The notes below the pieces were generated by a model. It searched no databases. It was given only the letters and a program-made list of their open reading frames with translations, and had not been told where the DNA came from. From contig NZ_CP042163.1 in the NCBI RefSeq assembly GCF_007725405.1, positions 744,001 through 808,000 of the forward strand: a stretch of DNA of 64,000 bases. Direction: 5' to 3'. Of this stretch, positions 1 to 64,000 are shown piece by piece (within the stretch, counting starts at the first letter, position 1; every line of letters begins with the position of its first letter). The position numbers and the translations under genes were made by a program. The stretch is from Shouchella miscanthi (GTDB lineage Bacteria > Bacillota > Bacilli > Bacillales > Bacillaceae_D).

Positions 1-1602
1 GGTACATATACGACACATGCGCAAGTAAAACGGTGGAATCGGAAAGCAGAAGTTTTATACCGTGACGCCGAAATTTGGTCCAGTCTATTAAACTTCCAAA
101 CGAGTAAGTGGGAAGTCACGAGTCTTGATGCAGGATGGAAGCTCTTATTGTTTAATCAATTTCACGACATTATTCCTGGTACTTCGATTCCAGAAGTATA
201 TGAAAGAGCAGAAGCAGATTATAAAGAGCTTATGTGTATTGGAAAAGATGTCAAGCAACTAGCCCTGCAGTCGCTCGCTCAAGAGATTGAAACAGAACGA
301 ATGGGTCAGCCGCTTGTTGTGTTTAATAGTCTCTCGTGGGAGCGATCCGAAGTCGTAAAGCTAGTAGGGAAAGAAGAGCTGTTGAAGCTTGACGTAGTGG
401 ATGAGAACGATCAGTCGTTAAAGAGTGACTGCTTTATAGAAGAAGATGGGCAAGTGAATCGGCTAATTTATGTGCCAGCTATTCCGCAAATGGGCTATCG
501 AACAATATGGCTACGACCAGAAAAACAGAAGATGAAAGCAATCCAAGAGCAGCCCTTTATTTGGAAGTGGGAAACCGATTTTTATCAGATCGAATGGAAT
601 GCAAATGGCGAAATGACGCGATTATATGATAAAAAGGCATGTCGGGAAGTACTGAAGCAAGGTGAATGCGGCAACCAGTTTCAGCTCTTTCATGACCAGC
701 CCACTTATTGGGATGCGTGGGATATTGACCCTCTATTTGCTGAGCAAGAGGCATATCGCCCTGAGTTATTGTCAGTGGATGTTGTATTAAAAGGAAAGAC
801 GATGGATCGAATTCGGTTTAAATGGAAGATCTCTAACTCGTTTATTGAGCAAGACCTTGTGTTGTACCATCATTCAGGCAGATTAGATTTCGAAACAAAG
901 GTAAGCTGGCACGAAAACCACAAGTTGTTAAAAGTGGCTTTCCCAGTTCATGTTCAAACGAGTAAAGCCACATTTGAAATTCCGTTCGGTGTCGTTGAGA
1001 GAGCGACTCATTCTAATACAAGTTGGGAAAAGGCGCAATTTGAAGTGTGTGGACATCGTTTTGCAGATGTCTCGGAAGGAAATTACGGTGTCAGCTTGTT
1101 AAACGACTGCAAATATGGCTACGACGTTAAAGGTAGTCAGCTCCGTTTATCGTTACTAAGAGCACCCAAATGGCCAGATCCCAATGCTGATCAAGGAAAT
1201 CACTTGTTTACCTATTCACTTCTTCCTCACCAAGGCACGTGGAATTCGGCAAACGTTGTACGGAGCGGCTATGAATTAAACCATTCCGTCACTTCTATAC
1301 AGGTGGATGCTCATAAAGGAACATTGCCAGCTCGACACAGCTTTATCGAGTTAAATGCGACACATGCAATTTTGGATACCGTGAAGCGATCGGAAAAGGA
1401 TGAAGGCGTTACGATGCGATTCTATGAATCGAGTGGAGGACAGGAAGCGATGGAAGTGAAACTCTCACAAACCGCCTTTCAACAGGCAATTGAAACAAAC
1501 TTGTTAGAAACGCCCCTTGCTCCGCTGTCTATGGAAGCAGGCGTTTTGCGTACAACAATCAAGCCTTTTGAAGTGAAGACAATTACATTCAGTAACAAGT
1601 AA
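1..1602 (+). CDS. alpha-mannosidase, GH38 family (5' end outside window)
   Basis: This is the C-terminal part of a glycoside hydrolase family 38 alpha-mannosidase, which removes alpha-mannosyl residues from glycans. The frame is open from base 1, so the gene begins before the window; a TTG at 148 is internal. The motif NQFHDIIPGTSI just after that point is the conserved GH38 helical-domain signature. About 430 residues of beta-sandwich C-terminal domain follow. No signal peptide can be judged because the N-terminus is missing. The GH3 gene starts 15 bases downstream with its own ribosome binding site, so the two probably form one glycan-degradation operon. Family assignment is secure; exact linkage specificity is not visible. 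Confidence 0.9.
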   Translation, partial: GTYTTHAQVKRWNRKAEVLYRDAEIWSSLLNFQTSKWEVTSLDAGWKLLLFNQFHDIIPGTSIPEVYERAEADYKELMCIGKDVKQLALQSLAQEIETERMGQPLVVFNSLSWERSEVVKLVGKEELLKLDVVDENDQSLKSDCFIEEDGQVNRLIYVPAIPQMGYRTIWLRPEKQKMKAIQEQPFIWKWETDFYQIEWNANGEMTRLYDKKACREVLKQGECGNQFQLFHDQPTYWDAWDIDPLFAEQEAYRPELLSVDVVLKGKTMDRIRFKWKISNSFIEQDLVLYHHSGRLDFETKVSWHENHKLLKVAFPVHVQTSKATFEIPFGVVERATHSNTSWEKAQFEVCGHRFADVSEGNYGVSLLNDCKYGYDVKGSQLRLSLLRAPKWPDPNADQGNHLFTYSLLPHQGTWNSANVVRSGYELNHSVTSIQVDAHKGTLPARHSFIELNATHAILDTVKRSEKDEGVTMRFYESSGGQEAMEVKLSQTAFQQAIETNLLETPLAPLSMEAGVLRTTIKPFEVKTITFSNK

Positions 1603-1617
1603 GGAGTTGGATGGTCG

Positions 1618-3912
1618 ATGAGTTATAAAGACCCGAGCTTGCCAATTGAGATGCGCGTTGAAGCGTTGCTGTCGCAGATGACGTTAAAAGAAAAAGTTGG
1701 GCAGCTTAATCAAAAAATGTACGGATGGGATGCGTATGACAAAACAAACGAAGGGATTGAGCTAACAGAAGCATTTAAAGAGCAGGTTCGCTTCGGGGAA
1801 GGAATGGGTGCTCTTTATGGTTTGTTTCGCTCTGATCCTTGGTCTGGTGTAACGTATGAGAACGGAATCCCGACAGAACAAAATGCTTCAATAGCAAATA
1901 CCATTCAACGTTATGTTATGGAACATACAAGGCTAGGTATTCCTATTCTACTATCTGAAGAGTGCCCTCACGGCCATCAAGCATTAGACGGAACAATGAT
2001 TCCAACCAATATTGGCGTTGGCTCGACGTGGAATCCAGAGCTAATGGAACAGGCATACAGTCATATTGCGACTGAAATCCGTTCGAGAGGAGCACACCTT
2101 GGTTTAATTTCTACTTTAGACATTTTACGAGATCCGAGGTGGGGCAGATCAGAGGAATGTTTTAGTGAAGATCCCTTTTTAGCGGCGGAAATGACGAAAG
2201 CGGCAGTATATGGCTTACAAGGTAGGGCGGATAGACCAGGTAAAACTCATATTGGTGCGGTATTAAAACATTTTGCTGCTCAAGGTGCTGGAGAAAGAGG
2301 GCTTAATGCGGGTCCTGTTCCCATCGGTGAACGAGAACTGCGTGAAATTCACTTGCCCGGTATGAAAGCTGGAGTAGAAGCAGGTGCGCTTGGTTGTATG
2401 GCTGCGTACAACGAAATCGACGGTATTCCTTGCCATGCAAATGAGTCATTATTGACAGGGATTCTTCGAGACGAGTGGGGATTTGAAGGGATTGTGATGG
2501 CAGATGGCGTGGCAAACGATCGGCTTCAGCAATTAACAGGAAGTGTTGAAAAAGCTGCTGCCTTGGCGCTTTCTGCAGGCGTTGATTTAAGTTTATGGGA
2601 CGTTGCTTTTACGAGATTAAGTGAAGCCGTTACGAACGGTGATGTGAAAGAGGAGCTTATAGACAGAGCCGTTCGTCGTGTGTTACGGCTTAAATTCCTA
2701 CTCGGCTTGTTTGAAGAACCATTTGTTGATGAGAGCCGTTCAAAAGAAGCAGTTGGCCATTCCTCTTTTAAACAGCTAAACGAGCAAGTGGCCCGTGAAA
2801 CCATCGTTTTACTTAAGAACGAATGTGCCATACTACCATTGGAGAATAAAACGAAAAAAATCGCTGTTATTGGACCGAATGCGGATCAAATCGAACATCA
2901 GTTAGGAGACTATACCTCGTTTCGACGAATGGATAAAGGGACGACCATTTTAAAAGGGATTCAACAACGAAGTGCTGGAGAAGTAATTTATTCTAAAGGA
3001 TGTAGCGTACGTGGGTATTCGAAAGAGGGGTTTGAGGAAGCCATTACCGCAGCTACCGATGCAGATGTTGCGATTGTTGTTATTGGTGGAAGTAGTGCAA
3101 GGAATGTGGAGTTGTCTTTTGATACGAATGGTGCTGCTATCATTGATGATCATCGAGCAGAAATGGACTGCGGAGAAGGTGTAGATGTAGCCAATTTACA
3201 GCTTGGTGGGGTTCAGCAAGAACTATTGAGTGAACTAGCCAAAACAGGTACTCCCTTAATCGCAATTGTCATCCAAGGAAGGCCTCATGCGCTCACCGAA
3301 ATTGAGCCCTATTGCAACGCTATACTATGTGGTTGGTATCCTGGTGAAGAGGGAGGAACAGCCATTAGCGAGGTGTTATTTGGAGACGTCAATCCGAGTG
3401 GAAAGCTAGCGGTATCCATGCCCCGCTCAAGTGCACATTTACCGATTTATTACAATTATAAGGACCAGGGAAGAGCTCCTACCTACTTGGATATGGAAGC
3501 AACGCCGCTTTTTTCTTTTGGATATGGTCTAAGCTATACGACGTTTGTGTTACAACAGATACGTGTACAAAACCCAAGTATTTCTCTAGCACGTTTACGA
3601 GAGGGTGAAATGATTTCCATACAAGTTGATGTTGTAAATACTGGTTTAGTAGAAGGCTCTGAGGTGGTTCAATTGTATATAAAAGATGTGGAAGCATCGA
3701 CAACCCGTAGAATAAAAGAATTAAAAGCCTTCAAAAAAATACTACTGGCACCGCAAGAAAAAAAGACGGTGACATTAACAGTAGGAGAAGAGGAGCTTTC
3801 CATCTGGAATAAAGACATGGAGTTTGGTCCTGAGCCTGGAAAGGTGAACGTAATGGTCGGAAGTGATTCTCAGAAAACAGAAGAGGTAACGATTACTATA
3901 CTTGAACAATAA
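1618..3912 (+). CDS. GH3 family beta-glycosidase (beta-glucosidase/beta-xylosidase type)
   Basis: A 764-residue cytoplasmic-looking glycoside hydrolase family 3 enzyme that hydrolyses beta-linked gluco- or xylo-oligosaccharides. The N-terminal barrel spans roughly residues 1-350; the motif GIVMADG places the catalytic nucleophile at Asp296. The alpha/beta sandwich domain lies around 390-620, and a fibronectin type III-like C-terminal domain around 660-750 (VEGSEVVQLYIKD). The length is normal for the family. No signal peptide is present, which fits uptake of oligosaccharides before hydrolysis. The start is set by AAGGAG 11 bases upstream. It follows the GH38 gene closely and is followed by a hairpin, so it ends the operon. 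Substrate is inferred only at family level. Confidence 0.9.
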   Translation: MSYKDPSLPIEMRVEALLSQMTLKEKVGQLNQKMYGWDAYDKTNEGIELTEAFKEQVRFGEGMGALYGLFRSDPWSGVTYENGIPTEQNASIANTIQRYVMEHTRLGIPILLSEECPHGHQALDGTMIPTNIGVGSTWNPELMEQAYSHIATEIRSRGAHLGLISTLDILRDPRWGRSEECFSEDPFLAAEMTKAAVYGLQGRADRPGKTHIGAVLKHFAAQGAGERGLNAGPVPIGERELREIHLPGMKAGVEAGALGCMAAYNEIDGIPCHANESLLTGILRDEWGFEGIVMADGVANDRLQQLTGSVEKAAALALSAGVDLSLWDVAFTRLSEAVTNGDVKEELIDRAVRRVLRLKFLLGLFEEPFVDESRSKEAVGHSSFKQLNEQVARETIVLLKNECAILPLENKTKKIAVIGPNADQIEHQLGDYTSFRRMDKGTTILKGIQQRSAGEVIYSKGCSVRGYSKEGFEEAITAATDADVAIVVIGGSSARNVELSFDTNGAAIIDDHRAEMDCGEGVDVANLQLGGVQQELLSELAKTGTPLIAIVIQGRPHALTEIEPYCNAILCGWYPGEEGGTAISEVLFGDVNPSGKLAVSMPRSSAHLPIYYNYKDQGRAPTYLDMEATPLFSFGYGLSYTTFVLQQIRVQNPSISLARLREGEMISIQVDVVNTGLVEGSEVVQLYIKDVEASTTRRIKELKAFKKILLAPQEKKTVTLTVGEEELSIWNKDMEFGPEPGKVNVMVGSDSQKTEEVTITILEQ

Positions 3913-3930
3913 GTCGTAAATGGATAATAA

Positions 3931-3982
3931 AGGGATTTATATTCTTTCATTTCGAAAAAATGAAAAAAGAATGTAAATCCCT
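3931..3982 (+). terminator. hairpin terminator after the GH3 gene
   Basis: Inverted repeat with arms AGGGATTTATATTCTTT and AAAGAATGTAAATCCCT around a short loop, 18 bases after the GH3 stop. The T-run is weak (TCTTGCTTG), so termination strength is uncertain, but it separates the hydrolase genes from the regulator. Confidence 0.6.
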
Positions 3983-4093
3983 CTTGCTTGTGGTGAGGTT
4001 TTATCGCTATCATAGAATAAATACATAGCAGAACGTGTTAGGTCCTTTTTTGAAAGGGCTTACGAAAAGGATGGTTTAAGAGGAGGTGGATAG

Positions 4094-6319
4094 GTGCTGA
4101 CTAAAAGAGGTTCGAAATTACTATACAAATATATCATCTCCTATCTTCTCGTATTCCTTGTTCCATTTACGATTATGAGTATTGTCATTTACTATAATGC
4201 TGTAACGAGTTTAAGAGAAGAAATTGAGCAATCGAATATTAATAATCTTGAACAGGTTAGGAATTTAACGGATGAACGTTTGTCCGAGCTCGTTACATTA
4301 TCAGCAAGGATTTCTTTAGATCCACGGCTTACCCCTTATATGATTAGTCATCCCTATTATGGGGGAGAGGCGACGGATGAGTTAAGAAAGTATCGAGCAA
4401 ATAGTGCGATAGTCGAGGAATTATTTGTTTACTATAAACAGCAAGATGTTCTCTATTCGACAAATGGCTCGTACTCGATGAATGCGCTTTTACAAAATAG
4501 TGAGGAACTTCAGCGAGTAGGGAGAGAAGAGTTGCTCGCTGACCTACATACAGACGTACCGCTTATACGAGTAGCCAGCAACCGTATTCTTTACCATGTA
4601 CCGATTTCACCGAACTCGGAAAAGCCGCATGGAACCGTCATGTTTTTTATAGAGGAATCAACGATCATTAATATGATTCGCAATCTTCTAGGTGAAATAG
4701 AAGGGAATGTGTACATCTTTAACAAAGATCGTGAAACCGTCGCATCTGTAACAAGTGATGAGTTGGTTCAAACAGAGGATATTCAATCGTTATCAAACGG
4801 TTTTACAGGTGTAGAAACGGTTCAACTACATGGAAGTGATTATTCAATGGTTTCGGTGGAGTCAGATGTGAGTGGTTGGACATTTGTTACAGTAATGGAT
4901 CAAAATCAATTTTTTATTAAGCTCAATAACGTACAAGTCATTATGATCTCTTTTTTAGTTGTCTTGTTTGCCGTAGGGTTAGTCTTAGCCGTTCTTTTAG
5001 GTAGAAATCAATACAAGCCGATTAGTCAGCTCATCGCCATCACACACAAAGGAAAGCATTCCCCACCTTTTGTTAAAGGTGAAAATGAATTAGAGAATCT
5101 AGGCAAAACCGTTACATCCTTGTATGAGAATCATGAATTGTTAAATGAAACCATTGATCTACATCAGCCATTTGCACGTGACCAATTTCTAATTCGTCTT
5201 TTAAGAGGACATTACCATGACTCTGAAGAGATTGAGTTGATTATGGATTCGCTGAAATTGTCTTTGAAAGGAGATCGTTTTTTCGTTGTTATTGCGCAAT
5301 TTGAACTCGAATCGTTTTCAAATACAAAGGACAAAGACAAGCTTTTACAACTGGTTTCAAAGAAGACGTTAGAAAACGCTACTGCTTATGCTGTTGACTT
5401 TCTTCATTCTGATTCAATTGTTGTCATGATTTCAATGGATGTTTTGGAGGAGAAAGTGAACAGAGGTTTTCTTGATAAAATGGTTCATGACATTCAAAAG
5501 GAAATGAAGGACTTTACCGTTTACAAACCAACGATCGGTGTTGGTCAACTGTACGACGATAAGACAAAGATTAATCGCTCTTACATTGAAGCGCTCGCTA
5601 CAATGGAATATAAATTTTCCGCTCCTCAAGGAAGCGTTCTGTTCTTTGAGGATTTAGAGACAGAAACCCATCATTTGCTAGGTTATTTAAAGGAAGAGCA
5701 AATGAAGTATGTACAAAGTATCAAGCAAGGCGATTTTACTGTCGCAGACGAAATGCTCGGCGATATGTTTGAAGCGTTAGGAAGCAAGGGGCTTTCAATT
5801 AATGAAATCAAATGTATTTGTTTTGACATTATTAATACGACGCTACGAACCGTATCTGAATTAGGCTTTGATCAATATATGAAGCAAGTTGACCAATTAG
5901 TTGAATTCAAGTCCATTACACAATTGCATAAGCAGCTGCAATGTGTTGTTGAAGTTATTTGCAACGAAGTGGAAGAAAAGAAGGATAGTCATAACAATAA
6001 ATTGAAAAAGGATATCCTTACTTATATTGAGCAAAACTATAAAAATTACGAGATATCATTAGAAGTGGTTGCACAAGAATTTTATCTCTCTGTTTCCTAT
6101 TTAAGTCGGTTTATCAAAGAACAAACAGGTGAAACGTTCACTCAATTAATACAACGGTTGCGTATTCGTTATGTAAAAGAACGGTTAACTCGTACTGACC
6201 AGCCGATTAAAGATGTTGTGAGTGATGTTGGGTATAAGGACGTAGCTAATTTCATTCGTAAATTTAAGAAAATTGAAGGCATGACACCAGGTGAATACCG
6301 AAAAATTCATAAAGGATAG
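4094..6319 (+). CDS. membrane-anchored AraC-family transcriptional regulator
   Basis: A 741-residue regulator combining an extracellular sensor with a C-terminal AraC DNA-binding domain. The first transmembrane helix is about residues 11-34, an extracytoplasmic Cache-like sensor follows, and the second helix is about 277-300. The cytoplasmic part ends in the double helix-turn-helix (SYLSRFIKEQTGETF and DVVSDVGYKDVANFIRKF, about 640-741). Start is GTG with AGGAGGTGG upstream. Proteins with this layout (YesN/YtdP-like) usually control neighbouring sugar ABC transporters and glycoside hydrolases, so control of the GH38/GH3 operon is likely but inferred. A terminator follows immediately. Confidence 0.85.
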   Translation: MLTKRGSKLLYKYIISYLLVFLVPFTIMSIVIYYNAVTSLREEIEQSNINNLEQVRNLTDERLSELVTLSARISLDPRLTPYMISHPYYGGEATDELRKYRANSAIVEELFVYYKQQDVLYSTNGSYSMNALLQNSEELQRVGREELLADLHTDVPLIRVASNRILYHVPISPNSEKPHGTVMFFIEESTIINMIRNLLGEIEGNVYIFNKDRETVASVTSDELVQTEDIQSLSNGFTGVETVQLHGSDYSMVSVESDVSGWTFVTVMDQNQFFIKLNNVQVIMISFLVVLFAVGLVLAVLLGRNQYKPISQLIAITHKGKHSPPFVKGENELENLGKTVTSLYENHELLNETIDLHQPFARDQFLIRLLRGHYHDSEEIELIMDSLKLSLKGDRFFVVIAQFELESFSNTKDKDKLLQLVSKKTLENATAYAVDFLHSDSIVVMISMDVLEEKVNRGFLDKMVHDIQKEMKDFTVYKPTIGVGQLYDDKTKINRSYIEALATMEYKFSAPQGSVLFFEDLETETHHLLGYLKEEQMKYVQSIKQGDFTVADEMLGDMFEALGSKGLSINEIKCICFDIINTTLRTVSELGFDQYMKQVDQLVEFKSITQLHKQLQCVVEVICNEVEEKKDSHNNKLKKDILTYIEQNYKNYEISLEVVAQEFYLSVSYLSRFIKEQTGETFTQLIQRLRIRYVKERLTRTDQPIKDVVSDVGYKDVANFIRKFKKIEGMTPGEYRKIHKG

Positions 6320-6363
6320 TAGACGATTTTTTAGTTGAAAGATCGTCTAGGTGTCATACTAGT

Positions 6364-6403
6364 AAAAGAACACGGTTTCTCTTAACCGTGTTCTTTTTTA
6401 TTT
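6364..6403 (+). terminator. rho-independent terminator after the AraC-type regulator
   Basis: Perfect stem AAAGAACACGGTT / AACCGTGTTCTTT followed by a T-rich tail, typical intrinsic terminator. Confidence 0.9.
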
Positions 6404-6743
6404 TCATCTCTCTATTCAGTTTTCGTTAAAAGAGCGAGAAGGCGGCTAACTTGAGAAAAGTGGCGTCTTAACTCCACGGTGTATAAAAATTTTTATAATT
6501 TGTTCTTTTTATAAAGAATGCTTATTTATAGGGGTTTTTTACACTTATTTTACCGGTGAGTGCTTAAAGAAAAAAGGTGTATGTAAAGTACAAATTTTTT
6601 TAAATTATTAGACTTGTTATACTTTTCGAAGACAAACATCGAGGTTTTTATACACCATAGAACAAGATTTTAGTAGAAAGGAGGTTTAAGTAAGTCAAAA
6701 CGTACGAATGAAGTCGAATGGTCATATTACAGGGAGGTTCTAA
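6404..6743 (+). other. A/T-rich upstream region of the surface protein gene
   Basis: About 340 bases without an ORF. It is strongly A/T rich, holds short imperfect palindromes such as TATAAAAATTTTTATA near 6482, and ends in GGGAGG just before the GTG start at 6744. I cannot name a promoter with certainty. The length suggests a long 5' untranslated leader or complex control of the surface protein. Confidence 0.4.
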
Positions 6744-9700
6744 GTGAGAAATAGGAAGATTGATTATAAGAAGAAAATGCATGCGCGGAACAGAAGGGTT
6801 ACTAAAAAAACAACTGCTATTATTGCTGCTTCATCTTTACTATTCACAACGACTCAACTAGCATTTCCTGCAACAACTAGCTTAAGTCCATTAACGAATC
6901 CATCTGTTGCTTTAGCGGCACCCATTGAACAAGCGTCGTTACTTAATGTTTCGATTTTAGAAAATACATCACTTGTCTCAAATAATGGGGAGAGACAAGA
7001 AAAGAACGAATCTGGAAACTATGATCTTGATTTAACGTTTAGTGGAACGGGTCTTGCAAACGTTGGCTTGGCGGATAACAAAGTAGTTGTTTTCACCCTA
7101 CCTGAAGAACTTCAAGGAAAAGTAGTGGGAAATACAACCGTTACGATTAACGCGCAGCTAACAGCAGTGACACCTGGGGATTTGCCTGGTATATCACCCA
7201 TTATTAATACGGTAGGTACTGCAGTGGAGGCGTTGACAAGTATACCTGGCATTAACAATATCCTGGACTTGAATCCACTAAACACTGCGTTTGATTCGGT
7301 GCGTAGTGTACAAGATTTAGGCGCTTATGAGGTCGAGGTAGCTGGGATTGTCTCTGAAGATGGAACCACGATTACGGTTGATTTCACAGAAGGTCTTGGT
7401 GAATATGTTCGTGAAGCCTTTGTCGAATTCTTAACACCACTTAGGGATGCGATTAATGAACTTGAATATAATGGGCTTGTACCTGGTGTAAGAACAGCCA
7501 TTGAAGCACTTAAAACAGCTGCAAATCCTTTATTTGATTTAATTGACGCTATTGTGGATGGATCTAGTGATCTCTTAACGTCTGCATTAGACGTCAATTT
7601 ATTGGGAAGCACGCAATTTAGGCTACAAACAGAAATAAGCGATCCAATGGTACCAAACGCTGTTGTGAGTGCAGCAGCAATCAATGAAACGTTCATTGAC
7701 ATTGATTTACTGAATGCCATTCGTACTGAAGGAGCAAGACAAAATTTAATTTTTGATGATGAATCTGATGCTGACGCCGATGCTGACGCTGACGCCGATG
7801 CGGATGCTGATGCCGACGCCGACGCGGATGCTGACGCCGACGCTGATGCGGATGCTGACGCCGATGCTGACGCCGATGCGGACGCCGATGCCGACGCTGA
7901 CGCTGATGCGGATGCGGATGCCGACGCTGATGCGGATGCCGACGCAGATGCTGACGCTGATGCTGATGCGGATGCGGATGCCGACGCAGATGCTGATGCG
8001 GATGCCGACGCTGATGCGGATGCCGACGCAGATGCTGACGCTGATGCTGATGCGGATGCGGATGCCGACGCAGATGCTGACGCTGATGCTGACGCTGACG
8101 CTGACGCTGACGCTGATGCGGATGCTGATGCCGACGCTGACGCCGATGCGGATGCGGATGCCGATGCGGATGCTGACGCTGATGCGGATGCGGATGCGGA
8201 TGCGGACGCAGATGCTGATGCTGATGCTGATGCTGACGCTGATGCGGATGCCGATGCGGATGCCGATGCCGATGCGGATGCTGACGCCGATGCTGATGCG
8301 GATGCCGACGCTGATGCTGACGCCGATGCTGATGCTGATGCTGACGCTGATGCGGATGCTGATGCCGATGCCGATGCGGATGCTGATGCGGATGCCGACG
8401 CAGATGCTGACGCTGATGCGGATGCTGACGCCGATGCGGATGCTGATGCGGATGCGGATGCCGATGCAGATGCGGATGCTGACGCTGATGCGGATGCTGA
8501 CGCCGACGCTGATGCTGACGCTGATGCCGACGCTGACGCAGATGCGGATGCGGATGCCGACGCTGACGCAGATGCTGATGCGGATGCCGATGCAGATGCG
8601 GATGCTGACGCTGATGCCGATGCTGACGCTGATGCGGATGCTGACGCCGATGCGGATGCCGACGCTGATGCGGATGCTGACGCCGATGCTGACGCCGATG
8701 CGGATGCGGATGCTGACGCTGACGCTGATGCCGACGCTGACGCAGATGCTGATGCCGATGCGGATGCCGACGCTGATGCTGACGCCGATGCGGATGCCGA
8801 CGCTGATGCGGATGCTGACGCCGACGCGGATGCTGACGCTGATGCCGACGCTGACGCAGATGCTGATGCGGATGCCGATGCAGATGCGGATGCTGATGCC
8901 GATGCAGATGCTGACGCTGATGCCGATGCCGATGCGGATGCTGATGCCGATGCTGATGCGGATGCGGATGCCGACGCTGATGCGGATGCGGATGCTGACT
9001 CAGACTCAGATTCTGATGATGATGATCCGGCTGAAGGAGTATTTCCAGACGCCCCGAGATCAACACCAATCTTTGAGGATGATTTGATACTAACTGGTGA
9101 AGGGCTCGTTGGATCAACTGTCTACGCACTTGTTAACGGTCAAATTATTGGTTCAAGTGAAGTGTCAGCAATCAGAGCACTTGGAATTATTATTGACAAT
9201 AACGGTACGTTCTCAATTGAGCTGGATGAGCCGTTACCAGCTGGAACAATTATTGAATTTTATCAAATTGATGAAGATGGTCAGCAAAGTGAATCTTCTT
9301 ATGCAAGGGTTTTACCAATTAGCGACGATGGTGACGCTGATGCGGATGCTGATGCCGACGCTGACGCGGATGCTGACGCCGACGCCGATGCGGATGCCGA
9401 CGCTGATGCCGACGCCGATGCGGATGCTGACGCTGATGCGGATGCTGATGCCGACGCTGACGCGGATGCTGATGCGGACGCCGATGCGGATGCTGACGCT
9501 GATGCTGATGCGGATGCTGATGCTGACGCTGATGCGGATGCCGATGCGGATGCGGATGCGGATGCCGATGCGGATGCTGACGCTGATGCGGATGCTGACG
9601 CCGATGCGGATGCTGATGCGGATGCCGACGCTGATGCTGACGCCGATGCTGACGCCGATGCCGACGCTGATGCCGATGCGGATGCTGACGCTGACGCCGA

Positions 9701-10205
9701 TGCTGACGCTGATGCGGATGCGGATGCTGACGCCGACGCTGACGCGGATGCCGACGCTGACGCCGATGCTGATGCGGATGCCGACGCTGACGCCGATGCT
9801 GATGCGGATGCCGATGCAGATGCTGACGCCGATGCAGATGCTGACGCTGACGCTGACGCCGATGCGGATGCCGATGCGGATGCCGATGCGGATGCTGACG
9901 CTGATGCCGACGCTGATGCTGACGCTGACGCTGATGCGGATGCCGACGCTGATGCTGACGCGGATGCGGATGCCGACGCTGATGCGGATGCTGACGCCGA
10001 TGCGGATGCGGATGCTGACAAAGATAGAGACTATGAGCGAATTGATAATCGTTATGGAGGGGACTCTGGCAAAGGCTATGATGGCAGTGGCGATAAGCTG
10101 CCGAAAACAGCTACCCATGCTTGGGCTTATGGAGCTGCTGGAGTTGTTGCACTTCTTTCAGGTCTATTTGCAAGAGTGTTCGGTCGAAATAGGAAGAATG
10201 GATAA
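6744..10205 (+). CDS. giant acidic Asp-Ala repeat surface protein with LPKTA sortase signal
   Basis: A 1153-residue secreted wall protein. A basic N-terminus and hydrophobic stretch form a signal peptide probably cleaved after VALA near residue 58. Residues about 60-340 form a unique domain. Residues 342-751 are an uninterrupted run of 205 Asp-Ala dipeptides, followed by [10 protein letters not shown], an Ig-like domain at about 765-855 ([15 protein letters not shown]), then a second run of 114 Asp-Ala dipeptides at 864-1091. The C-terminus has LPKTA at 1119-1123, a hydrophobic helix and a basic tail. Sortase-anchored proteins with LPXTA are typical partners of class D sortases, and one is encoded two genes downstream. 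It resembles so-called processed acidic surface proteins and is analogous to Ser-Asp repeat stalks. Function in ion or proton retention at an alkaline surface is inference. Confidence 0.9.
7767..8996 (+). repeat. first Asp-Ala coding repeat block (205 dipeptides)
   Basis: Hexanucleotide repeat GAYGCN running 1230 bases. The codons vary freely between GAT/GAC and GCG/GCT/GCC/GCA, so amino acids are conserved but DNA is not a perfect repeat, indicating selection on the protein. Longer sub-blocks recur, for instance GCGGATGCCGACGCAGATGC, suggesting past recombination-based expansion. Confidence 0.97.
9333..10016 (+). repeat. second Asp-Ala coding repeat block (114 dipeptides)
   Basis: Same GAYGCN hexamer logic over 684 bases, separated from the first block by an Ig-like domain. 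Codon mixture again differs between units. It leads straight into the short linker before the LPKTA sorting signal and so forms the wall-proximal stalk. Confidence 0.97.
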
Positions 10206-10224
10206 GCGTTACCAATAAGAATGC

Positions 10225-10254
10225 GTTAGAGGGGAGAATCTTCTCCCCCCTAAC
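10225..10254. promoter_or_regulatory. strong intercistronic hairpin
   Basis: Near-perfect inverted repeat GTTAGAGGGGAGAA / TTCTCCCCCCTAAC with a two-base loop, between the surface protein stop and the next ribosome binding site. It lacks a T-run, so it may be an RNA processing or stability element, or a partial terminator, that sets different expression of the abundant surface protein and the downstream genes. Confidence 0.6.
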
Positions 10255-10276
10255 CTATTAATTAGGAGGAATGTAC

Positions 10277-11977
10277 ATGGAAACATCGCAATCGAAATTA
10301 GCAGACTCATTAGAAAAAAAGCTAGATCTTTTTTATGAGACTCTTCAAAAAGAAGGGCATTTAGGTTTTCTGAAAAACACAACACGAGTCATTCTTTTTC
10401 TATCGATTGGAAGTCCAAAGCGCAGGGCAGATGTTTTCCAGGCTAGTGAGACGCTTCCATTAAAAGCATGGCGAGTTGTTAAGAGACAAGCGCTTCAGCA
10501 TTATAAAGAAAGTCATTATGATTGGGTGAAATTGGATATTGTTGAAAATGAAGAAAGCCATAGCGTAAATGAATTCGTGAAGATCATAACAGAAACAAAG
10601 AAAAACTATTATCGAAAAGGAATTTCTTTCGACAAACAGTATCGGTTTGCTTTTTTAGAGCAGGAGATAAACGGAAACGCCATAGTGCAAATTGATAAGC
10701 ATACAGGAAGAGGTTTTATCCAAGAAAAGAATTTAAAAGAGTATGCTAAGAGTCATCGTCCTTTAATGCCTAAGCTTGATCTTAGTAGGATCGATAAGAT
10801 TCGAACGTTTACTACACGTGGATTCTTTTTTGAGGAAAATCGCCTATTCCCTACGCACAACACAAATTTAGATAATGGACGGAGAAAGACCCCGTTAACA
10901 ATAGATGAAGTAGAACGTTTGGTACGAGAAAGCGCCACTTTTCTAGCAAACCAAGTAAAAGATACAGGGGCATTTGTATATGGGTATTTTTCTTGTTTTG
11001 ATAAGGAAATTCAGTTCTATAATGTGCTAAGACATGCGAGTACGTTGTATTCCATGTTAGAGGCTTACGAGCTTTACCCCGATGACGTTTTGGAGAAAGC
11101 TATAAAAAGAGGGCTACATTATCTCGTCAATCACTGTACACGTAACTATACCATTCAATCCGTTCGAGTTGCTTATATGATCGACGGCGTCGGAGAAAAT
11201 AAAGAAATTAAGCTTGGCGCAAATGCGGCTGCTATATTGGCATTAACAAAATTTCAGGAAGTTTTTAAACAAAATCAGTATGTAGAGATAACTCGTTTAT
11301 TAGGGGAAGGTATAGTACAGATGCAAAAACGTGATGGCAGTTTTAATCATGTTTTGTACCCCGAAGATCTACAGGTGAAAGAAGATTTTAGAATTATTTA
11401 TTACGACGGGGAAGCGGCATTTGCACTAATGCGTCTTTACGAACAGGATCCACAATCAAGATGGATCGATGCAGTTGAGCTCGCCTTTCGTTATTTTATC
11501 GAAAAAAAATATTGGAAGCATCATGATCACTGGTTGAGCTATTGTACCAATGAGCTAACTAAGTATCGACCACGTAAAGAGTATTTCGAGTTTGGCTTAC
11601 ATAACGTTTTGAAAAAGCTAAACTTCATTAAGAAAAGAGAAACAACGTATCCTACGTTTCTTGAACTTACGTTAGCCGGGTGGAATATGGTATCACGATT
11701 AAGGGCGCATGGATTGGAAGGATTGCTTACCCAAAAAGAGATTCAGCGATTAGAAGAAACATTTCACATCCGAGCAGAATATCAAAGAAATGGCTTCTTC
11801 TATCCAGAGGTAGCCATGTACTTCAAGAAGCCGAGCAGGATTTTAGGTAGCTTCTATATTCGTCATCACTCATTTCGTTCACGGATTGATGATACCGAGC
11901 ATTATTTGTCAGGGTATGTAGCCTATTACAAGCTCTTGAAAAATCGCTCTGGCTATAAAGAAAGGGGGGTTTCGTAA
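10277..11977 (+). CDS. uncharacterised protein of surface locus, possible alpha/alpha-toroid fold
   Basis: A 566-residue protein without signal peptide or membrane helices. Two ATGs lie in frame; the AGGAGG is one base before the first, so the second (METSQSK) is preferred. The N-terminal 180 residues are mixed alpha/beta with no motif I recognise. From about residue 215 the sequence is helical with repeated short motifs resembling six-hairpin glycosidase or terpenoid-cyclase toroids (HASTLYSMLEAYE, YYDGEAAFALMRLYE, HDHWLSYC). It sits between the acidic repeat protein and its presumed sortase, overlapping the latter's likely start, so a role in making, modifying or exporting the surface structure is plausible but unproven. 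I do not assign an enzyme activity. Confidence 0.7.
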   Translation: METSQSKLADSLEKKLDLFYETLQKEGHLGFLKNTTRVILFLSIGSPKRRADVFQASETLPLKAWRVVKRQALQHYKESHYDWVKLDIVENEESHSVNEFVKIITETKKNYYRKGISFDKQYRFAFLEQEINGNAIVQIDKHTGRGFIQEKNLKEYAKSHRPLMPKLDLSRIDKIRTFTTRGFFFEENRLFPTHNTNLDNGRRKTPLTIDEVERLVRESATFLANQVKDTGAFVYGYFSCFDKEIQFYNVLRHASTLYSMLEAYELYPDDVLEKAIKRGLHYLVNHCTRNYTIQSVRVAYMIDGVGENKEIKLGANAAAILALTKFQEVFKQNQYVEITRLLGEGIVQMQKRDGSFNHVLYPEDLQVKEDFRIIYYDGEAAFALMRLYEQDPQSRWIDAVELAFRYFIEKKYWKHHDHWLSYCTNELTKYRPRKEYFEFGLHNVLKKLNFIKKRETTYPTFLELTLAGWNMVSRLRAHGLEGLLTQKEIQRLEETFHIRAEYQRNGFFYPEVAMYFKKPSRILGSFYIRHHSFRSRIDDTEHYLSGYVAYYKLLKNRSGYKERGVS

Positions 11978-12639
11978 TTAAAGCGTGGAGAATCATAGGC
12001 AATAGCTTAATGGTAGTTGGCATCTGTTTGCTGGTTTGGTTTGGGTATGATCACTATCAGACGAAGTCTATGCAAAATCAATCATTGGCAGAAGCTCAAG
12101 AGCGACTATTTGTTGATTTGGGAAATGATCATTTATTAGATCCATCGAACTTGACGATGACAAATAAAGATGAACCACAGCAGCGATCATTTCTCTCGCC
12201 AAGTAGCGAGCAAGCAAGGGAGTCCTTCCAATCGATAGACATCAATCAAGGTGAGTCTTTCGCTATTTTAGAGATTGAGTCTTTAAATCGACAGCTTCCT
12301 ATTGTAGAAGGGACGAATCCAGAAGAGTTGCAGCGTGGGGTTGGTCATTATCGTGATTCTGTTTTACCAGGTGGCAATGAACAAATACTTTTATCTGGGC
12401 ACAGAGATACGGTCTTTCGCGATTTCGGTCAATTAGAGATAGGTGATCTATTTATTATGCATATGGAATATGGTTCATTCCGGTATAAAATCGAGGAAAC
12501 TGATATCGTAGATGCCGATGATCGAACGGTCATTCGGGAGATGGGTGAAGAAGTATTGGTAGTCACAACATGCTACCCCTTTGACTTCATCAACCACGCC
12601 CCGGAACGATTCGTTATCTATGCTTATCCCATTGATTAA
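11977..12639 (+). CDS. srtD: class D sortase, probable ATT start
   Basis: A membrane-anchored transpeptidase that cuts a sorting signal and links the protein to the cell wall. Catalytic residues are visible as the His in LSGHRDTVF, the Cys in VTTCYPF and the Arg in PERFVIYAY (residues 142, 199 and 211 counting from the ATT). The first ATG at 12010 has no ribosome binding site and would cut the membrane helix short. An ATT at 11977, overlapping the last base of the preceding stop, lies 7 bases after AAAGGGGGG and gives a normal basic N-terminus (MKAWRIIGNS) plus full helix, so I place the start there. Class D sortases use LPXTA-type signals, matching LPKTA in the repeat protein. The 3' end overlaps the convergent regulator by four bases. 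Confidence 0.85.
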   Translation: MKAWRIIGNSLMVVGICLLVWFGYDHYQTKSMQNQSLAEAQERLFVDLGNDHLLDPSNLTMTNKDEPQQRSFLSPSSEQARESFQSIDINQGESFAILEIESLNRQLPIVEGTNPEELQRGVGHYRDSVLPGGNEQILLSGHRDTVFRDFGQLEIGDLFIMHMEYGSFRYKIEETDIVDADDRTVIREMGEEVLVVTTCYPFDFINHAPERFVIYAYPID

Positions 12640-13088
12640 TGTTGAAAGGTCTTCGTCCTATAGTCGCTGAATAACGCTTCTACTAGCTCATCTTGATTTG
12701 TTAACAAATCAGAAAGCGTGTATTGATCAAGCACATTCAGGTAGGCATCGAGCGCTTCTTGAAGCGCTCGTTTTAATTTACAGGCGGGTTCTAAAGCGCA
12801 AAAACCGTCTTTTTTCATACACGTAACAAGCTCCAAGTTTTCATATTTTCGAATGATGTTTCCGATTTGTATATACTCCGGAGCTTGCGCTAGTTTATAC
12901 CCACCGTTTCTTCCGTTTACCGAATCAATATAGCCTGACTTGTTTAATTCCCACGCAATTTTTTTTAGATGATTAATAGAGACGTCATAGACGCTAGAAA
13001 TCTCATTTAATGTAATAATTTCATTCTCTTTTATCCCTAGGTACATGAGCGTACGTAAAGATGTATCGGTGAAAATGGTCAATTGCAT
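12636..13088 (-). CDS. nsrR: Rrf2-family regulator, NsrR-like
   Basis: A 150-residue winged-helix regulator. The N-terminal half carries the Rrf2 helix-turn-helix and wing (VSINHLKKIAWEL, GRNGGYKL). Three cysteines at 90, 97 and 103 form the iron-sulfur binding cluster motif of NsrR, and the following ALDAYLNVLDQYTLSDL matches the NsrR dimerisation helix. NsrR senses nitric oxide through its cluster and represses detoxification genes. The first Cys spacing is one residue shorter than I expect for Bacillus subtilis NsrR, so the exact ligand chemistry is uncertain. Start is supported by AGGGAGAGCC before ATG. No target gene is adjacent: the sortase converges on it and the PTS operon lies upstream. 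Confidence 0.75.
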   Translation of the reverse strand: MQLTIFTDTSLRTLMYLGIKENEIITLNEISSVYDVSINHLKKIAWELNKSGYIDSVNGRNGGYKLAQAPEYIQIGNIIRKYENLELVTCMKKDGFCALEPACKLKRALQEALDAYLNVLDQYTLSDLLTNQDELVEALFSDYRTKTFQH

Positions 13089-13338
13089 GGCTCTCCCTCT
13101 TTTCTTTGTTTGTGTTTTTTCTCTCTTTTTAAAATTCTGTTTCTATTAACAATGTAGCATCTTAACACATCGCAAAAAACTTGTATGTGGCATACACATT
13201 TAGAGCTGGTGAAACAGAAGAGAGTGAAAAAGGTTAGAGTGACAAGGGTTTGGTAGAGTTTACTGATCAATGTGAGGACAGGTTGGGAAATATTTAGTCT
13301 ATTAATGAGGGGAAGCGATGAATGGTTGTAAAGAATCT

Positions 13339-13366
13339 AAAAAACAGCCCCCTTTTAAGGAGCTGC
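13339..13366 (-). terminator. terminator of the PTS operon
   Basis: Minus-strand stem CAGCTCCTT / AGGGGGCTG followed by TTTTTT, eight bases past the SIS gene stop. Confidence 0.85.
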
Positions 13367-13373
13367 TGCTTCA

Positions 13374-14114
13374 TTACATATAGTGAATTTGGTTTTTATA
13401 GTTTGTCATCATCTGTTCGTTATAGCTATCTCCACCATCGATGTTTGCGCTGCGGAAAATGGGGATCTCTTTTCCCTTCGCTTCAAGCTTCTCAATAAAT
13501 TTGAGTACGATGGAATGAATAACAAAGCTTCCAGAAATCGTCGAAGTTGGAGCCACTTTCTGTGAGAGAGACTGAATGGAGACTGCTGCATCTCCAGGTT
13601 CTCCATAATTATCAATCACAAGATCACTCACTTCAAATAACCGTTTCCCAGAAGAGTGACGAGAAGTAACGCCCATTGAATAGGTGAGGTTCGTCAACGA
13701 AATAACGTTCATTCCCCGTGCTTTCGCTTCTATAGCTAGATCAATTGCCACAGGGTTTCGACCGGATACAGAATGAATAAAGACAACATCGCCTTGTTGA
13801 ACAGGCTTTGAATCAAGAATAATTTGCCCAAACCCTTCAAGTCGTTCCAATTTAGAAGTAAGTGTAATTGGTTCGACATTTAGCATTAATGCAGGACTGA
13901 AGAGCGGGTTAAAGAGTGCAAGCCCTCCTGCGCGGTAAAACGCATCTTCAGCCACAATGCCTGCGTGGGAAGCGCCAAAGATATAGAGAGAGCGACCATT
14001 TTCGACTGCCTCCTCCATAAGTGTTGCTGCTTGTTCAAGAGTGGATTCTTGTTCTTGTGAAATCCGTGTAAGGATTTGCTCAATGGATTGGTAATACTGT
14101 TTCATATAAGACAT
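13374..14114 (-). CDS. SIS-domain sugar phosphate isomerase-like protein
   Basis: A 246-residue protein of the sugar isomerase (SIS) fold, close to the UPF0309 group. The N-terminal region is helical; the phosphosugar-binding SIS motifs follow (LYIFGASHAG near residue 40 and VVFIHSVSGRNPVAIDLA near 105). It probably isomerises or binds the phosphorylated sugar delivered by the PTS encoded upstream. I chose the ATG giving MSYMKQYY because CCAGGAGG lies eight bases upstream; an in-frame upstream extension would start inside the EIIC gene. It is the last gene of the five-gene operon and overlaps no neighbour. Substrate is unknown. Confidence 0.82.
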   Translation of the reverse strand: MSYMKQYYQSIEQILTRISQEQESTLEQAATLMEEAVENGRSLYIFGASHAGIVAEDAFYRAGGLALFNPLFSPALMLNVEPITLTSKLERLEGFGQIILDSKPVQQGDVVFIHSVSGRNPVAIDLAIEAKARGMNVISLTNLTYSMGVTSRHSSGKRLFEVSDLVIDNYGEPGDAAVSIQSLSQKVAPTSTISGSFVIHSIVLKFIEKLEAKGKEIPIFRSANIDGGDSYNEQMMTNYKNQIHYM

Positions 14115-14118
14115 TTCG

Positions 14119-15402
14119 TTATCCTCCTGGAAAAAGACGTGCAATCAGATCACCTAAGAAACTCCAGAGTGAAAAGTCGTTTCCACCGAAAATGACAATC
14201 CAATCTGCGGCTGTTCCACTCAAAATAGGGACAGACAGACCGACAAGCAAGATCATAACAACACCAGCTACAGCAGAACCAGCAATGGCACCTCTTAATC
14301 CACCTTGTCCGTTGGCAATAATGGCGGCAGTTCCAATTTCAAAGAAACACGTAATCGTTAAAGGAACGATAACAAAAGAGAAGACCCCCATACTACCTGT
14401 AATAAAAATGGTTGCAACCGATGTAATCATCGAAACAACAAATCCAATTAAGACAGCATTAGGTGCATAAGGGAATAAAATAGGTGCGTCTAGTGCTGGT
14501 ACAGCATTTGGTATCCATTTTTGTGAAATCCCTTGAAAGGCTGGAATGATTTCAGCAAGCATCATTCTTACACCAAGCAATAGAACGGTTAACCCAGCCC
14601 CGAAAAGAATCCCTTGCATGACGCTATAAATGATCAAGTTTTGTTCTACACCAAAAGCTGTTGAAGCCGTATCAAAACCAATAATCATGCTAACCACAAT
14701 GTAAACAAAGAACATGACAATGGAAGAGGTGATGCTGATTTCACGAAGAAATTCCGTTGAACTCGGAAATTTAATATCTTCAGACGATTTTCCTTTTGTC
14801 CCAAAAAGTTTCCCAACCATCCCTGCAATTAAAGAAAGTATGGTTGTTGGATGCCCAATAATAAAATCATCTGACTGGGTTACTTTTCGAACGAAAGGTC
14901 GTAACAATGCTGGAGCAATAATAATATAAAGAGCTGTTAAAATAGAAGCAAAAAGAACGAGTTGCGTATTTGATAAATCGTTTTCAATACCGACTGCAAC
15001 AAAGATAAAAGGGAACCAAAACAGCATATGCCCTGTTAAGAAAACGTGCTTAATAGGTGTAAAGCGTGCAACGACTAAATTAATAAGAAAGGCAATTAAC
15101 ATGGCAAGACCAATTTGTGTACCATATTGACTCAGAATGGTATCGGCACCTAGAGCAGGTGCAACCTCCGGATTATCAATGTTGTACATGACGTTAAAGC
15201 CTTCTGTTAATGGTGCAATGGAGTTCATTAAAATATTCGTACCTTGAGTAAGAATAACAACGCCAATGACTGTTTTCGCAGTACCTGAAACAACTGAAGA
15301 AAAATCTTTTCGAAGCAGCAGCAGACCTGTGAGAGCGATGAGACCTAAGAAGATAGCTGGTTCACGAATAACTTCAATAAGAAAATCCATTACTGTTTGC
15401 AT
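14119..15402 (-). CDS. PTS EIIC component, UlaA/SgaT (ascorbate/galactitol) type
   Basis: A 427-residue, highly hydrophobic permease that translocates a sugar while it is phosphorylated. About ten transmembrane segments are visible. Conserved stretches typical of the UlaA family include TGLLLLRKDFSS near the N-terminus, GHMLFWFPF and GMVGKLFGTKGKSSEDIKFP. It has no fused EIIA or EIIB; those are separate genes upstream with standard spacing, as in ula-type systems. No ascorbate lactonase or decarboxylase genes are nearby, so the substrate may not be ascorbate. The ribosome binding site is AAAAAGGGGGG before ATG. Confidence 0.88.
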   Translation of the reverse strand: MQTVMDFLIEVIREPAIFLGLIALTGLLLLRKDFSSVVSGTAKTVIGVVILTQGTNILMNSIAPLTEGFNVMYNIDNPEVAPALGADTILSQYGTQIGLAMLIAFLINLVVARFTPIKHVFLTGHMLFWFPFIFVAVGIENDLSNTQLVLFASILTALYIIIAPALLRPFVRKVTQSDDFIIGHPTTILSLIAGMVGKLFGTKGKSSEDIKFPSSTEFLREISITSSIVMFFVYIVVSMIIGFDTASTAFGVEQNLIIYSVMQGILFGAGLTVLLLGVRMMLAEIIPAFQGISQKWIPNAVPALDAPILFPYAPNAVLIGFVVSMITSVATIFITGSMGVFSFVIVPLTITCFFEIGTAAIIANGQGGLRGAIAGSAVAGVVMILLVGLSVPILSGTAADWIVIFGGNDFSLWSFLGDLIARLFPGG

Positions 15403-15441
15403 AAAGAACCCCCCTTTTTATAGATAGAAGGAACTTAGGCA

Positions 15442-15723
15442 TTATGCCTGAAGTTCCGCCTCAACTTTTTCTTTGATTTCTGCTTTGTTAACAAAGCTAT
15501 TGATAATAATAACTGGCTTATTGACTGTTTTTTGCAGTTTTTCGCCTAATTCTTTACTCGTAAAAATATAATCTGCTGGAGTGCTTTGGGCAGAGCCAAC
15601 ATCACCTGTAAATACATCCGCTTGAATGCCGAGGTCTTTTAATACCCCATCTAAGTTCATTTTCAAAACCATAGAAGATCCGAGCCCGAAACCACATACT
15701 GTCATAATTTTTACTTTAGCCAT
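15442..15723 (-). CDS. PTS EIIB component, UlaB type
   Basis: A 93-residue cytoplasmic phosphotransfer protein. The motif MTVCGFGLGSS places the phosphorylated cysteine at residue 10. It receives phosphate from EIIA and passes it to the sugar bound by EIIC. Length is typical for stand-alone UlaB/SgaB proteins. The start has AGGAGAGATACAAG upstream. It lies 15 bases after EIIA and 39 before EIIC in the operon. Confidence 0.9.
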   Translation of the reverse strand: MAKVKIMTVCGFGLGSSMVLKMNLDGVLKDLGIQADVFTGDVGSAQSTPADYIFTSKELGEKLQKTVNKPVIIINSFVNKAEIKEKVEAELQA

Positions 15724-15738
15724 TCTTGTATCTCTCCT

Positions 15739-16173
15739 TTACATTAAGTTAAAAATGTCTTCTTTTGTTTGAGCATGGCGCAGTTGTTCGACTTTTTCTT
15801 CGTTAATGAGTACGCTTGAAAGCTGTTCAATAAGCTTCAAATGTGCTTCTGTTCCAGTTGCAGAAAACGAGAACACAAGATCAACAGGGTCGTTTTGTTC
15901 GCTTCCAAATGATACAGCCTCGTCAAGTATTGCCAGTGATATTGCATCTTCATGTACAGCTTTACTTGGCCTAGCATGTGCCATTGCAATACCAGGACCG
16001 ATTACAATGTAGGGGCCATTTTCTTTTACAGAATGAATCATTTGAGCAATATACTCTTGCGTAATGGCGCCTGTTTTTAAAAGCAAAGACCCAGACGCTC
16101 GAATGGCTTCTTCCCAGTTGCTTGCTTTTACGTTAACGGCAACATGTTCTTTTCGTATCCATGTAGTCATCAT
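15739..16173 (-). CDS. PTS EIIA component, mannitol/fructose-type
   Basis: A 144-residue cytoplasmic EIIA of the PTS_EIIA_2 family. The phosphorylated histidine is His66 in GIAMAHARPS. I chose the ATG at 16173 (MMTTWIRKEH) because it overlaps the upstream regulator stop as ATGA and has AAGGA six or seven bases before it; a longer frame starting further upstream lies inside the regulator gene. The overlap implies translational coupling with the regulator. It accepts phosphate from HPr and donates to the EIIB encoded next. Confidence 0.88.
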   Translation of the reverse strand: MMTTWIRKEHVAVNVKASNWEEAIRASGSLLLKTGAITQEYIAQMIHSVKENGPYIVIGPGIAMAHARPSKAVHEDAISLAILDEAVSFGSEQNDPVDLVFSFSATGTEAHLKLIEQLSSVLINEEKVEQLRHAQTKEDIFNLM

Positions 16174-18077
16174 GTCGCGTCCTTTCTTCCAATCCATTTT
16201 TGTAACAGCTGTGTGCGAGATGTTTCATTTTCTAGATAGTGAAAGAGCTGTATAAAATCTTGGTTATGCGCTTCCTTCATAGCTAGGACGATAATCATCG
16301 TGACTTGTTCAGGATTAAGGTCTCCAAATTCAATCTCGTTTTCTAGTATTGTTAAACTAATGCCTTCTTTTTTTACATACTCGGGGCTTGCATGAACAAA
16401 AGCCACTTTCGGAAGGAAAACCATATAGGTTCCATTTCGTTCTACAGACATAATCATTTCTTGAATATAGCTTTGTTCAATATAGCCTGCTGCGAGAAGT
16501 GGTTCGGACGCATGTGCTATTGCATCTCGCCAATCTCTTGTCTTAATCGTGTGTATTTTTTCATCAAACAAAGAGGGTTCCACTAATGAAGCGTTCCCGT
16601 AGACTTCATTGAAAGAAGCTAATTGTTTTCGATTCACAATTTTATGGGCCTCGTGTTGAATCAATCGCTTATCTTGATCACTGAGTAATGGACTGACATG
16701 AAAACGTTTCGTCTGATGCCAGTGTGGAATTGAAATTTCCTGAGTCGTCAAGATAAAATCAGGACTCGTTTCTTGGAGTACCTGCTCAAGATCTTGAGTA
16801 CGGACAACATGAATAATGTGAAATCCAGGTTCAATTTGCTCTAGCTTTGTTGTTAAGATGGACGATGCTGCAAGTCCAGATGAACAGACGACCATAACGG
16901 TTGGTAAAAAGTCACGGCTTTTGCTACGCTCGTAAGCGGCGCTAATGTGCATCGTAATATAGGCGACTTCGCTTGCTAATAGATGAATCCCCATATTGTA
17001 CGTTAATTGAAAAACCATTTCATAAATGGCGCGATACCGAACTTTAATTTCTTCGGTATAGGGATTTTCAATTTCCACACCTTGTGACATTCGCATAAAT
17101 GCAGCTTTGATGTGGTGTGTTAAATCATTCGTTAGTTTTTCATCTGCAAGAAAGTTTGTATGCAGAACGGTTGATAGTTGAGACAATAAATGCTCGCAGA
17201 ACTGACTCTCTCGGCTGTTTTTTTTGAAATGCGACGTTCCTTTTTGATACGAGACGACTTTAGCTTGGTCAAATAAATCGTCAAGGAAGGCGGATTCGTG
17301 TAAAACGGAACGCTCGTCTTCTACATGATCTTTAATAAACGTGCCAATCACACCTAAATGAAAATGGCGCTTATGCCGGTGTTCTTTTGGTACAAATACA
17401 TAGCTTTTGGCGGCGATTTGTCTTTTCCACCAAAATAAGAAAAGCGAGAAGACATCGATGGAGGATTCACTATAATGTACACCTCGCTCTGTTTGCACAA
17501 GCGAAAGCCACGTTTTCATGAGCTCCATCTCACGTTCATTTACATCTAACCAGTCCTCAATTCGATCCAAATCGGCTCGTTTATCACCGAGCATCTGGTA
17601 ACATGCAAATCGCAAGCTTCGTTCAGTACCAATGACTTGTAATCCTTTCCATGCTTGTTTGACAAGTTGCAAATCAAAGTTGTCAAGCCATTCTTCCACA
17701 TCAACCAAGTATTTGTGGACACTTGAGCGACTTAAAAAGAATTGATCGGCAAGCTCTTGAATTGTAAACGTTCCTTTAATTGTGACGAACAGACTCATCA
17801 TTAGTCTTTGAGTATGCTTGTCTGTACTTTCTTGCTTTCCTTCAATAAGCTCGAACAGGTAAGGGCGTTTGTCGTCCCCAACCCTTAATCGAACGCCTTT
17901 TCCAGGCATTCTTGTCGTTGTCACCTGAATGGGTTCTAAGCTGGTATCGATCGCATCTAAGTCATAGCGAATGGTTCGACTACTAATATTTAACCATTTG
18001 GCTAAGAATTCAATAGTGACAAAGTGATCGCTTTCAAGTAATTTAAGCAAAATCGTTTTTTGTCTAGAGGTCAACAT
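16170..18077 (-). CDS. PRD-containing PTS-responsive transcriptional regulator (MtlR/ManR-like)
   Basis: A 635-residue multidomain regulator. Order: N-terminal DeoR/HTH_11 winged helix (ILLKLLESDHFVTIEFLAKWLNISSRTIRYDL), a second Mga-like HTH, two PRD domains with conserved histidines (about residues 170-380), an EIIB-like domain (VVCSSGLAASSI) and a C-terminal EIIA domain with phospho-His in FVHASPEY. Such proteins are controlled by HPr- and EII-dependent phosphorylation and activate their own PTS operon. The start at the second ATG of a close pair (MLTSRQK) is eight bases after AAGGGTG; a longer frame to 18191 lacks such a site. It is the first gene of the operon. Confidence 0.85.
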   Translation of the reverse strand: MLTSRQKTILLKLLESDHFVTIEFLAKWLNISSRTIRYDLDAIDTSLEPIQVTTTRMPGKGVRLRVGDDKRPYLFELIEGKQESTDKHTQRLMMSLFVTIKGTFTIQELADQFFLSRSSVHKYLVDVEEWLDNFDLQLVKQAWKGLQVIGTERSLRFACYQMLGDKRADLDRIEDWLDVNEREMELMKTWLSLVQTERGVHYSESSIDVFSLFLFWWKRQIAAKSYVFVPKEHRHKRHFHLGVIGTFIKDHVEDERSVLHESAFLDDLFDQAKVVSYQKGTSHFKKNSRESQFCEHLLSQLSTVLHTNFLADEKLTNDLTHHIKAAFMRMSQGVEIENPYTEEIKVRYRAIYEMVFQLTYNMGIHLLASEVAYITMHISAAYERSKSRDFLPTVMVVCSSGLAASSILTTKLEQIEPGFHIIHVVRTQDLEQVLQETSPDFILTTQEISIPHWHQTKRFHVSPLLSDQDKRLIQHEAHKIVNRKQLASFNEVYGNASLVEPSLFDEKIHTIKTRDWRDAIAHASEPLLAAGYIEQSYIQEMIMSVERNGTYMVFLPKVAFVHASPEYVKKEGISLTILENEIEFGDLNPEQVTMIIVLAMKEAHNQDFIQLFHYLENETSRTQLLQKWIGRKDAT

Positions 18078-18262
18078 AGGCATCACCCTTGTCTCTATAG
18101 TAGCGTTTAATGAGATTCTTCCAAAGACTGAAAAATAGCACATATGTGGCAACTGGCTGACAGAGTAGGTAAAAGACTCTTTTAAAAGCATTATAGCGGT
18201 TTTTGATGTAAATAAAAGGGAATAGGAAGATATAGGAATAAAGAGGAAGGGAATGGTGTCAG

Positions 18263-18595
18263 TTGGATTTTTTAGAAGAGGAAAAGCTCCGCAAAAAAGT
18301 ATTGGTGAAAACGTTTGTACTCTTACCTTTTGCGGTAGTAACGGGTATTATCTTAGCAAATGTTGCTATGGACAATGGTTTCCCTAGCATTCGCCACCTT
18401 ACGATTACGCTTCTAGCTAGTTATATCGTAACGATAGTGATGTGGTTGTTGCAATCAGAAGATAAACAGATTGAAAAGGAGAGGAAGATACAGAAACATT
18501 TAGCGAAAAAATCTAAAATGAGACGAGTGCTTGAAGGGATTGGCGCTATCCTAGTAACCTACTTCATCATTAAGCTTGTTTATCTTGTATTATAA
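18263..18595 (+). CDS. small membrane protein, unknown function
   Basis: A 110-residue hydrophobic protein with three predicted transmembrane segments (about residues 14-32, 42-60 and 88-108) separated by a charged loop rich in Lys/Glu. No family is recognised. The only sensible start is TTG; AGGAAGGGAATGG lies upstream at a long spacing, so the start is uncertain. It stands alone between the divergent PTS operon and a bidirectional terminator. Confidence 0.55.
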   Translation: MDFLEEEKLRKKVLVKTFVLLPFAVVTGIILANVAMDNGFPSIRHLTITLLASYIVTIVMWLLQSEDKQIEKERKIQKHLAKKSKMRRVLEGIGAILVTYFIIKLVYLVL

Positions 18596-18622
18596 AAACC
18601 GCTCTACTGAAAGAGCGGTCTA
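18596..18622. terminator. bidirectional terminator
   Basis: Stem AACCGCTCT / AGAGCGGTCT between convergent genes, A-run on one side and T-rich on the other. Confidence 0.75.
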
Positions 18623-18626
18623 TTCA

Positions 18627-19316
18627 TTATGAAAATAAATCAAACTCCATTGTGTCTCGAACGGTCATTCGAGCATAATAGGTTCCTGATACATCAACTC
18701 CGACGCTAAAACCAGCCGCTTCAAAGCCAGCACGCGCACTAGCATCAATTTGAGTAACGATGGTTGTTTGTCCTGTTACAGTAAACTCTCTTACTGGGAA
18801 ATCACCGTGGAGAATATCTGTATTTGAATCCTCTAATGTATGTGGTCCGCTTCCGGTTGTCCACCATGCATCTCGAATGTCGACAACTTCTTCATAAATA
18901 CCTTCTGCATTTTTTGTGACGACAAACCGTACATTTAAAACAACTTCAAGCCCGTTGTATTCCCTTGTCGAGAACATCTCCATAAATTCTTCAGTCGGTG
19001 GTACCGTTATCGGTGGAGGTAAAAGCGGATGATCATCTGCTGCTTGGACGGTATTTCGTATAGTAATTTGTTCCAAAAGATCATTGGTTGTGAGATCCCT
19101 AATAAAGAGTGTTTCGTTTTCTTTTTCAACACTTACGTGATCCGCCTCATAAGGTAACTCAATGAACAGCCCGTTTAATTCTTCATAGTACACATTCTCT
19201 GGTGGAGTAGCGTGAATTTTTGCGGCGTCTGTCGATGCGTATGCATAAGAACTTCCTCCAGCCACAAGTAAGATAAATAGAAGTGAGGTCGTAAGACTGT
19301 AAAACCAGGTTTTCAT
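18627..19316 (-). CDS. secreted protein of unknown function
   Basis: A 229-residue exported protein. The signal peptide runs from MKTWFYSLTT through a hydrophobic core to AYASTDA, cleaved near residue 29. The mature part is beta-rich and acidic, ending in a segment with alternating hydrophobic residues (TTIVTQIDASARAGFEAAG, then VDVSGTYYARMTVRD) that resembles beta-barrel or jelly-roll strands. No cysteine or sorting signal is visible. I chose the ATG with AAGGGAG eight bases upstream; a longer in-frame version lacks such support. Transcribed alone. Confidence 0.65.
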   Translation of the reverse strand: MKTWFYSLTTSLLFILLVAGGSSYAYASTDAAKIHATPPENVYYEELNGLFIELPYEADHVSVEKENETLFIRDLTTNDLLEQITIRNTVQAADDHPLLPPPITVPPTEEFMEMFSTREYNGLEVVLNVRFVVTKNAEGIYEEVVDIRDAWWTTGSGPHTLEDSNTDILHGDFPVREFTVTGQTTIVTQIDASARAGFEAAGFSVGVDVSGTYYARMTVRDTMEFDLFS

Positions 19317-19399
19317 AATGAAAACTCCCTTCAGAATTTTGTTGTACATGAAGAGAGTTACCCGGCAACCAACGTAAATAAGCGTAAATGATATTGGGA

Positions 19400-19425
19400 A
19401 ATATAACGGTCATTAAGCCGTTATA
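19400..19425. promoter_or_regulatory. palindrome upstream of secreted protein gene
   Basis: Inverted repeat ATAACGG / CCGTTAT around an eight-base centre, about 85 bases before the secreted protein start. It could be an operator; no T-run follows, so a terminator is less likely. Confidence 0.35.
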
Positions 19426-19450
19426 ATGGGATTTGTAGCATGGAATAAAG

Positions 19451-19498
19451 GAGCACTTGTAACATGCGGATACAGGAAACGCCTGTTACAAATGCTCT
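19451..19498 (-). terminator. hairpin after the DUF554 gene
   Basis: Minus-strand stem GAGCATTTGTAACA / TGTTACAAGTGCTC (one G-U pair) followed by CTTTATT, 37 bases past the DUF554 stop. Probable terminator with a modest T-run. Confidence 0.6.
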
Positions 19499-19534
19499 TA
19501 ATTGTCGATGATCATTATCGATTTTTTGGGAAAT

Positions 19535-20218
19535 CTAGTAGACCATACCCATTTTTAGGGCGAAAAAAAGAATGGGAATTAGTAAAGCTGGTACTAAATT
19601 CAACGTTTTAAAGGAAGAAATGCCGAGAATGTTTAGTCCTGTGCTAAGTATTAGCAGCCCACCAATAATTGAAATCTCTGTAAGTAATTCAGGTGTGAAG
19701 AATAGGGATGCAAAACTAGCTAAAAAGTAAATACTTCCTTGCCAAAGAAGCAAAACAAAAGCAGAAAAAGCAATGCTAAATCCGAACGTCGCTGCAAGTA
19801 CAATGGAGGTAAAGCCGTCGAGTATCGCATTAGAATATAGATACGTATATTGACCATTTAAAGCAGCTTCTATTGGGCCAACAATGGATAGTGTACCGAC
19901 ACAGAAAAGGAGAATAGCAGTCGTTACCCCTTCATTTGCTTGTCCTCTAAGTATAAAAGATAAGGCGCTTCGAAACCGTTCTTCAAAGCGAATCCACTCC
20001 CCGATAATGCCACCAAGTGCCATACTAATAATAAACAAGACAGGGTATGTGCTGTTTGGTAAATTCGTCGTAAGGGCGCCGATGCCAAGGCCAATTACGG
20101 CGAGCCCCATCCCTTGAAGAAGAATCGTATGAAATCGATCAGATAACCCCTTCTTTAACGTAGTTCCAATGAAACTACCAATAAGAATCGTTGCTACATT
20201 TACAAACGTACCAATCAT
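19535..20218 (-). CDS. DUF554 family membrane protein (YdfK-like)
   Basis: A 227-residue integral membrane protein with about six or seven transmembrane helices, starting with MIGTFVNVATILIGSFIG, which is the typical DUF554 opening. Glycine-rich motifs (GMGLAVIGLGIGAL and ALGGIIGEWIRFEERF) are conserved in the family. The function of DUF554 proteins is not established; a transport role is assumed by some. Length is full. Start is preceded by GAAAGAAGG. It is monocistronic between a terminator and a small plus-strand gene. Confidence 0.88.
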   Translation of the reverse strand: MIGTFVNVATILIGSFIGTTLKKGLSDRFHTILLQGMGLAVIGLGIGALTTNLPNSTYPVLFIISMALGGIIGEWIRFEERFRSALSFILRGQANEGVTTAILLFCVGTLSIVGPIEAALNGQYTYLYSNAILDGFTSIVLAATFGFSIAFSAFVLLLWQGSIYFLASFASLFFTPELLTEISIIGGLLILSTGLNILGISSFKTLNLVPALLIPILFFALKMGMVY

Positions 20219-20409
20219 AGAAAAGCCTTCTTTCTTTGTTTCGAAATCGTTTTTTTTACTAGTATACTAATACAACTCAATGTAAAGTCAATGTGAACTT
20301 TATGAACAAAATAAATAAAATGAATAAAATTCGGATCTATTATCTAAATTCTCTTGCAATTACCGGTGTATATACATAAGATAAAGAAAAGGTGTTTGCA
20401 GGAGGACCT

Positions 20410-20568
20410 ATGAAATCAATGGATCATAACATGTATGGGTTAATTATTGATTTTGAAGAGAAGCTTGGTCGGAAGGTTAACGAGAAAGAGCGGATATTCC
20501 TTCAATGGGTGACTGCGAAGGCAAGAGAGCAGAATGAACTGAATTTTATACAGCAATGCGATAATTAA
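20410..20568 (+). CDS. small helical protein of 52 residues
   Basis: Starts MKSMDHNMYG and ends QQCDN. It has an excellent ribosome binding site, GCAGGAGGACCT directly before ATG, and a charged, helix-favouring composition (FEEKLGRKVNEKERIF). No family is recognised. The strong start signal and normal codon use argue for a real small protein; function unknown. Confidence 0.6.
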   Translation: MKSMDHNMYGLIIDFEEKLGRKVNEKERIFLQWVTAKAREQNELNFIQQCDN

Positions 20569-20679
20569 TGACAGAATAAGGAATATCTAGCCGTTTAACA
20601 ACTGGAGAAGTTTTTCTTGACGTCATAGGTTATCTCCTTTATAGTAACACTAACTTTACTGATAGGAGGAATGTTAAGA

Positions 20680-20724
20680 ATGTTACCAGCAAGATTACGC
20701 CAGCAAACTTTGAACAAACAGTAA
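20680..20724 (+). CDS. leader peptide MLPARLRQQTLNKQ of the resistance operon
   Basis: A 14-codon ORF with GATAGGAGGA nine bases upstream (an in-frame ATG at 20671 is too close to that site). Its last codons lie inside the first arm of a hairpin (CTTTGAAC / GTTCAAAG, 20708-20740). This is the arrangement used by inducible ABC-F, erm and cat genes, where a drug-stalled ribosome on the leader changes folding of the downstream RNA. Induction by macrolides or lincosamides is inferred. Confidence 0.75.
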   Translation: MLPARLRQQTLNKQ

Positions 20725-20759
20725 TTCTATATGTTCAAAGGCTCTGTTTTCATAAACAG
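20708..20759 (+). promoter_or_regulatory. attenuator hairpins following the leader ORF
   Basis: Two consecutive stems: CTTTGAAC / GTTCAAAG overlapping the end of the leader ORF, and CTGTTT / AAACAG. The following GGGTAAACGGGAG (20759-20771) can pair with CCTCGTTTACCC at 20881-20892, a long-range alternative structure that could act as anti-terminator. Confidence 0.55.
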
Positions 20760-20819
20760 GGTAAACGGGAGTAGTCTGCACATTTTTAACAACCTTCACC
20801 GGTTATATAAAACGGGGAG

Positions 20820-20850
20820 AAAGGCAGATTAGGCTGTCTTTCTTTTTTTT
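20820..20850 (+). terminator. first attenuator terminator
   Basis: Stem AAAGGCAG / CTGTCTTT followed by a run of eight T, inside the leader RNA well before the ABC-F start. Confidence 0.75.
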
Positions 20851-20894
20851 GCGAAAAAGGGAGACCTGTCTTTGTTCTACCCTCGTTTACCCGC

Positions 20895-20926
20895 AACCAC
20901 AGACGCCGTTTGTCTGTGGTTTTTTA
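20895..20926 (+). terminator. second attenuator terminator before the ABC-F gene
   Basis: Perfect stem AACCACAGAC / GTCTGTGGTT plus TTTTTTA, only 44 bases before the ABC-F ATG. A terminator placed between leader and coding region is the expected default-off switch of attenuation control. Confidence 0.88.
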
Positions 20927-20969
20927 TGATGATACGCCTTTTATCTCATCATAAAAAGGACGTGTAAAA

Positions 20970-22469
20970 ATGGAACAATTAGTAGTAGAACTTAGCGGTG
21001 TCCATGTAACGCATGGAGATCAACTTATTTTGGAAATAGATCGCTTGCCTATCTACCAATTTGATCGAATTGGCATTGTTGGGGAAAATGGAAGCGGAAA
21101 AAGTACGCTTTTAAACGTGCTAGAGGGGCGCGTTCAGTCAAATAGAGGTCATATTCATCGGCATATTCACTTTGCTTATTTCGCTCAAAAAGAAGCCTAT
21201 GAAAAAGAAAAAGTGGAGGGTGAATGGATTAGTAGGCTTGAGGTTCCCAATCGTAGTCAAGCAGACATGAGTGGAGGTGAACAAACACGTCTCAAATTAG
21301 CACAGCTGTTTAGTACCTATCAAGAGGGCATGCTATTAGATGAACCAACAACTCACCTCGATGAAAAGGGAGTGGATTTTCTCGTTGAAGAACTTCGCCA
21401 TTATTATGGGGCGCTTGTGATCGTTAGTCACGATCGGTATGTATTAGATCAGCTCGTGACGACGATTTGGGAGTTGAAAGACGGTCAAGTAAAAGAGTAC
21501 AGTGGGAATTATTCTGCTTATGAAGCGCAAAAAAGGATGGAACAAAAGGTTCAACAAGAGCAGCATGAACGGATAAAAACGGAAAAAAAGCGGCTCTTAG
21601 CTGCCGCTGAAGAGAAAAAGAAAAAAGCCAGACATCTAACGAGTGGGAATCGGTCGATGTCAAAGAAAGAAACAAAAGCGACAGCGAATCGCATGTTTAT
21701 GACAAAATCAAAAGGAACAAGTGAAAAGTCTATTCAACGCGCAGCGAAGGCACTCGAACAACGTGCTCAGCAACTCCCAGAAGTAGATGCCGTCGAGAGT
21801 GAAAGACCGATTGTGTTTCACCAGCCAGCGTATTTACAAATCCACAATAAAGTGCCGATCTTTGCCAATCAATTAACCGTAAAAAAACAAGACCGTGTGT
21901 TAATAGAAGACGCCAGCTTTCAATTTCCTTTAGATAAAACCATTGCAATTACAGGCAAGAATGGCTCAGGAAAAACGACGTTGCTACAATCGATCGTAAA
22001 TCGAAATGAAGGGATAACGGTTTCACCGAATGTTCGGTTTGGCTCTTATCAGCAATTTAATTTTCAACGGAAAGAAAGGATGTCTATTTTAGAGTCGATG
22101 AAGCAGAATAGCGAACAGGAAGAGGGACAGATTCGCTCTGCATTAGCTGCAATGGGCTTTGTTGGGAACGATGTGAAGAAAAATGTGAGTGACTTGAGTG
22201 GAGGGGAGTCTATCCGACTACAGCTTTGCCATCTTTTCTTAGGTGCATGGAATGTTCTTGTATTAGATGAGCCAACAACTTTTCTTGATGTACAGAGCAT
22301 TAAAGCATTAGAGAAGTGTATAAAAGCATACAAAGGAACGGTTATTCTTGTTAGTCATGATCGAACGTTTCTACAAGAAGTAGCGGACGTTCTCTATACA
22401 ATTGAAAATCGCAAACTACTAAAGGGAGATGGAAAGAATGAATCCAGCAGAAATCATACAATTAGCTAG
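20970..22469 (+). CDS. ABC-F ribosomal protection ATPase (Msr/Vga type)
   Basis: A 499-residue cytosolic protein with two ATP-binding cassettes and no membrane domain. The first cassette has GENGSGKST (residues 38-46), signature MSGGEQTR and Walker B MLLDEPTTHLD; the second has GKNGSGKTT, LSGGESIR and VLVLDEPTTFLD. The linker between them (about residues 190-290) is long and rich in Lys/Glu/Gln, as in ARE-type ABC-F proteins that reach into the ribosome and dislodge macrolides, lincosamides, streptogramins or pleuromutilins. The upstream leader and attenuator and the downstream overlapping macrolide phosphotransferase support a resistance role. The exact drug range cannot be read from sequence. 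Confidence 0.88.
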   Translation: MEQLVVELSGVHVTHGDQLILEIDRLPIYQFDRIGIVGENGSGKSTLLNVLEGRVQSNRGHIHRHIHFAYFAQKEAYEKEKVEGEWISRLEVPNRSQADMSGGEQTRLKLAQLFSTYQEGMLLDEPTTHLDEKGVDFLVEELRHYYGALVIVSHDRYVLDQLVTTIWELKDGQVKEYSGNYSAYEAQKRMEQKVQQEQHERIKTEKKRLLAAAEEKKKKARHLTSGNRSMSKKETKATANRMFMTKSKGTSEKSIQRAAKALEQRAQQLPEVDAVESERPIVFHQPAYLQIHNKVPIFANQLTVKKQDRVLIEDASFQFPLDKTIAITGKNGSGKTTLLQSIVNRNEGITVSPNVRFGSYQQFNFQRKERMSILESMKQNSEQEEGQIRSALAAMGFVGNDVKKNVSDLSGGESIRLQLCHLFLGAWNVLVLDEPTTFLDVQSIKALEKCIKAYKGTVILVSHDRTFLQEVADVLYTIENRKLLKGDGKNESSRNHTIS

Positions 22470-23334
22470 ACGTTATCAATTACAACTAGAAGAGAACTCA
22501 ATAAAAGTGAACGAATCTGGGCTTGATTTTCGTGTAGCGCACGCAAAGGACTCGACAGGTGAAAAGTGGATTTTACGCATTCCTCGTAGGGAGGACTCTT
22601 TAAAACATGGTGAAAAAGAACAAGCCGCTTTAATGATTCTTAACAAACAAGTAAGCTTTCAAGTGCCTCAGTGGACTATTTTTTCAAAAGAATTGATTGC
22701 CTATAAAGAGCTAAATGGTACGCCAGCAGCGACGATTGATATGGAAAAGCAAGCGTACGTATGGACCTTTGATGAAACAAAAGTGCCCTATTCCTATCTT
22801 CAATCTTTAGGTAAGGTGATGGCGGATCTACACAATGTTCCAAGCGATCAAATGGCGCTAACAGGTGTTGACATACTAAATGGAGTATCACTTCAATCTC
22901 ATATGGAAAAACGAATGAACAATGTAAAAAACCATTTTGATATTCACCCAAAACTGTGGGCGCGCTGGCAAGCGTGGCTAGGAAATGATACGATTTGGCC
23001 GACTTTTTCAGGTGTGAAGCATGGAGATCTGCATCCGGGACACATTTTGTTAAACAAGGAATTAGAAGTGACCGGTATAATCGACTGGACGGAAGTATCT
23101 GTTGGCGACGTGTCCGATGATTTCGCTGCCCATTATCAACTCTTTGGAGAAGAAGGGTTGGATCAATTACTTGTCACGTATGAGCAGGGAGGCGGACGTG
23201 TGTGGCAAGGGATGAAACAGCATATTATTGAACTTCGTGCTGCGTCGCCGGTGCTTGTCGCTGAATTTGCGTTGTCATCAGGCTTAAACGATATGGTGGA
23301 AATGGCGAAAACGATGCTTTCATCTGATGGATGA
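22438..23334 (+). CDS. macrolide 2'-phosphotransferase (Mph family)
   Basis: A 298-residue APH-fold kinase that inactivates macrolides by phosphorylating the desosamine 2'-hydroxyl using a nucleotide triphosphate, GTP in the known Mph enzymes. Motif KHGDLHPGHILL gives the catalytic Asp197 and the His that replaces the usual Asn in Mph enzymes; IIDWTEV gives the metal-binding Asp216. Start MNPAEII fits family N-termini and lies nine bases after AAAGGGAG; an earlier ATG at 22429 touches that site. The gene overlaps the ABC-F gene by 32 bases, so both are made from one transcript, like msr-mph pairs in other bacteria. Alternatives are other APH-type kinases, less likely given the HPGH motif. Confidence 0.88.
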   Translation: MNPAEIIQLARRYQLQLEENSIKVNESGLDFRVAHAKDSTGEKWILRIPRREDSLKHGEKEQAALMILNKQVSFQVPQWTIFSKELIAYKELNGTPAATIDMEKQAYVWTFDETKVPYSYLQSLGKVMADLHNVPSDQMALTGVDILNGVSLQSHMEKRMNNVKNHFDIHPKLWARWQAWLGNDTIWPTFSGVKHGDLHPGHILLNKELEVTGIIDWTEVSVGDVSDDFAAHYQLFGEEGLDQLLVTYEQGGGRVWQGMKQHIIELRAASPVLVAEFALSSGLNDMVEMAKTMLSSDG

Positions 23335-23413
23335 TAGCCGGATCAAATTGCTTTACTGACTGTTAATGAGCGGGGTAAAGTAGAAGCAGAATAAGAACAT
23401 TGAGGTGAAGGAT

Positions 23414-24613
23414 ATGGGTGAGTGGATTCGGAATGTGCGTATGGAAACAGGGTTCGAAACAGAAGGTGACTTTATTTATGGAAGCAAAACCCTATCGTTT
23501 GATATAAAAGTGGAAGCCGGTAAAGTAGCGGAGATTCAGCCATCAGGAAAAAGAGATGGCTTTAATGGGAACGGACAGTTGCTATTACCAAGTTTACAGG
23601 AGATGCATTGTCATTTAGACAAAAGTAAGCTTGGTGTGCCATGGCAACCAATTACGCCAGCGAATTCGATTGTAGAGCGTTTTACGCAGGAAATAAACGA
23701 ACTCGATCAGTTAGACCTCTCGTTAAAAGAACGTGCACGCAATTTAATTAATCTTGAATTGGCAAATGGCGTTACGTTCTTTCGATCGCATATTGACGTT
23801 CACCCTAAAGTTGGACAACGATATTTAGAAGAAGTACAAGACGTGTTACGCAATTATAAAGGGAAACTTGACTATGAACTAGTAGCGTTCCCCCAGCACG
23901 GTATGCTGCGTTCAGATGCCTATGAAGAAGTGAAGCAAGCTCTTCTAGCCGGTGTTGATCTGATTGGGGGAGTAGACCCATCTTCTCTTGATGGTGATGT
24001 TGAGAAGTCGCTTTCTAAAACCTTTGAGCTCGCTACAATGTTTCATGTTCCCATTGACATTCACGTTCATGACCGTGGGGAGCATGGGCGAAAAACAGTC
24101 AAGACGCTCCTTGATTACACAAAGCAAAGCGGTTGGCAAGGTAAGGTGGCGATTAGCCATGCATTTGGGTTGAACGACTTTGTTGAAGAAGAAAGAGCTG
24201 AGATCTTTACGGATTTAGCGGAGACTGGTATTTCAGTTGTATCAAGTGTTCCCATAACAGGTGTTATCCCGCCTTTAGAAGAATTACGTTCGTATGGTGT
24301 ACATGTAAGAATTGGCTGTGACAATGTTTACGATTCTTGGTCTCCTTTTGGAACAGGGAAGGTAACTGAAAAGCTTAATCGTTATGCTGAGATGTTTCGT
24401 TTAACGAAGCAGGATACGTTAACACACGCGTTAGAACTCATTACAGGTCAGCCTCTTTTGATAGAAGAAGGTCAGCCGTGGCTTAAAGAAGGAATGGACG
24501 CCTCGTTTATTCTTGTTGACAGCTCGTCTACAGCAGAATTTGTTGCCAGACAAAATGATGTGAACGCTAGCTTTTTTAAAGGAGCGCTTGTTTATCAAAA
24601 GGAGGATGTATAA
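23414..24613 (+). CDS. cytosine deaminase-like amidohydrolase
   Basis: A 399-residue metal-dependent hydrolase of the amidohydrolase superfamily, CodA-like subgroup. Metal ligands are visible in EMHCHLDKS (HxH), DIHVHDRGEHG, ISHAFGL and the late Asp in IGCDNVYDSW. Such enzymes deaminate cytosine or related heterocycles. The start is the ATG six bases after GAGGTG; a GTG at 23405 overlaps that site. Its stop shares a base with the next gene start (TAATG), so both are translationally coupled. No nucleobase transporter is adjacent. The substrate is inferred only at subgroup level. Confidence 0.8.
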   Translation: MGEWIRNVRMETGFETEGDFIYGSKTLSFDIKVEAGKVAEIQPSGKRDGFNGNGQLLLPSLQEMHCHLDKSKLGVPWQPITPANSIVERFTQEINELDQLDLSLKERARNLINLELANGVTFFRSHIDVHPKVGQRYLEEVQDVLRNYKGKLDYELVAFPQHGMLRSDAYEEVKQALLAGVDLIGGVDPSSLDGDVEKSLSKTFELATMFHVPIDIHVHDRGEHGRKTVKTLLDYTKQSGWQGKVAISHAFGLNDFVEEERAEIFTDLAETGISVVSSVPITGVIPPLEELRSYGVHVRIGCDNVYDSWSPFGTGKVTEKLNRYAEMFRLTKQDTLTHALELITGQPLLIEEGQPWLKEGMDASFILVDSSSTAEFVARQNDVNASFFKGALVYQKEDV

Positions 24614-25089
24614 TGATTACGAGTGAAGATAAAGCCTACTTAATTCAATGTATTGAATTGGCAAAGAAAGCGCTAAAGAATGGAGACGAACCGTTCGGAT
24701 CTATACTCGTTTCAGCAAATGGTGACATACTAGTTGAAGATCATAATCATGTCTCTGGCGGTGATCAAACGCAACATCCTGAATTCGCAATCGCGAGGTG
24801 GGCTGCTGCTCACTTAACAGCCGAAGAACGGAAGACTACAACTGTCTACACGTCCGGTGAACATTGCCCAATGTGTGCAGCTGCTCACGGTCTAGTAGGG
24901 CTAGGCAGAATTGTTTATGCAAGCTCATCAAAGCAATTGCGTGAGTGGAAAAAGGAGATGGGATTGGCACCGGGCAATTTGCACCCGTTAGGGATAAAGG
25001 ATGTAGTTAAAACAATTTCTGTTGATGGACCTGACGAAGAATTAGCAGGCGAAGTGAAACGTCTACACGTCCAAAAGCATACACGATAG
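24613..25089 (+). CDS. nucleoside/nucleobase deaminase (CMP/dCMP deaminase fold)
   Basis: A 158-residue zinc-dependent deaminase of the guanine-deaminase/TadA superfamily. Zinc and catalytic residues are His55-Pro-Glu57 and Cys85-x2-Cys88 (HPEFAIARWA, SGEHCPMCAAAH). The HPE in place of the usual HAE resembles stand-alone nucleobase deaminases rather than tRNA-editing TadA. It overlaps the amidohydrolase stop by one base, and a strong terminator follows. Two different deaminase folds in one operon suggest degradation of a modified or paired purine/pyrimidine substrate; that is inference. Confidence 0.85.
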   Translation: MITSEDKAYLIQCIELAKKALKNGDEPFGSILVSANGDILVEDHNHVSGGDQTQHPEFAIARWAAAHLTAEERKTTTVYTSGEHCPMCAAAHGLVGLGRIVYASSSKQLREWKKEMGLAPGNLHPLGIKDVVKTISVDGPDEELAGEVKRLHVQKHTR

Positions 25090-25090
25090 A

Positions 25091-25124
25091 AAAAGCGCAG
25101 GTTCACCAACCTGCGCTTTTTTTG
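25091..25124 (+). terminator. terminator after the deaminase operon
   Basis: Stem AAAAGCGCAGGTT / AACCTGCGCTTTT with T-run. Confidence 0.92.
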
Positions 25125-25169
25125 ACGATACGGGTAGAGGGAGAAGTGTTATTCTCTTGCCTACTTCGT

Positions 25170-25517
25170 CTACTCGCTCACTCGTGTCCCTTGGTGAAAA
25201 TAAAGCTTCCACTCCGTTCCGTCGTGTGTCCAAATCGAACTTCTTAGCGTTTCTCTGTTTAAGCTATGGTTTTTCACTCGATAAGTAGTAAGAACCGCTT
25301 GATCACCAAGTGGATGCATGGTCCAATCATGCAAAGTTAACGTGTGGGGGCTTGCGCCATCGACGAAATCTTGTCGAGTGAAGACCTTCCCTGAACTTCC
25401 GAATTCAAAAAAATCATCTGCTAGGACATGACCAAGGGCTTCACCCGATTTCCGGACGGCTCCACTTAAATGTAATTCCTCTAATCGTTTGAGATGCGTT
25501 TTAAGCTCCATATACAT
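25170..25517 (-). CDS. NTF2-like/DUF4440 protein
   Basis: A 115-residue cytosolic protein of the NTF2-like (SnoaL/DUF4440) cone fold: an N-terminal helix (LKTHLKRLEELHL), the motif LADDFFEFGSSGKVFTRQDFVDG and C-terminal strands with SSIWTHDGTEWKLYFHQGT. Family members include small-molecule binding or stress proteins; specific function unknown. Start is supported by AAGGAGG; an ATG two codons inside is an equally good choice. Monocistronic. Confidence 0.8.
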   Translation of the reverse strand: MYMELKTHLKRLEELHLSGAVRKSGEALGHVLADDFFEFGSSGKVFTRQDFVDGASPHTLTLHDWTMHPLGDQAVLTTYRVKNHSLNRETLRSSIWTHDGTEWKLYFHQGTRVSE

Positions 25518-25660
25518 CTAACCTCCTTTATGACCAGCTCTGATAATGATGAAAAGTGACGAAAACAATCACGGGGGAACGCATTCTATCGTGTATAGAA
25601 TTATCGTACATCATTAAACATCTAAGGTGTCAGTTGAATGTAGTCAAATACGAAAAAAAG

Positions 25661-25693
25661 AACTCTACCAATAAAAACGGTAGAGCCTTTATG
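25661..25693 (-). terminator. terminator after the decarboxylase
   Basis: Minus-strand stem GGCTCTACC / GGTAGAGTT followed by CTTTTTTT. Confidence 0.8.
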
Positions 25694-25752
25694 CACATAG
25701 AATAAGCCCATGCGCCTGAGATGCACAGATTTAAATGAAAGCAGAAATGGCG

Positions 25753-27204
25753 TTACGTCTTCTCTTCAATAACCGTTAGTTCTTCTAGCTTTGGATGTTG
25801 TGAACCAACGAAAGTAGCACCGCTATTGCGTTGATTTAGAATAAAGTCCATGTGCTGTTGAGTAATTCTTTCACCTGGAATGAGAATCGGTATTCCTGGG
25901 GGATAAGAAATAACGAATTCTGTATTAATTTTACCGAGACTAGCTGTCAGAGGGATAAGTTGTTGCGGTGAGAAGCTGGCTTTTCTTGGTGTCATGCTCA
26001 TTATTGGTGCTGGTGGTTGTACCACAGGGTGAGTCGATGGTTGCGTTTCTTGATAGCGAGCGACTAGTTTTTTTAGCGCAGTATATAGTTTCTTTGCGTC
26101 TTTTTTCTTTGTGCCGATTGTGAATACAGCTAAAGCGTAGCGAGTGTCAGCTAGTTCAAGTAGGATAGTATATTCTTTTTCTAACAGGTCCTTTAATTGG
26201 TAGCCAGAGAGAGGGAGTGTATCAATTTTTATGATGACTTTTGACCGATCAAGATCAAATGAGGCACCTGAATGAAGTAGTTCTTTTTTAGTTGGGCATG
26301 AAATGCCTGTTAGTGTATTTACTTTTGAACGAAAGTCATCAGCAAGTGCTAATGTTTTTTGAAGCTGCAGCCTTCCCTGTCGCTCTAGCTGATAGCGAGT
26401 TGAATCAAGGGAAGCAATGAGTTGAAAAGGACGCGAAGTAGACAATAAATAGTTCATCGCATGTTGAACTCTACTAAAGTCAACCAGCCCTTCTCGATAT
26501 AGAAGAATGGACGTTTGGTTCATTGAGCCACCAAGCTTGTGCAGGCTTGTTGCTGCTAGGTCAGCACCTGCTTCCATTGCGCTAACAGGTAACTGAGGAT
26601 GGAAAGGCAAATGGGCTCCGTGTGCCTCGTCTACAATGACAGGTATACGTTTTTCGTGAGCAATGGATACAATCGTTTTTAAATCTGTACAAACACCGAA
26701 ATAGGTGGGGTTTATTAGCAGGATAGCTTGAATGTTTGTATACTGATTGACAGCATGTAGGAGGGATTTCGCTGAATAATGATTGGATATACCAAGGTCG
26801 TTATCAAATTCAGTTTCAAGAAAGAGAGGCTCAGCCCCGGCGAGAATGATTCCGGCTATCACGGAGCGGTGTACATTCCGCGGAACAATCATTCTTCCGC
26901 CATCGTTGCATGTTGCCAGAATCATAGCCATAATAGCGGTGCTCGTCCCTTGAGTAGATAAAATGCTTCGATCCGCTTTATAGGCTTTTGCCATCTCGCT
27001 TGTGACATCGTTTAAAACGGATGATTCTAATACGTTAACGTCAATCATATCAAGTTCTAACAAGTGGCTTTTGGCTAATTTTCTAAATGTAGATTCGGTT
27101 CCCCTCTTACGGTGACCTGGTGTGTTAAAATGAGTTCGGTTTTGAGCGAGAAATGTTGCTGCGAACTGGTTAGTAGGGTAACTTTTTTTACCCAAGGTGC
27201 TCAC
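25753..27204 (-). CDS. Orn/Lys/Arg decarboxylase (aminotransferase fold I, YaaO/SpeA-like)
   Basis: A 483-residue PLP enzyme that decarboxylates a basic amino acid, feeding polyamine synthesis or pH control. The major domain has FNTPGHRKRG near the N-terminus, VDEAHGAH (Asp192, His195) and TSLHKLGGSMNQ with the PLP lysine at 223. The C-terminal domain ends with the SYPPGIPILIPGE motif typical of the short Gram-positive members. Length matches the YaaO/SpeA group, much shorter than the enterobacterial inducible enzymes. It is monocistronic. Whether it uses arginine, lysine or ornithine cannot be decided here. Confidence 0.88.
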   Translation of the reverse strand: MSTLGKKSYPTNQFAATFLAQNRTHFNTPGHRKRGTESTFRKLAKSHLLELDMIDVNVLESSVLNDVTSEMAKAYKADRSILSTQGTSTAIMAMILATCNDGGRMIVPRNVHRSVIAGIILAGAEPLFLETEFDNDLGISNHYSAKSLLHAVNQYTNIQAILLINPTYFGVCTDLKTIVSIAHEKRIPVIVDEAHGAHLPFHPQLPVSAMEAGADLAATSLHKLGGSMNQTSILLYREGLVDFSRVQHAMNYLLSTSRPFQLIASLDSTRYQLERQGRLQLQKTLALADDFRSKVNTLTGISCPTKKELLHSGASFDLDRSKVIIKIDTLPLSGYQLKDLLEKEYTILLELADTRYALAVFTIGTKKKDAKKLYTALKKLVARYQETQPSTHPVVQPPAPIMSMTPRKASFSPQQLIPLTASLGKINTEFVISYPPGIPILIPGERITQQHMDFILNQRNSGATFVGSQHPKLEELTVIEEKT

Positions 27205-27502
27205 GTCCTTTATTTGTATAAAGTGGCAGTGACTTTCTCTATTATGTATAAGCGGGAGTATGGTAAGGGTGACAAAAACAGACGAATATGCGTGCTAGAC
27301 GAACAAAGAATACGGCCTTATGGATAAAGATTTGTTGGAAAATAGATAAGTGCAGGTTTGAATCCATGACAAATAATCGAAATTATTAGGCATTTTTAGC
27401 GTATAATCCTAAACTTGAGCGTGGTACCCTAATAATAAATAAAGTGATACAGGCACGATTCTTACAGTGACATAAAGAAGCGGAAAAAGTGTTTTTAAGT
27501 AA
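27205..27502. other. intergenic region between decarboxylase and sugar importer
   Basis: About 300 A/T-rich bases between divergent genes with no credible ORF. It contains an imperfect palindrome AATAATCGAAATTATT at about 27372, possibly an operator. No clear consensus promoter is seen. Confidence 0.4.
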
Positions 27503-27516
27503 ATGAAAACGCTTAC
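27503..27516 (+). promoter_or_regulatory. cre box (CcpA site) before the sugar importer
   Basis: TGAAAACGCTTACT, in full agreement with the TGWAARCGYTWNCW consensus, starts one base inside an in-frame ATG at 27503 and lies 36 bases before the preferred TTG start. Carbon catabolite repression of the importer is the likely consequence. Confidence 0.7.
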
Positions 27517-27538
27517 TCATAAGAGGGGGGTACAAGTT

Positions 27539-28849
27539 TTGTCAGTCATAAGAGGGAGAGGACATTGGGTTTTTCCTAGTTTGACAAGTGTTGTTGTTGT
27601 TATGGTGTTAGCGGGATGTTCAGCAGAAGAATCCGATGCAATTGAAGAAACGATTACGATTGAAGGAAAAACGACTGTTACCTATTGGCACAATCACACT
27701 GGTAGAGGGCTTGAGGCTATTCGCCAAGTTGTATCCGATTTTAACGAGAGTCAAGATGATATTTTTGTGCAAGAAATCTATAGTGCTTCAACAGAAGGAG
27801 ATGACCAACGATTACTTACTGCCATTGCAGGAGGGAATCCACCCGACCTTGCTCACTTTGACCGTTTTAAAGTTGCCCAATATGCAGCAGAAAACTCACT
27901 AGAACCACTTACACCGTTTATTGAACAAGATCAATACGATATGAACTTGTATTACGACTATGCTGTCGATGAAACGACTTATGACGATGACATTTATGCC
28001 ATGCCCATTACGACGGATTCACGTCTACTATTTTATAATAAAGACCGCTTTCAGGAAGTCGGACTTGATCCAGAAAACCCACCTACGACAATAGAAGAAT
28101 TGGAAGAGGCTATCGAAAAGCTGTCTACGATAGAGGACGGGCGAGTTGAGGAATTAGGAATGGTTCCGTGGACAGCTCAAGGTTGGTTGTATACGTGGGC
28201 TTGGACTTTTGGTGGTGATTTCTATGATATGGAAACGAATACGTTAACCATTGATCATCCTAAAAATGTGGAGGCACTGGAATGGCTCGTTTCCATCGCA
28301 GATCAATACGACGCAGCAACTGTAACGAGTTTTGATACGGCTCAAGGAAGTAATGAAATGGATCCTTTTATTCAAGGAATTTATAGTATGAAAGTCGATG
28401 GCCCGTTTTCCATATCAACGATTCAGCAATATAAACCGGATCTGAATTATGGTGTCACACCGATACCAACACCAACTGGAGATGATTTCGCTACATGGTC
28501 AGGTGGGACATCTGTCATTATTCCAAAAGGTGCCCATCATGCTGAAGAAGCGTGGGAGTTCATGAAGTACTTTGGTAGTTACGAGGGGCAAATGACCTAC
28601 AGTGAAATCAATAATCAAATGTCTGTGATTGATAAAGTGAACGAAGATTTGTATCATGATGATCCAATAATGACTGAATTTATTGATATTTTACCGAGCT
28701 CAAATGCACGACCACCTATTCCTAGTGGCCAATTATTGTGGAATGAATTAGACAGAGCGGTAGAGTATGCCATTCATGGAAGAGGAGAGCCACAAGAGCT
28801 TTTAGAGCGTGTTCAGAAAAGGGTAAACCAAGCAGAGGCTGAGGAATAG
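27539..28849 (+). CDS. sugar ABC transporter substrate-binding lipoprotein (family 1)
   Basis: A 436-residue lipoprotein binding a sugar outside the membrane. Lipobox VLAGC puts the lipidated Cys at residue 27. The mature protein follows the family 1 pattern (VTYWHNHTGRGLEAIRQVVSDFN, GGNPPDLAHFD, FYNKDRFQEVGLDP, WSGGTSVIIPKG). I prefer TTG at 27539, eight bases after AGAGGGGGG, over the ATG at 27503, which has no ribosome binding site and lies within the cre box. Two permease genes follow with 11 and 13 base gaps. Substrate is not readable; CUT1 systems take oligosaccharides or glycerol phosphate. Confidence 0.88.
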   Translation: MSVIRGRGHWVFPSLTSVVVVMVLAGCSAEESDAIEETITIEGKTTVTYWHNHTGRGLEAIRQVVSDFNESQDDIFVQEIYSASTEGDDQRLLTAIAGGNPPDLAHFDRFKVAQYAAENSLEPLTPFIEQDQYDMNLYYDYAVDETTYDDDIYAMPITTDSRLLFYNKDRFQEVGLDPENPPTTIEELEEAIEKLSTIEDGRVEELGMVPWTAQGWLYTWAWTFGGDFYDMETNTLTIDHPKNVEALEWLVSIADQYDAATVTSFDTAQGSNEMDPFIQGIYSMKVDGPFSISTIQQYKPDLNYGVTPIPTPTGDDFATWSGGTSVIIPKGAHHAEEAWEFMKYFGSYEGQMTYSEINNQMSVIDKVNEDLYHDDPIMTEFIDILPSSNARPPIPSGQLLWNELDRAVEYAIHGRGEPQELLERVQKRVNQAEAEE

Positions 28850-28860
28850 GAGGGGTTCAT

Positions 28861-29787
28861 ATGGCGCAACTTGAAACGAATAAACCACCTAAAGTTAGAG
28901 TGAATAAACGACGGTCAAACGAAAACCTTACAGGCTGGTTGTTTGCGATGCCTTGGGTAATCGGGCTACTACTCTTTTTTGGTTACCCGTTGCTTTCGTC
29001 TATGTATTACAGCTTTACAGACTTCAGTATTCTTCAAAGTGGTGAATTCATAGGATTAGCTAATTACCGTGAGCTGTTTCAAGATGATTTATTTTGGATT
29101 TCCATTTATAACACCATATATTTTGCTGTCTTTTTTGTACCACTTAGTATCATCTTCGGTGTTGCTCTTGCAATGGTGCTGAACATGAAGGTAAAGGGAA
29201 TGGCGGTCTATCGCACGATCTTTTTCTTACCGACCCTTGTACCACATGTGGCTTTAGCGATTTTATGGGTGTGGCTCTTAAACCCTCAGTTTGGGTTAGT
29301 CAATGCGATGCTTGATTTTGTCGGCATTCAAGGACCACCGTGGCTAGGAAGTACGTTCTGGTCAAAACCAGCCCTGATTTTAATGTCGCTTTGGGGAATT
29401 GGGCAAGCGGTAATCATTTATTTAGCTGGATTAAGTGATATCTCTCAAGAATATTACGAAGCAGCCGAAGTAGATGGCGCAACATTCTTACAAAAGACCT
29501 TTAAAATTACGTTGCCTTTATTAACACCGGTTATCTTTTTTAACTTAGTAATGGGTTTTATCGGTGCTTTCCAACAGTTCACGTTGCCTTATGCCATGAC
29601 GAATGGAACAGGAACACCGGCTGATTCATTAACCTTTTACGTCATGTATTTGTACGATAATGCGTTTAGTTATTTTAGAATGGGCTATGCCTCGGCAATG
29701 GCGTGGATTTTGTTTCTCATTATTCTAGTACTAACGAGTCTTGTTTTCTGGAGTTCAAAAAAATGGGTTCACTATCAAGGTGATTGA
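28861..29787 (+). CDS. sugar ABC transporter permease (MalF-like, CUT1)
   Basis: A 308-residue inner membrane permease with six transmembrane helices. The EAA loop (EYYEAAEVDGATFLQKTFKITLPLL, split here as family motif EAAEVDGA then ITLPLLTP) is present for contact with the ATPase. It pairs with the following permease. No ATPase gene is in the operon, which is usual for Bacillota CUT1 systems that share an MsmX-type ATPase encoded elsewhere. Confidence 0.92.
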   Translation: MAQLETNKPPKVRVNKRRSNENLTGWLFAMPWVIGLLLFFGYPLLSSMYYSFTDFSILQSGEFIGLANYRELFQDDLFWISIYNTIYFAVFFVPLSIIFGVALAMVLNMKVKGMAVYRTIFFLPTLVPHVALAILWVWLLNPQFGLVNAMLDFVGIQGPPWLGSTFWSKPALILMSLWGIGQAVIIYLAGLSDISQEYYEAAEVDGATFLQKTFKITLPLLTPVIFFNLVMGFIGAFQQFTLPYAMTNGTGTPADSLTFYVMYLYDNAFSYFRMGYASAMAWILFLIILVLTSLVFWSSKKWVHYQGD

Positions 29788-29800
29788 GGAGGAATGAGAA

Positions 29801-30637
29801 GTGGAAGCAACTGCTAAGAAGCGTTTCAAAAAAATTTATGCACATACTGTCTTGATCATCGCGTCTATCATCTTTCTCGTTCCGTTTATTTGGATGGTGT
29901 CGACATCGTTTAAACCAATAACGCAAGTGTTTAGTTTTCCGCCAGAGTTTATTCCTCGTCCTTTTCAATGGGAAAATTATATTGAAGCGACTCAATATAT
30001 CCCATTTTGGACGTACACATATAACACCGCAGTGATCACAGGATTAAGCACTTTAGGAGTTGTCATTTCTTGCCCAATCGTTGCTTATAGTTTCGCCAAG
30101 TTACGATGGCGTGGACGGAACATGATGTTTGCCATTACGATTGCCGTAATGATGATACCGGCTCAAGTAACGATGATACCGTTGTTTTTACTTTTTAATC
30201 AGTTTGGTTGGGTTGGAACGAATTTACCTCTCATTGTACCAGCATTCTTTGGGGTTCCGTTCTCTATTTTCCTTTTACGTCAGTTTTTTAAAGGATTGCC
30301 AGATACATTAAGGGAAGCAGCAAAGATTGATGGAGCAAGTGAATGGCGGATTTACTGGCAGATTATGTTCCCTTTAGCAAAGCCAGCCATTCTAGCCATT
30401 GCGTTGTTTCAATTCATGGCCTCGTGGACAGATTTTCTTGGGCCGCTCATTTACTTAACAGAAGAAGCGTCTTACACGCTTTCATTAGGATTACAACAAT
30501 TCCAAAACCAGCAAGGATCTCAATGGCATCTAATGATGGCTGTATCTACCATGATGACATTACCCATTATCGTCCTCTTCTTCTTTATGCAAAAAACGTT
30601 TATTAACGGTATCACTTTTACAGGAATAAAAGGATAG
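29801..30637 (+). CDS. sugar ABC transporter permease (MalG-like, CUT1)
   Basis: A 278-residue permease with six transmembrane helices and an EAA loop (LREAAKIDGASEWRIYWQI). Partner of the preceding permease, last gene of the operon. GTG start with TGAGGAGGAATGAGAA upstream. A large hairpin follows the stop. Confidence 0.92.
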   Translation: MEATAKKRFKKIYAHTVLIIASIIFLVPFIWMVSTSFKPITQVFSFPPEFIPRPFQWENYIEATQYIPFWTYTYNTAVITGLSTLGVVISCPIVAYSFAKLRWRGRNMMFAITIAVMMIPAQVTMIPLFLLFNQFGWVGTNLPLIVPAFFGVPFSIFLLRQFFKGLPDTLREAAKIDGASEWRIYWQIMFPLAKPAILAIALFQFMASWTDFLGPLIYLTEEASYTLSLGLQQFQNQQGSQWHLMMAVSTMMTLPIIVLFFFMQKTFINGITFTGIKG

Positions 30638-30647
30638 CGAAAAAACA

Positions 30648-30744
30648 AAAGACGAATGCCCAATGTAATAGGCTCCCTCCTATGTTTTCACGTTTTATCG
30701 TGTCTTCTAGTCAGGGAGCCGATCACGGGAATCATTCGTCCTTT
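30648..30744. terminator. large nested hairpin between convergent genes
   Basis: Nested inverted repeats: outer GACGAATG / CATTCGTC, middle GGCTCCCT / AGGGAGCC, inner CACG / CGTG. Flanked by AAAACAAAA and CTTTTG, so it can terminate both strands. Its 97-base size and three stacked helices are unusual for a plain terminator. Confidence 0.65.
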
Positions 30745-30766
30745 TGTTGCATTCTAAGCTTCTGAT

Positions 30767-31516
30767 TTACTTTGTTTTAAAGCTTAAGAAGCCGTCGTCA
30801 ACTGGAATGGTTTGACCGTTTACAGCATTGGCTGCGTCTGTAAATAAAAACGTAACGACATTTGCGACTTGCTCAGGTTTAATTAATTGTTGACGCATGT
30901 GAAGTTGGGCAAGTTGTTCTTTCGCTTCATCAGAGTCGCCTAAAATGGGGGTATCAATAAATCCTGGCGCAACGCCAACAGAACGAATTCCGTAATCAGA
31001 AAGTTCTAAGGCTGCTGATTTTGTCATCATCACAACGGCTGCTTTCGCTGCATTGTAATTAAAACTTCCTAAGGCAGCAATAGAACCATAAATGGATGCT
31101 GTATTCACAATTGTTCCTTTTACACCTAATTCAACCATTTTCTTCGCAGTATAGTAAATACCGTAATAAACACTATGCTGATCAACGTCTATGACTTTAT
31201 GATAAGATGCAGGATCTAGTTCAAGCAGTGGCTTTACAAGCCCGATACCGGCATTGTTAAAAATCCCATTAATTGTATTGAATTTTTCTACGGTCCAATG
31301 AACCATTGCTTCTACTTCTTCTGCTTTTGAGACGTCGACTTTATAAGAAACAACTTTATCTGCAAGATCCATTTCTGTTGCGAGTGATGCTGCCGCTTCA
31401 CTGTTAAAATCAGCAATCACAACTGACGCTCCCTTAGCTGCAAGTTGTTTAACGGTTTCTTTACCAATACCACTTGCGCCACCTGTTACGATAATTGCTT
31501 GTCCTTCCATTTCCAT
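30767..31516 (-). CDS. short-chain dehydrogenase/reductase (SDR family)
   Basis: A 249-residue classical SDR using NAD(P)H. Cofactor motif TGGASGIG at 11-18, NNAG at 87-90, catalytic Ser141, Tyr154 and Lys158 are all present. The C-terminus IPVDDGFLSFK fits the FabG-like group. The Asp36 after the second strand (VVIADF) suggests preference for NAD. Ribosome binding site AGGAGGG before ATG. Monocistronic; substrate unknown. Confidence 0.9.
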   Translation of the reverse strand: MEMEGQAIIVTGGASGIGKETVKQLAAKGASVVIADFNSEAAASLATEMDLADKVVSYKVDVSKAEEVEAMVHWTVEKFNTINGIFNNAGIGLVKPLLELDPASYHKVIDVDQHSVYYGIYYTAKKMVELGVKGTIVNTASIYGSIAALGSFNYNAAKAAVVMMTKSAALELSDYGIRSVGVAPGFIDTPILGDSDEAKEQLAQLHMRQQLIKPEQVANVVTFLFTDAANAVNGQTIPVDDGFLSFKTK

Positions 31517-31613
31517 AAGAATCCCTCCTATATCGTTAGCGATTGCACGCTTTACTAAGCTTACCTTGATTGAAGCTCATTATACGCTTTCCAATTTAAG
31601 CCGTAAGTAGGCA

Positions 31614-31640
31614 CCTTCATGTGACTTAGTAGCATGAAGG
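31614..31640. promoter_or_regulatory. perfect 8-bp inverted repeat between divergent genes
   Basis: CCTTCATG / CATGAAGG with an 11-base spacer, between the SDR and methyltransferase genes. No T-run follows, so an operator is more likely than a terminator. Confidence 0.35.
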
Positions 31641-31758
31641 ATAGTGAGCATAAGAAAATAGTGTCGTTATAAATATGAAGCATAAAGCTGTACAAATCTT
31701 TTTCTTTTTATTATAGTTATTAAAGAGTTGTTATATCTATTATCTAAGGGGATAAAAA

Positions 31759-32313
31759 ATGAACAATCGGATCCAACGTAAAATAGCAAATTTAGAAGGG
31801 TTACAACGGTTTCCTGCTGAAGACTTATTTTCGTACTTTACAATTAATAAAAAGGATACGATTTTGGATGTTGGTACCGGAACAGGCTACGTGGCTCGTG
31901 CCGTGGCAACTAAAGTCGATAAAGTGTACGCACTTGACTCAGACAAAGACATTTTAGCGTACCTCATGAAAACAAGTGACGAAAGCGGCATTCGAAACAT
32001 TGAACCTATTGTTGGAGATTTTAAATCAATACCGATTCCTAAAGATCATGTCGATACAGCGATTGCCTCTATTTCTTTACATGAAGTGAAGCCGTTATCT
32101 GCTGTGTTAGACCAAATTCGATCGACTCTAAAGCAAGGTGGGGTATTTGTCTGCATTGATATAGAGAAAACGGAAAACGCGTCAGGACCAAGAGTCTTCT
32201 CTGGAGAAATGGAACAGGAAATGATGAATGCTGGGTTTACCATTGTTACTAAATCATTTCCTGGAATGAAGCTAGGTAAGGAGCCACTTTATGTAATTGT
32301 AGGCAGAAAATGA
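31759..32313 (+). CDS. class I SAM-dependent methyltransferase
   Basis: A 184-residue cytosolic methyltransferase of the Methyltransf_11/25 type. SAM-binding motif I is ILDVGTGTGYVA (about residues 34-45), acidic motif II YALDSDKDIL, and motif IV DTAIASISLHEV. The start has AAGGGGATAAAAA upstream. Target molecule unknown. A hairpin follows. Confidence 0.87.
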   Translation: MNNRIQRKIANLEGLQRFPAEDLFSYFTINKKDTILDVGTGTGYVARAVATKVDKVYALDSDKDILAYLMKTSDESGIRNIEPIVGDFKSIPIPKDHVDTAIASISLHEVKPLSAVLDQIRSTLKQGGVFVCIDIEKTENASGPRVFSGEMEQEMMNAGFTIVTKSFPGMKLGKEPLYVIVGRK

Positions 32314-32329
32314 AGAAGATATGCATGTA

Positions 32330-32363
32330 AGCGTGGTGGGCTTCTTAACGAATCCACTACGCT
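32330..32363 (+). terminator. hairpin after the methyltransferase gene
   Basis: Stem AGCGTGGTGG / CCACTACGCT followed by GTTTACATT; T-run is weak. Confidence 0.5.
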
Positions 32364-32462
32364 GTTTACATTCAATGAAGGGCATTGGAAAACGGAAGTG
32401 GATTAACGGGTACAGTAGCTTCTTTTGTCATGGTACAATGAAAAAAAAGGAGGAGATGCCTG

Positions 32463-32762
32463 ATGAATTTGCCAAGTTGTTGGTCGTGTCAATATACTTA
32501 CTCCTATAAACAAGCGTACGTATGTACATTTGCAAAAACTAAATGCCCATCCTGCTGAGAGAAGCAGTACCAGTCAAAGCGAAGTAAGCTAAATTTTGGT
32601 TTGATCTTTCTTATGGCATTTATTCCATTGTTTATTGTTAGGACGTTTACCGCTATTTCATTTCTAGCGTATATAGGTATGATGTTGCTCTTGTTTGTCG
32701 TTGTTTCTTTTCTTTTGCCTTTTTGTTATCGCTTTACAGAGGAACAGAAAAGTTATTTTTAG
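32463..32762 (+). pseudogene. Cys-rich small membrane protein (TIGR04104-like) interrupted by one TGA
   Basis: The reading frame starts MNLPSCWSCQYTYSYK and would continue for 99 codons to a TAG at 32760, with two CxxC pairs and two C-terminal hydrophobic helices, as in cxxc_20_cxxc family proteins. A TGA at 32556 follows CPSC and precedes EKQYQSKRSKLNFG. In related proteins this position is typically Gly, so a GGA-to-TGA change explains it. AAAGGAGG is upstream, showing it was an expressed gene. It may be a recent pseudogene, a sequencing error, or a read-through case. Confidence 0.65.
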
Positions 32763-32813
32763 AATGGAACGGGCTGCATGATTGGAAGCGTTTTATTAGA
32801 GGAGTCGTTGCGA

Positions 32814-33050
32814 ATGAAATATATTGAGTGCGGGTGGGGGAATCGTTGGTTGTTGCGAACCGAAGTCGAGTATAGAGATGGAACCGAAATGGAATATAGG
32901 GGCTGGAAAGGCCCGGTATCGGTTCGCTCTCTCTATTTGCGACTGTGGGTTGGTCACACCATTCTCATCCTAGATAGCAAAGAAGGGGTAAAGAAGCAAC
33001 AAAAGACGCAATCGCGATTTAAATGTGTAGTTGGACTTGTGAGTGAGTAG
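32814..33050 (+). CDS. DUF3977-like small protein
   Basis: A 78-residue protein starting MKYIECGWGNRWLLRTE and containing DGTEMEYRGW, SLYLRLWVG and ILDSKEG, which match my memory of DUF3977. Function is not known for the family. The internal ATG is preferred over an earlier one because AGGAG lies ten bases before it and the family begins at MKYIE. Confidence 0.7.
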   Translation: MKYIECGWGNRWLLRTEVEYRDGTEMEYRGWKGPVSVRSLYLRLWVGHTILILDSKEGVKKQQKTQSRFKCVVGLVSE

Positions 33051-33058
33051 AAGAATTT

Positions 33059-33083
33059 AAATAGAACCCTTGTGGTTCTATTA
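33059..33083. terminator. bidirectional hairpin between convergent genes
   Basis: AATAGAACC / GGTTCTATT stem between the DUF3977 gene and the phr gene; flanked by A/T rich DNA on both sides. Confidence 0.6.
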
Positions 33084-33089
33084 GTACAT

Positions 33090-33215
33090 TTAATGACCGG
33101 TATCAGCTTTAGAATGTGCGTCTATAGGAGGATCAATAAGCTCACCGATACTTGTGGTTGAGGGAAAAGAAAAGAACAATATGGTTAGTAAGGCTATGGG
33201 AGCCCATTTTTTCAT
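33090..33215 (-). CDS. Phr-type signalling peptide precursor (41 residues)
   Basis: Starts one base after the Rap stop, with TTAGGAG nine bases before its ATG. The precursor has a basic start MKKWAPI, a hydrophobic core LLTILFFSF forming a secretion signal, and an exported tail ending HSKADTGH. This is the standard Phr layout: export, proteolysis to a short C-terminal peptide, re-import by an oligopeptide permease and binding to the cognate Rap. The mature peptide is probably within SKADTGH, which loosely resembles the NprX peptide of the Bacillus cereus group. Mature ends are inferred. Confidence 0.75.
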   Translation of the reverse strand: MKKWAPIALLTILFFSFPSTTSIGELIDPPIDAHSKADTGH

Positions 33216-33216
33216 A

Positions 33217-34311
33217 TTAATCAACTCCTAATTTTAATAGGTTTTTCTTTGAAGAATAAGCTTCGCGTAAATATTTTAGAGAGAGATCAGTTCGCTTCTG
33301 TTTTTCAAAATAGATCGCTAATTCATCTGCCATTTCTTCAATTTCGAAGTGTAGGTCATGGTCTTTTAACATTTGGAGAGACCGGTCAATGAGATAATGG
33401 TTCTCGTCAACGTACAAGCCCTTTAATATGGAACAATTTGCAATGAATTCTGTCATATTAAAATACTTTGCCTCTTGTAATCCTTCTTTTAAGAAGATAA
33501 CTGCGGTTTCCATTTCATTAAGCTTGAATAGCGTTAAAGCTAAATTATATTTTGTTTTTGTGATGAGTGGGTTTGTTTCTGTCCCCATCTTTTCTAAGAC
33601 CTTCTCATAATATCCTCTTGCGGCAGAATAGTTTTTGTAACGATATTCATTAATACCGAGCATACGAAGAACAATGACTTCAGCAACGGGGTAGTTACGT
33701 GCACTTACAAGATTTTCTTGCAAGATGTCATTTGCTTTTTCATAATTATCTGTTTCAGAAAATAAACCAGCTAACAAGTTATAACTGAAAATGGTTTTTT
33801 CCGTGTACTGAAGACGTTTGAACGTAACAATTGCATCTTCTAAGTATGAGCTAGCAAATACATATTGATTTATTCTGTATAAACTTGACCCCATGTAATA
33901 ATGAAATTCTGCCTCTTCTGCGTCATCTTTTACATATTCTAGCAATCGCTCTGCTTTACGAAATAATTTAATTGCACTGCGATAATGCTCTTGAAGAAAT
34001 TCATGCTGACCACTAATAAAATAATAGTAATAATGTAGGAGATTATCCATGGAACTTTTTACAATAGGGTCAATGCGATTAAACATTTCGTCGCCTGCTT
34101 CTCTATCTGTTGTTTGATCCATCATCATGTTAAAGCGGTACTCGACAAGGGAGTAATAAGCAAGAATTTGGTCACTTTCCTCCATTTTATTAAGCATGTC
34201 CTTAATTTCAGCTTGCAGATGAATCGCTTGATCAACGGATCGAGCAATAATGCAACTGTACCATTCTACAATCTTCGCCCCGACAATTTCTGAGCGAATG
34301 AAGTCCGACAT
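33217..34311 (-). CDS. Rap family TPR regulator (response regulator aspartate phosphatase type)
   Basis: A 364-residue cytosolic helical protein: an N-terminal three-helix bundle (about residues 1-75) followed by six or seven TPR repeats (for example EEAEFHYYMGSSLYRINQYVFA and PLITKTKYNLALTLFKLNE). Length and layout match Bacillus Rap proteins, which either dephosphorylate Spo0F or block DNA-binding regulators such as ComA and are inhibited by a Phr peptide. The phr gene follows after one base. Direct target is not predictable. Ribosome binding site AAGGAGGGGG. It lies downstream of a peptide transporter ATPase on the same strand. Confidence 0.88.
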   Translation of the reverse strand: MSDFIRSEIVGAKIVEWYSCIIARSVDQAIHLQAEIKDMLNKMEESDQILAYYSLVEYRFNMMMDQTTDREAGDEMFNRIDPIVKSSMDNLLHYYYYFISGQHEFLQEHYRSAIKLFRKAERLLEYVKDDAEEAEFHYYMGSSLYRINQYVFASSYLEDAIVTFKRLQYTEKTIFSYNLLAGLFSETDNYEKANDILQENLVSARNYPVAEVIVLRMLGINEYRYKNYSAARGYYEKVLEKMGTETNPLITKTKYNLALTLFKLNEMETAVIFLKEGLQEAKYFNMTEFIANCSILKGLYVDENHYLIDRSLQMLKDHDLHFEIEEMADELAIYFEKQKRTDLSLKYLREAYSSKKNLLKLGVD

Positions 34312-34435
34312 ATGTAACCCCCTCCTTTCTTCGTATATGGCTTATTTTACTAATAAAAGGGAATTCATGTAAGAACTATTTGATATTTCCCAATACGCTA
34401 TTTGTTTATTTTTAGGTAACGTGCATTCATAAAAA

Positions 34436-34474
34436 TACACCACCAGTAACTGCTCGACAGCTACCGATGGTGTT
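34436..34474 (-). terminator. hairpin after the transporter ATPase gene
   Basis: Minus-strand stem ACACCATCGGTAGCTG / CAGTTACTGGTGGTGT followed by ATTTTTAT. Confidence 0.75.
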
Positions 34475-34485
34475 AGACGCGTTGT

Positions 34486-36219
34486 TCAGACATTCGTAGT
34501 GATTTTCTCATATACAGCCGATCTAGCAACCCAATGATGTGAGGCTTGTTCAACCAATTCATGATCTGCCTCTTCTTCAATAAAGGGTAATGGCAGCGTC
34601 GGAACTGGCTCATAGCGACGCAGGCTAGGATTGGTAATCGGTATGGCAGCCAACAAATTTTTTGTGTAAGGGTGGTGGGGTTGTTCGAAAATCTTTTTTG
34701 TCGATCCCATTTCGACTATTCTCCCCTTGTACATAACAGCGACGCGATCGCAAAATTGCTGGACCATCGAGAGATCATGGGCAATAAAGAGATATGTTAG
34801 CCCAAGCTTCTGTTGAAGGTCTTTGAGTAGCTCGATCATTTGGGTCTGAATGGATGCATCGAGTGCAGAAAGAATTTCATCACACACAATAAGCTTTGGT
34901 TGAACTGCCAGTGCCCGCGCAATGCCAATTCGTTGTCGTTGCCCACCTGAGAATTCGTGAGGGTAGCGATAAGCCATGTCACGGTCTAAGCCTACTAATG
35001 TTAGGAGTTCAACGACACGGGTGTAACGCTCTTGCTTCGTCTGTACTAATTGATGCAAATCAAGTGCTTCGCCAATACTATCAATAATTTTCAGGCGTGG
35101 ATCTAATGAGGCATATGGGTCCTGAAAGATAATTTGAATATGGCGACGCATGTGTTTTAATTCGTTTGGTGTCAGATGCCCTAGGTCAAAGCCTTCATAT
35201 AGAACTTCTCCACTAGTCGGTTTATGCAAATGAAGCAGCGAACGACCAGTTGTTGATTTTCCAGATCCAGACTCACCGACAAATCCAAATGACTCGCCTT
35301 CATAAATGGTAAAGGAAACATCGTTGACTGCTTTCGTTACATGCCCTTTTGCTAATTGAAAATACTGTTTTAAGTTGCGAACTTGAAGCAGCGGCTTGTT
35401 ATCTGAAAAAGTAGGTTCTTCTTTATCCGTCATCATCTTAGGAAAAGCATCCAGTAAGCGCTTCGTATAAGGATGTTGTGGGTAATCAAAGATGTCTGTT
35501 GCCTGATTTTCCTCTACAATTTCTCCTTCTTTCATTACGATTACTCGATCACACAGTTCTGCTACGACACCGAAGTCGTGTGTAATAAGCAAAATGGATG
35601 TACCTGTCTCAGCTTGAATGTCTTTTAATAAATCTAATAGTTGAGCTTGCACCGTTACATCGAGTGCGGTAGTTGGTTCATCTGCAATAAGGAGGCGAGG
35701 TTTGCATGCAAGAGCGATGGCAATAACGATGCGCTGCCTCATTCCGCCTGAAAATTCATGAGGGTACTGTTTAAATCGCTGTTCAACTTCTGCAATGCCG
35801 ACTTTTTCCATTAGTACCAATGCTTCTTGTTTAGCTTTATGAGGGGTAAGCTTCTGATGTTTCCGAATGCTTTCTGTTATTTGTTTGCCAACTGTCTTAG
35901 TCGGATTTAAAGATGTCATTGGATCTTGGAACACCATTCCAATTTCTTTACCACGAATACGCTGCATCTTTTTCTCAGGTAAATCTAGTAAATTAGTTGA
36001 TAAGAATTCAATTTGACTATCATCACCATAGACAGCAGAAGGAGAAAGTAGTTGCATAATCGCTTTCGCTGTGACGCTCTTGCCACTACCTGATTCTCCA
36101 ACGATGCCAAGGGTTTCTCCTTTATTAATCGTGAAACTTATCTGTTTGACCGCTTCAATATAATCATCACCATTTATAAAGCCAACTGATAAGTCTGAGA
36201 TGCGCATTAATTGCTCCAT
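34486..36219 (-). CDS. peptide ABC transporter ATPase, fused OppD-OppF type
   Basis: A 577-residue protein with two complete peptide/nickel-type ATPase domains. First: Walker [11 protein letters not shown], signature EFSGGMRQR, Walker [13 protein letters not shown]. Second: [19 protein letters not shown] and [12 protein letters not shown], where the usual Pro after DE is Ile. Each domain is followed by the C-terminal oligopeptide motif ([16 protein letters not shown] and [15 protein letters not shown]). It energises the permeases encoded divergently from 36363. Fusion of both ATPases in one chain resembles GsiA/YliA. Start has GGAGGATTTTC before ATG. Confidence 0.92.
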
Positions 36220-36362
36220 TGAAAATCCTCCGTTTACGTTCTATTTCTTATCATAAAATTAAATCCCGATTAAATCAATATACTTAATTGACTTAACAGG
36301 CAAGCGGTGCTATATTCATACATACATTTATAGATTTTTTTATAGTTGGAGGTGATGAGAGA

Positions 36363-37718
36363 TTGTCCACGTTGCGAGTCACAGCCTTTATCGCTTCTCA
36401 ATATGATAAAGCGATGCAGCAACCATCGTATCGTTTTTTACTGTTGTTGCTCGGATTACCACTACATATCATTCGGTTGGTCGTTGTGCTAGTACAACCT
36501 TCGACAACAACTGTTTTTGCGGAATCCGAACGTCGACGGCAAGAATTAGTTGATCAAGAAAAGAAAAAACAAGCTTTTTTTAAGCAAGAGAAATCAGTAC
36601 AAGTAACAAGCCAAATTGTGGATGCACGACTTAAACAAGAATTAAATGGCCAAAACGAAGGAGAGCTGCTTCAACGACTACGAAGAGATGTGTCAGCTTT
36701 TTTAACAAAGCCAGTTGGCTTTACAGTGGGCCTTGTTCTTGCATTGCCTATGTACGTACTGCTTATGATTTATGCGAATCCATACGTTAAATACATTGCT
36801 GAGCGCTTGCTAATGATGGTGTACGTTGTGTTCGGCGTAACCGCACTCGTATTTACGATCCTTTATTTATCACCATTTGATCCAGCAATAAATTTATTAG
36901 GAGAGCAAGCGTCAAAAGAGCAAATTGAAGCATTTAATCGGGTTTATGGGCTTGATCAAGCATACTTTACTCAGCTGTGGCAAGCGGTTCAAGGCGTATG
37001 GACATTTGATTTAGGCCAGTCGTACGAAGGAAATGAAGAGGTTGTTCAAACCATATTTCGTAGGTTTCCAGTGACACTACAGTTAACGCTTTTATCCCTT
37101 ATTTTAGCGATTGTGATTGCGGTACCAGCTGGTATTTATGCAGCTGTAAAACGACATTCATTTTATGATCAGTTCTTTATGTTTGTTGCATTAATTGGGC
37201 TTTCAATTCCTAGTTTTTGGCTAGGTCTAGTCATGATATTGCAGTTTTCGATTCAACTAGGCTGGCTCCCGGCAACTTACAGTAGCACGAACAATCTTTC
37301 GTTGCTGATGCCAGCAATTGTGCTTGGAACGAGTTTAACAGCTGCGGTTGCGCGAATGACACGTTCCTCAACACTGGATGTCATACAGGAAGATTATATG
37401 TTGCTAGCAAAAGCTAAAGGACTGTCTGGATGGACGGTTATCGTAAAGCACGCAGTACCGAATGCGTTAATTCCTGTTGTCACCATCATTGGTCTTCAAT
37501 TTGGTGGAATGCTTGGTGGTGCTGCCGTTGTGGAGAAGGTCTTTAACATTAGTGGATTAGGTAGTTATATTGTGGATAAACAATTTATTCCTGATATACC
37601 AGCTGTACTTGGCGGTGTTATTTATATAGCGATTGTGATTTCGATTATTAATTTATTGGTTGATTTACTTTATGCATTCCTTGATCCACGGATACGAGCA
37701 AAAATGAAAGAATACTAG
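36363..37718 (+). CDS. peptide ABC transporter permease, DppB-like with N-terminal extension
   Basis: A 451-residue permease. The C-terminal 310 residues are a normal DppB/OppB permease (YIAERLLMMVYVVFGVTALVF onwards, EAA-like loop SGWTVIVKHAVPNALIPV). The first 140 residues are extra: a hydrophobic helix at about 26-45, a highly charged coil (ESERRRQELVDQEKKKQ, then LKQELNGQNEGELLQRLRR) and another helix at about 118-138. Typical DppB proteins are about 310-340 residues. TTG start with GGAGGTGA seven bases upstream. Followed 15 bases later by the partner permease. Confidence 0.88.
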   Translation: MSTLRVTAFIASQYDKAMQQPSYRFLLLLLGLPLHIIRLVVVLVQPSTTTVFAESERRRQELVDQEKKKQAFFKQEKSVQVTSQIVDARLKQELNGQNEGELLQRLRRDVSAFLTKPVGFTVGLVLALPMYVLLMIYANPYVKYIAERLLMMVYVVFGVTALVFTILYLSPFDPAINLLGEQASKEQIEAFNRVYGLDQAYFTQLWQAVQGVWTFDLGQSYEGNEEVVQTIFRRFPVTLQLTLLSLILAIVIAVPAGIYAAVKRHSFYDQFFMFVALIGLSIPSFWLGLVMILQFSIQLGWLPATYSSTNNLSLLMPAIVLGTSLTAAVARMTRSSTLDVIQEDYMLLAKAKGLSGWTVIVKHAVPNALIPVVTIIGLQFGGMLGGAAVVEKVFNISGLGSYIVDKQFIPDIPAVLGGVIYIAIVISIINLLVDLLYAFLDPRIRAKMKEY

Positions 37719-37733
37719 TTAGGGGGTGAGCGT

Positions 37734-39173
37734 GTGGATCGAGCTAGAAAACAGTTTACATTTCGTCAGGTTCGCTTCTTCTTCTTTTTATCGACTGGAT
37801 TTTTTCTTCTGTTAACGTTAGTGAATCTAAACGGTAGGGGCGAATATGGTGGCTTCTTTCTTTATACATCTATCCAATTTATCATACTGATGTTGCACGG
37901 CTTCCTTCTTTTTCTTGTTCATAAACGTCGCTATAAAGACAATGAAAGAGATGGCGTTAGCAAAGGCTTAGCGTGGGTACTGTTATTCGGTGTTTTTACA
38001 GGGAATGTCTTTGCGTCATTAGCTGCATTCTATGTCGTGAAAGAAAAACGAACTGCAACGACGATTCTTGCCTTTTATATGATTCTTGCAGATGTGCTCG
38101 TCATTCTTGTGTCGTTAGTGAATTTATTTAAGCCCTACGTGGCAAATACATTTATCCCATCTATGATTCTTTTATTTAGTGTATTGCTTATACACCTGTT
38201 GTTCTTTTTTGCACTTCCATTCATTCAGAAGTCAACGAGGAATAGAAAGCGGGGTCTAGGAATTCTCCTGTTACTAACAGTTGTAACAGGAAATCTATTC
38301 GTCTTATTCGTTCTCTATACAATGTTCATTCAAGAACAACAGAAGAGAGGGCTACTAGAAAAATTAATTTCTTACCCAGCGCCGATGATTGGATTATTTT
38401 TCATTCTATTTTTATTTATGATATCTGTTAGTAGTTATGGTGTTTTTGATTACGGAGATGCTATTACCAATAATTACAGTACGATTCTAGCTGAACCAAG
38501 CCTTGCCCATCCGTTCGGCACAGATAATTATGGGCGTGATGTATTTTCACGCGTCATATTTGGGGCACGGATTTCTTTAATTGTAGGGTTTGTTGCAACC
38601 CTTGTTCCGTTTGTCATTGGAGGGATTTTAGGAGCTATTTCCGGTTATTTCGGCCGTCGTTCAGATAATGTGATTATGCGTTCTCTCGACGTTTTGTATG
38701 CTATTCCTGATATCCTGCTTGCGATTACCATAATAGCGGCCTTCGGTGCAAGTACAGTCAATTTAATTTTGGCTTTAAGTGTAGGAGCGATTCCCGGTTA
38801 TGCACGAACGATGCGTGCCAATGTATTACAAGTATCCAATCTAGAATATGTTGAATCTGCTCGTGCTTTAGGAGCAAATCATATAAAGGTTTTAGTGAAG
38901 CATGTCATTCCAAATGCCATGTCTCCAATGATAATTCGGTCAACATTAACAGTTGGCACCGCAGTTTTGGCGACAAGCAGCTTAAGCTACCTTGGTTTAG
39001 GCGTTGAACCACATATACCAGAATGGGGCAATATTTTAAGGTTAGGAAGCTCCTATTTAGAAAGTCAGCCTCATCTTGCTTTATTTCCAGGTCTAGCAAT
39101 CATTTTACTCGTATTGTCGTTTAATTTTTTAGGAGACGGCTTACGTGACGCAACCGATCCACGTTTATCGTAA
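37734..39173 (+). CDS. peptide ABC transporter permease, DppC-like with long membrane extension
   Basis: A 479-residue permease. The last 260 residues are a standard DppC/OppC module (HPFGTDNYGRDVFSRVIFGARISL and the EAA loop SARALGANHIKVLVKHVIPN). The first 210 residues add about six hydrophobic helices not found in normal DppC proteins of about 300 residues. GTG start with TTAGGGGGTGAGC upstream. It lies in the operon between the DppB-like permease and the binding protein. The added membrane domain may recruit a partner or form a second module; that is inference. Confidence 0.88.
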   Translation: MDRARKQFTFRQVRFFFFLSTGFFLLLTLVNLNGRGEYGGFFLYTSIQFIILMLHGFLLFLVHKRRYKDNERDGVSKGLAWVLLFGVFTGNVFASLAAFYVVKEKRTATTILAFYMILADVLVILVSLVNLFKPYVANTFIPSMILLFSVLLIHLLFFFALPFIQKSTRNRKRGLGILLLLTVVTGNLFVLFVLYTMFIQEQQKRGLLEKLISYPAPMIGLFFILFLFMISVSSYGVFDYGDAITNNYSTILAEPSLAHPFGTDNYGRDVFSRVIFGARISLIVGFVATLVPFVIGGILGAISGYFGRRSDNVIMRSLDVLYAIPDILLAITIIAAFGASTVNLILALSVGAIPGYARTMRANVLQVSNLEYVESARALGANHIKVLVKHVIPNAMSPMIIRSTLTVGTAVLATSSLSYLGLGVEPHIPEWGNILRLGSSYLESQPHLALFPGLAIILLVLSFNFLGDGLRDATDPRLS

Positions 39174-39196
39174 AACAAATCTAAGGGGGATGTAAC

Positions 39197-41014
39197 ATGA
39201 AGAAACAATGGGGACTAACACTCGCGGCTTTTGCTTTGGTGGCACTAAGTGCTTGTAATGTCACAACACGTGACGATGTGGAGGGAGAGGCATCAGACGT
39301 TGAACCGCCAGCAGAAGCAGTTGACATAGAATTACTGGCAATGAGTAGCAACGAACAAGATATCAACATTTTACGTGATCAGTTAACGTCTAATGGATTT
39401 ACGGTTTCAATTAACCAACAGCCTGATTATGGCAGCTTTGTTTCGCAGCGAGATGCTGGCAATTATGATATTGCTATCTCTAGCTGGACGACAGTGACAG
39501 GAAACCCTGATTATGCGATTCGTTCATTATTTAAATCAGATGGTGACAATAGTTTAATAGACGATGCCGATATTGATGCACTTATTGAACAAGGTTCAAC
39601 CGAATCACCAGAAGAGTATACCGATACGTATCGTGAATTAGAAGAAACTCTAGTAACCGAGAATGCCTATATCGTTCCACTCTATACGTCTATGAAAAAC
39701 CAGGCGTTTAATCAAGATGTGCTACAAGAGGAATCGGTTCGTCTATCAAAATCACGCGCATTTGCTTGGGACAGTGTTCGGTATGTAAATGAAGAAGACC
39801 AAGAGGAAAGACCGCTTGTACTGACTCAAGCGATTTCAGAATTAACATCCCTTGACCCGATTAAGGGGAATGACGGTTCAATTAATCAACTGAATACGAA
39901 TATGTATGTTCGTTTAGTGAATTTAACCGATGATGATGAGATTACAGCGGATGCCTCTCTTTCATATGAATACGCCATTGCAGAGGGAAATGAGGATTAC
40001 TATTTCGTTTTACGAGATGATCTCTTCTTTGCGGCGGTAGAGGGTGAAGATGTGGTAGAAACAGAGGAGCGTGTAGGAATTGAAGACGTTATTTTCTCTT
40101 TAGAGAGAGCGTCTAATCGCGATTCTGTGCCAGATCATCGGACGTATACCCTTCATGAACATATCGGTGAAGTGACGGCTGTTTCCGATATAACCGAATT
40201 AGAAAACGCGACATTGGCTGGAAGCTCAGATTCAATTCTTGAACAGTTGGAATCTGGTCTTGATCAATCGATTGATTCCCTTGTCACAGACAAAGATGCT
40301 GCGAATTCAGAGGAGGGGGCTTATCAAGTTGTGAAATTGACGACAACTGAGCCGTTCCCTCAAGTATTAAATTACTTAGCTCATCAATCAGCTGGCATTG
40401 TATCGAAGTCGCAAGTCGAATCAGTGAACACCTATAACGTTGAAGAGTTTGATGTTAATACAGACATTCCTTATGGCGATCAGCGTTTAGTGACAGAAGG
40501 CAGTGGTTTAGAGAATAGTTTGTATGCAAGCGGTCCGTATATCATGACGCATAAGAACGACTATGAAGCAGTATTTTTGAAGAACCCAGGTTATCAAGCA
40601 GGAACAGAGTATGAGCCAACAATTGAAGAAGTACGGGTTCGATTTATAAGTGACTCTGATTCAGCACTTTCGGCTTTACGTAGTGGGGAAATTGATATGT
40701 ATTACGGCGTACCGGAAAATAAAATGGATCTTGTTGAAGGTGATGAAAAGCTTCAACTACAAAGTATTCCAAGTAACGGTGTAACGTATCTCGCGTTCAA
40801 CACTTCTAACCGCGATGTAGCAGAAAGCGTTGATTTACGAAAAGCGGTTCTTTATGCAATTAATCAGGATGAAATTATTCAAGTATACAATAATGATAAA
40901 TTGCCAGCGTACTCAACGCTCAGCCCACTCGTTGATACAGGGAATAAGCTTGAAGCAGATCAAAACAAAGTCTATGAGCATTTAAATGCTTATCTTGAAA
41001 GCAAGGATGAATAA
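39197..41014 (+). CDS. peptide-binding lipoprotein (SBP family 5), apparently circularly permuted
   Basis: A 605-residue lipoprotein with lipobox LSAC (Cys20) and an acidic linker. Residues about 43-170 match the C-terminal lobe of family 5 binding proteins (LRDQLTSNGFTVSINQ, NYDIAISSWTTVTGNPDY, DIDALIEQGS, TENAYIVPLYTS). Residues about 207-590 then match the N-terminal and middle parts (TQAISELTSLDPIKG, FVLRDDLFF, EDVIFSLERAS, ASGPYIMTHKNDYEAVFLKNP, LRSGEIDMYYG, LRKAVLYAINQDEI), and the chain stops where the C-terminal lobe should begin. So the family order is rotated. It delivers peptides to the divergent two-permease, fused-ATPase transporter. Confidence 0.85.
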   Translation: MKKQWGLTLAAFALVALSACNVTTRDDVEGEASDVEPPAEAVDIELLAMSSNEQDINILRDQLTSNGFTVSINQQPDYGSFVSQRDAGNYDIAISSWTTVTGNPDYAIRSLFKSDGDNSLIDDADIDALIEQGSTESPEEYTDTYRELEETLVTENAYIVPLYTSMKNQAFNQDVLQEESVRLSKSRAFAWDSVRYVNEEDQEERPLVLTQAISELTSLDPIKGNDGSINQLNTNMYVRLVNLTDDDEITADASLSYEYAIAEGNEDYYFVLRDDLFFAAVEGEDVVETEERVGIEDVIFSLERASNRDSVPDHRTYTLHEHIGEVTAVSDITELENATLAGSSDSILEQLESGLDQSIDSLVTDKDAANSEEGAYQVVKLTTTEPFPQVLNYLAHQSAGIVSKSQVESVNTYNVEEFDVNTDIPYGDQRLVTEGSGLENSLYASGPYIMTHKNDYEAVFLKNPGYQAGTEYEPTIEEVRVRFISDSDSALSALRSGEIDMYYGVPENKMDLVEGDEKLQLQSIPSNGVTYLAFNTSNRDVAESVDLRKAVLYAINQDEIIQVYNNDKLPAYSTLSPLVDTGNKLEADQNKVYEHLNAYLESKDE

Positions 41015-41060
41015 AAAAACGAGCCTTTCAGTCGGTAAAGATGAAGCGCTAAAGCGCAAA

Positions 41061-41337
41061 AGAGGCTGGGACATAACGAAAAGTAGTAGTTGAAAAGACG
41101 AATAGTCTAAAATATGCTGAGTAGCACCGCTACAGGAGAATCCTTCGCTTTCCGGGGACACGGCCTCAGCCTCCTTTGTGAAAAACCGCCACTCCAGAGT
41201 CTTCAGACACGTGCTGATCCCCCAGGAGTCTTCGGATTCTCCTTCCGCTCATTTTCATATAAAACGAACGACGAACGTTCCTATTTTCAGGAATGTTCGT
41301 CATTTTGGTCTGTCTATCTACTTTTGTCCCAGCCTCT
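41061..41337. mobile_element. MITE-like interspersed repeat with GGCTGGGACA termini
   Basis: A 277-base non-coding element with terminal inverted repeats AGAGGCTGGGACA and TGTCCCAGCCTCT, extended by AAGTAG / CTACTT close to the ends. It carries an internal 12-bp hairpin at 41270-41301 (GACGAACGTTCC / GGAATGTTCGTC) and GC-rich segments unlike the flanks. It contains no transposase. Similar GGCTGGGAC-ended repeats are scattered in Bacillota genomes. Copy number here cannot be seen from one window. Confidence 0.65.
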
Positions 41338-41526
41338 ATTTTTTAAAAATTCTCTAGGACTTTAGGTGTAACGATAACCTTGTTTTACCAATATGCTTAT
41401 GGTATGTTTTAATGTGTGTAAATATTATGATTGTTTTTAAAAAAATATTCATTTAAGCGTTGAAAAGAATCAATTTAGATGAATGTACAGAACTTTACAA
41501 ACTAATAGGGGGCAACGATCTTACAA
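41338..41526 (+). other. A/T-rich spacer before the esterase gene
   Basis: Non-coding, A/T rich. TAGGGGG at 41507-41513 is a possible ribosome binding site for the esterase gene, although it lies 14 bases from its ATG, longer than normal. Confidence 0.4.
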
Positions 41527-42468
41527 ATGAAGTATACGAAATTACTGAACACAACATTGGAAAAATATAAAACAAATGGAGCGGAAGAAGCCTATCACTA
41601 TATTTCTAAACATGCGAATGAGGTTGAAGGAAACCATGCTCAAATTTACAACTTTCAGTACGCTTTGGCTGCTGCATCTGGACACGAAGATGAAGCCTTA
41701 GCAATAATGAAAGAGGCGATCATTGAGAACGGTCATTGGTATTCTTATACCTACCTTTTGGAAGATGAGGACTTGGATTCCCTTCGTAAGAACGAGGAAT
41801 TTCAATACATGATTGATCTATGTAGAAATAGAGAAGAAGAAGCGAAAAAAAATGCTGAATCGACATTGGAAGTGATTGTTCCAGATAAAGATCGTACAAA
41901 AGAGGGTTTATTCATCGCCCTGCATGGAAACCAAGAAAACACTTCGTTTACAAAAGTCAATTGGCAAACGGTTACATCAAATGGTTTCGTGTTAGGATTG
42001 CCACAGTCTTCTCAGATAGAATTCTCAGGTGGTTATAATTGGGATGATGTAGAAAAAGGATCAATGGAGTTGCAAACTCATTATGAAACAATGAAACAGA
42101 ATGTTCAGGTGAATCATGGACCTATCATTCTTGGAGGCTTCTCTGCTGGGGCAGGTGTTATTTTAAACACCATTTTAAAACGTGATATGCTAGTACAAGG
42201 GTTTATTTTTGTGGGACCTTGGTTACCAGATGTCGAGCAGTATGCTGATGAATTAGCTATGATGGCAGACAAAGGCATAAAAGGGTACATTATCTGTGGT
42301 GATCAAGATGAAGATTCTCTTGACTGTACGAATACGTTTATTGAATTGCTAGAGAAAAAGAACGTAAAGCATGTGTTTGAATTAGTAAACGGATTAGACC
42401 ATGATTATCCTAAAAATTTTGATCGGTTCTTGAACAAAGCGATTGACTATTTAACAAACCAACACTAA
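41527..42468 (+). CDS. alpha/beta hydrolase (phospholipase/carboxylesterase type) with N-terminal helical domain
   Basis: A 313-residue cytosolic hydrolase. The N-terminal 100 residues are helical and TPR-like (YHYISKHANEVEGNHAQIYNFQYALAA split across two helices), as in some Bacillus proteins. The hydrolase part has an oxyanion strand FIALHGNQEN, nucleophile elbow GGFSAGAG with catalytic Ser near residue 211, an acidic residue near ICGDQDED, and catalytic His in LDHDYP. It belongs to the esterase/dienelactone hydrolase group; substrate unknown. Transcribed alone and closed by a terminator. Confidence 0.82.
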   Translation: MKYTKLLNTTLEKYKTNGAEEAYHYISKHANEVEGNHAQIYNFQYALAAASGHEDEALAIMKEAIIENGHWYSYTYLLEDEDLDSLRKNEEFQYMIDLCRNREEEAKKNAESTLEVIVPDKDRTKEGLFIALHGNQENTSFTKVNWQTVTSNGFVLGLPQSSQIEFSGGYNWDDVEKGSMELQTHYETMKQNVQVNHGPIILGGFSAGAGVILNTILKRDMLVQGFIFVGPWLPDVEQYADELAMMADKGIKGYIICGDQDEDSLDCTNTFIELLEKKNVKHVFELVNGLDHDYPKNFDRFLNKAIDYLTNQH

Positions 42469-42556
42469 ATCTTCTTTGTTTTCGTTGGAATGAAAACAAG
42501 CAACTTGGAGCTGGCATAAGGAATAAGCCAATTTCGTTTTGGACTTTATTGACTAA

Positions 42557-42601
42557 ACAACCCCATCGATAAGCTGGTTAGCGTTTATCGTTGGGGTTTT
42601 A
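42557..42601 (+). terminator. terminator after the esterase gene
   Basis: Stem AACCCCATCGATAA / TTTATCGTTGGGGTT followed by TTTATC. Confidence 0.85.
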
Positions 42602-42639
42602 TCTTAGGTCTAAGAGCTTTGAAGCAAGAGTTCCGTTCA

Positions 42640-42855
42640 TTAGGATTTCGATGTTTCCGTAATTTCAACATGTGTGACATTTTCAGAGCGCACGAGTACT
42701 TCGTCTTCTTTCATGACTCCGAATGAAACAATCTTGTTTTCTGTTAATGCACCATCAATCGATTTAGCTGCTTTATTCACGTCTCCATCATCCCTTATTG
42801 ATTCATAAATGGGCTGTTCTCTACCTATAACATAGACTTTGATGTGATATGGCAT
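42640..42855 (-). CDS. small protein of 71 residues, unknown
   Basis: Starts MPYHIKVYVIGRE with GAGGGGAG upstream; a second ATG two codons earlier is possible. Mixed alpha/beta composition, no cysteine or membrane segment. It ends VEITETSKS. No family recognised. A longer frame extending upstream has no start signal. Monocistronic. Confidence 0.6.
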   Translation of the reverse strand: MPYHIKVYVIGREQPIYESIRDDGDVNKAAKSIDGALTENKIVSFGVMKEDEVLVRSENVTHVEITETSKS

Positions 42856-42984
42856 GTACATTCTCCCCTCAATTGATTTAAAATGTCTACTACAGAAAAG
42901 ATAACCGTTAAGGCTAGATGTAAAACTAAAATACGAAGAATTTTTCAGGGAAACTTGATAAGGTTCAGCCTGTGAAGAGAAACA

Positions 42985-43014
42985 CAAAAAACACTCTCAT
43001 GAACGAGAGTGCTT
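42985..43014 (-). terminator. terminator after the CitMHS transporter gene
   Basis: Minus-strand stem GCACTCTCG / TGAGAGTGT followed by TTTTTTG. Confidence 0.88.
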
Positions 43015-43021
43015 TTGCTTC

Positions 43022-44347
43022 TTATACGACCCCAATAATAATAGCGATTACGACCATGACAATACTGAAACCCCAAAACCAGAAGAAGGAGTAACGAATG
43101 TATTTACCCATATCGATCCCTGCAAGTCCAACAGCTAGCCAGACAGCCGGAGCTAAAGGGCTTACAAATGTACCAACCACGTTTCCGATGAGCAATGCAT
43201 AGGCAGTTGAAGTACTTGCAACACCAACCTCTGACGTAATTCCTTCTACAATAGGTAGAAGAGCAAAGTAGTAGGCATCTGTACTTGTGACAATATCAAA
43301 CGGTACGCCAAGTAGACCAATGATAATATGGAGAAACGGTAAGACGGCAGCAGGTAGAATAGCAACGCTGTCTATCGCAATAGATTCTAACATCCCTGAT
43401 CCTGTCAAAACCCCTAGAAATGTACCAGCTGATAAAATAACCGCAGCCATTAACAAGGCACTAGGAGAGTGTTCTTTAATGCGATCCATCTGTGTTTGGA
43501 CGTTAGGATAGTTGATCATTAGTGCCAACACAAGCCCAATCATAAAAATATAAGCAGATGGGAGAGGGTTCCAAACTAATACACCGATTAAAGCTACAAA
43601 TAAAATGGCATTTGGCCAAATAAGATGATAGCGCTTTAATGCGGGATCTCCAGAATTGCTAATTGAATCAAGCGCCTCTTTCATATCCGCATCGGTCATT
43701 GCTGTTGCTGCGGCTTCAGAATGAGCGGTTTTTTGGATGCGTTTTTTCTCTCGTATTCCCAACACGTACCCGAGGATTAACACAAGAACAACACCAATGA
43801 TTTGCATAGGAATAAGTGGTAGCCATATTTCAACGGGATCACCGCCAATGACACTAGCTACTCGACCAGTTGGACCAGCCCAAGGAACCATATTCATAAT
43901 ACCTGCACTTATACCAACAAGCATCACGAGTAAATATGGACTCATACCAAGACGCTTGTACAACGGTAGTAATGCTGGAATAGTTAATAGAAAAGTCGTT
44001 GCACCGGCACCATCGAGATGAGCAATAGTACCAATTGCAGCTGTCCCAACCGCGACAGTAACGACGTTCCCTTTAGTCAGCCGAACCATCCCGCGAATAA
44101 TAGGCTCAAAAAAACCAGTATCTTGTAAAACACCGAAGAACAGTATCGCAAAGATGAACATAATGGCTACATTGAGTACGCGGTCAATCCCTATTTCAAA
44201 GAAATCCGTAATTTCAGTAAATCCAAAACCTGCAACAAGTGCACCAACAAGGGGCACAATAATCATGGCAACAATTGGACTCGCTTTTCCCCATATAAGT
44301 AAAGCAACAGTAATAAGAATAATGGATATACCTATAATACTTAACAA
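43022..44347 (-). CDS. CitMHS family citrate/carboxylate transporter
   Basis: A 441-residue membrane transporter with about twelve hydrophobic helices. The segments LDGAGATTFLLTIPALLPLYKRL and VPWAGPTGRVAS (quoted in part) match CitM/CitN proteins of Bacillus, which import citrate as a metal complex with protons. The sequence starts MLSIIGISIILITVALL, close to CitM. AGGAGGGTTT lies before the ATG. A cre box lies 28 bases upstream of the start, so glucose repression is likely, as for citM. Exact metal preference cannot be told. Confidence 0.85.
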   Translation of the reverse strand: MLSIIGISIILITVALLIWGKASPIVAMIIVPLVGALVAGFGFTEITDFFEIGIDRVLNVAIMFIFAILFFGVLQDTGFFEPIIRGMVRLTKGNVVTVAVGTAAIGTIAHLDGAGATTFLLTIPALLPLYKRLGMSPYLLVMLVGISAGIMNMVPWAGPTGRVASVIGGDPVEIWLPLIPMQIIGVVLVLILGYVLGIREKKRIQKTAHSEAAATAMTDADMKEALDSISNSGDPALKRYHLIWPNAILFVALIGVLVWNPLPSAYIFMIGLVLALMINYPNVQTQMDRIKEHSPSALLMAAVILSAGTFLGVLTGSGMLESIAIDSVAILPAAVLPFLHIIIGLLGVPFDIVTSTDAYYFALLPIVEGITSEVGVASTSTAYALLIGNVVGTFVSPLAPAVWLAVGLAGIDMGKYIRYSFFWFWGFSIVMVVIAIIIGVV

Positions 44348-44374
44348 GCTAAACCCTCCTGATGTAAAAACAAA

Positions 44375-44390
44375 ATGTTTGCGCTTACAT
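44375..44390 (-). promoter_or_regulatory. cre box before the CitMHS gene
   Basis: Minus-strand ATGTAAGCGCAAACAT, a full match to WTGNNARCGNWWWCAW, 28 bases upstream of the transporter start. Confidence 0.7.
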
Positions 44391-44582
44391 AATCTTATAT
44401 TTTGATAAGCCTATCATATTAACATAGACAACGGAGGTTGTGATGATAAAGAAAATTACGTTCATATTGTTCATAGGGAGATAAGGTGGAGTAGAGAAAT
44501 GCTAAAAGAAATAGAGGGGGAGACATAGTGCCAACTGTGCATGAGTCTTGAATAAAGCAGAGAAAGACTTAGCCCCTTTTTA

Positions 44583-45014
44583 TTATAGAGGCTGTTCGTC
44601 TTCTTTCAATTCAGCAATAATCGTTTGAATAGGGATAAAGGTAAGATGACTAGGTTTTGCTTGTTTTAAGTGTTGGATTTTCGTTTCATCTCGATAGACA
44701 AGAACATATTCCCATTCGACATTTGGGATAAGTTTTTCTCGTGCTGCTCGTTTTTTAAAAGAAGTATACGTTCGATTCATCCAGTGTTCAATTTGGTTGG
44801 AAATCGTAGGACGGTGATCATTGCTCTCATGGTGATCTGTAAAGTTTGGGTGTTCATCAGGTTGAATACAAATCTCACAATGAATATAGCGCCATGAAGC
44901 GTCTTGTTGATGCTGAATAGCTAGAAGGTCGTATTGATTCTTTTCACCTTTCATAGTAAAAAAGCCTTGCTGATTATACCAATATTCAACTAATTTATTT
45001 GTAGGTAAAGTCAT
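44583..45014 (-). CDS. uncharacterised 143-residue protein, possible nuclease-like fold
   Basis: Starts MTLPTNKLVEYWYNQQGFFTM after GGAGGGG; a longer upstream frame has no such site. Tryptophan- and histidine-rich centre. The pattern GFFT, then YDLLAIQHQ and RYIHCEICIQ resembles the D-x-L-A-I / E-x-x PD-(D/E)XK nuclease core, but the match is weak. The C-terminus is basic then acidic (ELKEDEQPL). No conserved neighbour gives context. Confidence 0.6.
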   Translation of the reverse strand: MTLPTNKLVEYWYNQQGFFTMKGEKNQYDLLAIQHQQDASWRYIHCEICIQPDEHPNFTDHHESNDHRPTISNQIEHWMNRTYTSFKKRAAREKLIPNVEWEYVLVYRDETKIQHLKQAKPSHLTFIPIQTIIAELKEDEQPL

Positions 45015-45270
45015 TACATCCCCTCCGTAGAAGCTTTTGAACTCCTTTATTATAGCAATCATTTCATAAATAAACGAACAATTAGACGTAGGAAAAAAGA
45101 AATCATTCCTTTCATAAAGCAAATCATAGGATGATCGATTTATAAATCGGTGAATCCAAATTTAACTAGTCTTTGCCGTTGTTTCATTTGGAAAGATATG
45201 ATGCGCTCAATTAAAAAGTTCCGTTATATGGTTTTTTGAACTGATTAGTGAAACTATTGGAGGCGGTCAG

Positions 45271-46473
45271 ATGAGTTTATCGAATGGACCGCTAACAGGT
45301 ATTCGTATTGTTGATGCTTCAACTGTGTTAGCGGACCCTTTTGCGGCAAGTTTGTTAGGGGATATGGGGGCAGAGGTGATAAAGGTGGAGCTTCCACAGA
45401 CTGGTGACCCATTACGTGGTCTCGGTCCTTATAAGGAGGAGGAACCATTGCGCTGGCCAGGAATGTCTCGAAACAAACAGTTATTGACATTAGATATTCG
45501 TCAAAAAGAAGGACAGGAAATCTTTAAAGATCTACTAAAAGACGCTGATGTTCTCATTGAGAATTTTCGTCCGAAAACGCTAGAGCGTTGGGGTCTCGGG
45601 TATGAGGAATTGAAACAAGTTAATCCTAAGCTTGTGATGGCGAGACAATCTGGATACGGACAGACAGGCCCTTATGCAGAAAAGGCTGGCTTTGGTACTC
45701 CTGCTACGGCGTTTTCAGGTTACACGTATTTACAAGGGTTCTCTGATCGACATCCAGTAAGCCCTGCATTCTCGTTAATGGACTATATTTCTGGTGTGTT
45801 TTTAGCCCTTGGCGCAGTGAGTGCGCTTTACAATCGCAATGCAGCTGAAACAGGTCAAGGACAAGTAGTGGAATTAGGATTGTATGAGGCCATGTTCAGG
45901 ATGATGGATTTTCTAGTGGCGGAATACGATCAACTAGGGAAGGTACGCGAACGTGCGCCGATGCTGCACGGTCATTCCAGTCCAGCAGGAACGTATCGTA
46001 CAAAGGATCACCACTGGGTCGTGCTAGTTTGTAGTACACAACGAACATGGGAACGTCTCGCAAAAGCAATGAAGCGAGAGGCGTTACTTGAAGATCAACG
46101 CTATCGAACAAATGCTGATCGAATGGAACATGATAAAGAATTGTAAGAAATTGTAAGTGATTTTATCTCTTCGAACAATCGTGATGAATTACAGGAAAAG
46201 CTTGATCAATTCGGAGTGCCGGTTTCGCCAATAATGAATATTAAAGATATCTTTGAAAATGAACAGTATGAAGCACGAGAAAACATCCTTGAAGTAGACC
46301 ACCCTCGCTTAGGAAAGGTTAAGGTTCCTGGAATCGTTCCGAAGTTCTCTGAAACTCCTGGTCGTATACGGCATCGCGCACCTGATTTAGGTGAGCATAC
46401 CGAAAGCATTTTATACCGATTGGGTTATTCAAAAGAACGTATTACTAAGCTGAAAGAAAGCGGGGTCGTGTAA
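45271..46473 (+). pseudogene. CaiB/BaiF (family III) CoA-transferase gene with in-frame stop
   Basis: The frame reads as a full 400-residue family III CoA-transferase: N-terminal GIRIVDASTVLADPFAASLLGDMGAEVIKVE, catalytic Asp in FSLMDYISG, and C-terminal FGVPVSPIMNIKDIF and HTESILYRLGYSKERI. A single TAA at 46144-46146, between DKEL and EIVSDFIS, interrupts it after codon 291; the frame then continues unchanged to 46471. One base change from CAA, GAA or AAA would explain it. The gene overlaps no other and precedes an HMG-CoA lyase homologue, with which it would form an acyl-CoA cleavage pathway. A 291-residue truncated product is unlikely to be active. Confidence 0.82.
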
Positions 46474-47415
46474 ATGGAAAGACGGTATCCAGAAGAAGTG
46501 ACGATATGGGAAGTATTACCGAGAGATGGATTCCAAATGGAAACATGGGTGGAAACCGAGACAAAAATTAAGCTCATCAAAGCTTTGGCAGCATGTGGTA
46601 TTCGTCATATCGAAGCGACTTCTTTTGTTCACCCACGGGCTATTCCTCAACTGAAAGATGCAGAAGCGGTTGTAAAGGGCATTCAAAGCTTAACAGACGT
46701 TTCATTTCGAGCGCTCGTACCAAATCTAAAAGGAGCTGAGCGTGCAATCGGTGTTGGGATCAATCAAATAAAATTGCTTTTATCAGCAACGGATTCCCAT
46801 TCATTAGCGAATTCAAATTGTACCCGTGAAGAAGCAGTCGAGAAACTGCTCCCTGTTGTAGAGCTTGCTAACCAAAAAAATGTGTATGTTGGCGGCGCAT
46901 TAACGGTGTCATTTGGGTGTCCCTATGAAGGCGAAGCGAACGAAGAAGAACTGATGAAGCTCATTCAACAATATAAAGACATGGGAATTCGCGAGATTTC
47001 GCTAGCAGATACTGCTGGCATGGGCAATCCAAAACAGGTGTCACTGCTTTTACAAAAACTAAAGCGATCTTTCCCGCTCCTTTCATTTTCATTACACTTG
47101 CATAATACAAGAGGCATGGCGTTCGCGAACGTTGTGGCAGGACTTGAAAACAGTATTACTTCCTTTGATAGTTCGACAGCAGGACTCGGTGGCTGTCCTT
47201 ATTTTCCAAAAGCCGCTGGGAATATTGCAACTGAAGATTTAGTCCATTCTCTCCACTTGATGGGAATAAAAACAGGCATTGATGTGGATCAATTGATGAC
47301 TGTGGCGAAGGAGGTAACCGACGTAGTCGGGCACGAAGGTAGTAGTTTTCTTCTAAAAACTGGACAAAATAAAGATCTTGCTAAAAAACCAACAGGACAG
47401 AAAAAACTGGGATAA
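46474..47415 (+). CDS. hydroxymethylglutaryl-CoA lyase family protein
   Basis: A 313-residue TIM-barrel lyase of the HMG-CoA lyase group, cleaving a 3-hydroxy-3-methyl acyl-CoA to acetyl-CoA plus an oxoacid. Visible motifs: EVLPRDGFQ with the substrate-binding Arg and metal Asp, HLHNTRGMAFAN with metal histidines, and GLGGCPYFPKAAGN with the active-site Cys. It begins directly after the CoA-transferase stop (TAA then ATG). The pairing suggests citramalate, itaconate or HMG use, where the transferase makes the CoA ester. With the transferase broken, the enzyme may be left without substrate. A terminator follows. Confidence 0.88.
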   Translation: MERRYPEEVTIWEVLPRDGFQMETWVETETKIKLIKALAACGIRHIEATSFVHPRAIPQLKDAEAVVKGIQSLTDVSFRALVPNLKGAERAIGVGINQIKLLLSATDSHSLANSNCTREEAVEKLLPVVELANQKNVYVGGALTVSFGCPYEGEANEEELMKLIQQYKDMGIREISLADTAGMGNPKQVSLLLQKLKRSFPLLSFSLHLHNTRGMAFANVVAGLENSITSFDSSTAGLGGCPYFPKAAGNIATEDLVHSLHLMGIKTGIDVDQLMTVAKEVTDVVGHEGSSFLLKTGQNKDLAKKPTGQKKLG

Positions 47416-47418
47416 TAA

Positions 47419-47456
47419 GAAGCGTTTGCTAGCTTACACGCTAGTAAACGCTTTTA
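47419..47456 (+). terminator. terminator after the HMG-CoA lyase gene
   Basis: Stem AAGCGTTTGCTAGC / GCTAGTAAACGCTT followed by TTATG. Confidence 0.88.
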
Positions 47457-47547
47457 TGTATGCGCCCATCCTACTAAATTATTTTGAAAAGAGAGGGTGA
47501 CTTCATGTAATGTAAAGATAGAGGAATAAGGGATAGGAGTGTGTGAA

Positions 47548-47740
47548 GTGGAAGGACCAGTAAAAGAATTGCAAACTGTACATCGAGCTGTACGCTTGTT
47601 GAAATGTTTTACAGTTATTGAGTCAGAGTTGTCTTTGCCCAAGTATGCGTTTTACTGAAGAGAAAATGAAACGTTGGCAGGAGTATTTGCTTGAAGAAGC
47701 GAACAAGCTGTCACAAGAATTAGGCTACGTCATGCACTAG
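47548..47740 (+). pseudogene. IclR-family regulator remnant (internal deletion)
   Basis: A GTG with GATAGGAG upstream opens an IclR-like N-terminus (VKELQTVHRAVRLLKCF, ELSLP) that runs into a stop after about 35 codons. Shifted by one base, the next segment encodes a typical IclR C-terminal helix (MRFTEEKMKRWQEYLLEEA, then NKLSQELGYVMH). The DNA-binding and effector domains between them are missing. It looks like a deletion remnant of the regulator of the upstream CoA-transferase/lyase genes. Confidence 0.6.
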
Positions 47741-47756
47741 AAGAGAACGTTCACTT

Positions 47757-47808
47757 TGAAAAGGTTGCCGCCACACGTCGCATAACGTGTACGGGAGCCT
47801 TTTTTCTT
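47757..47808 (+). terminator. terminator after the IclR remnant
   Basis: Composite stem AAGG...CCG / CGG...CCTT with inner ACACGT / ACGTGT, followed by TTTTTTC. Confidence 0.75.
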
Positions 47809-48281
47809 TTCTATTGCTAATCATGGAAGACAATTGTTTTAAAGAATACTCACACACATTTAACTAAAAACAGCCTAAAAAGAGCTCGGTGGTGAATGAT
47901 AATGGTGAAGAGTGGTTAACAAGCCTGCCGTTCCTTTTTTCGATCTCATGGTTCAGGAGTTCCGGGTGCATCGATTTAAGTATGTAGAGCATTTACACTT
48001 AATGATTAATGTAAGAGGCTAGACTTATTTAGCTAAAAAGAAAAAATAATAAAAGCTCTTCCAAAACGGTTAAATTTTTAAAAGGTGCGACTTTTTTACA
48101 AACAACTCAACTTTGTTTTAAACCAACATCTTCAATCCTCGAATCGATTCCGTCCCCCTAAAAGGAAAAGAATATAAGAAAAACCAGATCAAGCCTTTCA
48201 ATGCCGCTCTGAGTTTAAGGAGAAAGAGAAAGAAGAAGTTAGTCATCTCGATGAAACCCTTTTCTTTTTTTATGAAAACGG
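47809..48281. other. intergenic region without recognisable gene
   Basis: About 470 bases, A/T rich, stop codons in all frames. A 26-codon stretch ending HRFKYVEHLHLMINVRG at about 47966-48022 looks like the tail of a degraded coding sequence, perhaps a transposase, but is too short to name. Nothing else is supported. Confidence 0.4.
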
Positions 48282-48310
48282 TTGACAAAAGTGTGAACGG
48301 TTGATAAGAT
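48282..48310 (+). promoter_or_regulatory. sigma-A-type promoter of the acid-sugar operon
   Basis: TTGACA at 48282-48287 and TAAGAT at 48305-48310 with a 17-base spacer. The -35 and spacer contain a direct repeat (AACGGTTGA twice, 18 bases apart). Just downstream, the A/T-rich TAGATATAACATAGATCTAAG is a candidate GntR operator. Confidence 0.65.
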
Positions 48311-48361
48311 CCGTAATAGATATAACATAGATCTAAGATAGATTCTTGGTGGTGAAGAGAA

Positions 48362-49699
48362 ATGAGTAGATTATCGTTAGGGTTTTATGGTGATGATTTT
48401 ACTGGTTCAACGGATGCGATGGAAGCGCTTGACCAGTATGGTTTAAAGACTATATTATTTTTAAGAATTCCAGATAAAGAAATGCTAGCAAGATTTGAAG
48501 GTGTCGATTGTATCGGTGTAGCTGGTACTGCGCGTGCGAAAGGAAAAGTAGGGATGAAAGCAGAGCTTGAGCCTGTGTTTTCCTTCTTACAAGAAATGAA
48601 TCCATATTTTGTCCATTACAAAGTATGTTCAACTTTTGATTCTTCTCCCGAAACTGGGAGTATCGGTTTTGCAAGTGATCTTGCAAGACAATACTTTATG
48701 ACAGGAAGCTACCCGCTTTTAGTCGCTGCACCGAAGTTAGGCAGATTTACAGTGTTTGGTAGCCATTTTGCTAAATTCAAAGAGGATGTTTATCGTCTTG
48801 ATCAGCATCCGGTTATGTCGAAGCACCCTGTAACGCCAATGAACGAAGCCAATTTGGCAACTCATTTACAAAAGCAAACGAAACAGACGATCGGTAACGT
48901 GACGGTACAGTCGCTAGATAGCCAATCAGCAGCTACGATTATAGAGGAAGAACCTGAGAGCGATATTGTCGTTTATGATGCGCTACAAGCGAGTCATATG
49001 GAAAAGGTGTCTGAAGTTCTGTGGGCTAAAAGAAAAGAAGAGACACAATTTCTCTTAGGGTCTTCTGGTGTAGAATATGCGATTGGTGACGCGATGAAGC
49101 GTGAAGGGCTAGTAGACAGAAAAGAGCGAGAGAAAAAGTCAACACAAGTAGACCAAATCTTTGCTGTTTCTGGAAGTGTATCTGAAGTGACGAAAACTCA
49201 GCTCATCGCCGCGGAAGAGGCAGGCTTTCATTCAATTAAGATTTCTGTCGACTTGTTTACCGATGAGCAAAAAGCAGAAGCTTTCTTAAGAGAAATTATG
49301 GAACAATTGAAATTAAAAAAGAAAGTGGTTATTTATACTGCGAAAGGTGCCGATGATCCTGCGATTCAAGAAACGAGAGATCATTTAGCACAGGCAGGAA
49401 TAGAGAAAGAGAATATCGGTATTTACATTGGTGAGAAATTAGGAGCATGGACAAAACACATCCTTGATCATACAAATCTAAGACGTGTCATCATTTCAGG
49501 AGGAGATACATCAGGCTTTGTTACCTCGAATCTTGATATTTATGGCTTAGAAGTTCTAGATTCTGTTGCACCTGGGGCTCCTTTATGTTTAGGATATTCT
49601 GAGAGTGCGAAATATGATGGACTGGAACTTGCCTTAAAGAGTGGTCAGCTAGGTGGCGAGCATTTCTTCGAGAAGGTCTATCAATCCGGCGCTAAATAA
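48362..49699 (+). CDS. four-carbon acid sugar kinase (DUF1537 family)
   Basis: A 445-residue cytosolic kinase of the DUF1537 family (OtnK/DtnK/LtnK group), which phosphorylates oxidised four-carbon sugar acids. The N-terminal substrate domain opens with GFYGDDFTGSTDAMEAL; the C-terminal nucleotide-binding domain has GSVSEVTKTQL near residue 262 and ISGGDTSG near 380. Length is normal. It is the first gene of an operon with GntR, dehydrogenase, TRAP transporter and class II aldolase genes, the set described for threonate/erythronate use. ATP dependence is family knowledge; the exact acid is not readable. Confidence 0.85.
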   Translation: MSRLSLGFYGDDFTGSTDAMEALDQYGLKTILFLRIPDKEMLARFEGVDCIGVAGTARAKGKVGMKAELEPVFSFLQEMNPYFVHYKVCSTFDSSPETGSIGFASDLARQYFMTGSYPLLVAAPKLGRFTVFGSHFAKFKEDVYRLDQHPVMSKHPVTPMNEANLATHLQKQTKQTIGNVTVQSLDSQSAATIIEEEPESDIVVYDALQASHMEKVSEVLWAKRKEETQFLLGSSGVEYAIGDAMKREGLVDRKEREKKSTQVDQIFAVSGSVSEVTKTQLIAAEEAGFHSIKISVDLFTDEQKAEAFLREIMEQLKLKKKVVIYTAKGADDPAIQETRDHLAQAGIEKENIGIYIGEKLGAWTKHILDHTNLRRVIISGGDTSGFVTSNLDIYGLEVLDSVAPGAPLCLGYSESAKYDGLELALKSGQLGGEHFFEKVYQSGAK

Positions 49700-49720
49700 A
49701 CTAAAGGAATGGTAGAGAGC

Positions 49721-50341
49721 ATGTTATTGAAAGATGTGGCGTATGAAAAGATCAAAAGTAAGATTTTAGAAGAGCACTATGAGCCGGGGCAGTTCTTGTC
49801 CGAGCGAACGCTAATAGACGAGCTAGGGATGAGTAAGACTCCGATTAAAAATGCGTTGGTGCGCCTAGAATCAGAAGGGTTTGTCACCGTATCTTCCAAA
49901 CAAGGCATCATTGTCATTGATATTTCGATTGAGCGAATTAATGATATTTATAATCTTCGAATTGCGCTGGAGACTTACAGTTGTCAAGAGATTTACCAGC
50001 GCATCACCGAAGAACAAATCAAAGAGTTAGAAGAAAATATAGAGGCAACGAAACTAGCTGCCATGAACAAAGATGTAAAAGCGTTTGCGACACTCGATCA
50101 TGAGTTTCATTTAGCGATTAGTGAGGTTGCTGGAAATAGCGAAATTACAAAGATTTTATTGAACTATCAAGATCATCTTCGCCGAATTACATTACGTCAC
50201 TTAAAGAAAGACCCAAATCGAGTACAGAAATTCTATGCTGAACATGTAGACATCTTAGAAGCTTTAAAGAATAAAGATGGAGACTGCTCAAGCTTAATGA
50301 AAAAACACCTCTATGAATCAAAGATGATGTATTTCCAATGA
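49721..50341 (+). CDS. GntR-family regulator, FCD (FadR/VanR) subgroup
   Basis: A 206-residue regulator. N-terminal winged helix: LLKDVAYEKIKSKIL, FLSERTLIDELGMSKTPIKNAL. The C-terminal FCD domain is all-helical with the metal/ligand-binding pattern (DHEFHLAIS, HLRRITLRH, EHVDILEAL). Such proteins sense small carboxylates or sugar acids and repress their own operon. ATG at 49709 overlaps the only AAAGGA, so the ATG at 49721 is preferred. It lies 10-20 bases after the kinase gene and likely controls the whole operon, including its own synthesis. Confidence 0.88.
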   Translation: MLLKDVAYEKIKSKILEEHYEPGQFLSERTLIDELGMSKTPIKNALVRLESEGFVTVSSKQGIIVIDISIERINDIYNLRIALETYSCQEIYQRITEEQIKELEENIEATKLAAMNKDVKAFATLDHEFHLAISEVAGNSEITKILLNYQDHLRRITLRHLKKDPNRVQKFYAEHVDILEALKNKDGDCSSLMKKHLYESKMMYFQ

Positions 50342-50370
50342 TTTGTAGTGTTTAAGGGGAGAGGACATCC

Positions 50371-51399
50371 ATGAAAGCGGTTTTTGTAGAAGTAGCAGAA
50401 TCAATTAATGTAAAAGAAATTGACGTACCAGCGTTAAAAGCAGATGAGGTCTTAATTAAAGTAGCAGCTGCGGGAATTTGTGGCTCAGATATTCATACGT
50501 ATAAGGGGTTACATCCGTTTCGCAAACCACCTGTGGTGATTGGTCATGAAGTAGCTGGAGAAGTTGTGGAAATTGGTAGTAATGTACAGCATGTCCAAGT
50601 CGGGGACCGCGTTACGGTGGAGCCACAAATCGGTACGGGTGAAACAGAAGGTGTGATGACAGGCCAGCCGAATCTATCGGATAAGCGTTTGGCGCCAGGA
50701 ATGGGCGACTGGCTTGGAACAATGGCAGAATATTTTACATCTCCAGAGTCACAAGTCATCCAACTTCCGGATCATGTTAGTTATGATCAAGGTGTGCTTG
50801 TTGAACCGCTTGCTGTAGGTGTGCATGCCGCACGTAAAGGAGATATTCAGCCTGGTGATCGTGTAGCGATCCTTGGAGCAGGTCCGATTGGCTTACTGAC
50901 ATTAATTGCTGCGAAAGCAAAAGGAGCAACCGACATCGTCGTCACTGATGTGCTCGATTATTCCTTAGATTATGCGAAGAAAATGGGAGCCACTTCAACG
51001 CTTAATATCAGAAACAACCCGGATTGGATTCAAGAAGCGAAAGCCGGTCGTTCTTTTGATAAAGTCTTTATTACGGCTGGCGTCCCGGGAATTATCAATG
51101 ATTCTTTGAATCTATTAAAAAAAGGTGGACGTGTCGTGACCGTCGCCATGTTTCATGGACAGCAAGACTTTGACGTAGAACAGTTGCAACAGAATGAAAA
51201 AGAAATCGTCGGTTGCATGACCTATAATCGTCCGGATACAGAAGAAGCGTTAGAGATTATTGCAAAAGGTGAACTGCCAGTAGATGCCGTTATTTCCCAT
51301 ACGCTTTCTTATGAAGAGGCTAATCGTGGCTTTGAAATGGTAGACAAGAAGCAGGATGAATCAGTGAAAGTTATTGTCACTTTCAATCAGGAGGGCTAA
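50371..51399 (+). CDS. MDR-family (zinc-type) alcohol dehydrogenase, structural-zinc loop lost
   Basis: A 342-residue medium-chain dehydrogenase. The catalytic zinc site is present: Cys in AAGICGSDIH, GHE (residues about 60-62) and the Glu-rich VEPLAVGVHAA. NAD-binding motif ILGAGPIGLL is at about 170. The loop that normally holds four structural-zinc cysteines after VEPQI lacks cysteine altogether (GTGETEGVMTGQPNLSDKR). It probably oxidises the imported polyol acid before kinase action. The usual partner in four-carbon acid pathways is a different dehydrogenase family, so this may be a variant route. Ribosome binding site AAGGGGAGAGG. Confidence 0.85.
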   Translation: MKAVFVEVAESINVKEIDVPALKADEVLIKVAAAGICGSDIHTYKGLHPFRKPPVVIGHEVAGEVVEIGSNVQHVQVGDRVTVEPQIGTGETEGVMTGQPNLSDKRLAPGMGDWLGTMAEYFTSPESQVIQLPDHVSYDQGVLVEPLAVGVHAARKGDIQPGDRVAILGAGPIGLLTLIAAKAKGATDIVVTDVLDYSLDYAKKMGATSTLNIRNNPDWIQEAKAGRSFDKVFITAGVPGIINDSLNLLKKGGRVVTVAMFHGQQDFDVEQLQQNEKEIVGCMTYNRPDTEEALEIIAKGELPVDAVISHTLSYEEANRGFEMVDKKQDESVKVIVTFNQEG

Positions 51400-51402
51400 T
51401 AG

Positions 51403-52392
51403 ATGAGATTAAAACATACATGGATACCTGTTTCAGCCATGATGATTGCTTTAGCTGGCTGTAGTTTTGGCGAAGGTGCGGAAGATGAACCAAAATTATT
51501 GCGTCTAGGTCATATTCAAAGTGAATCGAATGCTTGGCATCAAGCTTCAGTTGAATTTGCTCATTTAGTTCATGAAAAAACAGACGGAAGTGTCAAGGTA
51601 GAGGTTTATCCAAGCTCTACTCTTGGCGCTGATCGCGATCTAGTAGAAGGAATGCAAATTGGTTCGGTTGACTTTGCTTTAGTAGCAGGGGTAATGTCCA
51701 ATTTTTATGACCCATATGCGGTGCTTGAGCTTCCGTACTTATTCGAAAATTTGGATCATTTGGAAAGTTTTCTCTATGGGGAAGATGGAAAGCGGTTGCA
51801 GGAAGATACTTTAGAAGCAACTGGTGTGAGAGGGCTGGAATTCTGGCTGCGTGGCGCAAGACAATTAACAACGAATCGATTGGTGGAGAGCCCAGCTGAT
51901 TTACGAGGAGTGAAGATTCGTGTACCCAATATTGAAGCTTCTGTAGATGGTTGGCAAGGAATGGGAGCAAGTCCAACACCGATGAACTTTGGTGAAGTTT
52001 ATTCTTCTCTGCAGACAGGCGTAATTGACGCGCAAGAAAACCCGATTGAATTTACAGCGAGTGCTCGAATTCATGAAGTACAAGATTATCTGGTGATGAC
52101 CGACCATGTATTCGGATATGTACAGTTGCTTATGAGTGACTTAACGTTTGAAGAGTTAACCGAATCGGAGCAACAAGCGGTTCTGGAAGCTGCGGAAGAA
52201 GCACGTATTTTTCAAAATGAAATCGTTGCCACGCAAGAAGAAAATGCGTTGCGAATGATGCTTGATGAAGGTGTCGAGCAAATTGAAGTAGATCAAGAGC
52301 CATTTCGTGAGGCGGTTCAAGATGTGAACGAACGTTTAGCGGACAAGTACGGAAGAGAGCTATACGACACGATTCAAGGGATGAGGGAGTAG
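51403..52392 (+). CDS. dctP: TRAP transporter substrate-binding lipoprotein (DctP family)
   Basis: A 329-residue periplasm-facing solute receptor, here anchored as a lipoprotein: MIALAGC puts the lipid Cys at residue 20. The mature part shows TRAP-SBP features: LRLGHIQSESNAWHQASVEFA, the conserved Arg in GVKIRVPN, and the PTPMNFGEVYSSLQTGVIDAQENP segment (quoted in part) forming the carboxylate pocket. Substrates of the family are organic and sugar acids, bound through that Arg. It precedes the small and large TRAP membrane subunits. Only four bases separate it from the dehydrogenase gene. Confidence 0.92.
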   Translation: MRLKHTWIPVSAMMIALAGCSFGEGAEDEPKLLRLGHIQSESNAWHQASVEFAHLVHEKTDGSVKVEVYPSSTLGADRDLVEGMQIGSVDFALVAGVMSNFYDPYAVLELPYLFENLDHLESFLYGEDGKRLQEDTLEATGVRGLEFWLRGARQLTTNRLVESPADLRGVKIRVPNIEASVDGWQGMGASPTPMNFGEVYSSLQTGVIDAQENPIEFTASARIHEVQDYLVMTDHVFGYVQLLMSDLTFEELTESEQQAVLEAAEEARIFQNEIVATQEENALRMMLDEGVEQIEVDQEPFREAVQDVNERLADKYGRELYDTIQGMRE

Positions 52393-52397
52393 AGCTT

Positions 52398-52907
52398 ATG
52401 AATGCATACATTCGATTTATTGACTCAGTAAATACAGGCGTTAAATATATCGTTTCTATTATGCTAGCTGTTTTGGCTATCCTAGTTGTCTTGCAAGTAA
52501 CGACTCGTTTTGTTATTAATGTCCCGCTTGCATGGACAGAGGAGATTGCCCGTTACTTAATGATTTATGTTGTCTTTTTAGGATCTGGATTAGCGATGCG
52601 CTATAACCAGCATATTGCGATCGACTTTCTGTTAGATGTCATGAAAAATGTGAAGAACAAAGCAAGATTACAGACAGTCATTTTATGGATTAGTGCCTTT
52701 TTCTGTGTGTTACTTGCATATTATGGCACGCAATTAACAGTTATTGTTGTTGAACAATCGACACCAACCCTAGGGTATTCAATGACATGGGCGTATGCAG
52801 CGGTTCCGCTTGGTTCTTTACTAATGCTGTTAAATATTATTGCCCTACTGATTGAACCGAAAAAAGTAGAAGACAGTATTGATAGAATAGTTGGTGAGAA
52901 CGAATGA
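52398..52907 (+). CDS. dctQ: TRAP transporter small permease (DctQ family)
   Basis: A 169-residue membrane protein with four transmembrane helices and the family motif TEEIARYLMIYVVFLG. It partners with DctM and DctP to import an acid with sodium. Its stop overlaps the DctM start (ATGA), indicating translational coupling. Confidence 0.93.
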   Translation: MNAYIRFIDSVNTGVKYIVSIMLAVLAILVVLQVTTRFVINVPLAWTEEIARYLMIYVVFLGSGLAMRYNQHIAIDFLLDVMKNVKNKARLQTVILWISAFFCVLLAYYGTQLTVIVVEQSTPTLGYSMTWAYAAVPLGSLLMLLNIIALLIEPKKVEDSIDRIVGENE

Positions 52908-54178
52908 TTACTATTTTACTTGTTTCCTTAGTTATTTTGTTTTTTATTGGTGTCCCAGTAGCGATTGCTTTAGGTTTATCGACAAGTCTGGCGATGCTTC
53001 TCGCAGGAGATATTACCTTATTAACATTAGCGCAACGAGCGTTTGTATCACTTGATTCCTTTCCATTGTTGGCAATCCCATTATTCATCTTAGCTGGAGT
53101 TATTATGGAATACGGTGGAATCTCACAACGTTTAATTAATTTAGCCAACTCTTTAACGGGTCATTTAGTCGGTGGATTAGCGATCGTTACGGTTGTGACA
53201 ACGATGTTTTTCGCAGCCATTTCAGGTTCAAGTGTTGCAGCAACAGCAGCATTAGGAGCGATTTTAATTCCAGCGATGATTAATAGAGGATATGAAAAAG
53301 AATTTGCTGGAGGAGTACAAGCGGTTTCTGGAACTCTTGGTATTATTATGCCACCGAGTATTCCGTTAATTTTATACGGAACAGCAGTTGGGGCTTCAAT
53401 CGGAGATTTATTTATCGCTGGTATGGTGCCGGGAATATTAATTGGTATTGCTTTAATTGTGACGGTGGTTATTATTGCGAAAAAACGTAACTACCCGAAA
53501 GAAGAAAAGAAAAGTGGTAAAGAAATTGGCGAAGCCTTTGTTAAAGCGATTCCAGCTCTTATTATGCCTATCATTATTTTAGGTGGTATTTATTCTGGTA
53601 TATTTACAGCTACAGAAGCTGCCGGTGTAGCGGTTGCCTATGCCTTCATTGTTGGTGTCTTTGTTTACCGAGCGATTAATTTTACGAAGCTGAAAACAAT
53701 TCTTTCTCAAGCATCAATTACAACAGCAACGATTATGTTAATTCTTGCGACGGCTGGTTTGTTTAGTTGGGTACTCACGATTGAAAATGTGCCACAACAA
53801 GTCGCAAGCTTCATTACATCTATTTCAGAAAATCCTTGGGTCTTCTTAGGTATTGTCATTCTCTTGTTACTACTTATTGGGATGTTCATGGAAACAAACG
53901 CATCGATTATTATTCTGGCACCAATTCTTGTACCGGTAGCATCTCAACTAGGTATTGATCCAGTTCACTTCGGGATTGTGATGATCGTTACGCTTGCAAT
54001 TGGTATGGTGACGCCACCAATGGGTCTGAACCTGTTTGTCGTCTCGAAAATTGGTAAGTTGCGATTAGATAAATTAACGTATAGCTTAATTCCATTTTAT
54101 ATTGCAATATTAATTGTCCTTGTGATTATCGCATTTATCCCAACAATTACGACCACATTTGTAGAATGGGTAAAATAA
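52904..54178 (+). CDS. dctM: TRAP transporter large permease (DctM family)
   Basis: A 424-residue integral membrane protein with about twelve helices. Typical DctM motifs are visible: FPLLAIPLFILAG, FAAISGSSVAATAALG, MPPSIPLILYG and TPPMGLNLFV. It forms the transport channel with DctQ. Start overlaps the DctQ stop by four bases. Confidence 0.94.
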   Translation: MITILLVSLVILFFIGVPVAIALGLSTSLAMLLAGDITLLTLAQRAFVSLDSFPLLAIPLFILAGVIMEYGGISQRLINLANSLTGHLVGGLAIVTVVTTMFFAAISGSSVAATAALGAILIPAMINRGYEKEFAGGVQAVSGTLGIIMPPSIPLILYGTAVGASIGDLFIAGMVPGILIGIALIVTVVIIAKKRNYPKEEKKSGKEIGEAFVKAIPALIMPIIILGGIYSGIFTATEAAGVAVAYAFIVGVFVYRAINFTKLKTILSQASITTATIMLILATAGLFSWVLTIENVPQQVASFITSISENPWVFLGIVILLLLLIGMFMETNASIIILAPILVPVASQLGIDPVHFGIVMIVTLAIGMVTPPMGLNLFVVSKIGKLRLDKLTYSLIPFYIAILIVLVIIAFIPTITTTFVEWVK

Positions 54179-54191
54179 AGGAGGGGTCCTA

Positions 54192-54839
54192 ATGACCAAA
54201 GAAATCATCTTACAAGACTTACAAAAAACAGGTAAGTACATGATGGATAAAGATCTTGCTTGGGGAACCGCAGGTAATATTAGCGCTCGCTGTGAACAAG
54301 GGTATTTTATTTCAGCAACAGGCACGTATTTAGGTGAACTAGAGATAGAGGACTTTTCTTATTGTGAGAAGGGCGAACACCTTGTTGGGAAGAAACCGTC
54401 GAAGGAATTCTTGATGCATGAAGGCATTTATGAAGAGCGCAAGGAGATTGGAGCGGTGCTTCACTCCTCCCCTTTTTACAGTACGTTGATTGCGAATACA
54501 AGTCTTGATCTGCCGTCTAACTACTTTGTTGAAGCAATGTATTATCTGGAGAAAGTCGTGCGTATTCCTTATTACCATCCAGGCAGTAAAGAGCTGGCTC
54601 AAGCGGTGAAAAGCAAGGCGAAGGAAGGAAATGTATTTCTTCTAGAAAATCATGGCGTCATCGTTTGTGATGTCAATATTAAAGAAGCAAGAACGGCGCT
54701 ACAAACATTGGAATACACAGCAAAAATGTTTATAACAGCCATGGAAAAAGGAATTCAAATAAATGGTCTTGATGAGAAGACAGTTTATTCCTTCCTCCAC
54801 GAAGCTGGTTACAAACCTGTACGCCAGTGGAAGAAATAA
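54192..54839 (+). CDS. class II aldolase/decarboxylase (OtnC/FucA-like)
   Basis: A 215-residue zinc enzyme of the class II aldolase/adducin fold. Visible features: AWGTAGNISARC (phosphate loop), the catalytic Glu in EFLMHEGIY, the zinc histidines in VLHSSPFYS and a third in ENHGVIVCD. In acid-sugar pathways this enzyme decarboxylates or cleaves the phosphorylated keto-acid to give a triose phosphate. It is the last gene of the operon, 13 bases after DctM, with GGAGGGG before its ATG. The exact reaction (decarboxylation or aldol cleavage) is not decided. Confidence 0.88.
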   Translation: MTKEIILQDLQKTGKYMMDKDLAWGTAGNISARCEQGYFISATGTYLGELEIEDFSYCEKGEHLVGKKPSKEFLMHEGIYEERKEIGAVLHSSPFYSTLIANTSLDLPSNYFVEAMYYLEKVVRIPYYHPGSKELAQAVKSKAKEGNVFLLENHGVIVCDVNIKEARTALQTLEYTAKMFITAMEKGIQINGLDEKTVYSFLHEAGYKPVRQWKK

Positions 54840-55240
54840 GAATGAAAAACCCACTTGAAATCCATCTCGATAATGAGCGTATTATCTCAAAGAGATACAA
54901 TCCTAATAGCCAATACATGGTCATAAGCGAGGCCTACGTCAGAATATCAGTCTTGACAACGGAGAAATTGTTTTAAGGAAGGGTCAGCGGAAGTACTTTG
55001 CCAATTGCAATTGATACACTATGTAAAAAAGGAAGAGGCTGTTAATTCTCTTATTTTTGACGGCTAATACTAAAAGGAGAGCACCAATTCGCTCTCCTTA
55101 TCCTGAATCCCTTTTATTAAATTTAATAAAATTTATCACTGTTATCTCGGATTTATTATTTGGCTTTCAAAAGCAGTATTCCACCAATCAAATGTCAAAA
55201 AAAATGAATGTGTAGTGAGTCGCCCTCTTCTTTTAATAGG
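54840..55240. other. intergenic region between acid-sugar operon and CRISPR leader
   Basis: About 400 bases. A 44-codon frame at 54842-54976 (MKNPLEIHLDNERIISK...) lacks a ribosome binding site and may be a remnant. A terminator stem AAGGAGAGC / GCTCTCCTT lies at 55074-55099, probably ending the operon. No cas gene or cas fragment is seen here. Confidence 0.5.
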
Positions 55241-55399
55241 TGCGAACCCGAAGCGAACATAAAATCCCTAGAAGACCCGCACCACTTTTTCGGATGAATG
55301 TGTGAGAATATGTAACGGATATGGAGCGTGGGTTCTTTTTCTTAATCAATTTGTGGTACTGTTTAATAGGAAAAGGTAGTTTTAAGCCTTTTTCTCGCT
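55241..55399 (+). promoter_or_regulatory. CRISPR leader
   Basis: A/T-rich segment directly before the first repeat. It contains GGTGCGAACCCGAAG, ACATAAAATCCCT and ACCCGCACC, reminiscent of leaders that follow cas2 in type I-C loci, and TTTTTCTCGCT at the repeat boundary. It marks the left side as the spacer-acquisition end and should hold the array promoter. Confidence 0.65.
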
Positions 55400-56415
55400 G
55401 TCGCACTCTATATGAGTGCGTGGATTGAAATGTTTTAAATTTGCCATTGTGACACTCTCCTATTGTCGCACTCTATATGAGTGCGTGGATTGAAATATTA
55501 TTCCACTAATAATGAAAAACAGTGGCAATAGTCGCACTCTATATGAGTGCGTGGATTGAAATATCAAGTCGTTCATTTGATCTCTCCTCTACTGTGTCGC
55601 ACTCTATATGAGTGCGTGGATTGAAATAGTTTGCACTATGAAATGAATCGCGGTGTATCTCCGTCGCACTCTATATGAGTGCGTGGATTGAAATTTTGAT
55701 GGTGAAAGAAAAAGGCTTTCTACTTTTATCGCACTCTATATGAGTGCGTGGATTGAAATAAAAGGAAAAAGATGATCCTAATTTTAGGGTTAATCGCACT
55801 CTATATGAGTGCGTGGATTGAAATATTGCTAAATGTCTGCTACTCATTGGCTCATATCATCGCACTCTATATGAGTGCGTGGATTGAAATCAAAAGAGAA
55901 ACCATGTATCTGTCTTGCTCATCTCATCGCACTCTATATGAGTGCGTGGATTGAAATACAGGTCTAACGCTAACTTGTACTTCACAATGTAATCGCACTC
56001 TATATGAGTGCGTGGATTGAAATATTTCTTCTTTTGTCTTAATACCTAACACATGAAATCGCACTCTATGTGAGTGCGTGGATTGAAATTTACAAAATAT
56101 TACCGTTGAAAGAGCACAAGAAAATCGCACTCTATGTGAGTGCGTGGATTGAAATGGGTACGACAGGTGCGCTTGTTTAGACGCCTCGCCATCGCACTCT
56201 ATATGAGTGCGTGGATTGAAATCCTTCGAATGACGAAAAAGCAGAAGGAATTGTGATCGCACTCTATGTGAGTGCGTGGATTGAAATATTTATACATCCT
56301 CCTCAAATAATTTAACCGTGCTCATCGCACTCTATAAGAGTGCGTGGATTGAAATCTGTTGAACGAATTGACCATTAATTTTAAACCAATCGCACTCTAT
56401 ATGAGTGCGTGGATT
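55400..56415 (+). CRISPR. CRISPR array, 16 repeats and 15 spacers, type I-C-like repeat, no adjacent cas genes
   Basis: Repeats are 32 bases: GTCGCACTCTATATGAG followed by TGCGTGGATTGAAAT, with stem GCACTC / GAGTGC and the ATTGAAAT 3' tag of type I-C. Starts: 55400, 55465, 55531, 55596, 55663, 55728, 55793, 55859, 55926, 55992, 56058, 56124, 56191, 56256, 56324, 56389. Spacers are 33-36 bases. Repeats 1-5 begin with G, 6-16 with A. Repeats 11, 12 and 14 have TATGTGAG, repeat 15 TATAAGAG. The last repeat keeps only its first 27 bases, marking the distal end. Confidence 0.97.
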
Positions 56416-56508
56416 ATAGAGTGCACGAATTAGAATGATGACCATATCATCCTAGAAAATCGGACTATGTATCCCTCTCGCTATGTCTGTACTTGTAAAT
56501 GTCTAGAC

Positions 56509-56538
56509 AAAAACCCCCACTTGTAAAGTAGGGGTTTT
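56509..56538 (-). terminator. terminator after the DASS transporter
   Basis: Minus-strand stem AAAACCCCTACTT / AAGTGGGGGTTTT with T-rich tail. Confidence 0.88.
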
Positions 56539-56543
56539 CAAGT

Positions 56544-58049
56544 TTACAATCCAAACACAATTGGCATCCAGAAGTACACGGCTCCGGTAATGACGATAAT
56601 AGAGACGATGTTGAGCCATACACCAGCTTTCGCCATGTCACCGACAGCGAGATAGCCTGCGCTAAATACAGCTGTATTCGGAGGTGTGGCCACTGGGAGC
56701 ATATAACAGGAACCAGCAGCTAGTGCAGCTGCAGCCATAAGAGGTAGAGGATCAACACCTAAGGCAATACCGAGTCCGACAGTAAGTGGTAGAATTAAAT
56801 TTGAAACGGCTGTATTCGAGAGAATTTCAGTAATCCCGAGTACAAATACGACTAAAAGCAATAGGACAAAAATGTATTCCATCCCTTGAAGCATTTGTAG
56901 TAAATCTCCAATCGATTCATTCAGCCCAGATTCTCCAAAAGCGGCTGCGATGGACATCCCTCCGCCAAATAGAATGAGAATTCCCCATGGGAGGTCTTTC
57001 ATATCTGTCCATTCGAGCACCCGCTCACCTTTTCTCGAACTAGGAAGAAAGAATAGTAAGACAGCACCAAATACGGAAATGGTGGCATCATTGAGATTGT
57101 CGAAAAACTCACCGACTTGACCAGGAATAAACCCAAGGGCGGAAACAAATGGAGACAATGTCCATAGTAAGACTGTAATGCCGAATACAACAGCCACTTT
57201 TTTCTCATCGGATGTAAAGTTTCCTAGTTTCGTTATTTCTTCTTTAATAAAGGCCATTGTACTTTCTGTGTCTTCATCATTTGAATCTACTTTGAATTGT
57301 ATTTTTGTTAAATAAAAGTAAACAACAATTAGTAAGATGATGGCTACTGGACTCGCGAATAATAACCATTCAGCAAATGTTACAGTGCGATCAAGCTGAG
57401 AGGATGCAATCCCTGCAAGTAGGGCATTCGGGACTGCTGCAACAAGGGTTGCAAGTCCACCAATTGTAGCTGCATAGGCGACTGCCAGTAGTATGCCTTT
57501 TGAGAAATAGTCGAAATTCTGACCTTTAAGGATGTTTTTATCTTTCACTTCGTTAATTAAAGCGATTGCAACGGGAAGCATCATCAATGCGGTAGCAGCA
57601 TTTGATACGAACATGGAAATGGCAGCGGTTGCGATTAAGATACCGAGAATGATTCGGTTGCTTTTCGTTCCGATCATCTTAATAATATTTAACGCGATGC
57701 GTCTATGTAGATTCCATTTTTGAATGGCAAGGGCGATGACAAAACCACCACCGTACATGAAAATTACGGAGCTGCCGTATGCTGGTGCAATTGAACCGAT
57801 CTCGACTCCGTTAAATGCAGGAAATAAAACAAGAGGGAGTAGAGACGTTACTGCCATATGGATCGGCTCTGTTACCCAGTATGTTGCAACGAGGAGGGTT
57901 ACCCCTAATACGATTTTTGGTTCATGGGATAAAACGCTTTCAGGAATGAGGAAATAAACTAAGGCAAAGAATAGAGGACCTAAGAATAGCCCGACTAAGT
58001 TGCGCGTTGTGTACTGCTTGTTGTTATCTGTCTCTTTGTTTGCCTCCAT
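56544..58049 (-). CDS. DASS/SLC13 family sodium-coupled carboxylate transporter
   Basis: A 501-residue membrane transporter with about eleven to twelve helices. DASS signature segments are visible: VSNAATALMMLPVAIALI (SNT motif region), ILLAVAYAATIGGLATLVAAVPN (quoted family match) and NTAVSNLILPLTVGLG near the C-terminus, each contributing a carboxylate/sodium site. Substrates in the family are di- and tricarboxylates or sulfate. Start MEANKE is eight bases after AAAGGAGT; an extended frame to 58118 lacks such a site. Monocistronic, terminator after it. Confidence 0.87.
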   Translation of the reverse strand: MEANKETDNNKQYTTRNLVGLFLGPLFFALVYFLIPESVLSHEPKIVLGVTLLVATYWVTEPIHMAVTSLLPLVLFPAFNGVEIGSIAPAYGSSVIFMYGGGFVIALAIQKWNLHRRIALNIIKMIGTKSNRIILGILIATAAISMFVSNAATALMMLPVAIALINEVKDKNILKGQNFDYFSKGILLAVAYAATIGGLATLVAAVPNALLAGIASSQLDRTVTFAEWLLFASPVAIILLIVVYFYLTKIQFKVDSNDEDTESTMAFIKEEITKLGNFTSDEKKVAVVFGITVLLWTLSPFVSALGFIPGQVGEFFDNLNDATISVFGAVLLFFLPSSRKGERVLEWTDMKDLPWGILILFGGGMSIAAAFGESGLNESIGDLLQMLQGMEYIFVLLLLVVFVLGITEILSNTAVSNLILPLTVGLGIALGVDPLPLMAAAALAAGSCYMLPVATPPNTAVFSAGYLAVGDMAKAGVWLNIVSIIVITGAVYFWMPIVFGL

Positions 58050-58204
58050 AAAATAAGACTCCTTTTTCAAAATATATTCCAAAAAACTAGTATAATGTTT
58101 CGATCCGTAGATTGTCAAAACGATAGAGAGAGAATGCTAAGGGGAAATCCTAGCAATAATAATAAGAGACGGAAGAAGAACTCTTCCTGTCTCTTATGTC
58201 TTCA

Positions 58205-59392
58205 TTATGATGTAATAGACGCAAAACGTAGCTTCGCCATTCTCTGAATCGCTTCTTCTAATCGATCTTCCTCTGCAAGTAAGCCAATTCGAACGTAGCC
58301 TTCGCCATATTGACCGAATCCATTTCCAGGTGCTACAACGAGATGTGCTTCTTTTAGTAAATAGTCAGCGAACGATTCGGATGTGAACCCTTGTGGAACA
58401 GGCATCCACACAAAGAAGGAGCCTTTTGGTGCTTCCACTTCTAAACCGATGCGTTTTAATCCGTTAACAAAGACATTTCGTCGTTTTTCATAACGGGCAA
58501 CTAGTTCTTTTACTTCGTTTTGATCGGATAAGAGTGCGGTTGCTGCAGCTTGTTGAATGGCACCGAACAGGCTGACGTACAGGTGATCTTGTAGTAAATT
58601 AATAGACTTTATAACCGACGCATTTCCAACCGCGAAACCAACACGCCAGCCAGCCATATTATATGTTTTTGAGAGAGTGTACATCTCGACGCCGGTTTCT
58701 TTTGCGCCAGCTGCTTGTAAAAAGCTCGGCGGTTTCACACCATCATAACCAATCGCACCGTATGCAAGATCGTGAACAACACAAATGTTATTCGCTGATG
58801 CAAACCGGACCGTTTCTTCGAAGAAATCGTGTGTGGCGACGCCAGCAGTTGGGTTATTTGGATAATTTAAAAACAAGAGCTTAGCTCGTTCGGCTGTTTC
58901 TTTTGAGATGGACCTGTAGTCTGGTAAAAAGTCATTTTCCGCAAGCAACGGAAAGAGTGACGCTTGAGCTTGTGCCAATGCAATACCGGACGTGTAATCA
59001 GGATAGCCTGGATCTGGTAGAAGCGCTACGTCGCCTGGATTTAGCAAGCATTGACTAATTTCTACAAGTCCTGTTTTGGCACCGAAAAGAACGGCGACTT
59101 CCGTTTCTGGATCGATGGTGACGTTGTATTCACGTTTATAAAATGTGGCAACAGCTTCTTTTAAAAAAAGATGACCACTAAAAGGAGAATATTGCTGAAA
59201 TTGTGGCTCGCTTGCCGCTTGCTGAAGCGTTTCAACAATAAAGTCTGGTGTCGGTAAATCAGGATTGCCCTGACCTAAATTAATGATGTCGTGACCTTGT
59301 GCTAGGTGTTTTCTTACAGTCGCTGTTAAACGGGCAAAAAATTGATCGGGAAGGCCTTGCAAAAGTGCTGATTGTTCAAATTGGGTCATCAT
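58205..59392 (-). CDS. mtnE: PLP aminotransferase of methionine salvage
   Basis: A 395-residue class I aminotransferase. PLP lysine is in YTLSKTYNMAGWRVG; other landmarks are GQGNPDLPTP near the N-terminus, NYPNNPTAG and the C-terminal VRIGLL with the carboxylate-binding Arg. As last gene after mtnW-X-B-D it should convert 4-methylthio-2-oxobutanoate to methionine. By sequence alone it could be any broad-specificity amino acid aminotransferase; context decides. Start has GGAGGGGAA directly before two ATGs. Confidence 0.85.
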   Translation of the reverse strand: MMTQFEQSALLQGLPDQFFARLTATVRKHLAQGHDIINLGQGNPDLPTPDFIVETLQQAASEPQFQQYSPFSGHLFLKEAVATFYKREYNVTIDPETEVAVLFGAKTGLVEISQCLLNPGDVALLPDPGYPDYTSGIALAQAQASLFPLLAENDFLPDYRSISKETAERAKLLFLNYPNNPTAGVATHDFFEETVRFASANNICVVHDLAYGAIGYDGVKPPSFLQAAGAKETGVEMYTLSKTYNMAGWRVGFAVGNASVIKSINLLQDHLYVSLFGAIQQAAATALLSDQNEVKELVARYEKRRNVFVNGLKRIGLEVEAPKGSFFVWMPVPQGFTSESFADYLLKEAHLVVAPGNGFGQYGEGYVRIGLLAEEDRLEEAIQRMAKLRFASITS

Positions 59393-59448
59393 TTCCCCTC
59401 CAAAAAATAGGGCTTAGGACAAAGGTGCCATAAGCCTGAATAAATCGA

Positions 59449-59997
59449 TTATACTTCTTTAGAGTTCTTAAAGGCAGGATCATCATACTTGTGCGCAACC
59501 CAACCTTCGGAATCAATGAAAAGGCGCACTGCAACAACTTGACGTTCGTCAGAAAGAGTGAAGAAGTGAGGTGTATCTACGGGAACGCTAATCACATCAC
59601 CTGGCTCTAGCTGGACATCGAAGTACCCAACGTCAGCCCCTTTTATCACAAAGCTTCCTGAGCCTGCGGTAATAGCACGAACTTCGTCTTCGGTATGGGT
59701 ATGAACCTGTTCAAACTTTTTCAGGAGCGCATCTAAATCAGGTGTATGTTCGTTTAATGCGATAACGTCCCAATTTTTGTAGCCGCGGCGTTCAGCAAGG
59801 GACCGAATATCGGCATCATACGTAGTTAAAATCTGTTCTTTGTCCTCATTACTGATTTGGCAGTTTCCTTGTAGGCTACTCGGTAATTTTGTCGGGTCCC
59901 ACTGTTCATATAGTACGTCTTGACTGTCTAAAAAAGCTTGTACTGCTTCTTGTCCTTTAATGATTTCCTCTGTGTCTCGAATAACGATTGTTGCCAT
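59449..59997 (-). CDS. mtnD: acireductone dioxygenase
   Basis: A 182-residue cupin enzyme that oxidises the acireductone intermediate of methionine salvage to 4-methylthio-2-oxobutanoate and formate. Metal ligands His99, His101, Glu105 and His144 are present (VHTHTEDEVR and VPVDTPHFF). Metal identity (iron or nickel) decides between on- and off-pathway products and cannot be read. It follows mtnB by 38 bases with GAGGAGG before ATG. Confidence 0.92.
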   Translation of the reverse strand: MATIVIRDTEEIIKGQEAVQAFLDSQDVLYEQWDPTKLPSSLQGNCQISNEDKEQILTTYDADIRSLAERRGYKNWDVIALNEHTPDLDALLKKFEQVHTHTEDEVRAITAGSGSFVIKGADVGYFDVQLEPGDVISVPVDTPHFFTLSDERQVVAVRLFIDSEGWVAHKYDDPAFKNSKEV

Positions 59998-60035
59998 TGT
60001 CCATTCCTCCTCAAAGTAGATACTAGGCGACGTAG

Positions 60036-60662
60036 TTAACGTGCCAACAGCTCTTTTTTTAGTTGATATGAAAATAAAAATTCAAAGGCTTCTAAATGTT
60101 TTTTAGCTTCAAACCCATTTCGTCCCCACGCAGTAATGCCATGGTTACGAATTAACACCCCATAAATGCCAGGGTGAATTCGATTGGCAACGGCATCTGC
60201 AAGCTTAGTAAGATCGGCGTAATTTTCAACAATTGGAACGGTTAATGCACCGTCTTCCTCCCAAATTTGAAAGGCTTTAATAAGCTCTTGGTTTCGAAAA
60301 ACAATTTCACCTTTGTCCCCGTAAAGATCGGAAATAAGGTTGTTATCAACTGTGTGGATGTGAAGGGAGCACCCTGCATCTGTTTGCTCATAAATGCGTT
60401 GGTGAAGCACCGTTTCAGCTGATGGTTTTAGTAAAGTTGTTTCAACTGGCTGGCTATCTCTTCCAACAAGAAGAAAGTCTTCAGATGTTCGCTTACGTTT
60501 GTCTTTGCCACTAGCTGTCACAAGAAAAGTGAGGGGATCAGTGGATACTTTGATGGATAAATTTCCACTTGTACCAGGAAACCAATCCCGTTCAGCAAGC
60601 TCATCTTTAATGGCTGCTAATTCATCCCATTTTTGTGTAAGAGAAAGTTGTCCAGTAGTCAT
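60036..60662 (-). CDS. mtnB: methylthioribulose-1-phosphate dehydratase
   Basis: A 208-residue class II aldolase-fold zinc enzyme that dehydrates methylthioribulose 1-phosphate. Phosphate loop [10 protein letters not shown], acidic SAETVLH and zinc histidines His101, His103 (CSLHIHTVD) and His174 ([10 protein letters not shown]) are seen. The start overlaps the mtnX stop by ATGA, so translation is coupled. Confidence 0.92.
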
Positions 60663-61324
60663 CGCGTCACTCCTAACGTTTGTAAGGCATCTACAACGGT
60701 ATGGAACTGTTCAAAGCGCGTATAAGGGAGATGAAGAGCTTTGCATTTGTCTTCCAGATAGTCCCCACATACAAAAACATGGTCGGCGATTTTTGCTGCT
60801 TCAAGATCGGTTATGGAATCCCCAATAACAATTCGATAATAGGAATCTTCTGGGTACTGACGTAAAATAGATGGTTTGCAGCAACCGCAGTCATTTCCGC
60901 AATGTTGGTCACAGGCATGGGGCCACGTAATGTGAATTGTGTCACCACTAAAATCGCTGCCATTGCAATAAAGTTCCCCGTTTAATGAATACCCCCTCAA
61001 CATCGGTTCTACAAAAAAATCAATTCCGCCGCTGACAATGTGAAGGGGAATGTTTTGACGGTTGGTTTCATCGACAAAGGCGGCAAATCCAGAACGAATG
61101 GTTGCTTGTTGAACGAACGCACGAATCTCTTCTTTTTTTGAAGAAGGAATTAAATGAAACATGTCGCCAACACCAGAGCGAATGGAACGCTTTTGCGCAA
61201 GTATGTCATCTTTTATCTTTTCCCATTCAGGTGGAGCAAAAGCAGCCATAATGGCCATGATGTTGTCTTTCGTTGTTATGGTTCCATCAAAATCACAGAA
61301 TAGGACAGGTTGGCGTTGCGTCAT
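60659..61324 (-). CDS. mtnX: 2-hydroxy-3-keto-5-methylthiopentenyl-1-phosphate phosphatase
   Basis: A 221-residue HAD-superfamily phosphatase. Nucleophile and acid/base aspartates are Asp11 and Asp13 in FCDFDGT; the late motif [12 protein letters not shown] supplies magnesium ligands; a Cys/His cluster [12 protein letters not shown] in the cap is typical for MtnX. It dephosphorylates the product of MtnW to the acireductone. Start at MTQRQP is six bases after GGGAGG and overlaps the mtnW stop (ATGA). Confidence 0.92.
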
Positions 61325-62511
61325 CCTTTTCCTCCCCACTGTTCAAGAGCTGCCGCGAGTTCAGTTTTTTCATAGGCGGCATCCGTTAACTGGGAATTCG
61401 TTAGCACTGCATCAATGGCTTGGCGAAAAGCTGTTGCACCAGCGGCAGCTCCTTGAGGATGCCCGTGAACACCGCCTCCAGCATTAATAACAGATTCTTT
61501 TCCGAAATCTTCAACCAATTGAGGAACGAGCCCTGGATGAATTCCTGCGGATGGAACAGGAAAAGAAGGGCGATAAACAGCTGATTCAGTTAATGCAGAT
61601 GCAATGGCGATTGTCTCGTTTTTCTTTAAGGCAACATTTCCGTATGGGGATGGAAATAGGACAAGGTCAGCGCCTGCCGCCCGTAACAGTGTACCTAGTA
61701 ATACTTTGTTAGAAATGCCGTACTGATCTGAAGCCGTTAACGCTCCAGATACTGCTGGATGAGCCATAATCGGTAGTTGAATGTCAGGGTCTTCTGCGAG
61801 GGCTTGCAGCACATCTAGTCCATACGCGAACACATTAAGCAAGAGTGCTGATGCACCGAGCTGCTTAGCTTGACGTGCTTTTTCTCGTAACTCATAGGTA
61901 CGGCCACTTAGATTAACAGCGTATAATACCCGCTTGCCGGTTTCCTGTTCAACTTGGTCGAGTATACGTTTTCCTCGTTTAACACGCTCTTCAAACGGTG
62001 TAAGAGGGTTATCAAACAAAATTTCATCATCTTTAACAAGGTCAACGCCACCACAGGCTTGCGCATAAAGCTGTTGTTCAAATTCATCAAGCCCCTTGCC
62101 GATCATTCCTTTAAAAATACTCATGACGAGCGGACGGTCATAAACACCAATTAGCTCACGAATACCTTCTATTCCAAAGGATGGTCCGGGGAATTGGCGA
62201 GCAACATCTTCGCTAAACGAGAGATCAATGAGCTTAATTGTGCCATCTAGTGACAGTTTCCCAAAAACGGTTGTTAATATAGCGGGAATGTCATGGCTAA
62301 AATTGGCTGAGGGGTAGCGCACTGTAAGAATTCCACTTTTACCGTCGTCTTGAACATCTACAACTACACCTTTATGCTTGTGAAGTTGTTGCTTTTCAAG
62401 TGTTGGCAAGTTCGTCCATGAACCAACCGTTAGTCCAAGAGCAATGTTTTCTGCTTTTTTATGTAAATCTCCACCACTTGGAACAAGGTAAGTCGCTGTC
62501 ACATCGCTCAT
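61321..62511 (-). CDS. mtnW: 2,3-diketo-5-methylthiopentyl-1-phosphate enolase (RuBisCO-like protein)
   Basis: A 396-residue RuBisCO-like protein that enolises the diketo intermediate of methionine salvage. The barrel contains [15 protein letters not shown] with the metal-site Lys-Asp-Asp-Glu, and the late glycine motif [10 protein letters not shown] that binds phosphate. True RuBisCO loop residues are missing, consistent with the RLP group. The start [11 protein letters not shown] follows AAAGGGG by eight bases. A frame extending to 62730 would run through the S-box riboswitch and is rejected. First gene of the mtnWXBDE operon. Confidence 0.93.
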
Positions 62512-62540
62512 CGAAGTAGCCCCTTTCGTTATGCTTACAA

Positions 62541-62575
62541 ATAAAAACGTCCCCTTCGTATGAGGAAGAGGACGT
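62541..62575 (-). terminator. S-box expression platform terminator (mtnW side)
   Basis: Minus-strand stem ACGTCCTCTTCC / GAAGGGGACGT and TTTTTATT, 30 bases before the mtnW start. Together with the aptamer upstream it forms a SAM-dependent transcription switch. Confidence 0.9.
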
Positions 62576-62603
62576 GTCGCGTGTATACAACAAAAGTCGT
62601 GTC

Positions 62604-62717
62604 CTCTTATCTGCCACGCACAATGCGCGAGAGAATTAGCACCTTGAATCAGTCTAGGGACTGAAACAGGTTGCCGGGCTTCAACGGGCTCGTCCCTCCA
62701 CCTGCTCTTTATAAGAG
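62604..62717 (-). ncRNA. SAM-I (S-box) riboswitch controlling mtnWXBDE
   Basis: Minus-strand RNA with P1 arms CTCTTAT / ATAAGAG, the conserved AGGTGGAGGGA core, GAAGCCCGGCAACC, and a final GGTGCTAATTC. These are the S-box hallmarks. SAM binding should promote the terminator just downstream and shut off the operon when methionine is plentiful. Confidence 0.94.
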
Positions 62718-62753
62718 TTGTATCTTTCATTCAATTATGAATCGTTGGAATAG

Positions 62754-62782
62754 ATTATGACAGGGTTCTTGTGGCACGTCAA
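62754..62782 (-). promoter_or_regulatory. sigma-A promoter of the mtnWXBDE operon
   Basis: Minus-strand TTGACG, 17-base spacer, CATAAT, about 40 bases before the S-box aptamer. Confidence 0.75.
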
Positions 62783-62858
62783 TCTTTTTTTCTTCTTTAT
62801 TAAGATTCCAACAGACGGTTCTTTTGTAAACCGTTTGGATTTTTTTGAAAAAAGAGTA

Positions 62859-62888
62859 TTGACAAATAACGGAGCTGCATTTTATGAT
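62859..62888 (+). promoter_or_regulatory. sigma-A promoter of mtnK
   Basis: TTGACA at 62859 and TATGAT at 62883 with an 18-base spacer, about 25 bases before the plus-strand S-box aptamer. Confidence 0.78.
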
Positions 62889-62912
62889 TACTCCCAACAC
62901 AATAAAATATTG

Positions 62913-63050
62913 CTCTTATCGAGAGTTGGCTGAGGGATTTGGCCCTTTGACGCCCAGCAACCGACCTTCCGTATATTATTTTATGGAAACCTCTTAGAAG
63001 GTTCAAGGCACGGTGCTACATCCAACAGGTTATCACCTGAGAGATAAGAG
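62913..63050 (+). ncRNA. SAM-I (S-box) riboswitch controlling mtnK
   Basis: P1 arms CTCTTATC / GATAAGAG enclose GAGAGTTGGCTGAGGGATTT (core), GACGCCCAGCAACCG, and CACGGTGCTACATCCA. Same S-box class as on the other strand but with different peripheral loops, so not a recent duplicate. Confidence 0.94.
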
Positions 63051-63068
63051 ACGGATCAAGTATGCTAC

Positions 63069-63101
63069 CGCCTCTTTCTTGTACATGAAAGAGGCTTTTT
63101 A
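63069..63101 (+). terminator. S-box expression platform terminator (mtnK side)
   Basis: Stem GCCTCTTTC / GAAAGAGGC followed by TTTTTAT, 65 bases before the mtnK start. Confidence 0.9.
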
Positions 63102-63165
63102 TATGAAATGATGGCGTTAGGTGCAAGGAGAGTTGATACAAGCAAACGAATGAGGAGGAAAAAAG

Positions 63166-64000
63166 ATGACGAAACAAGAATGGCCGGCAGCCATTATGAC
63201 AGAAACAGAAGTGGTTACGTATGTAAAAGAAGCGTTTGGTTTTTTTAATAAGGATGCTCGCCTTGTCTGCAAGGAAATTGGAGATGGTAACTTAAATTAT
63301 GTGTTTCGTGTGCATGATGAAGAGAGTAAGCAGTCATTAATTGTTAAGCAGGCAGGACCCGTTTCGCGTCTTTCGGATGAATTCGTTGTCTCTCCAGATC
63401 GCAATCGAATTGAGACGGATATTCTTCGGTTGCAAGGAGAGCTTGCTCCTGGCTTTGTTCCGAAAGTATACCACTATGATCGGGACAAGAACTGTGTTGT
63501 TATGGAGGATTTATCGGATTATACAATTTTACGAACCGCTTTATTAAACAGGCAACAATTCCCTCAGCTTGCTGAACACCTCTCAACGTTTCTTGTGGAA
63601 ACCCTTGTTTCGACGTCTGATCTTGTTCTTGATCACAAAGCGAAAAAAGAGCTAGTGAAATCTTATACAAATCCAGAATTATGCGAAATTACAGAAGATC
63701 TTGTTTACACGGAACCATTTTTTCCACATCCCCGAAACGATGTTTTTCAAGGAACAAAGTCTTTTGTTGAAAAAGAAATTTGGGGAGATCGACAATTAGC
63801 TCTGGAAACAGCGAAGCTTAAATTCCAGTTCCTGACGAATGCGCAAGCGTTACTCCATGGTGATTTACACACAGGCTCCATTTTTGTTACATCATCAGAA
63901 ACAAAAGTCATTGACCCTGAATTTGCTTTTTATGGACCAGCTGGCTATGACATTGGCAACATTATCGCAAACTTTATTTTTGCGTATACGAACAGTGTCT
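63166..64000 (+). CDS. mtnK: 5-methylthioribose kinase (3' end outside window)
   Basis: At least 278 residues of an APH-fold kinase that phosphorylates methylthioribose in methionine salvage. Landmarks: [13 protein letters not shown] (nucleotide loop), [13 protein letters not shown] (hinge), [13 protein letters not shown] (catalytic Asp) and [18 protein letters not shown] (metal Asp). The frame remains open at base 64000; the normal length is near 400 residues. Start has GAGGAGG nine bases upstream. Governed by its own S-box. mtnA is expected next but lies outside. Confidence 0.95.

Follow-up and report, generated by a model that had tools for sequence, protein, structure and literature searches.

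The lipoprotein encoded at positions 39197-41014 (+) of the window, by which we mean the whole 64,000-nucleotide stretch of Shouchella miscanthi DNA that was analyzed, is very probably a circularly permuted family 5 substrate-binding protein (SBP) of a GisABCD-like importer, as judged from sequence comparisons and with the substrate left out of the claim. The gene is a single open ATG frame, directly preceded by AAGGGGG (read by eye from the sequence), whose 605 aa product is assigned as a permuted GisD-like lipoprotein on the basis of Pfam, rotation of the chain, hhalign, and full-length homologues. From the 5′ end, all on the + strand, it specifies i) a lipoprotein signal peptide reaching to the lipobox Cys20 (39197-39256), identified by the lipobox cysteine in homologues, with some 23 residues of low-complexity linker behind it; ii) a moved segment of roughly residues 44-195 (39326-39781), which Pfam, a PDB match, and hhalign equate with the canonical C-terminal part, and whose exact ends are a judgement call on the hhalign alignment; iii) a junction of about residues 196-206 (39782-39814; hhalign) bridging the former C- and N-termini; and iv) the canonical N-terminal and middle parts, approximately residues 207-605 (39815-41011; Pfam, rotation, hhalign), which stop at the point where the moved segment would start. 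We take the moved segment to be the second half of domain III together with the tail of domain I, with boundaries as in OppA.

Membership in family 5 is supported by the Pfam profile SBP_bac_5 (PF00496), which scores 140.1 bits against the whole protein (gathering cut-off 32.4), matches 20 of 20 members of the permuted family at E ≤ 0.001, and is the sole Pfam match at that threshold in those 20. The match is crossed: profile positions 301-367 of 368 fall on residues 52-118 and positions 12-261 on residues 261-589, and the canonical N-to-C order of the profile becomes collinear only after rotation. Aligned separately to SBP_bac_5, as the initial annotation had proposed, both parts are recognized, the early one at 28.2 bits (E 1.4e-6, under the 32.4 bits required of a whole protein) and the later one at 117.2 bits. 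The best PDB sequence match, 5u4o, is crossed as well, with chain residues 379-489 at residues 56-162 and 188-333 at 432-579; the two crossed matches show that the earlier observation at 39197-41014 was right. When residues 1-40 were dropped and residues 205-605 placed ahead of 41-204, the rotated chain gave one SBP_bac_5 match (profile 12-367 of 368), and 5u4o and 1uqw each aligned as one collinear stretch. Rotation raised the Pfam total only by 4.6 bits, to 144.7, and left the best NCBIfam score nearly unchanged (53.7 to 54.8); its effect is the merging of two pieces into one, not a higher profile score. A search of solved structures with the permuted-family profile (best E 3.6e-21) returned canonical proteins only among the matches to 1e-8.

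The same partition emerges when the permuted family (20 rows) is compared by hhalign with an alignment of eight canonical SBPs from the same genome. In natural order, the later part of the chain takes up canonical positions 1-387 and the earlier part 391-549, with an overlap at query columns 126-159, where the first alignment enters the signal and linker of the canonical proteins. With the order rotated, one alignment covers canonical 50-549 (E 1.2e-44, about 22% identity). At the level of aligned sequence, a cut at canonical 387/391 and the presence of all canonical sequence parts are confirmed. This split bears out the initial annotation on two further points, that the chain ends where the moved part would begin and that no complete second C-terminal lobe stands at its end; a duplicated C-terminal lobe, considered as a candidate, was ruled out by the partition at 387/391. 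A rotation scan agrees: the window protein's best single match scores 66 bits in natural order and 100 bits once the chain is rotated, all five permuted proteins that were scanned (39 distinct ones being available) score best rotated, and all eight canonical controls, each scored leave-one-out by a profile built without itself, peak no more than 15 residues from the natural start. Nor did a whole-genome search with the family 5 profile turn up a second crossed match, since the eight other proteins each aligned as one collinear piece. Crossed Pfam matches, rotation scan, and hhalign thus concur that the C-terminal part comes first and the N-terminal and middle parts follow, and the latter two analyses find the segments of an ABC binding protein rotated and none of them duplicated.

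Because the two parts complement each other when mapped onto the canonical protein (1-387 plus 391-549), and because rotation yields one continuous Pfam match, we think it improbable that the chain is instead made of two independent domains, a small N-terminal look-alike of an SBP C-terminus followed by a truncated or divergent SBP, even though identity to canonical members is only about 22%, the moved part alone stays below the Pfam cut-off, conservation is lower at the junction than in either of the other two stretches compared (see below), and an AlphaFold2 model built from an alignment of only four sequences (the window protein, L010, L011, and L012) reached a mean pLDDT of 38 and a pTM of 0.29. 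An SBP truncated of its C-terminal domain III and domain I portions would moreover be an open fold, yet the arrangement is kept in 34 genomes.

Many Bacilli share the rotated order. The window genome holds one full-length copy, and homologues occur in 3 of 13 genomes of the genus and 4 of 41 of the family (the window's own included in each case). Within an even sample of 398 Bacilli genomes, 36 match at E ≤ 1e-15, and 34, again counting the window's own, show a full-length, collinear match to the window protein, in keeping with the suggestion in the initial annotation that homologues with the same order be sought. The two left out are G413, where only residues 383-602 are matched in a 316-aa frame, and G396, where only residues 444-579 are matched at 37% identity in a 543-aa frame that is probably canonical. 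Four of the 34 (G217, G277, G441, and G449) show one TAA within the match; since their start-to-stop frames (L024, L028, L040, and L033, respectively) reach query residue 601 or 603, we take this TAA to be the end stop. A profile search across the phylum at E ≤ 1e-60 found 4 of 398 genomes, the window's own and three of the same class. Named records with homologues include Shouchella oshimensis, Sporosarcina koreensis, Oceanobacillus luteolus, and a plasmid of Metabacillus dongyingensis. In viral contigs we found no relative of the permuted family, and a canonical query likewise found none; a further search of these contigs yielded one distant canonical family 5 protein (L079). As a separate observation, G413 (L045, 9186-9833) retains only the last part of a permuted SBP, about 68% identical to residues 391-602, with no matching permeases in the 19-kb stretch, and is perhaps a remnant.

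The homologues also share their ends. In an alignment of 20 members (pairwise identity 36-94%), a stretch of 18-34 residues separates the moved segment from the lipobox cysteine in every member, and all 20 extend 8-13 residues past the last conserved valine at the C-terminal end; Cys20 is invariant in the 20, and each of the 39 distinct homologues, the window's own among them, has a lipobox-like cysteine. Selection was estimated from close pairs only, more distant pairs being saturated at silent sites. Against G060 (97% identical and labelled the same species), dN/dS is 0.044 overall, 0.018 for residues 41-180, and 0.035 for residues 216-605; against G003 (99% identical), the corresponding values are 0.076, 0, and 0.074. 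Junction residues 181-215 give 0.37 (G060) and 0.15 (G003), based on few changes, indicating weaker purifying selection than in the flanks. Together, conservation, lipobox, and dN/dS rule out both a faulty assembly and a gene in decay. The notion that the order reflects a local rearrangement, a pseudogene, or an assembly error in this strain has a negligible chance of being correct, given that the same order is kept in independent assemblies down to 38% identity, that dN/dS lies at 0.04-0.08, and that the lipobox and operon are intact; both assembly error and pseudogene were ruled out as candidates by the conservation in 34 genomes, the locus, and dN/dS. These findings also point to one ancient permutation.

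Upstream of the SBP gene lie two permease genes on the same strand, and beyond them a divergent gene for a fused two-cassette ATPase. Permease C (37734-39173, +) is GisC/NikC/GsiD-like with about 210 extra N-terminal residues (Pfam, NCBIfam, hydropathy, extension search); permease B (36363-37718, +) is GisB/NikB/GsiC-like with about 140 (Pfam, NCBIfam, hydropathy); and the GisA/GsiA-like ATPase (34486-36219, -) was assigned by Pfam, NCBIfam, and locus comparison. The gap between ATPase and permease B (36220-36362) presumably holds divergent promoters, judging by position only. Several other features of the window were noted in passing: a Rap-type aspartate phosphatase (33217-34311, -; RapH_N and TPR repeats by Pfam) adjoins the ATPase; an intergenic element of about 240 bp at 41050-41300, directly 3′ of the SBP gene, occurs in 8 copies in the genome, its own included, at 86-100% identity; and two SAM riboswitches (Rfam RF00162) stand back to back at 62604-62717 (-) and 62913-63050 (+), within less than 450 bases.

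We compared 23 regions, drawn from 19 of the 36 matching Bacilli genomes, G023, and the loci of three named records. The ATPase, two N-terminally extended permeases, and the SBP are complete in 22 of them, the remaining one being L045 with its SBP fragment only, and the ATPase is fused and divergent in 21. In L053 (G449; 6892-13792), the permuted SBP is in line with a pair of unfused ATPase genes (327 aa each), an arrangement that is possibly older or independent. The permease extensions are not covered by the NCBIfam models listed, which begin no earlier than residue 142 in permease B and residue 208 in permease C; by a hydropathy count they add two hydrophobic segments, around a charged stretch, to permease B and six to permease C. 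With the permease C extension alone as query against the 398 Bacilli genomes (E ≤ 1e-6), 33 genomes were found, the window's own included, all of them among the 34 with a permuted SBP and none in the rest of the sample; the 34th, G342, has a shorter and more divergent permease C that the extension query does not match. The proposal in the initial annotation that the rotated SBP may match the altered permeases is thereby supported as a correlation, in that extended permease C and permuted SBP co-occur; because one operon lineage is involved throughout, this link reflects co-inheritance and is not proof of interaction. Separately, a three-helix unit seems to be present twice in the permease C extension (37734-38384), whose halves are 31% identical over 45 residues (half-against-half blastp, E 1e-4, run with neither composition correction nor masking).

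The closest studied counterpart is the staphylococcal glutathione importer GisABCD-Ggt. In S. aureus, the layout gisA/gisBCD-ggt specifies glutathione import; with GSH or GSSG as the sulfur source, growth is reduced by transposon insertion in any one of the five genes, and less GSSG is retained after exposure when the system is deleted, according to PMC10355420, which also reports a lipid-attachment site in GisD, nine predicted transmembrane regions each in GisB and GisC, and the complete GisABCD-Ggt only in a Staphylococcus clade. With this system the window locus shares the divergent fused ATPase, the two permeases, and the SBP lipoprotein. Three genomes of family f43 (L042-L044, which we label the staphylococcal type) share with the GisD locus, as described in PMC10355420, the divergent ATPase, permeases in line, and ggt next; their GisD-like proteins have the same permuted order as the window protein. 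Relative to L042, the window protein is about 40% identical, has no adjacent ggt, and is accompanied by a longer permease C, the extension in L042 being shorter. In an S. aureus record from a plasmid collection, the ATPase and both permeases, as well as the beginning of the SBP, are represented by pieces that are 71-89% identical to L042, except for one short piece at only 44%; the SBP pieces cover L042 residues 1-242, a span that takes in the signal and the moved segment and then enters the canonical N-terminal part. As the staphylococcal-type members stand in the gisA/gisBCD-ggt layout, and in view of this partial S. aureus sequence, S. aureus GisD itself appears to be permuted. We note that this contig, L078 (NZ_CP077929.1, 19360-26982), is a linear S. 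aureus "plasmid" with Gis pieces in mirrored copies, and that it has the look of a folded-back assembly artefact rather than of a plasmid.

Whether the importers outside staphylococci carry glutathione is a separate matter. By analogy, the cargo of the importer would be a peptide, probably glutathione; for members outside staphylococci, glutathione is a guess of about even odds, because no ggt lies near the locus there. A ggt gene stands directly beside the SBP in 3 of the 26 genomes searched, all of them f43 (in L042, 3′ on the same strand), and near the locus in none of the other 23. Somewhere in the genome, ggt is present in 23 of the 26, the nearest on the same contig outside f43 being about 63 kb off; in the window genome it lies at G000:C1:1408058, far from the SBP locus. 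It is accordingly a serious possibility, if a little less than even, that the permuted SBP serves other peptides or nickel-type complexes outside staphylococci: besides the missing ggt neighbour, identity to the staphylococcal-type proteins is only about 40%, and the NCBIfam models for nickel (Opp5A/NikA), GsiB, and SapA score alike on the window protein, all far under cut-off. What speaks for glutathione is the shared architecture, including the unusual permease extensions, along with YliB/GsiB (1uqw) as second-best PDB match and the ggt that the window genome has elsewhere. Either cargo is compatible with a circularly permuted SBP of a GisABCD-like importer, which leaves the substrate aside. 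Among locus neighbours, which were compared by eye only in 19 regions, gene pairs with carboxyltransferase domains of the 5-oxoprolinase type occur one gene from the locus in two genomes that belong to a single genus (L058, 5476-7087; L061, 12569-14180; Pfam on six neighbour proteins). We take these pairs to be PxpBC; a link to the gamma-glutamyl cycle is possible, and the cases are too few to weigh.

Canonical members of family 5 (cluster C), such as OppA, DppA, GsiB, and MppA, have the same sequence parts and the same kind of ABC partners as the window protein; what differs is the order, which is rotated in the latter. The E. coli glutathione importer GsiABCD is likewise close, in that the window locus also contains a fused ATPase and GsiC/GsiD-like permeases, and GsiB (1uqw, formerly YliB), the second-best PDB match, has the canonical order and is collinear with the rotated chain; gsi is a single operon, unlike gis, according to PMC10355420. 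A lipid-anchored ABC binding protein that is circularly permuted in nature has been described in TpMglB-2 (Tp0684), a "Type Ic" glucose-binding lipoprotein that binds ligand and changes shape, has homologues in Gram-positives, and led its authors to propose a subclass with the suffix c (PMC4990184). Tp0684 differs in its Type I/cluster B fold, its cut site, and its unrelated transporter. The window protein lacks the cluster B sugar-binder sequence of this Type Ic group, no such model being among its Pfam and NCBIfam matches. Among the matches listed in the open-licence full-text literature we found no report of a permuted family 5 binding protein, and the main texts on Gis (PMC10355420, PMC12510641) contain no word starting with "permut". 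The initial annotation, which was not aware of such a permutation in this family, agrees with the literature listed, with the qualification that the family itself is not unstudied, since it seems to include staphylococcal GisD; permutation in family 5 is apparently new, whereas a permuted ABC binding protein as such is known from TpMglB-2.

How might the rotated protein work? The chain would begin with the lipid-anchored cysteine and a flexible linker and then enter a loop of domain III, presumably the loop that follows a helix of the canonical "DPEKAKELL" type; from there it would run to the old C-terminus, pass over a few bridging residues into the old N-terminus, and stop again at this domain III loop. 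Together, both parts would complete one ordinary Venus-flytrap protein that holds peptide between its lobes and passes it to the two permeases, with the fused ATPase as power source. Canonical N- and C-termini both lie in domain I, as in OppA. Binding and docking should proceed as in GsiB or OppA, but the tether would pull on domain III; the physical difference would be a lipid anchor that sits, as we assume, on domain III rather than on domain I as in canonical cluster C proteins. That the anchor would lie on another face of the protein follows from a cut within the domain III part of the sequence, given the OppA boundaries. The extended permeases may offer a matching docking surface. As for origin, it is likely that a canonical gene was duplicated in tandem and its copies fused in frame, after which the first copy would have lost its middle while keeping signal and linker, and the second copy its signal and tail.

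We wish to raise a broader scenario, which we consider rather doubtful as a whole: these systems, including staphylococcal GisABCD, could form an ancient, separate class of type I peptide importers in which permutation moved the tether to domain III, this shift co-evolved with membrane-embedded N-terminal extensions of both permeases, the extensions hold or guide the re-oriented SBP, and the SBP is the first permuted one in family 5 (cluster C). We found one experimentally described natural precedent for a permuted ABC binding protein, TpMglB-2, which belongs to a different fold class; the protein described here would be a second case, in the large family 5 class and tied to a change in both permeases, and a rotated SBP is apparently at work in the glutathione importer of a well-studied species. 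The permutation may account for the low scores against every canonical family model, and it is a caution that changes of order are invisible in domain-based annotation. It also opens an old question to testing: is it of any consequence which of its lobes tethers a binding protein to the membrane?
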